A stretch of DNA of 39,290 nucleotides, taken from NCBI GenBank assembly GCA_030731855.1, contig JANQTG010000177.1, positions 1 through 39,290 on the forward strand, read 5' to 3'. Both the position numbers and the translations under genes were made by a program. Positions 1 to 39,290 of the stretch are shown piece by piece. The DNA is from Cellulophaga sp. Lineage in GTDB: Bacteria > Bacteroidota > Bacteroidia > Flavobacteriales > Flavobacteriaceae. The notes beneath the pieces are model-generated. The model did not search any database and was not told where the DNA came from. It worked only from the letters and a program-made list of their open reading frames with translations. Numbering within the stretch: the first letter of the stretch is position 1; each line of letters starts with the position of its first letter.

Positions 1-15
1 ATGATCTTTGAACGT

Positions 16-92
16 TCGTTCATGGTTGATGGTTGTTCGTTGTTGGTTTATGGTTGATGGTTTATGGTTGTTGGTTGATCGTTTTCGGTTGA
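16..92. repeat. Tandem heptamer repeat, TGGTTGA family
   Basis: About eleven consecutive 7-nt units can be read without a gap. Most are TGGTTGA, TGGTTGT, TGGTTTA or TCGTTGT, so the consensus is near TGGTTGW. The repeat may begin before the window. A second copy in the opposite orientation lies at 31150-31214. It encodes no plausible protein and lies downstream of the minus-strand gene ending at 163. Confidence 0.8.
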
Positions 93-162
93 TGGTGAAA
101 ATTATTTTCAAATTAACTATTGGTACATTAGTAGCTTGAATCTGTTGTTACATTAAACTTCT

Positions 163-678
163 TTACCACAAATTACTAATCTCTTTTTTTACAAAAGATA
201 ATGCCGTACCTGATGGTGATGCTTTATCCATAGTATCGCTAAGCACATCTTCTCTTAATTTATCGGCAGATTCCGAACTCATAGCGGCTTTTCTTATAGA
301 CTGAATCGTGGCACTTTTGGCTGCTTTAATAATATTCCAACAGTCATCGGTTAAATATATTTGTTGTGAAAGATTATGTTCAAACTCAGTTTCAATACTT
401 TTAATCAAGAGTGATTCGTAATCGTTTTTATTATTCGATTTTGGAGCCACACGCACAACAAGACTTGGCAAGGCTATACGTTCTAAAAATAATGCCATAC
501 GCTCATAAGCTTGTAAACGAATGGGTAAGGTATTTTTTTGAGTGTCTTTTTGTAAAAGATATCTTCTACGACCTTCTTCATTTTTAGTATGTAGTTTAAA
601 AAAATAAAAAGCGACAACGCCCGTAACCACAGCTGGTAATAAAAAAGCAAAAGCTTGTAGAATTTGTTCTCCGTTCAT
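163..678 (-). CDS. Conserved membrane-anchored protein of unknown function
   Basis: This 171-residue protein starts at an ATG (678-676). Residues about 7-27 form one hydrophobic membrane segment. A charged stretch rich in Lys, Arg and Glu follows, then a helical cytoplasmic part containing the phrase RLQAYERMALFLERI. The overall look is of a small Bacteroidota-conserved membrane protein with a soluble helical domain. I do not recognise a catalytic motif. It is the last gene of a minus-strand series and is followed by the heptamer repeat at 16-92. Its frame and composition fit a real gene, but I can assign no function. Confidence 0.8.
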   Translation of the reverse strand: MNGEQILQAFAFLLPAVVTGVVAFYFFKLHTKNEEGRRRYLLQKDTQKNTLPIRLQAYERMALFLERIALPSLVVRVAPKSNNKNDYESLLIKSIETEFEHNLSQQIYLTDDCWNIIKAAKSATIQSIRKAAMSSESADKLREDVLSDTMDKASPSGTALSFVKKEISNLW

Positions 679-782
679 AATAAGTTTGGTTTAAAATGTT
701 TTCCTTTTTTTAAACGACTGTTTATTTGAAAAAGTATTGCATCCAAGCTATTTTTTAAATTTAAGAGTAGATATTTCTGTAT

Positions 783-1306
783 TTAGTTTGTGATAAAATA
801 TTCTACATTTACTAATGTAATATTTTCAGCATATCCAATATCAAAATTAATAGGAAACTGTTTATCATAAGTTAATATACAACTAGATTTTGCATCAATA
901 CCATAACATGGATTACTAGCATCAACAGAGTATCCTTCTCCTCTAAACTCTAAACCCTGAGATGCCGTAGTTAAAACTGGAACCCCTTTAACAACATAAT
1001 CGTTAGGATTATTAAGTTTTATTTGAAACTCTAATCTTGTTTTATTATTTATTAAATCTATTGAATACCTAAAAAAAATAACTTCATATGTAAAATTTTC
1101 AAGGGCTATTGGGTCAATTATTGTAACTTCCAATGGTTCTGGGAAATCACAAGATACTTCTTTCAAAACATCATAGGTATAAAATTGTGTTCCGACAAAA
1201 TAACCTTGAGGGATTATATCATTTTTTTACAATCTTCTTTAGAATCGCAACCTAAAAACATATTAAATATGAAACATAATAAGGCAAAATTAAAAATCGT
1301 TTTCAT
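783..1306 (-). pseudogene. Putative lipoprotein with a frameshift in an A7 run
   Basis: Two frames join into one protein. From the ATG at 1306-1304 the sequence encodes a lipoprotein signal ending FNMFLGC, with the lipid-accepting Cys at residue 20, then DSKEDCKK, and reaches a TAA soon after a run of seven A (1222-1228, T on the plus strand). Adding one A moves the reading into a second frame that continues IIPQGYFVGTQFY and runs to the stop at 783, giving about 174 residues. The downstream part alone has only a TTG as possible start. The mature part contains several Cys and looks like a beta-rich secreted domain that I cannot name. The cause could be a genuine inactivation, a slippage-switched gene or a homopolymer sequencing error. 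Confidence 0.7.
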
Positions 1307-1426
1307 TTCACTTAATAAAATTAACTTAGTTATTTAACTCCATATAGCTAACGTAAATGAACAAAATATTTTGATATGAAAAGAAAAAAAATCCATGAAG
1401 ATTTATAAAATTTAATACCTAGTAAT

Positions 1427-2212
1427 TCAATTATTAGACGTTTTCATATCCTCACGAAGTTCAAAATAAAAAGTGTCAAATTTTGGATACACTTTAATAT
1501 TCATTCCTTCTGAAAAACCACCATCTTTTGCAACGGGACTGATGCGGCTTGAAGTAATGCTATATTGTTTCAAAAATTTATTCACTACCAAAGTAGCCTG
1601 ATTTAGGGCAACATCAAACTCACCAGTATTCGTGATTGCCTCAATGACAATATTCGTATCTCTATAATTTTTTAATACCGTGGCTATTTTGTTTATGGTT
1701 GCCTCGGCAACTGCTTTTTCATCTGCATTTTTACTCGTTAGGCCATCGCGAGTTGCTTGATTTAATGCCACTACTATCGCACCATTCGTTACGTTAATAT
1801 TTGCCGTTTCCCCTAAAGCTTTTTTAAAATCTGTTAGAACTAATAAGGCGATAGAATCATGCGAATTGAAACGATCTGTTATTTTTTTTAATTGAATTTC
1901 TTTAGCGCGTAAACTTTCTAAAGTCTTACCAATATTTTCTGATTTTTCGATAGATGCAGACGTAAAATTGTTGATGTTTTGCATCAACGATCTATTGGTT
2001 TCTAACAATTCGTCTGCTTGTGCTTTGTATGATTCTGACTCAGTTTTACTGACTATTTCTTTTTTTCTTGAAATAGCTAACTGATTTTGAACAGAATCTT
2101 TCGCTGATTTTAAATTTTCAATTTCTTGTAGTAAATCGCTCTTTTTTTGAGCTTGCGTTTGATGAACACTGATAAGAATAATACAAATCAAAAAATAATT
2201 TTTAAGCATCAT
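1427..2212 (-). CDS. Exported coiled-coil protein with a degenerate OmpA-like C-terminus
   Basis: This 261-residue protein has a signal peptide ending about residue 21 (HQTQAQ). A coiled-coil region spans about residues 22-115 and a globular C-terminal domain about 120-261. The layout and the ending (PKFDTFYFELREDMK) match the OmpA-family lipoprotein at 12734-13585, whose end reads PKIDQFYEMIEEGMK. The two are therefore probable paralogues. The usual OmpA peptidoglycan-binding signatures are missing here: the GHTDN element reads AITNTGE, LSxxRA reads ALNQAT, and NRRTRI reads EGMNIKV. It also lacks the lipobox Cys. It is probably periplasmic, and its role is unknown. Two adjacent ATGs make the exact start uncertain by one codon. 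Confidence 0.75.
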   Translation of the reverse strand: MMLKNYFLICIILISVHQTQAQKKSDLLQEIENLKSAKDSVQNQLAISRKKEIVSKTESESYKAQADELLETNRSLMQNINNFTSASIEKSENIGKTLESLRAKEIQLKKITDRFNSHDSIALLVLTDFKKALGETANINVTNGAIVVALNQATRDGLTSKNADEKAVAEATINKIATVLKNYRDTNIVIEAITNTGEFDVALNQATLVVNKFLKQYSITSSRISPVAKDGGFSEGMNIKVYPKFDTFYFELREDMKTSNN

Positions 2213-2266
2213 TGGTAATAATAATTTATTAGTTAATAAAAGTTCGATTAAATATTATTTTATTTT

Positions 2267-3817
2267 TTATTGTCGTTTTCCTCCTAAATAAACACAATTT
2301 TGAAGTGCTTCAATACCATCAAAAGTCACAGTGCTTTTCTGATATTTATAGGTACTTCTTAAGGTTCTGGTTAAATCGGTATCGTCTACATTTACCTGAA
2401 TATCATCCATGTTAAACTGACAAGGATGTTCATAGCCTGCGGCATGGGTAATTTCTAAAAACTCTTTTCTAAAGGTTTTAAAATATTGCCCCAATCGCTC
2501 CGACTTTAAGGTAACATCAATTCCGTTTTGCAACCATTTATTTTGCGTTGCAATTCCTGTCGGACATCGGTTGGTATGGCATACTTGCGCTTGAATGCAA
2601 CCTATACTCATCATGGCTTCACGTGCCACGTTGATACAATCTGCACCCATAGCAAAAGCCATAGCAGCTTTTGCAGGAAATCCTAATTTACCGCTGCCTA
2701 TAAATACAATTCTATCCGCAAGGCCTCTATCTAAAAATACTTTATATAAGCTCGAAAAACCATAGACCCAAGGCAACGAAACGTGATCTGCAAAACTTGG
2801 AGGTGCAGCACCAGTACCACCTTCACCACCATCAACGGTTATAAAATCTGGTCCTTTTCCCGTTTTGACCATTAAATCTGCCAAATGTTCCCATTGGTCT
2901 AATTTTCCGATGGCAGCCTTAATTCCCACAGGTAATCCTGTTTCTTCTGCAATTTTTTCAATAAGTACCAGTAATTCTGGAATACTTTTGAAAGCTTTGT
3001 GTGTTGCTGGAGAAAGTACATCTTTACCTACTTCAACGCCTCTAATTTCTGCCAATTCGGGCGTTATTTTTGCGCCAGGTAGCACTCCACCTTTACCAGG
3101 TTTTGCGCCTTGTGAAAGTTTAATTTCAATCGCTTTAATACATGGATTATCTGCTACTAATTTTTTAAGCTTTTCCATAGAAAGACTTCCTTCTTCAGAA
3201 CGAACTCCAAAATAACCTGTTCCAAAATGAAAAATAACATCGCCACCTTGTTTATGGTATGGTGAAAGTCCGCCTTCGCCAGTATTATGATATGCATCTG
3301 CTTTTTCAACCCCTTTATTCATAGCTTCAACCGCTGCTGCGGAGAGGGAACCAAAACTCATTGCAGAAACATTAATTATAGATGCAGGCCTATAAGGTTT
3401 TTTCCGTTTGTTAAATTCCCCCATAATTTTTGCACAGGGTACAAAGCTTGCATCTAAAAAGTTGGGGTGGTTTTCGGGCAATTCATACGCTAACATTTGA
3501 TTTTTAATAAAGATGTGTTGGTGTGCATAAATATCTCTATCAGTACCAAATCCTTCGTAGTTATTTTGCTTTTTTGAAGAGGCGTAAATCCAACTGCGCT
3601 CTATTCTATTAAAAGGAAGCTCCTCACGGTTGTTAGCCACAAAATACTGACGCATTTCTGGACCAATACTTTCTAACCAATAGCGTAAATGCCCAACAAC
3701 CGGAAAGTTATGGGAAATAGTATGTGCTCGTTGTACAAAAATATCTCTAATGGCTACGATAAAAAGGAAAAGTAAAACCCAAGCCCACCAAGGAATATTT
3801 TTTAAAAAGTCAATCAT
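2267..3817 (-). CDS. Membrane-anchored FMN-binding glutamate synthase-family protein
   Basis: This 516-residue protein has one N-terminal membrane segment (about residues 8-24, rich in Trp). A domain homologous to the FMN/synthase domain of the glutamate synthase large subunit follows. Visible family marks are GEGGLSPYH, the lysine-rich phosphate-binding stretch around KLSQGAKPGKGG, TVDGGEGGTGAAP, and a C-x5-C-x4-C cluster at about residues 406-417 that matches the 3Fe-4S ligands of GltB. The glutaminase and C-terminal GXGXG domains of full GltB are absent. It therefore probably does not make glutamate from glutamine alone, and its substrate cannot be inferred. Flavin and 3Fe-4S binding is known for the family and inferred here. 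Confidence 0.9.
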   Translation of the reverse strand: MIDFLKNIPWWAWVLLFLFIVAIRDIFVQRAHTISHNFPVVGHLRYWLESIGPEMRQYFVANNREELPFNRIERSWIYASSKKQNNYEGFGTDRDIYAHQHIFIKNQMLAYELPENHPNFLDASFVPCAKIMGEFNKRKKPYRPASIINVSAMSFGSLSAAAVEAMNKGVEKADAYHNTGEGGLSPYHKQGGDVIFHFGTGYFGVRSEEGSLSMEKLKKLVADNPCIKAIEIKLSQGAKPGKGGVLPGAKITPELAEIRGVEVGKDVLSPATHKAFKSIPELLVLIEKIAEETGLPVGIKAAIGKLDQWEHLADLMVKTGKGPDFITVDGGEGGTGAAPPSFADHVSLPWVYGFSSLYKVFLDRGLADRIVFIGSGKLGFPAKAAMAFAMGADCINVAREAMMSIGCIQAQVCHTNRCPTGIATQNKWLQNGIDVTLKSERLGQYFKTFRKEFLEITHAAGYEHPCQFNMDDIQVNVDDTDLTRTLRSTYKYQKSTVTFDGIEALQNCVYLGGKRQ

Positions 3818-4069
3818 TTTTTTAGATTATTGGATTGATAAAAAAATAAGAAACAAAATTAATACAATAAAAGTGAAATAATGCTTAGTTAATAAGTGAG
3901 ATAGTTTGTTAGTGAAATAATTATTTAGTTCGTTCTTATCTAATGTGTCTAACTTTTACAGTTATTCATTTTTCAAATCAGTGAATTTTCAAATATTCAA
4001 ATTAATAATTGATACCTTAAAACTATTGTTATACCCGCCTGCCAGACGGACAGGTTTTTATATTGAAGA
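3818..4069. other. AT-rich intergenic stretch with a small GC-rich hairpin
   Basis: No coding potential is convincing here. The open frame crossing into 4214 on the plus strand overlaps the end of the M20 gene in another frame. The stretch carries a GC-rich 21-nt element at 4034-4054. The rest is AT-rich, with a short TTAGATTATTGGATT string near 3823 resembling sequence at 10637-10660. Confidence 0.5.
4034..4054. repeat. Short GC-rich hairpin element
   Basis: A stem is formed by CCTGCC (4038-4043) and GGaCAGG (4048-4054), with one bulged A and an AGAC loop. It is followed by TTTTT on the plus strand. Its GC-rich composition stands out in an AT-rich gap. Similar CCCGCCTGCC elements are dispersed in related genomes as I remember them, so it is more likely a dispersed repeat than a gene-specific site. 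It could also end minus-strand transcription of the M20 gene. Confidence 0.5.
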
Positions 4070-5347
4070 TCATCTTTTATTCAGAAAATCTAAACTCATT
4101 TCCGTCATGGTTTTTACGCCTAAAAGTAATCCACTATCATCAATTTTAAAATCTGGTGTGTGGTGCGGAAACGTCTCGGAGTTTCCTGGGGTCATTCCCC
4201 CTAAAAAGAAATAAAAGCCTGGAATTACTTTCTGAAAATAGGAGAAATCTTCAGCGCCAGTAACTGCTTTTTGAGTTTGTACATTATCTTTTCCAGCAAT
4301 ACGCTCCATGGTGGGTACCATTTGCAACACTAAATCTGGATCATTATAGGTTATTTCTGTACTGTTGGTTATTTCTATCGTAGCGTCGCCGCCATAAGCT
4401 TTTGCTAATGCAGGCACCATTTCTCTCATTCTACGATTGATTAATTCTTGCATATCGTAATCTAATGTTCTAATCGTACCAATCATTTCAGCACTTTCAG
4501 GAATAATATTAAAACGTACCCCACTCGTAATTTTACCAACAGTAATTACGGCTGCTTCATTGGTTAAATTGGCTTCGCGACTAATAATAGTTTGTAAGCC
4601 ATCAATAATTTTAGCACTGATTAAAATAGGATCAACACCTGCCCAAGGTTGCGAACCGTGACTTTGTTTTCCTTTAACATTGATTACAAAACGCTGCGCT
4701 GCGGCCATAGTACCCCCAGATTTGTAGCGAATAGTGCCTACAGGAGTGCTTGAATTTATATGCAAACCAAAAATAGCATCTACTTTAGGATTTTCTAATA
4801 CCCCTTCTTTAATCATCAATGATGCACCACCTTCTTCTCCCGGAGGTGCGCCTTCTTCAGCAGGCTGAAAAATAAATTTCACGGTACCCTTAATCTTATC
4901 TTTATTTTTTGATAATACTTCGGCAACGCCCATTAATATGGCGATGTGGGTATCATGTCCACAGGCATGCATAACCCCAACTTTTTCGCCTGCAAACTCG
5001 CCAATTTCGACAGATTTATAAGGTAAATCATTGCGCTCTGTTACGGGTAGCGCATCAATATCTGCGCGTAACCCGATTACTTTACCTGGTTTATTTCCTT
5101 TCAAAATTCCCACAACCCCAGTTTTTGCGATGCCTGTTTGCACTTCCATCCCTAAAGATTTTAAATGTGCTGCAATTTTTTCCGCCGTTTTAAATTCTCT
5201 GTTGGATAGTTCTGGAAATTGATGAAAATCTCTTCGCCAATCAATTACTTTCGCTTCTACGTTTTTATAATCCTTATCTAAGTTTGCGTTTTGGGCTAAA
5301 AGTGACCCCCCAAAAAGAAGGCAACAGGTAAAAAATACTCTAGTCAT
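4070..5347 (-). CDS. Exported M20-family amidohydrolase (peptidase M20D type)
   Basis: This 425-residue protein has a signal peptide (about residues 1-18, ending SLLAQ) and is expected in the periplasm. The metal-binding signature MHACGHDTH is at about residues 126-135, and the acidic FQPAEEG element follows some 35 residues later. These are typical of the aminoacylase/IAA-amino-acid hydrolase group, which removes acyl groups or cleaves amides with two metal ions. A dimerisation-domain insert starts after SSTPVGT. The natural substrate cannot be read from sequence. The gene starts 3 nt after the stop of the upstream DsrE-like gene, so the two are almost certainly cotranscribed. Confidence 0.92.
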   Translation of the reverse strand: MTRVFFTCCLLFGGSLLAQNANLDKDYKNVEAKVIDWRRDFHQFPELSNREFKTAEKIAAHLKSLGMEVQTGIAKTGVVGILKGNKPGKVIGLRADIDALPVTERNDLPYKSVEIGEFAGEKVGVMHACGHDTHIAILMGVAEVLSKNKDKIKGTVKFIFQPAEEGAPPGEEGGASLMIKEGVLENPKVDAIFGLHINSSTPVGTIRYKSGGTMAAAQRFVINVKGKQSHGSQPWAGVDPILISAKIIDGLQTIISREANLTNEAAVITVGKITSGVRFNIIPESAEMIGTIRTLDYDMQELINRRMREMVPALAKAYGGDATIEITNSTEITYNDPDLVLQMVPTMERIAGKDNVQTQKAVTGAEDFSYFQKVIPGFYFFLGGMTPGNSETFPHHTPDFKIDDSGLLLGVKTMTEMSLDFLNKR

Positions 5348-5350
5348 ATT

Positions 5351-5884
5351 TTAAAATTTTATAAGGTTATAGTCGTCTTTTTGTAATTGAATTAGTGCCG
5401 TCATAGCAGACAAGGCTACTTGCACACCTGGTAATAATTCTTCTTTAGAATAGCCACGAGAGACAATAGATTGTCCGCAAACAATTACTTGTCCGCCAGC
5501 CGCTTGCAGGGCTTTTATAAGGTCTGTATTTGGGTTATCTACGCCATATTTTTTTTGATATGCTTCGTTGGTAATTATATCTTTTGTTGCTACGTTATGT
5601 ACAACCAAAGCTATTTTTAGATTTTCAGAAGCAACCCCCGCTTGTGCGTGCATATTTAAAAAACGCGCAGCAGTTTCGAGATAAGCACTCAAATTTTCTT
5701 TGTTTTCTGGGGATTGCATTACATCAAAAACAGCTTTAAATTCTAGGGTCTTATCTGTCTTAAAATCTGGATTCTGTATTTTAGCAACTTTTCCGAATTC
5801 TGTGATAATTGGCCCAGTGGCTTTTTCTTGTGAAAAACCTGTAAAAATAAAAAAAGAAGTAGTAATTAATAGTATCGATTTCAT
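5351..5884 (-). CDS. Exported DsrE/F-like protein
   Basis: I place the start at the ATG 5884-5882 (MKSILLI). A longer reading would need a TTG two codons upstream. The protein is about 177 residues with a signal peptide ending near TGFSQ, so it is predicted to be periplasmic. The C-terminal two thirds carry a DsrE-like fold, including IALVVHN, a long helix, and VIVCGQS with the conserved Cys. Members of this family often handle sulfur or sulfane groups, but many exported members have no known role. It is the first gene of a two-gene unit with the M20 amidohydrolase. Confidence 0.82.
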   Translation of the reverse strand: MKSILLITTSFFIFTGFSQEKATGPIITEFGKVAKIQNPDFKTDKTLEFKAVFDVMQSPENKENLSAYLETAARFLNMHAQAGVASENLKIALVVHNVATKDIITNEAYQKKYGVDNPNTDLIKALQAAGGQVIVCGQSIVSRGYSKEELLPGVQVALSAMTALIQLQKDDYNLIKF

Positions 5885-5933
5885 TATCAAATAATTATAA
5901 AAAATATTTCACTAATGGTTTGTTCTTGTCTTT

Positions 5934-5941
5934 CAAATATA
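5934..5941 (-). promoter_or_regulatory. Probable -7 promoter box, TATATTTG
   Basis: The minus strand reads TATATTTG, a match to the Bacteroidota TAnnTTTG box. It lies about 50 nt upstream of the DsrE-like start codon and would serve the DsrE/M20 pair. The -33 element was not resolved. Confidence 0.5.
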
Positions 5942-6054
5942 TTCAAATTAGAACGAATTCACCTTTATTGTTCATAATTATTAAACCTAGCATTTTAGTA
6001 TGCTACCAATAATCGCTAAATTCACACCTGCTTAAAAAACTTAATAAAGTACAC

Positions 6055-8385
6055 TTGGAAAACTATATCAATCAATTAAATGAAGCGCAACAAGCGCCCG
6101 TATTACATAAAGATGGTCCATTAATTGTAATCGCTGGTGCGGGCTCTGGTAAAACAAGGGTTTTAACGTTTCGCATCGCTTATTTAATGAGTAAAGGAGT
6201 AGATTCTTTTAATATTTTGGCACTTACCTTTACAAACAAGGCTGCCCGAGAAATGAAAGAACGTATTTCTAAAATTGTGGGGAGCTCCGAAGCTAAAAAC
6301 TTAATGATGGGAACTTTTCATTCTGTTTTCGCTAAACTTTTACGGTATGATGGGGATAAATTAGGCTTTCCAAGCAATTTTACCATTTATGATACGCAAG
6401 ATTCTCAGCGCTTAATTTCGGCCATTATTAAAGAAATGGGCCTTGATAAAGACATTTACAAGTACAAACAAGTACAAAACAGAATCTCGTCCTATAAGAA
6501 TAGTTTAATTACCGTTCGTGCTTATTTTAATGATAAAGATTTGCAGGAAGCTGATGCTATGGCAAAACGACCTAGAATGGGCGATATTTATCAAAATTAT
6601 GTAGATCGCTGTTTTAAAGCCGGAGCGATGGATTTTGATGATTTACTCCTAAGAACCAACGAATTATTAAACCGTTTTCCAGAAGTTTTAGCCAAATATC
6701 AAGATCGTTTTCGGTATATTTTAGTCGATGAGTACCAAGATACCAACCACTCACAATACCTAATCATAAAAGCTTTATCAGATAAATTTCAGAATATTTG
6801 TGTAGTGGGTGATGATGCACAAAGTATTTACTCTTTTCGCGGGGCAAACATTAGCAATATCTTAAATTTTCAGAAAGATTATGACAATGTTGCCATGTAT
6901 CGCTTAGAACAAAATTATCGTTCTACCCGGAATATTGTCAATGCTGCAAATTCGATTATCGCCAAAAATAAAAATCAACTCGAAAAAGTGGTTTGGACCG
7001 ACAATGATGATGGTGCCGCCATAAAAATCCATCGAAGCCCTACAGATGCAGAAGAAGGTAGATTTGTCGCGGGTTCTATTTTTGAAAATCGCATGCAACA
7101 CCAAATGCCAAATGGTAATTTTGCTGTGTTATACCGAACCAATTCGCAGTCTAGAGCGATTGAAGACGGACTAAGAAAACGAGATATTCCGTATCGTATT
7201 TATGGCGGATTATCATTTTATCAGCGTAAAGAAATAAAGGATATCCTTTCTTATTTACGTTTAGTCATTAATCCGAAAGACGAAGAGGCTTTAAAGAGAG
7301 TGATTAATTTTCCTGGGCGTGGAATTGGTCAGACAACTATAGACAAACTCGTTTTGGCAGCCAATCACTACGGGCGCTCTATTTTTGAAGTAATCGAAAA
7401 TATCGATAAAATCAATCTTAAAATAAATTCAGGCACAAAAAATAAATTGGTAGATTTTACAAACATGATTAAGAGTTTTCAAATCATGAATCAAACCGCC
7501 GATGCCTTTACCTTGTCCGAACATGTGGCCAAAAAAACAGGAATTCTATTAGAATTTAAAAAAGATGGAACTCCCGAAGGGATTGCCCGAATGGATAATA
7601 TTGAGGAGTTGCTAAACGGTATTAAAGATTTTGTAGAAGGTCAAAAAGAAGTTGTTGATGCCACTGGAAATATTAGTGAGTTTCTAGAAGATGTAGCACT
7701 AGCGACTGATTTAGATAATGATAAGGGTGATGATGACCGTGTAGCATTAATGACGATACATTTAGCGAAAGGTTTGGAGTTTCCGTATGTGTATATTGTT
7801 GGCATGGAAGAAGATTTGTTTCCTTCTGGCATGAGCATGAATACCCGCAGTGAACTAGAAGAAGAACGCCGTTTATTTTATGTAGCACTCACCAGAGCCG
7901 AAAAGCAAGCCTATTTAACCTACACACAAAATAGATACCGCTGGGGAAAATTAATTGATGCTGAACCAAGCAGGTTTTTGGAAGAGATTGATGAACAGTA
8001 TGTAGAGAATTTAACTCCGATTGATAACGCTAGCTATCGCTATAAATCTTTAATTGATACCGATATTTTTGGCGATGTTGATAAAAGTAAATTAAGACAA
8101 GAAAAACCTAAAAGTGGTGTTCCACCAACCAGCTTAAAGCCGAATGAAAATCAGTTACAAAAACTCAGAAAATTAAAACCCGAATTAGCACAACCTATTG
8201 GGAATACCAATGTAATAGACCCCAATTTACAAGAAGGAAGCACCATAAACCACACCCGTTTTGGAAGAGGCAAAGTACTTAAATTAGAAGGTGTAGGTAA
8301 CGATAGAAAAGCCGAAATTCAGTTTGATGGTCCAGGAATTAAGAAACTATTACTGCGTTTTGCTAAATTGGAGGTTATTGGGTGA
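6055..8385 (+). CDS. uvrD: UvrD/PcrA-type superfamily 1 DNA helicase
   Basis: This 776-residue ATP-dependent 3'-5' DNA helicase is used in repair and replication restart. Visible motifs are Walker A GAGSGKT (28-34), motif II VDEYQD (about 223-228), motif III GDDAQSIYSFRG (about 252), motif IV QNYRSTRNI, motif V TIHLAKGLEF (about 566) and motif VI ALTRAEK. The last 50 residues form the Tudor-like domain typical of PcrA/UvrD, starting NHTRFGRGKVL. In other bacteria this domain contacts RNA polymerase. The only usable start seems to be a TTG at 6055, because no in-frame ATG lies between it and the upstream stop at 6010. Divergent from the DsrE/M20 pair. Confidence 0.96.
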   Translation: MENYINQLNEAQQAPVLHKDGPLIVIAGAGSGKTRVLTFRIAYLMSKGVDSFNILALTFTNKAAREMKERISKIVGSSEAKNLMMGTFHSVFAKLLRYDGDKLGFPSNFTIYDTQDSQRLISAIIKEMGLDKDIYKYKQVQNRISSYKNSLITVRAYFNDKDLQEADAMAKRPRMGDIYQNYVDRCFKAGAMDFDDLLLRTNELLNRFPEVLAKYQDRFRYILVDEYQDTNHSQYLIIKALSDKFQNICVVGDDAQSIYSFRGANISNILNFQKDYDNVAMYRLEQNYRSTRNIVNAANSIIAKNKNQLEKVVWTDNDDGAAIKIHRSPTDAEEGRFVAGSIFENRMQHQMPNGNFAVLYRTNSQSRAIEDGLRKRDIPYRIYGGLSFYQRKEIKDILSYLRLVINPKDEEALKRVINFPGRGIGQTTIDKLVLAANHYGRSIFEVIENIDKINLKINSGTKNKLVDFTNMIKSFQIMNQTADAFTLSEHVAKKTGILLEFKKDGTPEGIARMDNIEELLNGIKDFVEGQKEVVDATGNISEFLEDVALATDLDNDKGDDDRVALMTIHLAKGLEFPYVYIVGMEEDLFPSGMSMNTRSELEEERRLFYVALTRAEKQAYLTYTQNRYRWGKLIDAEPSRFLEEIDEQYVENLTPIDNASYRYKSLIDTDIFGDVDKSKLRQEKPKSGVPPTSLKPNENQLQKLRKLKPELAQPIGNTNVIDPNLQEGSTINHTRFGRGKVLKLEGVGNDRKAEIQFDGPGIKKLLLRFAKLEVIG

Positions 8386-8418
8386 TATTTAGTAAATTGA
8401 TACCATAAAACAAACGGT

Positions 8419-8994
8419 ATGAGCATTCAATTATTAGAAAAAGTATATCATCATCCTTTGATGACAGCAAATGATATTGCATCTATTATTAAAGAACATA
8501 AAAAAGTAAGCTTTAAAAAAGGAACGTTTATTTTAAAAGAAGGTCAAATTGCAAATAGTTATTTAATTATTGAAACTGGTTTATTGCGTTCTTTTGTTCA
8601 TGATTTTAATGGGAATGATATTACCACAAATTTTTATGGTTCCCAAGAAATAGCCATAGAAGTTTCATCGCTTTTTCAACGTATTCCTACCAAAGAAAAT
8701 ATCCAGACACTCACAGAGTGTGCGTGTTGGAAAATTGAATTTGATATTTTTCAAGAATTATTCCATTCAAGCGAGGGTTTTATAGAATGGGGAAGATCTT
8801 GGATGTCAAACGAATTATTTATGTTGAAACAGCGCAGTGTTACCATGTTGACTAAGAGTGCAACGGATAGATATTTAACTCTTCTTCAAGATAAGCCACA
8901 AATTATTCAACAAGCCTCCTTAAAATCCATCGCATCTTACTTGGGTATTACAGATACTTCGCTAAGTAGAATTAGGAAAGATATTTTTAAGTAA
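8419..8994 (+). CDS. Crp/Fnr-family transcriptional regulator
   Basis: This 191-residue protein has a cyclic-nucleotide-binding beta-barrel at about residues 20-120 (FILKEGQIANSYLIIETGLLR) and a C-terminal helix-turn-helix at about 160-190 (SIASYLGITDTSLSRIRKDI). It lacks the Cys pattern of oxygen-sensing Fnr, and the ligand is unknown. It starts 33 nt after uvrD. Its gene is followed by a hairpin at 9003-9024 that could be either its terminator or an operator for the next gene. Confidence 0.92.
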   Translation: MSIQLLEKVYHHPLMTANDIASIIKEHKKVSFKKGTFILKEGQIANSYLIIETGLLRSFVHDFNGNDITTNFYGSQEIAIEVSSLFQRIPTKENIQTLTECACWKIEFDIFQELFHSSEGFIEWGRSWMSNELFMLKQRSVTMLTKSATDRYLTLLQDKPQIIQQASLKSIASYLGITDTSLSRIRKDIFK

Positions 8995-9002
8995 AAACAT
9001 AT

Positions 9003-9024
9003 CTTGTCATAAGACAAGTTTTTT
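9003..9024 (+). terminator. Hairpin followed by T6, downstream of the Crp/Fnr gene
   Basis: CTTGTC (9003-9008) pairs with GACAAG (9013-9018) across an ATAA loop, and six T follow at once. This is the form of an intrinsic terminator just after the regulator's stop codon. The same palindrome lies about 50 nt before the glyoxalase-fold gene and could also be bound by a Crp-type dimer. Confidence 0.55.
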
Positions 9025-9074
9025 AGTGATATAAATAGTTAATTTAGCTCTAAACAACTTAAATATATACTCTT

Positions 9075-9458
9075 ATGAAAAATTCAAATCCCATTGTATG
9101 GTTCGAAATTTATGTTGATGATTTATCAAGAGCTCAACAATTTTATGAACAAGTATTAAAAATAAGCTTAACAGAAATACCAAGTCCTATCGAAGACGAT
9201 TCTCAAATGCTTATATTTCCTTCCGATGAAAATGGAGTAGGAGCAAGTGGAGCACTTTGCAAAATGAAAGGTATGAAAGCTGGTGCTAATAGTACTTTAG
9301 TGTATTTTGGTAGTGAAGATTGTGCCGTTGAAGAAGCCAGAATTATAAAAGCTGGAGGCAAGGTTTTTACCTCAAAGCAGTCCCTTGGAGAACACGGATT
9401 TATAATATTAGCTGAGGATACAGAAGGTAATATGTTCGGGGTTCATTCTTTAAAATAA
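9075..9458 (+). CDS. VOC (glyoxalase/bleomycin-resistance fold) protein
   Basis: This 127-residue protein is built of two beta-alpha-beta-beta-beta halves. The opening, NPIVWFEIYVDDLSRAQQFYEQVL, is classic for the vicinal oxygen chelate superfamily, and the final half has LAEDTEGNMFGVHS. Close relatives are usually listed as VOC proteins with no fixed substrate. The second half keeps the acidic/Gly element before the last strand, so metal binding is possible. It follows the Crp/Fnr regulator and precedes a broken DUF1569 gene on the same strand. Confidence 0.9.
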   Translation: MKNSNPIVWFEIYVDDLSRAQQFYEQVLKISLTEIPSPIEDDSQMLIFPSDENGVGASGALCKMKGMKAGANSTLVYFGSEDCAVEEARIIKAGGKVFTSKQSLGEHGFIILAEDTEGNMFGVHSLK

Positions 9459-9486
9459 AAAAGCAAGTACGTAAACAAGTAAACCA

Positions 9487-9939
9487 ATGAAGAACCTATT
9501 TAGTCCAAAAGATACGAACGAATTTATAAACCGCATTGAGAAATTAACACCAAACACTATTCCACAATGGGGAAAAATGACAGTTGATCAAATGTTAGCG
9601 CATTGCAATGTTACCTATGAATTTGTGTTTGATAACATTCATCCAAAACCTAATGTCTTTAAAAAACTGCTTTTCAAACTGTTTATCAAAAATGCGGTAG
9701 TCGGTGATAAGCCATAAAAAAAAAATTAACAACCCGCACCTTAATTTATCATTAAAAATGCTCTAAATTTTGAGTTAGAAAAAAAACGACTGATTGATTA
9801 TCTGCATAAAACCGAAGCTTTAGGGGAAGCTCATTTTGACGGTAAAGAATCCCATTCCTTTGGAGTTTTAACCAAGCAAGAATGGAATACGATGTTCAGC
9901 AAACACTTAAACCATCATTTAACGCAATTTGGTGTATAA
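9487..9939 (+). pseudogene. DUF1569-like (DinB-fold) gene broken by three in-frame TAA codons
   Basis: Reading straight through from the ATG at 9487 to the TAA at 9937-9939 gives 150 codons, about the length I expect for the DUF1569 family. Both ends fit: the start has WGKMTVDQMLAHC and the end has HFDGKESHSFGVL followed by WNTMF and HHLTQFGV. The frame is interrupted only at 9715-9717, 9727-9729 and 9742-9744, all TAA and all within 30 nt. Around them the reading is KP-stop-KKN-stop-QPAP-stop-FIIKN. No frameshift is needed to join the halves. As written only 76 residues are made, and the second half has no convincing start codon. It is most likely a recent pseudogene. Confidence 0.8.
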
Positions 9940-10021
9940 TCATCATATAAGTTTTATTTTATAGTCTTTTGTTTGGAAGAATTTCAAGGTATTTCGTAAA
10001 TTACAACTTATAAAATACGGT

Positions 10022-10642
10022 ATGGCTGAATTTATAAAAATATATCCTGAAAACCCAAATCCTAAGGAGATTAAAAAAATCATAACTGTTTTGCAGAAAG
10101 GTGGTTTAATTATTTATCCTACAGATACCGTGTATGGTTTAGGCTGCGATATTACCAATACCAAGGCCTTAGAAAAAATCGCAAGAATAAAAGGCATTAA
10201 ATTAGATAAAGCTAATTGGTCTTTTATTTGTGCCGATTTAAGTAATTTATCAGATTATGTAAAGCAAATTGATACCAGAACCTTTAAAATCTTAAAACGA
10301 GCCTTACCTGGGCCTTATACGTTTATTTTACCAGGTAATAATAACCTTCCAAAAGAATTCAAAAAGAAAAAAACTGTTGGTATTCGTGTACCAGATAATA
10401 CCATCACTAAAGCTATTGTTGAAGCTTTAGGAAACCCAATCGTATCTACATCGATTCGCGATGAAGATGAAGTATTAGAATATACTACAGATCCCGAATT
10501 AATTTTTGAAAAATGGCAGAATTTAGTAGACATCGTTATTGATGGTGGTTATGGGGATAATGTGGCATCAACAGTTATCGATTTATCAGAAGAAGAACCT
10601 CTTGTTATTAGAGAAGGAAAGGGAAGTATCGATATTTTTTAG
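10022..10642 (+). CDS. YciO/TsaC/Sua5-family protein
   Basis: This 206-residue protein has the YrdC/Sua5 fold, with GGLIIYPTDTVYGLGCD near the N-terminus, PGPYTFIL in the middle and VGIRVPDN followed by STSIRDEDE. The family makes threonylcarbamoyl-AMP for the tRNA modification t6A. From memory, the length and the long segment from FICADLSNLSDYV through TFIL look closer to E. coli YciO than to TsaC. The exact biochemical role is therefore less certain than for TsaC itself. It is the last gene of the plus-strand run that begins with uvrD and is followed by repeats and a hairpin. Confidence 0.9.
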   Translation: MAEFIKIYPENPNPKEIKKIITVLQKGGLIIYPTDTVYGLGCDITNTKALEKIARIKGIKLDKANWSFICADLSNLSDYVKQIDTRTFKILKRALPGPYTFILPGNNNLPKEFKKKKTVGIRVPDNTITKAIVEALGNPIVSTSIRDEDEVLEYTTDPELIFEKWQNLVDIVIDGGYGDNVASTVIDLSEEEPLVIREGKGSIDIF

Positions 10643-10720
10643 ATTCTGGATTATTAGATTTTTGGATCGTTAGGTAGTTGGAAAGTTGGAAAATAATTAG
10701 ATGAGTTGAAATTATTAAAA
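10637..10720. repeat. AT-rich degenerate intergenic repeat
   Basis: A run of related short words (TTAGATT, TGGATT, TTTTTGGAT, AGTTGGAAAGTTGGAAA) follows the YciO-like gene. The beginning resembles 3823-3838. Units are too degenerate to define a period with confidence. It has no coding potential. Confidence 0.4.
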
Positions 10721-10754
10721 AATCACTAATTTAAACATTATTATTTTTTGATTT

Positions 10755-10787
10755 TAAACTGCCCAAAAATTAATTTTGAGCAGTTTA
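10755..10787. terminator. Inverted repeat between convergent genes
   Basis: TAAACTGC (10755-10762) pairs with GCAGTTTA (10780-10787), and CAAAA with TTTTG inside it, with one mismatch and a short loop. It sits between the stops of the YciO-like gene (plus) and the OmpA-family gene (minus), a sensible place for a shared terminator. Neither side shows a strong T-tract, so the call is tentative. Confidence 0.4.
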
Positions 10788-10820
10788 TATTTGAAAACTA
10801 AGCAATTAAAAATTATTATT

Positions 10821-12608
10821 TTATTCTTCACTCGGGCAGATGACTTTAAACTCTGTTCTTCTATTAACCGCATACTGTTCTTCAGAACAATTAATATAAT
10901 CTCTGCAAATATTTAGTGGTTTGGTTTCTCCAAGTCCCACAGCTATTAAACGGTCTTTTGCAATTCCTTTTGAAACTAAATAATCTACGGTAGCTTGTGC
11001 TCTTTTTTGAGATAATTTCTGATTGAATTCGTTACTTCCTCTAGAATCGGTATGTGATGACATTTCTACCTTTATTTCAGGGTTATCGTTCATCAATTCA
11101 ATTACATACTCTAATTCAGAAAATGCCATTGGTAAAATATCCCATTTTCCTAAGTTGAAGTTTATATTATTTAATCGAATGGCTTTTCCACAGGGATCAA
11201 CACACATTTGAAAATCTATAAAGAGCGATTTACTGCGGTCATAATCTTTAGTATTGACTTCTACTTCATGCGAAAAATAGCCATCTTTATTTCCTTTTAA
11301 TGTATATATCGAAACTTGTTTTAGTTGAAAATTGAATTTGCCTTCTTCATCTGAAATAGTATTTTTTTGAGTAGATGTATTAGTATCTCTAAGCAATACA
11401 TTGGCATTTGAGATGTTTACGATAGAATTACACTCGATTATTTCACCCTCTAGAATAAAATTTTCATCGCCATATAAAATTTCTTTTTCGATTGGCTTAT
11501 TGCCATCTTTACAGGCTTTAAAGTCTTCAATAGTAATTGTTGCTGCTTCTAATGCAACGCCGTAACCATTACCCGTAACGGTATAGTTACCACTTGGCAC
11601 ATCATCAAAAATAACAGCTCCGTAAACATTTGTTTTTCCTGATTTAATGATTTTTCCATTTTCGTCAGTAACTGCAATGTCGGCATTTGGAATACGTTCT
11701 TTACTAAATTTATCTTTAGCAACAATGGCTACGGTACAATTTTCTGGAATAGTACAATGTGGCTTGTGGTCTAAATTACAAACAGGACACACATTTTTTT
11801 CTTTATTAGATTTACCAAATCTATAACTAATACCAGCAAATGCCCCAATAGAACTTATATCGGTATCCCTAATATTTTCTATTACAGGTTCAGAGTTTCT
11901 TCCTAATACATTTATACTAGTACCTTCATCTCCCTGAATGGTAGAAAAAGGTTGGTGTGAAGAAGCAAAACCGAATTCGTCTAATTCCGTTGCACCAAAA
12001 TGTCTGAGGTAATAACTTCCTAAAGTAAATCCTAAATTCTCGGAAAAATAATACGTAAAACGGATTTGACCTTTAGCTGCCAAAACATTTTTAACGTCGT
12101 AACCAGAATGGTAATTTAATAATAGTCCCGTTTTTAGATCACTTAAACTAACGGTACCACCTTTTATGTTTGATAAACCAACACGCGTATTTACTTCTGC
12201 ACTAAACTTTCTGTTTTTTGTTAGATATCTAAAGTTTGGACCAATTCCCCAAAACATGCGAGTGATATCATTTTCACTCAGCATTAAATCGGTTAAGGCA
12301 ACGCCATCTGCCTGAAAGATATTTTCAGTCGGGTATTGATTAATTGCGGTGTTTTTAATGTAATCGAAATCAGCACCAATACCTATAAAATTAAAATAAT
12401 AATCTACCGAAGCTCCTAAATTTAATCCACCTTCATAATCAACGTAAGGAGCTCGATTATCATAAATTGGTAGAATATCATAACCAACGCGAGGTGTAAT
12501 GATTAAATCATTTTTTTTAGATGCGATATCTTGTGCCAACACGGAAAAAGAAAATAAGACTAGGTATAGCTTAAAAGATAGTTTCAAAATAGAAGTTACA
12601 TTTTTCAT
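10821..12608 (-). CDS. OmpA-family outer membrane protein with carboxypeptidase-regulatory-like repeats
   Basis: This 595-residue protein has a signal peptide ending about residue 25 (VLAQ). Residues about 30-270 have the alternating pattern of an outer-membrane beta-barrel. A Cys-rich linker at about 273-295 (CPVC, HKPHC, PENC) follows. Two beta-sandwich segments come next, of the carboxypeptidase-regulatory type (about 295-470, for example SGNYTVTGNGYG). The C-terminal OmpA domain (about 475-590) contains SSHTDSRGSNEFN, LSQKRAQATVDYL and NRRTEFKV, the usual peptidoglycan-binding elements. The protein probably links outer membrane to cell wall. It is separated from the next OmpA-family gene upstream by a terminator hairpin at 12686-12710, so it has its own promoter. 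Confidence 0.9.
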   Translation of the reverse strand: MKNVTSILKLSFKLYLVLFSFSVLAQDIASKKNDLIITPRVGYDILPIYDNRAPYVDYEGGLNLGASVDYYFNFIGIGADFDYIKNTAINQYPTENIFQADGVALTDLMLSENDITRMFWGIGPNFRYLTKNRKFSAEVNTRVGLSNIKGGTVSLSDLKTGLLLNYHSGYDVKNVLAAKGQIRFTYYFSENLGFTLGSYYLRHFGATELDEFGFASSHQPFSTIQGDEGTSINVLGRNSEPVIENIRDTDISSIGAFAGISYRFGKSNKEKNVCPVCNLDHKPHCTIPENCTVAIVAKDKFSKERIPNADIAVTDENGKIIKSGKTNVYGAVIFDDVPSGNYTVTGNGYGVALEAATITIEDFKACKDGNKPIEKEILYGDENFILEGEIIECNSIVNISNANVLLRDTNTSTQKNTISDEEGKFNFQLKQVSIYTLKGNKDGYFSHEVEVNTKDYDRSKSLFIDFQMCVDPCGKAIRLNNINFNLGKWDILPMAFSELEYVIELMNDNPEIKVEMSSHTDSRGSNEFNQKLSQKRAQATVDYLVSKGIAKDRLIAVGLGETKPLNICRDYINCSEEQYAVNRRTEFKVICPSEE

Positions 12609-12685
12609 AATACTAGAGGTTTAATTATACTAGCATATACAACTACAATGAAAATTGTTACCCTATTTTTTAAAAAATAGCAAAA

Positions 12686-12710
12686 AAAAGTCCGCAGAAG
12701 GCGGACTTTT
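12686..12710 (-). terminator. Intrinsic terminator of the OmpA-like lipoprotein gene
   Basis: GTCCGC (12690-12695) and GCGGAC (12701-12706) form a perfect stem with an AGAAG loop. The stem is flanked by AAAA and TTTT, so T-tracts exist on both strands. It lies 24 nt after the stop of the gene ending at 12734 and ends its minus-strand transcript. Confidence 0.85.
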
Positions 12711-12733
12711 AAAATTTTAATCAGATTTTAAGA

Positions 12734-13585
12734 TTAGTTAATCTTAGGATCTTTCATACCTTCTTCAATCATTTCGTAGAATTGATCTATTTTAGGAAGT
12801 ACTACAATACGAGTCCTTCTGTTTTTTGCTTTATCTGTAGCAGAAACTGGAACATATTCTGATCTTGCAGCAGCTGTCATACGCTTTGGATCAACATTGT
12901 AATCATTCTGTAAAATACGAACTACGGCGGTGGCTCTTTTAGCGCTTAAATCCCAGTTGTCTAATAAGGTACCGTTACCTCTGTAAGGTACGTTATCTGT
13001 ATGACCTTCAACCATAAAGTCAAAATCTGGTTTGTTGTTAACTACTTTAGCAACTTTACCTAAAATTTCTTTAGCTCTACTGGTTACATTATAACTACCA
13101 CTACTAAATAATAATTTATCAGAAATAGATACAAATACAACACCTTTCTCAACACTAATTTCAATATCTTGATCATCAAGATTACCTAAAACACCTTTTA
13201 AACTTTGTACTAAAGATAAGTTTACAGAATCTCTGCGTGTAATTGCATCGTTTAATTTTCTGATGGTTAAATCTTTTTCTTGTAAGCTTTCTAAAGATTT
13301 CTCTAAATTTTGAGCACCTTTAGATGATAATGTGGTAAGGTTACCCATATTATTTATCAAATCTTGATTATTACTTTTCAAGAATGCATTTTGATCTTCT
13401 AATGTTTTTAAACGAGAACTAGCCGTTGCTTTCTCCTCTAAACAACTGTTTAATTTAACAGTAGCAGAATTTAATAAATCCTGAGTTTCTTGGTTTTTAG
13501 CTTCTAATTCAGCATATTTTTTTTGTGACACACAAGAGGACAGTAACAACATAACCCCTAAACAGCCTAAAATTATTTTCTTCAT
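12734..13585 (-). CDS. OmpA-family peptidoglycan-binding lipoprotein
   Basis: This 283-residue protein has a lipoprotein signal with lipobox LSSC and acylated Cys at residue 18. A coiled coil spans about 20-120. The OmpA/MotB-type domain covers about 140-275. It keeps VEGHTDNVPY, the LSAKRATAVV helix and NRRTRIVV, so peptidoglycan binding is expected. It should span from a lipid anchor to the cell wall. Its shape and ending match the degenerate protein at 1427-2212. It is a single gene with its own terminator. Confidence 0.92.
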   Translation of the reverse strand: MKKIILGCLGVMLLLSSCVSQKKYAELEAKNQETQDLLNSATVKLNSCLEEKATASSRLKTLEDQNAFLKSNNQDLINNMGNLTTLSSKGAQNLEKSLESLQEKDLTIRKLNDAITRRDSVNLSLVQSLKGVLGNLDDQDIEISVEKGVVFVSISDKLLFSSGSYNVTSRAKEILGKVAKVVNNKPDFDFMVEGHTDNVPYRGNGTLLDNWDLSAKRATAVVRILQNDYNVDPKRMTAAARSEYVPVSATDKAKNRRTRIVVLPKIDQFYEMIEEGMKDPKIN

Positions 13586-13659
13586 AAATCAATTATTAAT
13601 TAAATTGTTAATTATCGTCAAAATTATACAAAAAAATACATGTTGATATGCAGTATTCG

Positions 13660-14664
13660 TTAATCTTTTACTAAAATATTAAACTTCTTTACATGATCAA
13701 CAAAATGCGACCAAACTATAGACTTTGTGGCGTAATAATTTGGCATATACTTGGTCTTTTCACGTTTTTTGTAAATTTTGGAGAAATTTTTATAAAAACT
13801 TAAGTGCGCTCGTAAAATGGCAAAACAGTGATTTGCTTTTCCCTGAAAAATAAACCTCACTCCAGCAACACCATCCAACAAAAGCCTAAAAAATATAATT
13901 AAAAAAGCTTTTTTACGTGGTAAATTTTTTGTGATTGAATACAAGGAATTTCGAAAATTCAAAAAGGTTTTTTTAGGATTCATATTACTAAGCGTAGACC
14001 CACCTAAATGATATACTTTAGAAGTACCAATATACCATACTTTGTAGCCATGGTTTTTAGCTCTCCAACACAAATCTACTTCTTCTTGATGTGCAAAATA
14101 ATCTTCGTCAAAGCCCGTTAATTCTTCAAAAACAGTACTTTTGATGAACATACAAGCTCCTGTAGCCCAAAATATTTCTCGAATATCATTATACTGACCT
14201 TTATCTTTTTCTAATACATTAAAAATTCGCCCACGACAAAACGGGTAACCTAATTGATCTATAAAACCGCCAGCAGCTCCTGCATATTCAAAATAATTTT
14301 TGTTCTTATAGTCTAAAATTTTAGGCTGAATTATGGCAACTTCTGAATTGTTATCGAAAGCTGTTTCAATAGGTTTTAACCAATTTTCGGTTACTTCAAC
14401 ATCAGAGTTTAATAGACAAAAAATAGGCGAATCAACATGTTTTAAGGCATCATTATAACCTTTTGCATAGCCACCATTTTCGTTATTTTCGATTATTTTA
14501 ATTTCTGGATAGTACTCTTTTACAAAGGAAATAGAATGATCAGTTGAAGCATTATCAGCCACATAAATTGTAGCATTTTCTGAATATTGGATAATTGAAG
14601 GCAAAAATTGCTCTAATAATTTTTTTCCGTTCCAATTTAATATTACGATTGCTATTTTTGACAT
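13660..14664 (-). CDS. Family 2 glycosyltransferase (rhamnosyltransferase-like)
   Basis: I chose the ATG at 14664 (MSKIAIVILNWNG), because the family starts there. An upstream ATG at 14733 would add 23 unlikely residues. The protein has about 334 residues and a GT-A fold: NWNG start, VADNASTDHS nucleotide-binding segment, LLNSDVEV in place of a DXD motif, ATGACMFI, and the HQEEVDLCWR acid/base region. Such enzymes add a sugar from a nucleotide donor to a surface polysaccharide or lipid-linked acceptor; the sugar cannot be told. A hydrophobic segment at about 240-265 may associate with the membrane. It lies downstream of the PD-(D/E)XK-like gene, and the two may be cotranscribed. Confidence 0.9.
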   Translation of the reverse strand: MSKIAIVILNWNGKKLLEQFLPSIIQYSENATIYVADNASTDHSISFVKEYYPEIKIIENNENGGYAKGYNDALKHVDSPIFCLLNSDVEVTENWLKPIETAFDNNSEVAIIQPKILDYKNKNYFEYAGAAGGFIDQLGYPFCRGRIFNVLEKDKGQYNDIREIFWATGACMFIKSTVFEELTGFDEDYFAHQEEVDLCWRAKNHGYKVWYIGTSKVYHLGGSTLSNMNPKKTFLNFRNSLYSITKNLPRKKAFLIIFFRLLLDGVAGVRFIFQGKANHCFAILRAHLSFYKNFSKIYKKREKTKYMPNYYATKSIVWSHFVDHVKKFNILVKD

Positions 14665-14736
14665 GTAATAATAATTAAAAATGAAGAATTCATTTTTAGT
14701 TAAAGAGTTTATAATGCTAGTTTTTAAAGCCACAAA

Positions 14737-15183
14737 TTAACGGTTAAAATCAGGAATATCCTTTAAAAATGAATATTTTTCTTGATCAAAATCCATTTTG
14801 CAATAAAAATGTTGCTGTCCGTTCGTGACCATCAAATAATCGGCTTGTAATTGTATATTATATTGTGCTATTTGGTCAAAAGTTACTTGTGAAATTTGGA
14901 TATCTGGTGCTTTACATTCTATTAGTATTGAAATACGACCGTCTGGTTTAAAAATGATAATATCATATCGTTTTACTAAACCATTAACTTTAAGTTGCTT
15001 TTCAACATTGATAAGGCTTAAAGGATATTTTTTTTCTTCTAGAAGATAATGAACAACATGCTGACGTACCCATTCTTCAGGTTGTAAAATCACAAATTTT
15101 TTACGAACAACATCAAAAATATAGATTTTATTTTCGCTATTTTTGAATCGAAAGTTATATGTAGGGAAGTTTAAAACTTGCAT
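14737..15183 (-). CDS. Stand-alone HsdR-N-terminal-like protein (PD-(D/E)XK fold)
   Basis: This 148-residue protein resembles the N-terminal nuclease domain of type I restriction HsdR subunits. The putative active-site pattern is intact: the D of KRYDIIIF and the E and K of ILIECKAP, followed by a conserved Gln-containing helix (QIAQYNIQL). No helicase or methylase partner is near, so this is not a restriction system. A role in DNA metabolism is plausible because it is divergent from holA with only 26 nt between start codons. Nuclease activity is inferred from the motif only. Confidence 0.82.
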   Translation of the reverse strand: MQVLNFPTYNFRFKNSENKIYIFDVVRKKFVILQPEEWVRQHVVHYLLEEKKYPLSLINVEKQLKVNGLVKRYDIIIFKPDGRISILIECKAPDIQISQVTFDQIAQYNIQLQADYLMVTNGQQHFYCKMDFDQEKYSFLKDIPDFNR

Positions 15184-15209
15184 GGCACAAATTTGATGAT
15201 TTTTTCTGG

Positions 15210-16208
15210 ATGGATGAAGTAAAAAAAATAGTTACCGACATAAAAGCAAGAGCCATAAAGCCTATTTATTTTCTTACGGGTGAAGAAGCGTATTATATTG
15301 ATAAATTATCCGAATACATAGAAAAAACTGTTTTAACAGAAGAGGAGAAAGGCTTTAACCAAATGGTGATGTATGGAAAAGAAGCAACAATTGAAGATAT
15401 TGTAAGCAATGCCAAACGCTATCCAATGATGGCAGAATATCAGGTAATTATCGTAAAAGAAGCGCAGCATTTAGCAAAATCTATCGATAAACTTTTATCC
15501 TATGTAGAAAATCCACAATTGACAACAGTTCTCGTGATCTGCTTTAAATATTCAAAATTAGATAAACGAAAAAAAATATTTAAAGTAATTCAAAAAAATG
15601 GCGTTCTATTCGAAAGTAAAAAGTTGTACGAAAATCAAATTCCTGATTGGATTCGAAAAGTATTACAAGGAAGCGGTTATTCCATTACTCCTAAAGCCTG
15701 CATACTGCTAGCTGAATTTTTAGGAAACGATTTAGGTAAAATTAGTAATGAGCTTGATAAGCTGAAAATTATAATTCCGAAATCGCAAGAAATAACGCCT
15801 GAAGCTATTGAGCAAAATATAGGTATTAGTAAAGATTATAATAATTTTGAACTAAAAAAAGCATTAGGAGAACGAAACGTTATGAAAGTTACTAGAATAC
15901 TAAATTATTTTGCACAAAACCCTAAAGACAATCCTTTTGTGGTAACGATTACACTGCTTCATACCTTTTTTACACAGTTGTTACAATACCATGGAATGAA
16001 CGACCATAATCCTAAAAGTGTAGCTGTAGCCCTTGGTGTGCATCCTTTTTTTGTTACTGAATATCAAATTGCTGCAAAAAACTACCCAATGAAAAAAGTC
16101 AGTACTATAATTGCATCTCTGCGTGAACTTGATGTTAAAGGAAAAGGAGTTGGCGCAAATTTAGAACCAAAAGAGCTCCTTAAGGAGCTCTTAATAAAAA
16201 TCATGTAA
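15210..16208 (+). CDS. holA: DNA polymerase III subunit delta
   Basis: This 332-residue protein is the clamp-loader subunit that opens the sliding clamp. The opening of the family is clear (IKPIYFLTGEEAYYIDKL). It continues with an AAA+-like domain containing VIIVKEAQHL, lacks a functional Walker A as expected of delta, and has a C-terminal helical collar domain (LLHTFFTQLLQYHG, LEPKELLKELL). Length fits the family. The gene converges with the DoxX-like gene, leaving 1 nt between stops. The last codons lie within a perfect 22-nt palindrome. Confidence 0.92.
   Translation: MDEVKKIVTDIKARAIKPIYFLTGEEAYYIDKLSEYIEKTVLTEEEKGFNQMVMYGKEATIEDIVSNAKRYPMMAEYQVIIVKEAQHLAKSIDKLLSYVENPQLTTVLVICFKYSKLDKRKKIFKVIQKNGVLFESKKLYENQIPDWIRKVLQGSGYSITPKACILLAEFLGNDLGKISNELDKLKIIIPKSQEITPEAIEQNIGISKDYNNFELKKALGERNVMKVTRILNYFAQNPKDNPFVVTITLLHTFFTQLLQYHGMNDHNPKSVAVALGVHPFFVTEYQIAAKNYPMKKVSTIIASLRELDVKGKGVGANLEPKELLKELLIKIM
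16171..16192. terminator. Perfect palindrome inside the end of holA
   Basis: AAGAGCTCC and GGAGCTCTT are separated by TTAA, forming a 9-bp stem within the last codons of holA. On the minus strand it is followed by TTGG, and on the plus strand by AATAAAAA. It could end transcription of the convergent DoxX-like gene that stops at 16210. Because it encodes the repeated Lys-Glu-Leu-Leu, chance is an alternative. Confidence 0.4.
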
Positions 16209-16209
16209 G

Positions 16210-16617
16210 TTATTTTTTATCGATACTATATTTTCCTGGACCAAGTAACATAATAACTACAAAAAACGTTAAATAGAGTAGTGCTAGTTCTTTTTTAGCT
16301 AAAGGGTCTGCCCCGTGAGCAATAAAAGCAGCTACAGCCATGGTAATAGCAGCTGGTAGCGCTGCCCACCTCGTTTTAACACCAATTATAATTAAAATAG
16401 GACAAACTAATTCACCTATTACGGCTAAAAAAAGTGATGGTGCAACTCCAATACCTATCGGATCACCAAACTTAATGTCTCCACTAATAAGATTTTGGAA
16501 TTTTGGAATTCCGTGGGTAATCATTAACACAGACGGAACAATTCTTAATAAAGCTAGACCAAGGTCAGAAAGTATCTTTTTTTGCATTTTGGGGGAAATT
16601 TTTTTTAAAAGTAACAT
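16210..16617 (-). CDS. DoxX-family membrane protein
   Basis: This 135-residue protein has four hydrophobic segments. The phrase SVLMITHGIPKFQNL near residue 35 and the segment with GELVCPILIIIGVKTRWAAL are typical of DoxX/DoxD-like inner-membrane proteins. Family members have been linked to oxidoreduction, but none of that chemistry is visible. The start could be at 16617 or at the second Met (16587). Its stop nearly abuts that of holA. Confidence 0.88.
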   Translation of the reverse strand: MLLLKKISPKMQKKILSDLGLALLRIVPSVLMITHGIPKFQNLISGDIKFGDPIGIGVAPSLFLAVIGELVCPILIIIGVKTRWAALPAAITMAVAAFIAHGADPLAKKELALLYLTFFVVIMLLGPGKYSIDKK

Positions 16618-16670
16618 TATTTTTAAAAAAATTAGCTATTTAACAAAAAAAGTGTATTAACTAATTTAGC

Positions 16671-19082
16671 CTACTTTAATTTTGGATAATCTGCGGGACT
16701 AACTTCATGCATTATCTGATATATTTTTTCAAATATATCTTCAGCATTTGGTTTTGAAAAGTAATCACCATCAGTGGAATAGGCAGGTCTATGGCTATAG
16801 GCTGTTAAGGTTTGTGGTGCGCTATCTAAAAATGCATAAGCACCTTGTTTCTCAATAATTTCCTGTAAAAGGTAAGCAGAACAACCTCCAGGAACATCTT
16901 CATCTACAATTAAAAGTCGGTTTGTTTTTTGAATACTTTTTACAACATCGTGGTTTAAATCAAAAGGCAATAAGCTTTGCGCATCTATGACTTCAATATC
17001 TATACCCACCTCTCGTAATTCTTCGGCTACTTGTGTAACAATTCGTAAGGTAGAACCATAAGATAATACCGTTATATCATTACCTGTTTTAACGGTTTCT
17101 ACTACACCAATAGGCGTACAAACATCACTTAGGTTGCTAGGTAGTTCCTCTTTTAAACGGTAGCCATTTAAACATTCAATAACTATAGCGGGTTCATCAC
17201 TTTTGAGTAATGTATTGTAAAAACCTGCGGCTTTTACCATATTTCTAGGTACAAGAATATACATACCGCGTAACAAATGAATAATACCACCCATTTGAGA
17301 GCCAGAGTGCCAGATACCTTCTAAACGGTGGCCTCTTGTTCTAATAATTAATGGCGCTTTTTGTTGCCCTACAGTTCTGTATAATAAAGTAGCCAAATCG
17401 TCGCTCAGGGTTTGTAAACCGTAGAGAACATAGTCTAAATATTGAATTTCGGCAATTGGTCTTAATCCCCTTAAAGCCAAACCAATTCCTTGACCTACAA
17501 TGGTAGCTTCTCGAATGCCTGTATCGGCAATTCGCAATTCGCCATATTTAGCTTGCAAGCCTTCCAGTCCTTGGTTTACATCTCCAATAGCTCCTGTATC
17601 TTCTCCGAAAATTAAGACTTCGGGATATTTAGAAAACATTACATCAAAATTTTCTTTCAGAATAACTCTACCATCTACTTTTTCTGAAGCCTCAGTATAG
17701 GTAGGTTTTATTTCTTTAATATTTGTTGCTTTAGTAGGTAAATCGCTATGTAGATGAGAACTAAATTTCGGTTGTACTTGCTCATAGTAAGTGTCTATCC
17801 ATTGAATTAAAGCACTTTTAGCTTCATTGTTTTCCCCTAACAAGTAACGCAAAATTTTTCTAGCTTTCGAAAGTAAATCTTTTTTAATCGGTTCTTCAAC
17901 GGCTATTAAATCGTTTTTAATTTTTGATATAAAAACTTTATTAGGACTGCTGCTTGCTACATTTTCTAAAATAGAAACGAGTGTTTTCTTAGCTTGTTTG
18001 TGTGGCTCTAAAAACTCGTTCCAAGCTTCTTTTTTTGCATTACGAACTAGTTTTTTTAAGTCTTTCTCAACAATTTTTAAATCTTCGTCAGTAGCGATAC
18101 CTATTTCAAGAATCCATTCTCTAAAACGTTTGTTACAATCGTTATCTTTTTCCCATTGTAAACGTTCTTCGCTTTTGTAGCGCTCATGCGAACCAGAGGT
18201 TGAATGTCCTTGTGGTTGGGTTAATTCTTTTACATGAATGAGTACAGGAACATGCTCCTCACGCGCAATATCAGAAGCATTTTCATAAGCGTGAATAAGT
18301 GCGGTATAATCCCAACCATTCACTTTCAAAATTTCGTAACCTTTGTCTTTTTCTGTTCGTTGAAAACCTTTTAAAATTTCAGAAATATCTTCTTTTGTAG
18401 TTTGATGCTTTGCATGAACAGAGATGCCATAATTATCATCCCAAACACTTATAACCATGGGTACTTGCAAAACCCCAGCAGCGTTAATAGTTTCAAAAAA
18501 ATGACCTTCGCTAGTGCTTGCATTACCGATGGTACCCCAAGCTACTTCGTTTCCATTGTTAGAAAAATTAGTGGTATCGATACCCTTTACATTACGATAT
18601 ATTTTTGATGCTTGCGCCAAACCTAATAATCTAGGCATTTGACCAGCTGTTGGAGAAATATCTGCACTACTATTTTTTTGTGCGGTTAAATCTTTCCAAG
18701 AACCATCTTTATGTAAGCTAGAAGTCGCAAAATGCCCGCCCATTTGTCGACCAGCACTCATGGGTTCTTTCTCTAAATCGGTCGTAGCATACAAGCTATG
18801 AAAAAATTCTTTAGCGCTTAATAGGCCTAAAGCCATCATAAAAGTTTGGTCTCGGTAGTAACCACTTCTAAAATCACCGTTTTTAAAAGAACGAGCCATA
18901 GCTAATTGTGGTAGCTCTTTACCATCACCAAAAATACCAAACTTAGCTTTTCCTGTAAGTACTTCACGCCTGCCTAATAAACTACATTCTCTGCTAAGTA
19001 CAGCTATTTCATAATCTTTAAGGATTTGAACTTTAAAATCATCAAAAGAAATATCATTGCTAGATTGTAGATTAACTTTCAT
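16671..19082 (-). CDS. Fused alpha/beta 2-oxoisovalerate (branched-chain 2-oxoacid) dehydrogenase E1
   Basis: This 803-residue protein joins both halves of a thiamine-diphosphate-dependent E1. The alpha-like part (about 1-400) contains GNASTSEGHFFE and WDDNYGISV, equivalent to the ThDP-binding GDG..N motif. The beta-like part (about 470-803) has FGEDTGAIGDVNQG, the transketolase-like pyrimidine segment and a C-terminal domain with LLIVDEDVPGGCSAYL. The enzyme decarboxylates a 2-oxo acid and transfers the acyl group to E2. Branched-chain acids are the likely substrates, but pyruvate-like ones cannot be excluded. No E2 or E3 gene is in the window. It is a single gene with a good promoter box at 19104-19111. 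Confidence 0.93.
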   Translation of the reverse strand: MKVNLQSSNDISFDDFKVQILKDYEIAVLSRECSLLGRREVLTGKAKFGIFGDGKELPQLAMARSFKNGDFRSGYYRDQTFMMALGLLSAKEFFHSLYATTDLEKEPMSAGRQMGGHFATSSLHKDGSWKDLTAQKNSSADISPTAGQMPRLLGLAQASKIYRNVKGIDTTNFSNNGNEVAWGTIGNASTSEGHFFETINAAGVLQVPMVISVWDDNYGISVHAKHQTTKEDISEILKGFQRTEKDKGYEILKVNGWDYTALIHAYENASDIAREEHVPVLIHVKELTQPQGHSTSGSHERYKSEERLQWEKDNDCNKRFREWILEIGIATDEDLKIVEKDLKKLVRNAKKEAWNEFLEPHKQAKKTLVSILENVASSSPNKVFISKIKNDLIAVEEPIKKDLLSKARKILRYLLGENNEAKSALIQWIDTYYEQVQPKFSSHLHSDLPTKATNIKEIKPTYTEASEKVDGRVILKENFDVMFSKYPEVLIFGEDTGAIGDVNQGLEGLQAKYGELRIADTGIREATIVGQGIGLALRGLRPIAEIQYLDYVLYGLQTLSDDLATLLYRTVGQQKAPLIIRTRGHRLEGIWHSGSQMGGIIHLLRGMYILVPRNMVKAAGFYNTLLKSDEPAIVIECLNGYRLKEELPSNLSDVCTPIGVVETVKTGNDITVLSYGSTLRIVTQVAEELREVGIDIEVIDAQSLLPFDLNHDVVKSIQKTNRLLIVDEDVPGGCSAYLLQEIIEKQGAYAFLDSAPQTLTAYSHRPAYSTDGDYFSKPNAEDIFEKIYQIMHEVSPADYPKLK

Positions 19083-19103
19083 TTTTGGTATTTATAATTT
19101 TCA

Positions 19104-19111
19104 CAAAAATA
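19104..19111 (-). promoter_or_regulatory. Probable -7 promoter box, TATTTTTG
   Basis: The minus strand reads TATTTTTG, matching TAnnTTTG, 21 nt before the E1 start codon. This predicts a very short leader. Confidence 0.5.
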
Positions 19112-19244
19112 TCAAAATAGATTGAATTTAGCAATCCAAAAGTTGTTATAAATCTTTAAGAATTATTAAATTATAGTAATTTTAAAGGATTACAATTATC
19201 ATATTTTGAAATTATAATTCAAAAACTGAGAATATAGTAAATAT

Positions 19245-22085
19245 TTAGAACCATTTTCTTGTAAAAAGACCTGTAAGAGTTCTAGGACTTAATGTTACAA
19301 TAAAACGTATTTTTTCACCATAATCAGGTTGAGCAATCTCCCATCCGTTATTAGAATATACGGGAAAATATAATTCGAAAAAATCAGTCACTAAGTTTAA
19401 ACGTATACCAGAATCATAAACAAACCTAGCACTTTCATTTCTATTTTTTATTAAACCCAGATCTCCATAAACCTCAATCCAACGCCAAACATTTACGCTG
19501 TTATTGGTTGTCATCATAAAACTGTTTGCAAAAGGATTATCTAATTTAGATTTAAAACCACCTTCTGCGATGATAATTTGTTGACTATAAATACCAGAAT
19601 CTTCTGACCTTCCTAAAAAATTATAGTCGAATAAATAATCTGTAGGTCGGTCTAACGCAAAACTAAAAAAATCTGAATTTGTTTTGTTAGTGATAAATTT
19701 ACCAACAAAAAAACGCGTGTTAAATTGCATATTGTTTTCGAATAATTTTCGATACTCCAAATTAAAAGAGACTTTACTAAAATTACTAGCATATTGTGCA
19801 TCTGCAAACCAAGAAAAATAATTGATTATTCCGTTTCTGAAACTTGTAAAGCGTGCATTTAAAACGCTATAATCCGGTGGCGTTTCTAATTCTTCTAAAC
19901 CCTCGCCAATACTTCTAAAAATGTTTACATGTCTCAACCTTAAAATATCTCTACGATCTGATCTAAAATCATCGGGTCTCCATCCAAAAATAATAGATGG
20001 GGTTACAGAAGAATATCTTGAGTTTTCTTGGAAATGAAAAGAAGAAGCGTTGAACGAATAATTTGAAAGATAAAAACCTGTTTTATTATGGTATTTTCTA
20101 AAGGCAAAACTTGCCGAACCCACCAGTGCATTTTCTCTGGTGGAATAACTAGGAGAGATATCATATAAAAATGGACGTTCTAAAAACGTTTTATTATAAA
20201 TACGCATTGCTGGGGTTAAACCATCATATAAATTGAACCTTATGGTTGGTACATAAAATATTTGGTTATAAAAGGGGTCTTCAGTATCCTTAAAAAACTG
20301 AAATTTAAGTTTTCTATTACTTGAGAAAAAACCGCCCAGAGATTTCCAATTATCACGCTGATTAAATTCAGGAATTTTTTGATCGTAATTCAATACTAAC
20401 TTATCTTCGTTAGAAGTCGGAATTGCAACTATTTTTGTACTGTCAATACCTGTAAACCAGTACTGCGAAACTACAGAATCATTTTTTAATCCGAATAAAG
20501 AAATAGGTACATCGGTACCTGTTTTATTTTTTAGTGTTACTTGTAAGGAGTCTGTTGTTTTAGTTACTTTTTTAATTTTAAAATCAATTCTTTCATTGGT
20601 ACTTACATATTCATTTAAAAACCAGGTAATGTCTTTATCAACATTTAAGTCTAATATTTTTTCAAAATCTTTAGAAGAAACAGGTCGCAATTTATATTGA
20701 GCATAAAAGTCTTTAATACTGTTATCTACTTTATCTTTACCTACATAATTAGCCAAAAAAGATAATCCAGCTCCAGCTTTATAGCGATTCCCTATTTTTT
20801 GATTAAATTTTAAAAGTGAATCGTTTGAAGTTGTTAAAGGCTGATCTATATTTTTCCGTGCGGCATACATATAAAGTAGCGGATATTGTTCTGTAAACTT
20901 AATTTTTGCAAGATTATAGGTTCTAAATCCCCAAATATTAGAAAGCTTACCCAACATTTTTTGATCAGGATAATACTTCTCAACATAGGTAATCATCATA
21001 TAATTAACCAAAGCATCAATTACATATTTTTCTTTTCTAGGGTCTAGAAAAAGGGTTTCAACTAAAAAACTATTTAATGCTGTTTTTAGAAATTTTAATT
21101 CGAATTGAAATTGATTTTCATAAGGCCTTATAAATGATGGTAATTGGTTAATACCATATAAAGGATCTTTATTATAATCTACGGTGCTCACTAATAGCTC
21201 TGTATGAGGGTAGTTCCCTAAATGTTCTTGAATAAAATCTGTTACTTTACCAATTGCTATAGTTTTAGATATTTGATCGAATTTGACTACGTTAATATCT
21301 GTATTTACCGTAATATGATCTGTGGCGTGTTTTGTATAATACGTGTATGGAGCAATAATTAAATCGCAGCTTTTGCGGTAATCGCCACGTAGAGTAATTT
21401 CGTTAGCATCTTCTAATTCTGTACTACTTTCTTTCTCAAAATTTGAAACCAAAAAAAGATTCTTTGGATACTTTAAGGTGATATCTGTATTGGTGATTCC
21501 AGTATATAAATCTTCTAAATCTTTGTTAGAATAAAGATGCCATTGCCCGTCATAAACGGCGGGAGTTAAATACCAATCTTTTAAATAATATTCGTTTTTT
21601 GAACTATACCCAAATAAGGTGAATTTATTTGGTGGAAGCTGAACTTGATAAGTAAAGTTTAGCGTTGTATATTGGTTTGGTGCAAGTTTGGTGTTTAATT
21701 TTATTTTTAGAATATCATCTTCTGAACCTCGTTCCCAAGCTAGTACCGAAAACTTATCATCTATAACTGCATAAATTTTTGTAAAACCTCTTTCTTCATC
21801 TTTAGCTAAATGAAAACTTTTTTTAAACTCTTCTTCAAAACGTTTTGCTAAAGGTGTTTTTTTATTGCTATATGCATTTGCCCAGTCATTAAAATAAAGT
21901 ACTTCTAAAGTGTCTAAAGAAGTATTTAAAAACTTAAATTCTTGAATTATGTTTATTGTTTTAGAACTGTCGTTTAGCGTAGCATTTATTTTATTATTGT
22001 GCTGCGCAGTAGACCATTGGCAAAACAAAAGCAGTGCAATGGAATAAAAATAAATTAAATTAAAACGACATTTCTGACTAAACAT
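19245..22085 (-). CDS. M1-peptidase-like protein without catalytic residues, joined to an outer-membrane barrel
   Basis: This 946-residue protein has a signal peptide ending about residue 28 (WSTAQ). About 30-240 is a beta-sandwich like the N-terminal domain of M1 aminopeptidases. About 250-490 is the thermolysin-like helical domain, including the stretch where GAMEN (here YGINQ, about 310), HEXXH (here LNSFL, about 337) and the NEG glutamate (here IDAL, about 355) should be. None of the zinc ligands is present. About 600-946 alternates as a beta-barrel and ends in Phe, as outer-membrane proteins do. It is therefore probably a non-enzymatic outer-membrane protein. It starts 6 nt after the LOG-family gene and is in one unit with it. 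Confidence 0.82.
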   Translation of the reverse strand: MFSQKCRFNLIYFYSIALLLFCQWSTAQHNNKINATLNDSSKTINIIQEFKFLNTSLDTLEVLYFNDWANAYSNKKTPLAKRFEEEFKKSFHLAKDEERGFTKIYAVIDDKFSVLAWERGSEDDILKIKLNTKLAPNQYTTLNFTYQVQLPPNKFTLFGYSSKNEYYLKDWYLTPAVYDGQWHLYSNKDLEDLYTGITNTDITLKYPKNLFLVSNFEKESSTELEDANEITLRGDYRKSCDLIIAPYTYYTKHATDHITVNTDINVVKFDQISKTIAIGKVTDFIQEHLGNYPHTELLVSTVDYNKDPLYGINQLPSFIRPYENQFQFELKFLKTALNSFLVETLFLDPRKEKYVIDALVNYMMITYVEKYYPDQKMLGKLSNIWGFRTYNLAKIKFTEQYPLLYMYAARKNIDQPLTTSNDSLLKFNQKIGNRYKAGAGLSFLANYVGKDKVDNSIKDFYAQYKLRPVSSKDFEKILDLNVDKDITWFLNEYVSTNERIDFKIKKVTKTTDSLQVTLKNKTGTDVPISLFGLKNDSVVSQYWFTGIDSTKIVAIPTSNEDKLVLNYDQKIPEFNQRDNWKSLGGFFSSNRKLKFQFFKDTEDPFYNQIFYVPTIRFNLYDGLTPAMRIYNKTFLERPFLYDISPSYSTRENALVGSASFAFRKYHNKTGFYLSNYSFNASSFHFQENSRYSSVTPSIIFGWRPDDFRSDRRDILRLRHVNIFRSIGEGLEELETPPDYSVLNARFTSFRNGIINYFSWFADAQYASNFSKVSFNLEYRKLFENNMQFNTRFFVGKFITNKTNSDFFSFALDRPTDYLFDYNFLGRSEDSGIYSQQIIIAEGGFKSKLDNPFANSFMMTTNNSVNVWRWIEVYGDLGLIKNRNESARFVYDSGIRLNLVTDFFELYFPVYSNNGWEIAQPDYGEKIRFIVTLSPRTLTGLFTRKWF

Positions 22086-22091
22086 ATATCC

Positions 22092-22778
22092 TTAAAAATT
22101 AGGACTATGAAGATGTCCTTTGTAGAAGTTATCAATTATCGCCACAATTTCTTCTTTTGTATCTACTAATTGAATTAAATCTAAATCTTTAGGACTTATA
22201 TTACCCGCTTTTAGCATCGTATTTTTTACCCATTCGAAGAGGCCTTCCCAAAATTCAGTACCAACCAAAATAATAGGAAATTTTTCAATTTTATTCGTTT
22301 GTATTAATGTAATTGCTTCAAAAAGTTCATCTAAAGTACCAAATCCTCCTGGCATTACTACAAAACCTTGACTATACTTAACAAACATTACTTTTCTCAC
22401 GAAAAAGTAATCAAAATCTAAACTTTTATCACGATCAATATAAGGGTTATCATGCTGTTCAAAAGGTAAATCAATATTTAAACCAACGGAAGTTCCACCA
22501 GCCAAATGTGCACCACGGTTTCCTGCTTCCATAATTCCTGGCCCACCGCCTGTAATAACGCCATAACCAGCTTCTGCAATACTTTTAGCTACATCCACCG
22601 CTAATTGGTAGTATTTATCGCCCTCTTTTGTTCTAGCCGAACCGAAAATAGATACACATGGGCCAATCTGACTCATTTTTTCATACCCATTTACAAATTC
22701 ACCCATTATTTTAAATAATGCCCAAGAATCGTTCGTTTTTATTTCGTTCCAGCCTTTATGATGTTGTTCTTTTCTCAT
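22092..22778 (-). CDS. LOG-family protein (TIGR00730 type, Rossmann fold)
   Basis: This 228-residue protein has the full signature VMPGGFGTLDELFE near residue 135 and the upstream VITGGGPGIMEAGNRGA. Family members cleave nucleoside monophosphates at the N-glycosidic bond (cytokinin-activating-like phosphoribohydrolase activity); other roles are not excluded. It lies 71 nt downstream of uvrA and 6 nt before the barrel gene. Confidence 0.92.
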   Translation of the reverse strand: MRKEQHHKGWNEIKTNDSWALFKIMGEFVNGYEKMSQIGPCVSIFGSARTKEGDKYYQLAVDVAKSIAEAGYGVITGGGPGIMEAGNRGAHLAGGTSVGLNIDLPFEQHDNPYIDRDKSLDFDYFFVRKVMFVKYSQGFVVMPGGFGTLDELFEAITLIQTNKIEKFPIILVGTEFWEGLFEWVKNTMLKAGNISPKDLDLIQLVDTKEEIVAIIDNFYKGHLHSPNF

Positions 22779-22849
22779 GTGTTGTGATTATGCTTTATTC
22801 GATACTTTGAATAAAAAACTTAAAATTTTAATTTTTAGTACTTTGAGTC

Positions 22850-25684
22850 TCACAAACCTAATTCTTTTCTCAGAAACTTTGCGGTATAACTCTTTTTATC
22901 TTTACAGACGGCTTCTGGTGTGCCTTCTGCGACAACCATTCCGCCACCTTTGCCTCCTTCGTAGCCTATATCGATTAAATAATCGGCTATTTTTATGACA
23001 TCCATATTGTGCTCAATAACCAGTATGGTGTTTCCTTTGTCTACTAAGGTGTTCAAAACTTCCATTAAAACCCGAATATCTTCAAAATGAAGTCCCGTTG
23101 TAGGCTCATCTAAAATATAAAATGTATTACCTGTATCTCTTTTTGATAGTTCGGTGGCTAATTTAATTCTTTGCGCTTCACCACCAGACAAAGTAGTTGA
23201 TTGTTGCCCTAAAGAAATATAGCCCAGCCCTACATCTTGTATGGTTTTTACTTTTCTATAAATTTTAGGAATCAATTCAAAAAACTCAACCGCCTCGTTT
23301 ATCGTCATGTCTAATACATCGGCAATAGATTTTCCTTTATAGCGAATCTCTAAAGTTTCTCGATTAAAACGCTTACCATTACACGTCTCACATTCTACAT
23401 AAACATCAGGTAAAAAATTCATTTCGATAACCCGAAGTCCACCACCTTGGCAAGTTTCACAACGGCCACCTTTTACATTAAAACTAAATCGACCAGGTTT
23501 GTAACCTCTAATGGCCGCCTCGGGAGTTTTTGTAAACAAGGTTCTGATTTCACTAAAAACACCGGTATACGTTGCTGGGTTTGATCGTGGTGTTCTGCCA
23601 ATTGGCGACTGATTAATATCAATCACTTTATCTATATGCTCTAAACCTGTGATTTTTTTATACGGTTTCGGAATTTTAACCCCATTAAAATAATGGGCAT
23701 TCATAATGGGATAAAGGGTTTCGTTGATTAATGTAGATTTACCACTACCCGAAACTCCGGTAACTCCAATTAATTGACCCAAAGGCAATTTGATACTTAC
23801 ATTTTTTAAATTATTACCTGTACAACCGGTTAAAGTGATGCTTTTTCCGTTGCCTTTTCGACGCGTTTTTGGCACTTCAATTTTACGTTTTCCTGTAATA
23901 TAATCGGCTGTAAGGGTGTTGAAGTTTTTTAAATCCGCTGGTTTTCCTTCGGATATAATTTCGCCACCAAATTTTCCTGCTTTCGGACCGATATCAATCA
24001 CATGATCAGCGCGTTCAATCATGTCTTTGTCGTGTTCCACAACGATAACAGAGTTGCCTAAATCTCTAAGTGATTCTAAAGACTTTATTAAACGTTCGTT
24101 ATCGCGTTGGTGTAAACCTATACTTGGCTCGTCTAAAATATACAATACACCTACTAATTGCGACCCTATTTGTGTTGCCAGTCGAATTCGTTGCGCTTCA
24201 CCACCAGAAAGAGATTTAGAACTACGATTTAAAGACAAATAATCTAAACCAACATCTAATAAAAACTGGATTCTTGTACTGATTTCTTTTATAATTTCTT
24301 CAGCAATTTTAAGCTGATTTCCGTCTATCTTTTTAGGCAGGTTTTTAAAGAATTTAGCTAGTTCTGTAATATCTAAATTTGCTAATTCTGAAATATTTTT
24401 TTCATCTACCTTAAAATTTAACGATTCTTGTCGCAATCTTGAACCTCCGCAAGCGGGACATTCAATTTTATCCATATATTCCTTTGCCCAACGCTTTATG
24501 GAAGTAGATTCAGCCGCATCAAACTGATTTTTTATAAAGTTTGAAATTCCTTCATAATCAATTTTATACGTACGTTTTACGCCTAAGGTTTTTGAATCAA
24601 TCACAAAAGTTTCATTGGAACCATTTAAAAGTACATTTAAGGCTTCTTTAGGAAGTTTTTCGATAGCATCCGTCAATTCAAAATCATAGCGCTGCGCAAT
24701 AGTTTCGATTTGTTTAAACGCCCACGATTTTTTATAAGGCCCTAAAGGCGCAATACCACCAGCTTTGATTGATAATTTTTTATCAGGAAAAATTTTAGAT
24801 TCATTTACTTCATACACATGCCCCAAACCGCTACAGTCCGCACACATCCCTTTTGGAGAATTAAAAGAAAAGGTATTTGGTTCAGGGTTTGGATATGAAA
24901 TTCCTGTTGTAGGACACATTAAATCACGACTAAAATAGCGCGCTATTTTTTCGCCTTCTTCTAATACCATCAACACATTTTCGCCACTATACATAGCTGT
25001 ATTTATGCTTTCAGCTAAGCGTTTATCAAAATCTTCTGTATCGATTACTTTTAATCTGTCGATAACTATCTCAATATCATGAACCTTGTAACGGTCCACT
25101 TTCATGCCTTTAACAATATCTTTTACTTCACCGTCTACCCGAACTTTTACAAAGCCTTGTTTTGCTATCTGTTCAAATAATTCGCGATAGTGCCCTTTTC
25201 TAGATTTAATTACCGGTGCTAAAATGTTTATTTTTTTTTCTAAATACTCATTTTTAATTAAGGTTCGAATTTGCTCGTCGTTATAACTTACCATTTTTTC
25301 GCCTGTATTGTAGCTGTATGCATCACCAGCACGGGCAAATAGTAAACGTAAAAAATCATAAATTTCGGTAATGGTACCCACCGTAGATCTTGGAGATTTT
25401 GAAGTGGTTTTCTGTTCAATAGCAATTACTGGCGAAAGTCCGTCAATTTTATCAACATCAGGCCGTTCTAAACCTCCTAAAAACTGCCTAGCATAAGCTG
25501 AAAAAGTTTCAATATAACGGCGTTGACCTTCGGCGTAAATAGTATCAAAAGCAAGTGAAGATTTACCACTACCTGAAAGTCCTGTAATAACTACAAGCTT
25601 TTCTCTAGGAATGGTAATATCAATGTTTTTAAGGTTATGAACGCGAGCGCCTTTAACCTCTATATTTTCTTCGTAATTTATCAT
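22850..25684 (-). CDS. uvrA: Excinuclease ABC subunit A
   Basis: This 944-residue protein is the damage-sensing ATPase of nucleotide excision repair. It shows two ABC ATPase modules: Walker [10 protein letters not shown] near residue 35 and GVSGSGKST near 645, with ABC signatures SLSGGEAQR and TLSGGEAQR. Zinc-binding Cys clusters are visible: [17 protein letters not shown] and the C-terminal pair [16 protein letters not shown]. Length is normal for the family. The leader has a TATTTTTG promoter box. The LOG-family and barrel genes follow and may share its transcript. Confidence 0.97.
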
Positions 25685-25703
25685 TTTTTCTATAGCAAGG
25701 TTG

Positions 25704-25711
25704 CAAAAATA
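25704..25711 (-). promoter_or_regulatory. Probable -7 promoter box of uvrA, TATTTTTG
   Basis: The minus strand reads TATTTTTG, a TAnnTTTG match, 19 nt before the uvrA ATG. No LexA-like palindrome of the kind seen at 29042-29102 overlaps it. Confidence 0.5.
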
Positions 25712-25844
25712 CGATTTTGACTTCTAAAATAGAAGTTCAGTCGATTTAGTTTTTTTGAAATAAAAATTTCATGAAAACAAATATCATTCTTGGGTTTTAT
25801 AGTAACGATTAAAATACCTAAAAGCAGCATTATTTTTTAAATCG

Positions 25845-25869
25845 AAATGCTTAACATAAATTAGCATTT
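25845..25869. promoter_or_regulatory. Inverted repeat before the Tudor-like gene
   Basis: AAATGCT (25845-25851) and AGCATTT (25863-25869) form a 7-bp inverted repeat, 19 nt before the start codon at 25888. This is a possible operator, with nothing further to support it. Confidence 0.3.
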
Positions 25870-25887
25870 TAATATTAATTAATTATC

Positions 25888-26415
25888 ATGCAATTATTAG
25901 GAATAGGATCTAGAATAAAACATCCCGAATTTGGAAAAGGAGTTGTTACCAATGTAACGTCAAAACATTATTGGGTTACTTTTATTGAAAAAGGTTTAGA
26001 AACTATTGAACTAGATACCGAATTTGAGGTTATTGAAGCCTTAGAAGACGATGTCGATACCATTAGTTTTTCCGAGGTGGAACAATCCTTAATTACTATT
26101 TTAAGAAAATGGAGTGATACAAGTTCCGTGACACCAATTGCTGATAAATGGAGAGGTGGATCTTTAGTTTTACAACCAAGTGATAATAATTTGTCTAACA
26201 AAGAGATTCCCATTGATACCTTTTTTCATAAAATAGTAATGGTTCGTGATCGGATTCGGGTAATGGAACAAAAAATAAACGCCAGCAACAATTTAGACGA
26301 CCAAGAAAAGGTTGATTTACAACAATACATTACCAGAATTTATGGTAGTTTAACCACTTTTAATGTGTTGTTCAAAAACCAAAGTGACCATTTTGTTGGC
26401 GATAAATCCAAATAA
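25888..26415 (+). CDS. Protein with an N-terminal Tudor-like domain, divergent from uvrA
   Basis: This 175-residue protein's first 50 residues (GIGSRIKHPEFGKGVVTNV, later FEVIE) resemble in pattern the Tudor-like end of the UvrD protein in this window (NHTRFGRGKVLKL, later LEVIG). The rest is helical (about 60-165) and not recognised. A WRGGSLVLQPSDN segment in the middle looks conserved. The Tudor-like domain of UvrD/PcrA in other bacteria binds RNA polymerase, so a link to transcription or coupled repair is possible but inferred. It is divergent from uvrA, with about 200 nt between starts. Confidence 0.8.
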   Translation: MQLLGIGSRIKHPEFGKGVVTNVTSKHYWVTFIEKGLETIELDTEFEVIEALEDDVDTISFSEVEQSLITILRKWSDTSSVTPIADKWRGGSLVLQPSDNNLSNKEIPIDTFFHKIVMVRDRIRVMEQKINASNNLDDQEKVDLQQYITRIYGSLTTFNVLFKNQSDHFVGDKSK

Positions 26416-26576
26416 TGATTTAGTATTAAGTACCGAGTATAAAGTATTAAGACAACATAAAATGCAAAATTAGAAATACGAAATAATAGAATTACCACGA
26501 AAGCATGCAACAAGTTTTATTATCAAAATTGAAAGTCTGAACTTGCCATTTTTAATTTTTATTTTTTCATTAAAAA
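26416..26576. repeat. Intergenic repeat shared with 35019-35063
   Basis: TATAAAGTATTAAGAC (26438-26453) and AAATTAGAAATACGAA (26467-26482) recur exactly and in the same order at 35019-35034 and 35048-35063. Both lie just downstream of plus-strand genes. An AT-only inverted repeat (26548-26556 with 26569-26577) lies before the stop of the next convergent gene. Confidence 0.65.
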
Positions 26577-27353
26577 TCAAACCGCCTCTTTCTTCTCACT
26601 TAAATATTTCCAATAGCGTTTTGGAACGTGTTGGTTGTGTAATTTCAAATTAATGCGAGATTTAATGTTGGTGCTTTTAAAGTAATTATTCCAAAGATCT
26701 TGATAGTCATATTCTGCATTGGTAAAGGCACTACTTTTATTGATGCTGTTCGTATGAATTTCGTTCAAATCTAACGTAATAATTTCAACAGAATTTAAAT
26801 CATAGAACAAGCCATATTTACGTTTTACATCATAAATAAGCCATTGTTGGTCTGCATAACGCGAACGAAAATGTTTTGAAATTAAAGGCAATACATCAAA
26901 ATCGGGTTCTATATTAGCGAAATAAATACTGTCTTTAGTAAGCTGAAAACGAACAAATGCCTCCATTCTATGCTTTTCTCTTCCGACAGATTTCGCTAAC
27001 TGACTAATTCGTAAAACGGTGTCATCAGAAAAATTCAAATGCATAAATTCTGTTTTAGAAAATAATTTTTGAATATACCGATAGAGTAGGAGTTCTCTAT
27101 TTTTTGTTTCACTTAAAAAAGTAAAATAGATGTTCTTAATTGCTATATTACTTTTCTTTTCAATACCGCTCCAAACCCTTTTAGCTTTATCCATTTCAGT
27201 AAAAACAATTTCAGTTTCTGAGAATAAACCTCTTTGCACATCAGAGTTCTTTTGAATATCTGCTATCTGAATTCGTTCATCAAAAGCTTTAAAGACGCAG
27301 GTTAAGAATCCATTAAAACTTCCATCGTAAATTAAAATTTTTGCTTCTCTCAT
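26577..27353 (-). CDS. Partner of the radical SAM DNA-modification/repair-type protein (TIGR03915-like)
   Basis: This 258-residue protein begins ILIYDGSFNGFLTCVF, the characteristic opening of the family usually annotated as a probable DNA metabolism protein. It continues with GREKHRMEAFVRFQ and PLISKHFRSRY, and near the end NVPKRY-type residues (HVPKRYWKYL). The family is known to be encoded with the radical SAM protein found next to it here. In some genomes it is fused to a uracil-DNA glycosylase-like domain, which is absent in this copy. Its biochemical function is not established. It is the third gene of the minus-strand unit after the radical SAM gene and a small open frame, with 200 nt of hairpin repeats just before it. 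Confidence 0.88.
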   Translation of the reverse strand: MREAKILIYDGSFNGFLTCVFKAFDERIQIADIQKNSDVQRGLFSETEIVFTEMDKAKRVWSGIEKKSNIAIKNIYFTFLSETKNRELLLYRYIQKLFSKTEFMHLNFSDDTVLRISQLAKSVGREKHRMEAFVRFQLTKDSIYFANIEPDFDVLPLISKHFRSRYADQQWLIYDVKRKYGLFYDLNSVEIITLDLNEIHTNSINKSSAFTNAEYDYQDLWNNYFKSTNIKSRINLKLHNQHVPKRYWKYLSEKKEAV

Positions 27354-27368
27354 AACAATTATTTTTTT

Positions 27369-27476
27369 ATTCCCTTGAAGAAGGGAATCTCATAATTAAT
27401 CACTTTTATCATTTCCGCAAAGGCGGAAATCTCCTAATTTAAAACGTTTAATTGATTCCCAGCGAAGACGGGATTC
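27369..27476. repeat. Cluster of three small hairpin repeats
   Basis: Hairpin 1 is ATTCCCTT-GAAG-AAGGGAAT (27369-27388). Hairpin 2 is ATTTCCGC-AAAG-GCGGAAAT (27411-27430). Hairpin 3 (27454-27476) is a degenerate form with GATTCCC and GGGATTC. The first two are perfect with 4-nt loops, and all are of one type followed by TCT or TCTC-like tails. They lie between the small ORF at 27562 and the TIGR03915-like gene, and may affect mRNA processing or be a dispersed repeat family. Confidence 0.75.
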
Positions 27477-27561
27477 TGAATAATCTAATTAATATTTTAT
27501 TAAATGCTTGAAGTAAAATGGTCAAAAGTCTAAATGGGTAATAGATTAGACGATAAACCCT

Positions 27562-27720
27562 CTAATCCAAAATTCTTTGTCCTATATTTCCTTTTTGAAA
27601 CGATACATTATAACGTATTTTAATAGCTTTCTTAATCCTACTTTTGAACTCTACAAAACCGTAACCAAGATTTAAAATAGCAAATCGACCTTTTTCTAAA
27701 TAAGCATGTGACTGTTTCAT
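27562..27720 (-). CDS. Possible small protein between the radical SAM gene and its partner
   Basis: An open frame of 52 codons starts with ATG at 27720 and begins 36 nt after the radical SAM stop. The product is basic, with the central phrase GFVEFKSRIKKAIKIRYNV. I recognise no family. Position in the operon and a clean ATG favour a real gene, but the length is near what chance can give. The remaining sequence of the 403-nt gap between the two larger genes is the hairpin cluster and AT-rich spacer. Confidence 0.4.
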   Translation of the reverse strand: MKQSHAYLEKGRFAILNLGYGFVEFKSRIKKAIKIRYNVSFQKGNIGQRILD

Positions 27721-27756
27721 ATCGTTTTTGATTAATTTAGTTTATTGTTTTTTTCT

Positions 27757-29016
27757 TTAATTAAATAGCGACAATTGGTTGCTGTATTGATTTCTAAATT
27801 TTCCTTGAGAATTCTGTAAAATCAAGCCTTTAATTTGGGAAGCTTGCAAATCTTTTTGAGAATTATTAGTATCACAAACCATAAAATATTTTGCTCGGTT
27901 TAGTGCAACACCAATCTTTTTGAGATGTTCCCAATTTAATCGTCTAAATTTTCTAGCTTGTATAATTTTATTTACAGAATACATCCCTAAACCTGGTATT
28001 CTTGCCAACATTCTTGGTTCAGCTGTATTGACATCAATCGGAAAATCATTCAAATTACGCAATGCCCATCCTAATTTTGGATCTATATCTATATCTAAAT
28101 TCGGGTGCTTTTCGTTTAATATTTCTTGAACACTAAAACCGTAAAACCGAAGTAACCAATCTGTTTGGTATAATCTATTTTCACGCAACATCGGTACTTG
28201 CGAACCAAAGGCTGGTAAACGAACATCATCAGCAACAGGAACATAACCCGAATAATAAACCCGTTTCATGTTATAATTTTTGTAATAATGAACCGCAGAG
28301 TACATAATATCTTTATCTGATTCGCCTGTAGCCCCAATAATCATTTGAGTACTTTGACCAGCCAGAGCATATTTAGGGGTGCTTTTTATAATTTTCTTCT
28401 CGGCTTGGTATTGAATAATTTCATTCTTAACCTTCAACATGGGTTTAGTGAAATCTTCGTGTTTTTTATCGGGTGCTAACAATTTAAGTCCGGAAATAGT
28501 TGGGACCTCAATATTAACCGATAAACGATCGGCATACAAACCAGCTTCTCGCATTAATTCATCACTAGCACCAGGTATCGATTTTAAATGGATATAGCCA
28601 TTAAATTTTTCTTCTAATCGTAATTTTTTAGCCACAGCGACTAAACGTTCCATGGTGTAATCAGCGCTTTTAAAAATACCAGAGCTTAAAAAAAGACCTT
28701 CAATATAATTTCTACGATAAAAATTAATGGTCAAATCCACCACTTCTTGAATTTTAAAACCAGCTCTTTTTATGTCGTTGCTTTTTCTGGTAACACAATA
28801 GGCGCAATCGAAAATGCAATGGTTAGTCAATAGTATTTTCAACAACGAAACACAACGACCGTCTTCTGTGTATGTATGACAAATGCCCATCCCAGAACTA
28901 TCTCCTAAGCCCTTATTGGTATTCGTTCGTTTACTACCACTACTAGAACACGACACATCATATTTGGCTGCATCAACTAAAATGTTCAATTTTTCTTTTA
29001 TTCTTTCGAAGGACAT
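27757..29016 (-). CDS. Radical SAM protein, putative DNA modification/repair type (TIGR03916-like)
   Basis: This 419-residue protein has the radical SAM CxxxCxxC motif at C67, C71 and C74 (HCIFDCAYC), which holds a 4Fe-4S cluster and cleaves S-adenosylmethionine. Further Cys residues lie at positions 23, 46 and 55. A TIM-barrel-like part follows, then a helix-hairpin-helix DNA-binding element near 335-370 (IPGLGMYSVNKIIQARK). The combination fits the family annotated as putative DNA modification/repair radical SAM protein, always found with a partner like the one at 26577. The reaction is unknown. Its promoter lies in the control region shared with the S24 regulator. Confidence 0.93.
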   Translation of the reverse strand: MSFERIKEKLNILVDAAKYDVSCSSSGSKRTNTNKGLGDSSGMGICHTYTEDGRCVSLLKILLTNHCIFDCAYCVTRKSNDIKRAGFKIQEVVDLTINFYRRNYIEGLFLSSGIFKSADYTMERLVAVAKKLRLEEKFNGYIHLKSIPGASDELMREAGLYADRLSVNIEVPTISGLKLLAPDKKHEDFTKPMLKVKNEIIQYQAEKKIIKSTPKYALAGQSTQMIIGATGESDKDIMYSAVHYYKNYNMKRVYYSGYVPVADDVRLPAFGSQVPMLRENRLYQTDWLLRFYGFSVQEILNEKHPNLDIDIDPKLGWALRNLNDFPIDVNTAEPRMLARIPGLGMYSVNKIIQARKFRRLNWEHLKKIGVALNRAKYFMVCDTNNSQKDLQASQIKGLILQNSQGKFRNQYSNQLSLFN

Positions 29017-29037
29017 ACGCTCGCTTTGTAATTAATC

Positions 29038-29045
29038 CAAATTTA
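29038..29045 (-). promoter_or_regulatory. Predicted -7 promoter box of the radical SAM gene, TAAATTTG
   Basis: The minus strand reads TAAATTTG, a TAnnTTTG match, 22 nt before the start codon. It overlaps by four bases the left arm of the inverted repeat at 29042-29080, so binding there would block RNA polymerase. Confidence 0.6.
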
Positions 29046-29080
29046 TGGAATATTTCCTAATTATGGAAATATTCCATAAA
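29042..29080. promoter_or_regulatory. Perfect inverted repeat, 16-nt arms, probable operator 1
   Basis: TTTATGGAATATTTCC (29042-29057) is exactly complementary to GGAAATATTCCATAAA (29065-29080), with a 7-nt AT-rich spacer. Each arm also contains the near-palindrome GGAATATTTCC or GGAAATATTCC, so two dimers could bind side by side. It lies between the divergent start codons of the radical SAM protein and the S24 regulator. Confidence 0.8.
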
Positions 29081-29083
29081 ATA

Positions 29084-29102
29084 TTTTGGATATAATCCAA
29101 AA
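29084..29102. promoter_or_regulatory. Perfect inverted repeat, 8-nt arms, probable operator 2
   Basis: TTTTGGAT (29084-29091) and ATCCAAAA (29095-29102) are separated by ATA. It ends 4 nt before the predicted -7 box of the S24 regulator and so falls in the promoter spacer. A further ATCCAAA half-site occurs at 29035-29041 near the other promoter. Confidence 0.75.
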
Positions 29103-29106
29103 AGCG

Positions 29107-29114
29107 TATATTTG
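29107..29114 (+). promoter_or_regulatory. Predicted -7 promoter box of the S24 regulator, TATATTTG
   Basis: A perfect TAnnTTTG match, 22 nt before the ATG at 29137. It is flanked on its upstream side by operator 2. Confidence 0.65.
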
Positions 29115-29136
29115 GTTGAATTACAGGACTATTTTT

Positions 29137-29892
29137 ATGGAAAATGAACTAACATTAAAGCGATTTATTGATATACGACGCGACTTAGGCTTTACCCAGG
29201 CAGAGTTTGCAGCGCTTTTGGGTGTCTCTAACACAACAGCCGATATAGAACGCGGAAGAACAAAATTATCTGGTAAAATTGTGGTAGAATTATTTAAACA
29301 GTTTAAAATAAATCCGCTTTGGCTTTTTGGCGATAGTGAAAATAAATATTTAGAAAGTTCCAATACCAGCGTAATTCCGAAAGTAGTTACCGTAAGTAAT
29401 TCCGACAATGAAAACATGGTATTAGTCAATGCGAAAGCTGCTGCAGGGTATCCACAAAATATACAAGATACTAGTTGGTACCAACAATTGCCAGCGTTTG
29501 ATTTACCGATCCCTGAATTTAGAAATGCCACCTACCGAGGTTTTCAAGTAGAAGGCGATAGTATGTTGCCTAATTTAAAACCTGGTGATTGGGTTTTAGC
29601 AAGAGCGATAGAACATATTGATGATGTGAGTCCGAATAAAATATATGTGGTGGTGTTGCAAGACGCTGTCTTGGTGAAGAAAGTCATCAAAAAACCTAAT
29701 TCTAACAATGTTACTTTAGTTTCTTTAAATGAAACCTATCCACCCTACGAGATTAAACCTTTTCAAATTCAAGAAATTTGGCAGGTAAATAGTAAAATTA
29801 CGTTTGGAGTCGATGCCACTACCGAAACGGGACTTCTACGACAATTACAAGAGTCTATGGAAGAGTTGAAGAGCCAGTTGAAGAAGGTCTAA
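29137..29892 (+). CDS. LexA-like regulator: HTH joined to an S24 peptidase domain
   Basis: The start is the ATG at 29137 (MENELTLKRF). A TTG 51 nt upstream is not needed and lies in the operator. The 251-residue product has an XRE-type helix-turn-helix (about 10-50, FTQAEFAALLGVSNTTADIERGR) and an S24 peptidase domain (about 95-220). An Ala103-Gly104 bond in AKAAAGYPQ fits the self-cleavage site of LexA/UmuD proteins. Ser142 in EGDSMLP and Lys181 or Lys182 in VLVKKV fit the Ser-Lys pair. By analogy it represses until activated RecA causes cleavage. Phage CI-type repressors share this architecture, but no phage genes are near. Confidence 0.92.
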   Translation: MENELTLKRFIDIRRDLGFTQAEFAALLGVSNTTADIERGRTKLSGKIVVELFKQFKINPLWLFGDSENKYLESSNTSVIPKVVTVSNSDNENMVLVNAKAAAGYPQNIQDTSWYQQLPAFDLPIPEFRNATYRGFQVEGDSMLPNLKPGDWVLARAIEHIDDVSPNKIYVVVLQDAVLVKKVIKKPNSNNVTLVSLNETYPPYEIKPFQIQEIWQVNSKITFGVDATTETGLLRQLQESMEELKSQLKKV

Positions 29893-29939
29893 ATGCCTAA
29901 ATAGCGCTTTAAAATCTTAAAAACTAGCAATTTTACTAC

Positions 29940-30221
29940 CTAAAGGTAAATGCATTTGTAAGAGGTATCTTCCTTAACTGAAACCTGAAAAGAGCTGTTT
30001 GCAGGTACTTCAAAAGAATCGAAGGCTACGTAATGTACAAAATCTTCTGACTCTTTTAAACGCACAAGCATTTCTCCTGAAATTACGGTCATGATTTCCA
30101 CACAATTCGTTCCAAAAGTATAATCACCAGGAGCCATAACACCTATGGTTGCTTTACCTTCTTTATTATTAAATGCGATCGATACTACATGGTTATCGAA
30201 ATAGGTATTTGTTTTAAACAT
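29940..30221 (-). CDS. ppnP: Pyrimidine/purine nucleoside phosphorylase
   Basis: This 93-residue small cupin has the signature GVMAPGDYTFGTN and EIMTVISGEMLVRL. In E. coli, PpnP (YaiE) cleaves several nucleosides with phosphate to give a free base and ribose 1-phosphate. Length matches the family. It begins 18 nt after the gene at 30240-30953, so the two are likely cotranscribed. Confidence 0.93.
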   Translation of the reverse strand: MFKTNTYFDNHVVSIAFNNKEGKATIGVMAPGDYTFGTNCVEIMTVISGEMLVRLKESEDFVHYVAFDSFEVPANSSFQVSVKEDTSYKCIYL

Positions 30222-30239
30222 ATTTTTATTTTGTCAGTT

Positions 30240-30953
30240 TTAATTATACGCCCGAACGTCTCCCATACTTAATGTTACAGGTCCTAATTTATGTGATGAA
30301 GGCAAAAAGGCCCCATTTTTCATAACTTTCCAATCGTCCCAAGAAGCTTCTAGACCACCAATAGGGATAATTTTAACCCACATTTGATAACTTATAGGGA
30401 ATCCGTTTGGTTGTAATTTCCAAAGATAAGAATCTCCTGGCGTTGTACCACCAGACGAATAGGTGACTAATAAACCCTCTGAACCATCTTCAAAAGCTAC
30501 TAAACTTCGTGTTGTTCCTTTATCAAATACTTTAAATGGTGCAACTAGCCAAAAGGAATCATTGTTAAAAAAGTCAGTTGCTTTTTGAATCAAATCTGCT
30601 TTTGAATCACCCAAAACTTCTTTAGCATCTTTAAAAACCTGACTAGCTTGGGGATTACTTAAATTTAAATTTACAATATTATCACCCCATTTTACATCAA
30701 CTTTTCCGTTTACTTTATCCCATTTGTATTCGTGTGTGCCTCCAGCAAAAGACCATTCTATAAATTGAGTTTGCGTATACGCATCATACTGAATAGCTTT
30801 CAACATTTTTTGTGCTAAAATATCTGCTTGTTCAGGTTTTGATCCTTCTGGCAAAGCTTGGTTATAAACCAAATACAAAATCGCAAATGCCATTAACAGC
30901 AAAGCGATGAAACCCAATGCTACTTTAAGAAGTATTTTAAAAATTCTTTTCAT
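30240..30953 (-). CDS. Membrane-anchored protein of unknown function
   Basis: This 237-residue protein has a single membrane segment (about 9-30) and an exported soluble domain. Visible phrases such as IEWSFAGGTHEYKWDKVNGKV and a beta-rich remainder ending with SWDDWKVMKNGAFLPSS suggest a small beta-sandwich or outer-membrane-associated factor, widely present in this group. I assign no function. It is followed directly by ppnP. Confidence 0.82.
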   Translation of the reverse strand: MKRIFKILLKVALGFIALLLMAFAILYLVYNQALPEGSKPEQADILAQKMLKAIQYDAYTQTQFIEWSFAGGTHEYKWDKVNGKVDVKWGDNIVNLNLSNPQASQVFKDAKEVLGDSKADLIQKATDFFNNDSFWLVAPFKVFDKGTTRSLVAFEDGSEGLLVTYSSGGTTPGDSYLWKLQPNGFPISYQMWVKIIPIGGLEASWDDWKVMKNGAFLPSSHKLGPVTLSMGDVRAYN

Positions 30954-31221
30954 ATTTTTTTGCTTTGCGCTAAGTGGTAAACGCGTTGCGCTTTATTTAA
31001 TTTATTTGTTGGACACAAATATCACGAATTTACTCGAATTTTGACTAAATAAACAGGCATCCACTTCCTACATTTGAACTAAGTGTATTAATTTGTGTGT
31101 AAAAGTCGAATGTCCAAAGTTTGGGAATACTTCCCCCGTTTATTTTCCATCAATCATTAACGAACAACCATCAACGGAGACAACCATCAACGAACAACAA
31201 AAAACAAACAACAATTTTTAA
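30954..31221. other. Intergenic stretch with the heptamer repeat
   Basis: No gene is evident. The right half holds the TGGTTGA-family heptamers (31150-31214). The left half has a short imperfect inverted repeat around GCGCTAAG...CGCGTTGCGC (30966-30992) of unclear meaning. Confidence 0.4.
31150..31214. repeat. Tandem heptamer repeat, reverse orientation
   Basis: Read on the plus strand the units are TCAATCA, TTAACGA, ACAACCA, TCAACGG, (AG), ACAACCA, TCAACGA, ACAACAA, AAAACAA, ACAACAA. This is the complement of the TGGTTGW/TCGTTGW heptamers at 16-92, with one two-base insertion. It precedes the stop of the gamma-glutamyltransferase gene on the minus strand. Confidence 0.8.
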
Positions 31222-32907
31222 TTAATACCCAACCGCCGCATCATCACCACGCTTATCTGCGCCACCTTCTAGTTTTCCATTAGGTAGTACCAAAATAGCA
31301 TCTACCTTACCAATAATAGGGGTGTTTTCTTCATTAATCAAATATTCTTTTGCTTTTAAGGCTTTCATAGTCTCTTGGGGAAACCCGTTTGGTTCAAAAA
31401 CAACCATATCAGGTAACCACTGATGGTGAAATCTTGGTGCATTTACTGCCTCTTGCATACTCATGTTATATTCATAACTATTTAAAATCGTTTGTGCTAC
31501 GGCAGTAATTATTGTAGAACCACCTGGTGTGCCAACAACCATCCATAATTTTCCATCTTTTTCTACAATCGTAGGCGTCATGCTACTCAGCATTCTTTTT
31601 TCTGGCGCAATACTATTTGCCTCCGCTCCCGTTAGTCCAAATACATTAGGAACACCTGCTTTTGCACTAAAATCATCCATTTCATTATTCAAGAAAAATC
31701 CTAATTCATCACTATATAATTTAGAGCCAAAATTGGTATTTAAAGTGGTGGTAACCGAAACAGCATTACCCTCAGCATCAATAATAGAGTAGTGGGTGGT
31801 TTCCATACTTTCCACAATCTGTACTTTTCCGTGGGACACATCGTCAGATTTTGTGGCTTTATCAAAAGAAAAACTCTGCATACGTTCCTTTAAATAGGCA
31901 TCACTTAATAAAACATCTAATGGAATATCTACAAAATCAGGATCGCCTAAATAAAAATTTCTATCGGCATAAGCACGGCGCGATGCCTCTGTAAATAACT
32001 GGATAGTTTTAACAGAATTGTGACCGAAATCACCAATGTCATAAGGCTCAATCATTTTAAATATCTGTTGCATAGTGACCCCTCCGCTACTAGGCGGACT
32101 CATAGAAATAACTTTTAAATCTTTATATTTAAATACTACAGGTTGGCGCCATTGCGCTTCGTATTTTTCTAAATCTTCTACTGTAACATAACCTCCTTTT
32201 GCTTGAATATAGTTCGCTAATTTTTCGGCTACTTCACCTTTATAAAATCCATCTCTGCCTTTTTCCATAATAGTTCTCAAGGTTTTTGCTAATGCAGGAT
32301 ATTTGATGATATCGCCTTCTTTATAGACCGTAGCAAATTTTGTAGAATCACTATTTACTTCCATAAAAACATCTCTATAATAGGCTAATCTTTTGGCCTG
32401 ATCGGCTGTTACGACCACGCCACGCTCCGCTAGTTCAATTACCGGAGTTATAATTTCTTTTAAAGACAATTTTCCAAACTTTTTGTGTACCTCAATAACA
32501 CCCGCAATAGCTCCTGGAACACCCACTGCTGTTGCCCCTTTGGTGCTCATATCAGGAATAACGTTTCCCAAAGAATCTAAATACATGTTTTTATGGGCTG
32601 ACTTTGGTGCTTTTTCTCTATAATCTAAAGCGCCAAAATCGCCATCACTTTTACGATACACCATAAAGCCGCCACCACCAATATTACCTGCAACCGGATA
32701 GGCAACAGCTAGCGCTAATTGTGTTCCGACCATCGCATCAAAAGCATTACCGCCTTTTTGCATAATATCAGAGCCAATTTTTGAAGCTTCTTCTCTGGCA
32801 GAAACTACCATAGCTTTTTCCGCTACTAAACCCGTAGGCATTGGCGCTTGCTTTTTACATTGTATGGATAAAAGCAGTACCACAACTAAATAAAGGTATT
32901 TTTTCAT
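31222..32907 (-). CDS. ggt: Gamma-glutamyltransferase (lipoprotein)
   Basis: This 561-residue exported enzyme has a lipobox (LSIQC, acylated Cys 17), so it is probably anchored in the cell envelope. It is the precursor that cleaves itself into two subunits. The active-site Thr lies in the ETTHYSIID sequence near residue 368. Other marks are [27 protein letters not shown], and a C-terminal [12 protein letters not shown]. It transfers or hydrolyses gamma-glutamyl groups, for example from glutathione. It begins 14 nt after the AcpH-like gene, so the two are likely one transcript. Confidence 0.95.
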
Positions 32908-32921
32908 TGTATAAGTTTGAT

Positions 32922-33506
32922 TTAAAGTGAATTGTATTTTTGTTTTGAAAAATCGATTAATTCTTGAAAAAAAGAGGTGAATTCTTTTTCAAATTCATTA
33001 TAATGCTCTTCTAAATCTAAAATAGCAAAATTCATTTTAGATTTGTTTTTTGTCCGTCGATTCATTCCTTGTAACACATTACCAATTCCCTCTAAGTTCG
33101 CATAATTTAGAATCCAATTATCGCTAATCATATAAGGCATCATGTGTTTAGTGGTGTCAGGTAAAATAGCATAATTATCTTCTAATAAGTCGTAAAAATT
33201 ATCAACAAATTCGGCTAATGGAATATCAGAATAATCCTTCCAGTTTTTAGCTAAAAAATGGTCGTAAAAAATATCGACAATAATACCGCTATAATGACTG
33301 TAATTTTCATGAAGTTTTTTGGTACTGAGTCTAACTGTTGGGTGTGCGTCTGTAAACGTATCAATATGTCGGTGCAGTTTAATTCCTTTTTGGACTCTTT
33401 CAGGTAAGTGTTTAAACTTATTTCCACGAATACTATCGGCGATAAAGTTGCCAATAGTGATTTCGTTATCATTGAAAGAAAGATAAATATGGGCCAAAAA
33501 ATTCAT
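32922..33506 (-). CDS. acpH: ACP phosphodiesterase-like protein
   Basis: This 194-residue protein starts [28 protein letters not shown], as members of this family do. [12 protein letters not shown] and [12 protein letters not shown] carry the histidines and aspartates typical of an HD-like metal site. E. coli AcpH removes the phosphopantetheine arm from acyl carrier protein. Function is inferred by family. It is the first gene of a pair with gamma-glutamyltransferase. Confidence 0.85.
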
Positions 33507-33574
33507 AAAATCGTTGAAAAGACTATTAATGTCGAAATTACAAATAAGTACAATACCTTTTAGTCTGAACCGTT

Positions 33575-33582
33575 TATATTTG
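33575..33582 (+). promoter_or_regulatory. Probable -7 promoter box of glmM, TATATTTG
   Basis: A perfect TAnnTTTG match 19 nt before the glmM ATG at 33602. Spacing predicts a leader of only about 12 nt. Confidence 0.55.
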
Positions 33583-33601
33583 CAAAAACTTTAAAGTAAT
33601 T

Positions 33602-34993
33602 ATGACACTAATCAAATCAATTTCAGGAATAAGAGGTACTATAGGTGGTAAACCAGGCGATAATTTAACACCAATTGATGCCGTAAAATTTGCAGCTGCT
33701 TACGGAATATGGCTTAAAGGATACACCAAAACCGATAAAAAACTAAAAGTGGTTATTGGTAGAGATGCACGTTTATCTGGAGAAATGATTCAGAATTTAG
33801 TTGTTTCTACTTTAGTTGGTTTAGGTATTGATGTAATTGATTTAGACCTTTCAACCACACCAACGGTTGAAATTGCTGTTCCTTTAGAAAATGCTGATGG
33901 CGGAATTATTTTAACCGCAAGCCATAATCCTAAACAATGGAACGCCTTAAAACTCTTAAACGAAAAAGGAGAATTTTTAAATGCCGCAGAAGGTGCTTTA
34001 ATTCTTGAAATTGCAGAGAAAGAAGATTTTAATTTTTCTGAGGTTGATGATTTAGGGGAAATTACAAGAAACGATTCGTATATCGACATTCATATTGATG
34101 AAGTGCTTGATTTACCACTTGTTAATGCAGACACGATTCGCGCAGCAAAATTTAAAGTCGTGGTTGATGGCGTAAATTCTACGGGAGGTATTGCTATTCC
34201 AAAATTATTAAAAGAATTAGGGGTTGAAGTGGTGGAATTGTATTGCGACCCTACAGGTCATTTTCCGCACAATCCAGAACCTTTAAAAGAGCATTTGGGT
34301 GATATTTGTGCACTTGTGTTAAAAGAAAAAGCAGATTTCGGAATTGTGGTGGATCCAGATGTTGATCGTTTGGCTTTTATTAGTAATGATGGCGAAATGT
34401 TTGGCGAAGAATATACTTTGGTGGCTTGTGCTGATTATGTATTAGGAAAAACCAAAGGCAATACAGTATCTAACTTATCATCTTCCAGAGCACTAAGAGA
34501 TATTTCAGAAAAGCATGGTGGAACGTATGAAGCCGCAGCTGTTGGGGAAGTAAATGTAGTAACAAAAATGAAAGCGAACAATGCCATTATTGGTGGCGAG
34601 GGCAATGGCGGTATTATTTATCCTGAAAGTCATTATGGTCGTGATTCTTTAGTAGGTACAGCCTTATTTTTAATGTTGATGGCAGAAAAAGGTGGAACTG
34701 TGGCTGAATTAAGAGCTAGTTATCCATCATACTTTATGAGTAAAAAGAAAATAGAATTAACACCTGGTTTAGATGTTGATGCTATTTTAGAAGCTATGGC
34801 TATCAAATATAAAGATGAAGAAATTTCTACCATTGACGGTGTAAAGATCGATTTTCCTGAAAATTGGGTACATTTACGTAAATCGAATACCGAACCTATT
34901 ATCAGAATTTATACCGAAGCAAAATCACAGCAAGAAGCAGATGGTTTAGCAGATAAGATTATTGGAGAGATAAAAGCAGTTGCTGGGTTATAA
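33602..34993 (+). CDS. glmM: Phosphoglucosamine mutase
   Basis: This 463-residue protein belongs to the alpha-D-phosphohexomutase family. The phosphorylated Ser is Ser107 in TASHNPKQWN, the metal-binding loop is DPDVDRLAF, the sugar-recognition loop GEGNGGIIYPE, and the phosphate-binding segment RKSNTEPIIRIYTEA. It converts glucosamine-6-phosphate to glucosamine-1-phosphate on the way to UDP-GlcNAc for peptidoglycan and lipid A. A phosphomannomutase role cannot be wholly excluded from motifs. It is a single gene with a strong terminator at 35161-35200. Confidence 0.92.
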   Translation: MTLIKSISGIRGTIGGKPGDNLTPIDAVKFAAAYGIWLKGYTKTDKKLKVVIGRDARLSGEMIQNLVVSTLVGLGIDVIDLDLSTTPTVEIAVPLENADGGIILTASHNPKQWNALKLLNEKGEFLNAAEGALILEIAEKEDFNFSEVDDLGEITRNDSYIDIHIDEVLDLPLVNADTIRAAKFKVVVDGVNSTGGIAIPKLLKELGVEVVELYCDPTGHFPHNPEPLKEHLGDICALVLKEKADFGIVVDPDVDRLAFISNDGEMFGEEYTLVACADYVLGKTKGNTVSNLSSSRALRDISEKHGGTYEAAAVGEVNVVTKMKANNAIIGGEGNGGIIYPESHYGRDSLVGTALFLMLMAEKGGTVAELRASYPSYFMSKKKIELTPGLDVDAILEAMAIKYKDEEISTIDGVKIDFPENWVHLRKSNTEPIIRIYTEAKSQQEADGLADKIIGEIKAVAGL

Positions 34994-35018
34994 GTTTTGA
35001 GTTTTTATAAGTATTAGG

Positions 35019-35106
35019 TATAAAGTATTAAGACTACAAAAAATACGAAATTAGAAATACGAAGTATGAGGTACGAAGTATGAAGTACGAAGTAGGAAGT
35101 ACGAAA
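35019..35106. repeat. Intergenic repeat with seven tandem TAnGAAG heptamers
   Basis: The left half (35019-35063) shares two exact 16-nt words with 26438-26482. From 35058 to 35106 seven units of 7 nt follow without a gap: TACGAAG, TATGAGG, TACGAAG, TATGAAG, TACGAAG, TAGGAAG, TACGAAA. It lies between the glmM stop and a terminator. Confidence 0.75.
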
Positions 35107-35160
35107 TTAGAAACAATGAAAAATAAGCTTACCGCTTAAAGCCTACAGCATAAAGCCATT

Positions 35161-35200
35161 AAAAAAGGGATTTATTTTTAAAAAAATCAATCCCTTTTTT
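35161..35200. terminator. Bidirectional terminator between glmM and the acyltransferase gene
   Basis: AAAAAAGGGATT (35161-35172) is exactly complementary to AATCCCTTTTTT (35189-35200). The A and T runs give T-tracts in both directions, and the inner AT-rich part adds pairing. It serves the convergent genes glmM and 35199-36080. Confidence 0.88.
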
Positions 35201-36080
35201 AATGCTTGTCAGCCTTGTTTCTATGCTTCCAGCGCCTATGTGTCCATAAATAATAAGGTGGATTTTCGCGAATTTGCTGTTCTGTTAAGCGTAAAAATGT
35301 ATCGGTGATTTCGTGTTCGGCGGTACTTTTTCCTGCGGTGGTAATGGGTATAAAAGTGGCTTCATAGAAACCTCTTTTTACTTTCACCACTTTTAAAAAA
35401 ACTACGGCTAAGTCTAACTTACGCGCCATAGTTTCTGGACCGCTAAAAACGGGGACTTTAATTCCCATAAACTCCGTCCAATAGGGCGCTCTGTGCGCTT
35501 GTGGCGATTGATCGCTAACCATTCCGTAAATAGAATTTATATGTTCTTTATGATTTTTAACGACCGTTCTAACGGTTTCTTCTTGACTAATTAGAGTAGT
35601 GTTAAACTGAGCTCTAGTGCTTCTAATCCAACGATCAAAATAGGTATTTTTAATTTTTTGATACACCGCATACCCTTCAGATTGCACATAATTATTAATA
35701 CTCACATTCCATTCCCAATTGGCGTAATGCGAACAAACAATCAATATACTTTTTGTTTTTTCAATTTCGAGAAGTACATCTAAATTAGTGACATGATACC
35801 GTTTTTTTACTTCTTCATTTGATAAGTTCATGGTTTTAATCATTTCCATAAACGTATCACATAAATGTGCATAAAAGGTACGTTGTATTTGCTTTAATTC
35901 TTGTTCAGATTTTTCAGGAAAAACTAAACTTAAATTTTTAAATACTACTTTTTTACGATAGCCTAAAATGGTATAAATTATAAAGAAAATAAAATCCGAC
36001 AGCAAATAAACAACCCTGAATGGTAGTATAGAAATAAGCCAAATAATGGGATATGCCAGAATGAAAACGACTAATTGCAT
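35199..36080 (-). CDS. LpxL/HtrB-like lipid acyltransferase
   Basis: This 293-residue protein has an N-terminal membrane segment (about 5-25). The catalytic H-x4-E pattern (CSHYANWEW) is near residue 117, with YGMVSDQSPQ and the later ENPPYYLWTHRRWKHR, which are typical of lauroyl/myristoyl transferases of lipid A synthesis. It would attach a secondary acyl chain to lipid A. Other lipid acceptors are possible. It is divergent from the rhomboid gene across a palindromic promoter. Confidence 0.9.
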   Translation of the reverse strand: MQLVVFILAYPIIWLISILPFRVVYLLSDFIFFIIYTILGYRKKVVFKNLSLVFPEKSEQELKQIQRTFYAHLCDTFMEMIKTMNLSNEEVKKRYHVTNLDVLLEIEKTKSILIVCSHYANWEWNVSINNYVQSEGYAVYQKIKNTYFDRWIRSTRAQFNTTLISQEETVRTVVKNHKEHINSIYGMVSDQSPQAHRAPYWTEFMGIKVPVFSGPETMARKLDLAVVFLKVVKVKRGFYEATFIPITTAGKSTAEHEITDTFLRLTEQQIRENPPYYLWTHRRWKHRNKADKH

Positions 36081-36096
36081 CTAAAAAAATATTTAG

Positions 36097-36114
36097 CAAA
36101 TATAGCTATATTTG
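36097..36114. promoter_or_regulatory. Palindromic divergent promoter with two -7 boxes
   Basis: CAAATATAGCTATATTTG is a perfect 18-nt palindrome. It contains TATATTTG on the plus strand (36107-36114, for the rhomboid gene) and the same box on the minus strand (36104-36097, for the acyltransferase gene), back to back with 2 nt between. Each box would place its start a few bases before its own start codon. Confidence 0.7.
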
Positions 36115-36138
36115 TAAGCAATTAGAAGAGTAAATACT

Positions 36139-36795
36139 ATGTTTGATCAGATACATTATGCAACCTTGGGGATAATTGCCCTTAATGTTTTAGTTTCTTT
36201 AAAAGGTTTTAATGATAATACTTTTTTTGAGCGTTATAAATTTCAAGTGAAAGCAATAGAAATAGGTCAAAAAGATCGCATGTTTACTTCTGGTTTTTTA
36301 CATGTAGACCTTTCGCATTTATTTTTTAATATGTTTACGCTTTTCTTTTTTGCACCAGTAGTTATTCAATGGTTAAATCCTATTCAATTTGTACTTATTT
36401 ACGTGGTTAGTTTAGCAGCAGGGAGTTTATTAGCGATGGTTTTTCATAAAAACGAGCCTTATTATAGTGCGGTAGGGGCAAGTGGTGCCGTTACTGGAAT
36501 ATTATATGCTGCCATTTTGCTAGAACCACAAATGCGACTAGGTTTTATGTTTATTCCTATACCTGTACCGGCTTATGTTTTTGGGATAGGCTATCTGCTT
36601 TATTCTATTTACGGGATGAAAAGCAGAATAGGGAATATAGGCCATTCGGCTCACTTTGGTGGCGCAATTGGAGGTTATGTGTCTACACTTATATTTTTCC
36701 CCAGTCTTTTAGAAACAGATCTTTTAATGGTTGGTTTATTGGCCATTCCTATTATAGTACTTTTTGTTTTACAGAAAGCAGGAAAATTAAATTGA
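36139..36795 (+). CDS. Rhomboid-family intramembrane serine protease
   Basis: This 218-residue protein has about six hydrophobic segments. The catalytic Ser115 is in GASGAVTG, and the catalytic His (172 by family pattern) is in GHSAHFGGAIGGY. The early HVDLSHLFFNMF element also matches. It cuts other membrane proteins within the bilayer; targets unknown. It is a single gene, divergent from the acyltransferase. Confidence 0.95.
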   Translation: MFDQIHYATLGIIALNVLVSLKGFNDNTFFERYKFQVKAIEIGQKDRMFTSGFLHVDLSHLFFNMFTLFFFAPVVIQWLNPIQFVLIYVVSLAAGSLLAMVFHKNEPYYSAVGASGAVTGILYAAILLEPQMRLGFMFIPIPVPAYVFGIGYLLYSIYGMKSRIGNIGHSAHFGGAIGGYVSTLIFFPSLLETDLLMVGLLAIPIIVLFVLQKAGKLN

Positions 36796-36916
36796 CGTTT
36801 TGTAGTGTCTTTTCAATACTGTAGGGTATTTCATCGAAAAAATAACAGTTTTTATAACATTGTAAGGTAATAAGCGTTTTAGACTTAACCAAAATCTATA
36901 ATTAAACCTACTTACA

Positions 36917-38554
36917 ATGAAAAAAATTTCCCTTTCGCTATTGGCCTTAGTGCTAATAGTCTCTTCTTGCGCGGATGAAACTACCATCTTCGAAAATCAA
37001 AAAGACGATTTAACCGTTGAAGACAATCAAAGTTTTTTAGATCAAAGTATTAATCTAGACAATGCTGGTGTCCTGAATATTACTAGCGAAGAACAAATTA
37101 CTGGAAAAACTTCAAAAAACGAAGATGAACTTGCTGGTAATTATCCGCTATCCTTAATTGCACAAATTATTCCTCCTAGTTTTAAGGGTGGTGAAAACTT
37201 AACGGCATCGCATGTTACTGTTGATGCTGATATTGCCTATGTTACTTATAATACCATTGATGATGTTTATGTTGGCGCTATTGATGCGATTAATATTAAA
37301 AATCCATTTCAGCCAAGAATAGTTTCTAGATTATATTATACGAATGCAGATATCAACTCTATAGCCTATGAAAATGGCTATATTTATATTGTTGGTGGTG
37401 TTGATGCTGAAAAATCAGTTAGAGCAACCACAAACTCTTTCGTTGCTAAAATTCCATCTTCAAACGGATTTATTGATATCAATGGTGGTATAACCTATGG
37501 TTTTCAAAATGGTTTTGTAGGAACCGACATTGCTATTTTAGACACTAAATTATTCGTATCAAGCGGTAAAGACGGTTCTTTATCGGTATATGATAAGAAT
37601 AATTTAAAAACGCTTAACGATATGCCTTTTAAAGATTTACGTTCAGTAGCTTCAAAAAACAACACTATTGCTGTTTTAGATGCGAGTTCAGGAGTTCATA
37701 TACTTGATGAAAACTTAATGCTTTTAAAAGAAATCGCTATCAATGGTGATTTTGGAATTGCAGACAAACGGACTTTAGATTTTTCAGACGATCGTGTTTT
37801 TGTTTCAGAAGGCGCTAAAGGTGTTGGTGTATATGAAATTAGCTCTGGAAATTTAATAAGTACTATTCCAATTTTACTTAATCCGGAAGGATCAAATACG
37901 ACCGATAATGTTACGAATGCGGTTTCATTAAATGAAGGAATTATATTAATGGCCAATGGTGGTGCTGGTTTGTCTTTATCAGAAGAAACATCTAATACGG
38001 CTGAACCTGTAGGTATTATTGATTTAGAAGGTTCTATCAACTATGTAGTGTCAAAAGGCGATTTTATATTTGCTGCATCCGGTAAATCTGGTTTACAAAT
38101 TATAAAAATGAATAAGCCTACAAGTAGCTTAGTAAATAAATGTGCCAACTTACCGATTTACAATGGTAGCGCTAATTTAAATGTAAACACAGAAGATGTA
38201 CTTGCGTTTAGTGGTGCAAAACGTTTTTCATCTATAAATGTAAATAACCAATTATTACTTTGTGGATCATGGACGGTTGCTAACCAAGTTACTTTAAATG
38301 CAAATAGTATTTTTGAAATGAACGGCGTTTTAGTTGTTGGAAACAACAACAACCGAAAAAATATAACAGTTAATAACAATGCTGTTTTAAGAGTAGAAGG
38401 TACTTTAGTAATTTATGGTGATTTAGTTTTAAATGAGAATTCTACGATGGAATTTTTAGGTACAGACTCAAGGGTTTATATCACAGGATCGGTTAGAAAA
38501 GCGGCAACAGCAACAGTTAAAGGTACTTTTATTGATGAAGCAAACAAGTTCTAA
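36917..38554 (+). CDS. Beta-propeller (LVIVD-type) lipoprotein with a C-terminal beta-solenoid
   Basis: This 545-residue protein has a lipobox (VSSC, Cys 18). An Asn/Asp-rich linker follows to about residue 75. Repeating units of about 45 residues (about 80-395) look like LVIVD-type propeller blades, for example VSRLYYTNADINSIAYENG and IEASG-like turns. The last 130 residues alternate short beta-strands with Asn-rich turns (VNNNAVLRVEGTLVIYGDLVL) and look like a parallel beta-solenoid. It is probably surface-exposed and lipid-anchored. No enzyme motif is seen. A perfect terminator follows. Confidence 0.85.
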   Translation: MKKISLSLLALVLIVSSCADETTIFENQKDDLTVEDNQSFLDQSINLDNAGVLNITSEEQITGKTSKNEDELAGNYPLSLIAQIIPPSFKGGENLTASHVTVDADIAYVTYNTIDDVYVGAIDAINIKNPFQPRIVSRLYYTNADINSIAYENGYIYIVGGVDAEKSVRATTNSFVAKIPSSNGFIDINGGITYGFQNGFVGTDIAILDTKLFVSSGKDGSLSVYDKNNLKTLNDMPFKDLRSVASKNNTIAVLDASSGVHILDENLMLLKEIAINGDFGIADKRTLDFSDDRVFVSEGAKGVGVYEISSGNLISTIPILLNPEGSNTTDNVTNAVSLNEGIILMANGGAGLSLSEETSNTAEPVGIIDLEGSINYVVSKGDFIFAASGKSGLQIIKMNKPTSSLVNKCANLPIYNGSANLNVNTEDVLAFSGAKRFSSINVNNQLLLCGSWTVANQVTLNANSIFEMNGVLVVGNNNNRKNITVNNNAVLRVEGTLVIYGDLVLNENSTMEFLGTDSRVYITGSVRKAATATVKGTFIDEANKF

Positions 38555-38576
38555 AAACCTTAAAATTCTATAAAAT

Positions 38577-38610
38577 AAAAGCCCGATTTGTTTTACAAAT
38601 CGGGCTTTTT
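38577..38610 (+). terminator. Strong bidirectional terminator
   Basis: GCCCGATTTGT (38581-38591) is exactly complementary to ACAAATCGGGC (38595-38605) with a TTT loop, preceded by AAAA and followed by TTTTT. It lies between the convergent propeller lipoprotein and thioredoxin-like genes. Confidence 0.92.
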
Positions 38611-38633
38611 ATCATCAAGGTTTTTTATAACTC

Positions 38634-39290
38634 CTAAAGCGTTGCGCCAAGTAACTCAGCAATTTTATTCTCTAGTGCTTCTCCTCTTAAATCTTTTGCA
38701 ATAATAACACCATTTTCATCTAAAATAAACATAGCTGGTATAGCATTTACATTGTATAATTTTGCTATTTCATCAAAATACTGAACATTAGAAACTTGGT
38801 TCCATTCTAAACCATCTGCCGCGATAGCCTCTGTCCATTCCTCTTTAGTTTTGTCTAAAGAAACTCCTAAAATTTTTAATCCACTATCTTTATACTTCGT
38901 ATAAATATTAACTAGATTAGGATTTTCTGCTCTACAAGGTCTGCACCAACCGGCCCAAAAATCAACAATCGTAATTTTTCCTAAAGCATCTTTTAAAGCT
39001 AATGATTCTCCTGTTGGCGTAGGCGCTGAAAAGTCTGGTGCCTTTGAGCCGATAGCCGTTACCTTATTTTTATCAGCAGAAGCTTTTATTCTTTTTGCCG
39101 CAGCGGTATTTTTTAGTTGTGGAGTTAAAGCTTCGAAAATGGCGTCTATTTCATTATCCGGAACCTCTTTTGTTTGTTGAAAACGCTCTAATAACATTAC
39201 TGAAATTAATGCACTAGGGTTTTCTTTTGCAAAATTAATTTCAAAGTTTTTCGCTTCTTCTCTAAATTCTTTTAACTCTTCTTGAATAGC
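38634..39290 (-). CDS. TlpA-like thiol:disulfide protein, truncated by the window
   Basis: The frame stays open to the right edge, so the true start is outside the window. The first ATG inside is at 39197, but 31 open codons precede it (ending NPSALISV). The C-terminal 140 residues are a thioredoxin-like domain with WAGWCRPC, whose CxxC is the redox site, and the cis-Pro in AIPAMFILDENG. The N-terminal part is helical, and in similar proteins it follows a DUF4369-type domain. It is likely a periplasmic or membrane-attached reductase. The start and any signal peptide cannot be seen. Confidence 0.9.
   Translation of the reverse strand, partial: AIQEELKEFREEAKNFEINFAKENPSALISVMLLERFQQTKEVPDNEIDAIFEALTPQLKNTAAAKRIKASADKNKVTAIGSKAPDFSAPTPTGESLALKDALGKITIVDFWAGWCRPCRAENPNLVNIYTKYKDSGLKILGVSLDKTKEEWTEAIAADGLEWNQVSNVQYFDEIAKLYNVNAIPAMFILDENGVIIAKDLRGEALENKIAELLGATL

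What the first reader, a model, noticed from the sequence alone, without database searches (positions are those of the whole stretch)
26577..29892. Radical SAM / TIGR03915-like pair under a LexA-like regulator: a candidate uncharacterised DNA repair or modification system
A radical SAM protein with C67/C71/C74 and a C-terminal helix-hairpin-helix is encoded with its usual partner and divergently from an S24 regulator that has an apparent Ala-Gly cleavage site and Ser-Lys pair. The families are only annotated as putative DNA modification/repair; no reaction is established. Damage-triggered derepression is inference from the regulator type. The uracil-DNA glycosylase-like fusion domain seen in other genomes is absent here.
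Basis: partly seen in the sequence, partly recalled or inferred. Interest (0 to 1): 0.75.

Follow-up and report, generated by a model that had tools for sequence, protein, structure and literature searches.

The report
Likely damage-induced DNA repair operon
A flavobacterium carries, next to the switch gene of its DNA-damage response, a pair of little-studied genes whose products probably ride on the DNA replication ring and repair or alter damaged DNA; the damage control was largely published already, but the docking tail, a tiny extra gene and the likely shapes of the proteins are new clues.

Summary
The three genes are real: DUF4130/TIGR03915 partner 26577-27353(-), TIGR03916 radical SAM 27757-29016(-), S24 regulator 29137-29892(+; ATG start). 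The regulator is not a private switch. It is the Flavobacteriaceae non-canonical LexA of PMC8565304: three of its published GGA-N5-TCC boxes fill the shared promoter, as in all 13 loci of this layout among 60 genomes (window included), and further boxes precede dinB-dnaE/SRAP and umuDC here. The missing UDG fusion is the rule in Bacteroidota (0 of 296 genomes over the TIGR03914 cut-off). New here: the radical SAM protein ends in QLSLF, the beta-clamp docking peptide (strict QLxLF in 69 of 80 relatives versus 0 of 734 other ORFs; also in Proteobacteria); three extra invariant cysteines; a partner model resembling DHH/RecJ folds (weak, structure only); and an unannotated, conserved 52-aa ORF between the two genes. 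Best reading: an SOS-induced, clamp-tethered radical SAM enzyme acting on damaged DNA. The reaction remains unknown. Novelty moderate.

The parts
26577..27353 (-). Partner gene, 258 aa, TIGR03915 / DUF4130, no UDG domain
   Evidence: AF2 model pLDDT 88.6
27565..27720 (-). Unannotated 52-aa ORF, conserved microprotein candidate (LEKxRxxILxLGYxFIxFKSxLKK); stop codon just beyond
   Evidence: 12 by pattern, plus L137 by BLAST, of 26 S24-bearing loci; 0 of 99 others; third-position bias
27757..29016 (-). Radical SAM gene, 419 aa, TIGR03916; C67/C71/C74 cluster motif, extra invariant C23/C46/C55, HhH about 323-366
27763..27777 (-). Codons for C-terminal QLSLF (residues 414-418), predicted beta-clamp docking peptide
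   Evidence: motif in review PMC9690074 (passage)
29038..29045 (-). TAAATTTG, candidate -7 promoter element of the radical SAM operon, at the edge of box 1
   Evidence: TAnnTTTG consensus PMC9723704 (passage)
29047..29057 (.). LexA-type box 1, GGAATATTTCC (GGA-N5-TCC)
29065..29075 (.). LexA-type box 2, GGAAATATTCC
29088..29098 (.). LexA-type box 3, GGATATAATCC
29107..29114 (+). TATATTTG, candidate -7 promoter element of the S24 gene
29137..29892 (+). [quoted passage not shown]

Best explanation
This is an SOS operon. The S24 protein is the organism's non-canonical LexA; it sits on three GGA-N5-TCC boxes beside or over both divergent promoters. After damage, RecA filaments would trigger cleavage at A103-G104 and free both sides. 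The radical SAM protein is then made with the microprotein and the DUF4130 partner, together with the DinB/DnaE and UmuDC polymerases. Its flexible C-terminal QLSLF tail docks it on the beta sliding clamp at stalled or freshly copied DNA, the HhH domain holds DNA, and SAM-derived radical chemistry, perhaps helped by a second metal site at C23/C46/C55, directly reverses or alters a damaged base. DUF4130, a DHH/RecJ-like fold without the catalytic motif, presents the DNA. Shown by sequence: genes, boxes, their conservation, tail and cysteines. Inferred: cleavage, clamp binding, second cluster, partner fold, substrate.
For: At least three boxes in 13 of 13 S24-adjacent loci (window included), none in the 350 nt before rSAM in the other 11 of 24. 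In 80 named loci, boxes in 10 of the 11 with a divergent S24 within 400 nt and 0 of 69 others; one of those 69 (L145) has S24 further off with two boxes in between; the sister motif CTAA-N5-TTAG precedes rSAM in 26 of 80 versus 13 of 617 other promoters. TAnnTTTG follows a box in 10 of 10. Same motif at SRAP/dinB-dnaE and umuDC here, genes named by eye. EMSA and mitomycin induction are published for relatives (PMC8565304, passages). QLxLF strict in 69 of 80 rSAM C-termini, 0 of 734 other ORFs; also in proteobacterial plasmid relatives over a divergent linker; tail modelled disordered; own DinB has QINLF. Six invariant Cys. rSAM and partner co-occur in 91 of 93 rSAM genomes. A family member rises on desiccation in Acinetobacter Tol 5 (PMC13130816, passage).
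Against: No experiment on this pair was found in the searches named below. recA here has no box. A stricter pattern (WWTGGAN5TCCAWW) was not enriched genome-wide: 6 sites versus 16 for the reversed control; 4 of the 10 sites of the looser pattern look like chance, and in the sister genome that pattern gives only 7 against 5. Boxes of either kind were not seen within 300 nt in the Chryseobacterium, Flavobacterium and Moraxellaceae loci, so SOS control is not universal. Six of 80 lack the relaxed tail motif. One relative, G035, keeps the partner (58% identical) beside S24 with no rSAM match, so the pair is separable. The rSAM model is poor over residues 21-59. The DHH match has no sequence support: profile scores no better than reversed controls.
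Confidence: 0.6

Rival explanations
1. Base-excision system: the pair serves uracil or misincorporation repair together with a uracil-DNA glycosylase, as PMC8565304 suggests for COG1573-COG4277; here the glycosylase would be supplied in trans.
For: In six of six fetched proteobacterial plasmids the partner is fused to a UdgX domain with GEQPG; UdgX cross-links to uracil-DNA (PMC10359453, abstract start in a search listing). 218 of 296 Bacteroidota genomes hold some weaker UDG-like match.
Against: 0 of 296 Bacteroidota genomes have TIGR03914 over cut-off, and the own genome none at E 1e-3; no UDG-like ORF called in the 80 loci with flanks up to 6 kb, though my ORF picker recovered only 4 of the 6 known fusions as control; 95 of 96 partner frames are at most 371 aa. 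Other UDG families were not searched.
Confidence: 0.15
2. DNA or nucleoside modification rather than repair: the radical SAM protein writes a base change, e.g. sulfur insertion from an N-terminal sacrificial cluster as in lipoyl synthase.
Against: The N-terminal stretch has pLDDT under 50; ties forbid naming one family; damage-induced, clamp-docked expression fits repair better.
Confidence: 0.12
3. Error-prone tolerance factor: the clamp tail and partner recruit or regulate DinB/UmuC polymerases; the radical chemistry is secondary.
For: Co-regulated with dinB-dnaE and umuDC; clamp motif shared with DinB.
Against: The radical SAM motif and extra Cys are invariant, which implies catalysis.
Confidence: 0.13

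Closest known systems
Non-canonical Bacteroidetes LexA, GGA-N5-TCC group (Sanchez-Osuna 2021, PMC8565304)
   Same: HTH_3 plus S24, Ala-Gly and Ser-Lys, own promoter with GGA-N5-TCC, same motif at dinB-dnaE, SRAP and umuDC
   Different: Here lexA is divergent from the radical SAM operon with three boxes of near-fixed spacing; recA is not boxed
COG1573-COG4277 SOS operon (PMC8565304)
   Same: COG4277 is taken to be the TIGR03916 protein (recalled mapping); SOS motif upstream
   Different: The Bacteroidota partner has no UDG domain, so the label 'uracil-DNA glycosylase system' does not seem to fit here
Proteobacterial TIGR03916 plus UdgX-DUF4130 fusion (e.g. Phaeobacter, L214)
   Same: Two-gene order, radical SAM core, C-terminal QLxLF-like tail
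   Different: Partner fused to UdgX; linker before the tail differs
SplB-like radical SAM photolyases (association with DUF4130 noted in PMC3765255, passage)
   Same: Radical SAM, DNA repair context, SOS regulon
   Different: No spore photoproduct lyase family among the NCBIfam rows at E up to 1; nearest fold rows LipA/HydE/BioB
DHH/DHHA1 proteins (PAP phosphatase, RecJ, Cdc45)
   Different: No DHH string in 57 of 57 partners, no sequence-profile support

Membership tests
Non-canonical LexA, GGA-N5-TCC group | HTH plus S24 domain | tested here: met
   PF01381 29.5 and PF00717 53.6 bits, both over cut-off
Non-canonical LexA, GGA-N5-TCC group | Scissile Ala-Gly and Ser-Lys residues | tested here: met
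   A103-G104, S142, K181/K182
Non-canonical LexA, GGA-N5-TCC group | GGA-N5-TCC in own promoter and before other SOS genes | tested here: met
   three boxes; dinB-dnaE/SRAP and umuDC; recA negative
Non-canonical LexA, GGA-N5-TCC group | RecA-stimulated self-cleavage and DNA binding | not testable with these tools
   needs protein; binding published for relatives only
TIGR03916 | Score over curated cut-off, CxxxCxxC | tested here: met
   653.9 versus 343.5 bits; C67/C71/C74
TIGR03916 | C-terminal helix-hairpin-helix | tested here: inconclusive
   PF12836 25.2 bits, cut-off 27; weak profile match to ComEA/RuvA
TIGR03915 / DUF4130 | Score over cut-off | tested here: met
   274.9 versus 112.25 bits; 184.7 versus 27
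UdgX / TIGR03914 | UDG domain in partner or genome | tested here: not met
   no match in own genome at E 1e-3; none in the partner scans
Beta-clamp client | C-terminal QL(S/D)LF-type peptide | tested here: met
   QLSLF here; 69 of 80 relatives strict, 74 of 80 relaxed
Beta-clamp client | Binding to DnaN | not testable with these tools
   needs protein
Spore photoproduct lyase | Family match | tested here: inconclusive
   none among NCBIfam rows at E up to 1; an unlisted fold is not excluded
DHH/DHHA1 superfamily (partner) | Sequence-profile similarity and DHH motif | tested here: not met
DHH/DHHA1 superfamily (partner) | Fold | tested here: inconclusive

The most novel reading that the evidence does not exclude
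A replication-clamp-docked radical SAM enzyme: a cross-phylum, damage-induced direct-reversal (or base-editing) machine with a second N-terminal metal site, a DHH-fold partner and, in this clade, a microprotein subunit, distinct from photolyases, spore photoproduct lyase and base excision, and independent of UdgX.
Probability: 0.3. Interest if true: 0.85.

Novelty: new member of a known kind. Interest (0 to 1): 0.55.

Why it matters
TIGR03916/TIGR03915 is widespread (over cut-off in 93 and 96 of 296 Bacteroidota genomes) yet no reaction was found for it in the searches made. The clamp tail gives a first, cheap handle: it predicts where the enzyme works and how to pull it down. The finding also suggests that the published label of this SOS operon as a uracil-glycosylase system does not fit Bacteroidota, where rSAM plus DUF4130 is the conserved core and UdgX an add-on seen here in Proteobacteria.

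Tried and rejected
Private regulator: rejected, because the same boxes precede other SOS genes. Loss of the UDG domain peculiar to this lineage: rejected. Anti-phage system: PADLOC gave nothing for the pair and only two weak rows for S24; 10 of 50,697 phage records hold a relative, not followed. Solved structure of either protein: none convincing by sequence (one search gave HhH and radical SAM fragments at E 0.004 or worse, only S100 rows at E 0.18 or worse). Partner as active RecJ-type nuclease: no DHH motif and no profile support. Strict genome-wide box pattern: not enriched. Pfam on the small ORF: no family for three versions. Spore photoproduct lyase was not among the 50 fold rows, which excludes nothing. 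Literature: in the listings seen (22 of 23 papers; 10 and 11: one each; 40: 25 of 41; 41: 40 of 345; 44: none; 72: 15 of 53; 111: 6 of 6) no title or abstract start told of a clamp motif, a structure or a reaction for this family; of the papers I opened only PMC8565304, PMC3765255, PMC9690074, PMC9723704, PMC13130816 and PMC9611098, in sections or passages.
Full report
Observation. The three genes are present as described. The regulator's start is better placed at the ATG 29137 (251 aa) than at the listed TTG 29086, because close relatives align from that Met. C67/C71/C74, A103-G104, S142 and K181/K182 are in place. The HhH is weak by Pfam (25.2 bits, cut-off 27) but the region also draws weak ComEA and RuvA matches.

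Host. Handle G003, placed in the window's genus, has a contig of the same length (882,358) as Cellulophaga sp. 20_2_10 Scaffold1, so the window is probably from Cellulophaga in the genome taxonomy used; this is inference. L014 and L141 are then the same locus.

Regulator and operators. PMC8565304 (abstract, section 13 and passages read) describes S24 repressors that run the SOS response of Bacteroidetes and bind GGA-N5-TCC, chiefly in Flavobacteriaceae, or CTAA-N5-TTAG. Between rSAM and S24 lie three GGA-N5-TCC boxes. Of 60 genomes, own included, 24 have rSAM. In 13 of these 24 loci (the window and 12 others) S24 is divergently adjacent (113-172 nt) and all 13 carry three or more boxes, mostly at 23 and 18 nt spacing (L012 differs); among the 11 others the only box in 400 nt is one at -352 in L002. 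The close S24 group (44% identity or more) is in 25 of the 60 genomes: 13 beside the pair, one (G035) beside the partner alone, 11 elsewhere. Ten of these have boxes; the 11th (L141) has a different S24 type. None of the other 69 has a GGA box within 300 nt of rSAM, but in one of them, L145 (Aquimarina), S24 stands one gene further off and two boxes lie between it and a DUF559-rSAM-partner row. CTAA-N5-TTAG is within 300 nt in 26 of 80. Among 617 other promoters the counts are 32 for GGA and 13 for CTAA. Loci are related, so these are not independent events. A flavobacterial -7 element TAnnTTTG (PMC9723704, passage) follows a box in 10 of 10 and is found on both sides of the boxes in the window. 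Occlusion by a repressor is the natural reading.

Regulon in this genome. The pattern WWWWGGAWWWWWTCCWWWW has 10 sites, against 3 for the reversed control; in the sister genome G014, 7 against 5. The sites are three here, two between an SRAP gene and dinB-dnaE, one (plus a second, looser box) before umuDC, and four that look like chance, one of them inside a ribosomal protein gene (genes named by eye from their sequence). A stricter pattern was not enriched, 6 against 16. The recA locus has none; PMC8565304 likewise reports no apparent recA induction in S. agarivorans.

A second S24 type. In six same-family loci (L005, L009, L010, L011, L014, L017) the gene divergent from rSAM is another HTH-S24 protein of 200-201 aa with a Cys-Gly site; two of the six were scanned and both matched PF00717 at about 101 bits. 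Their shared regions hold a similar ATATCATAATATGA-type palindrome (read by eye). Thus different S24 repressors have come to face the same operon, which strengthens the damage link.

Pair and UDG. In 296 Bacteroidota genomes rSAM is over cut-off in 93 and the partner in 96; 91 are shared, the two rSAM-only cases lie at contig ends, and five are partner-only or have a broken or partial rSAM. Of the partner frames, 95 of 96 are at most 371 aa; G287 has 478 (not followed). In the named loci 77 of 80 have a partner ORF, 218-307 aa. TIGR03914 is over cut-off in 0 of 296; weaker UDG-like matches occur in 218, none in the own genome. No UDG-like ORF was called in the 80 named loci, with the caveat that the same ORF picker recovered 4 of 6 known fusions. 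In six fetched proteobacterial plasmids the partner is annotated as UdgX family; all six have GEQPG, five match [KR][KR][KR]xH and the sixth reads KQRLH. Hence rSAM plus DUF4130 is the core and UdgX an addition. PMC8565304 reads the operon as a uracil-glycosylase system; for Bacteroidota that label looks wrong, though I could not see which COG1573 proteins it used.

Clamp tail. The 23-protein alignment shows near-invariant QLxLF at the C-terminus. In the 80 named loci strict QLxLF is in the last 20 residues of 69, relaxed in 74; 0 of 734 other ORFs of at least 100 aa has it. The six misses include QLSLGF in two Acinetobacter loci, one Brachymonas MAG and degenerate forms in three Bacteroidales. 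Nine plasmid relatives were fetched. Of the eight annotated, Spirosoma, Thioclava, Phaeobacter and Azospirillum end in QLSLF or QLALF; Rhizobium, Caballeronia and Paracoccus end in QLSLL, QLSLI and QLALL; Parabacteroides ends QLILPFID; the sequence before the tail is not conserved. The ninth (Gemmatirosa, 30% identical) has QLSLW about 25 residues before the end of its ORF. A review gives QL(S/D)LF at the C-terminus as the bacterial clamp motif, and warns that it tolerates variation (PMC9690074, passage). The own DinB carries QINLF; among the window ORFs of 80 aa or more that my script picked, a QLxLF-like pentapeptide occurs only in rSAM. The AF2 model has pLDDT under 50 at 412-419.

Microprotein. 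A 52-aa ORF at 27565-27720(-) lies between rSAM and partner. BLAST finds it at the same place in relatives. Of 130 loci given, 125 had both genes; a motif pattern finds the ORF in 12 of the 26 that hold S24 (window included) and 0 of 99 without; L137 adds a 13th by BLAST. Window versus L020 shows 7, 6 and 18 changes at codon positions 1, 2 and 3; L019/L020 2, 2, 9; L020/L021 9, 9, 14; two closer pairs are uninformative. Pfam knows nothing like it.

Verdict. An ordinary member of a published SOS regulon in its control, but with a testable clue, unreported in the listings named under Tried and rejected, to how a widespread unknown enzyme works.

Noticed in passing
window 27565-27720(-): Conserved 52-aa ORF between rSAM and partner, found only in S24-linked loci.
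   Followed up: yes
L042 (G035), 1486-3216: Partner gene sits beside S24 with three boxes but the genome has no TIGR03916 match: the partner can exist alone.
   Followed up: partly
L096 2779-2961(-): A 60-aa ORF between the boxes and rSAM ends in QLNLFD, a second clamp-type tail.
   Followed up: partly
L145 5631-6011(+): A DUF559 (endonuclease-like) gene lies between S24 and rSAM in an Aquimarina relative, with two boxes before it.
   Followed up: partly
L005, L009, L010, L011, L014, L017: A different HTH-S24 protein with a Cys-Gly site faces rSAM, with its own conserved palindrome.
   Followed up: partly
window 27354-27470: Short inverted repeats (e.g. TTCCCTTGAAGAAGGGAA) upstream of the partner look like dispersed intergenic repeats; seen by eye, not tested.
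   Followed up: no
phage records CAKLQH020000003.1, CAKLQF020000004.1: Two 240-kb records named Acinetobacter phage hold a 63% identical radical SAM gene.
   Followed up: no
L062 and L071: A box-like site near alaS and a neighbouring gene is kept in both G000 and G014; could be a further SOS site or chance.
   Followed up: no
G287:C1:402739-403605: The one Bacteroidota partner frame of 478 aa, with an insertion or extension; its genome also has a weak UDG-like match.
   Followed up: no
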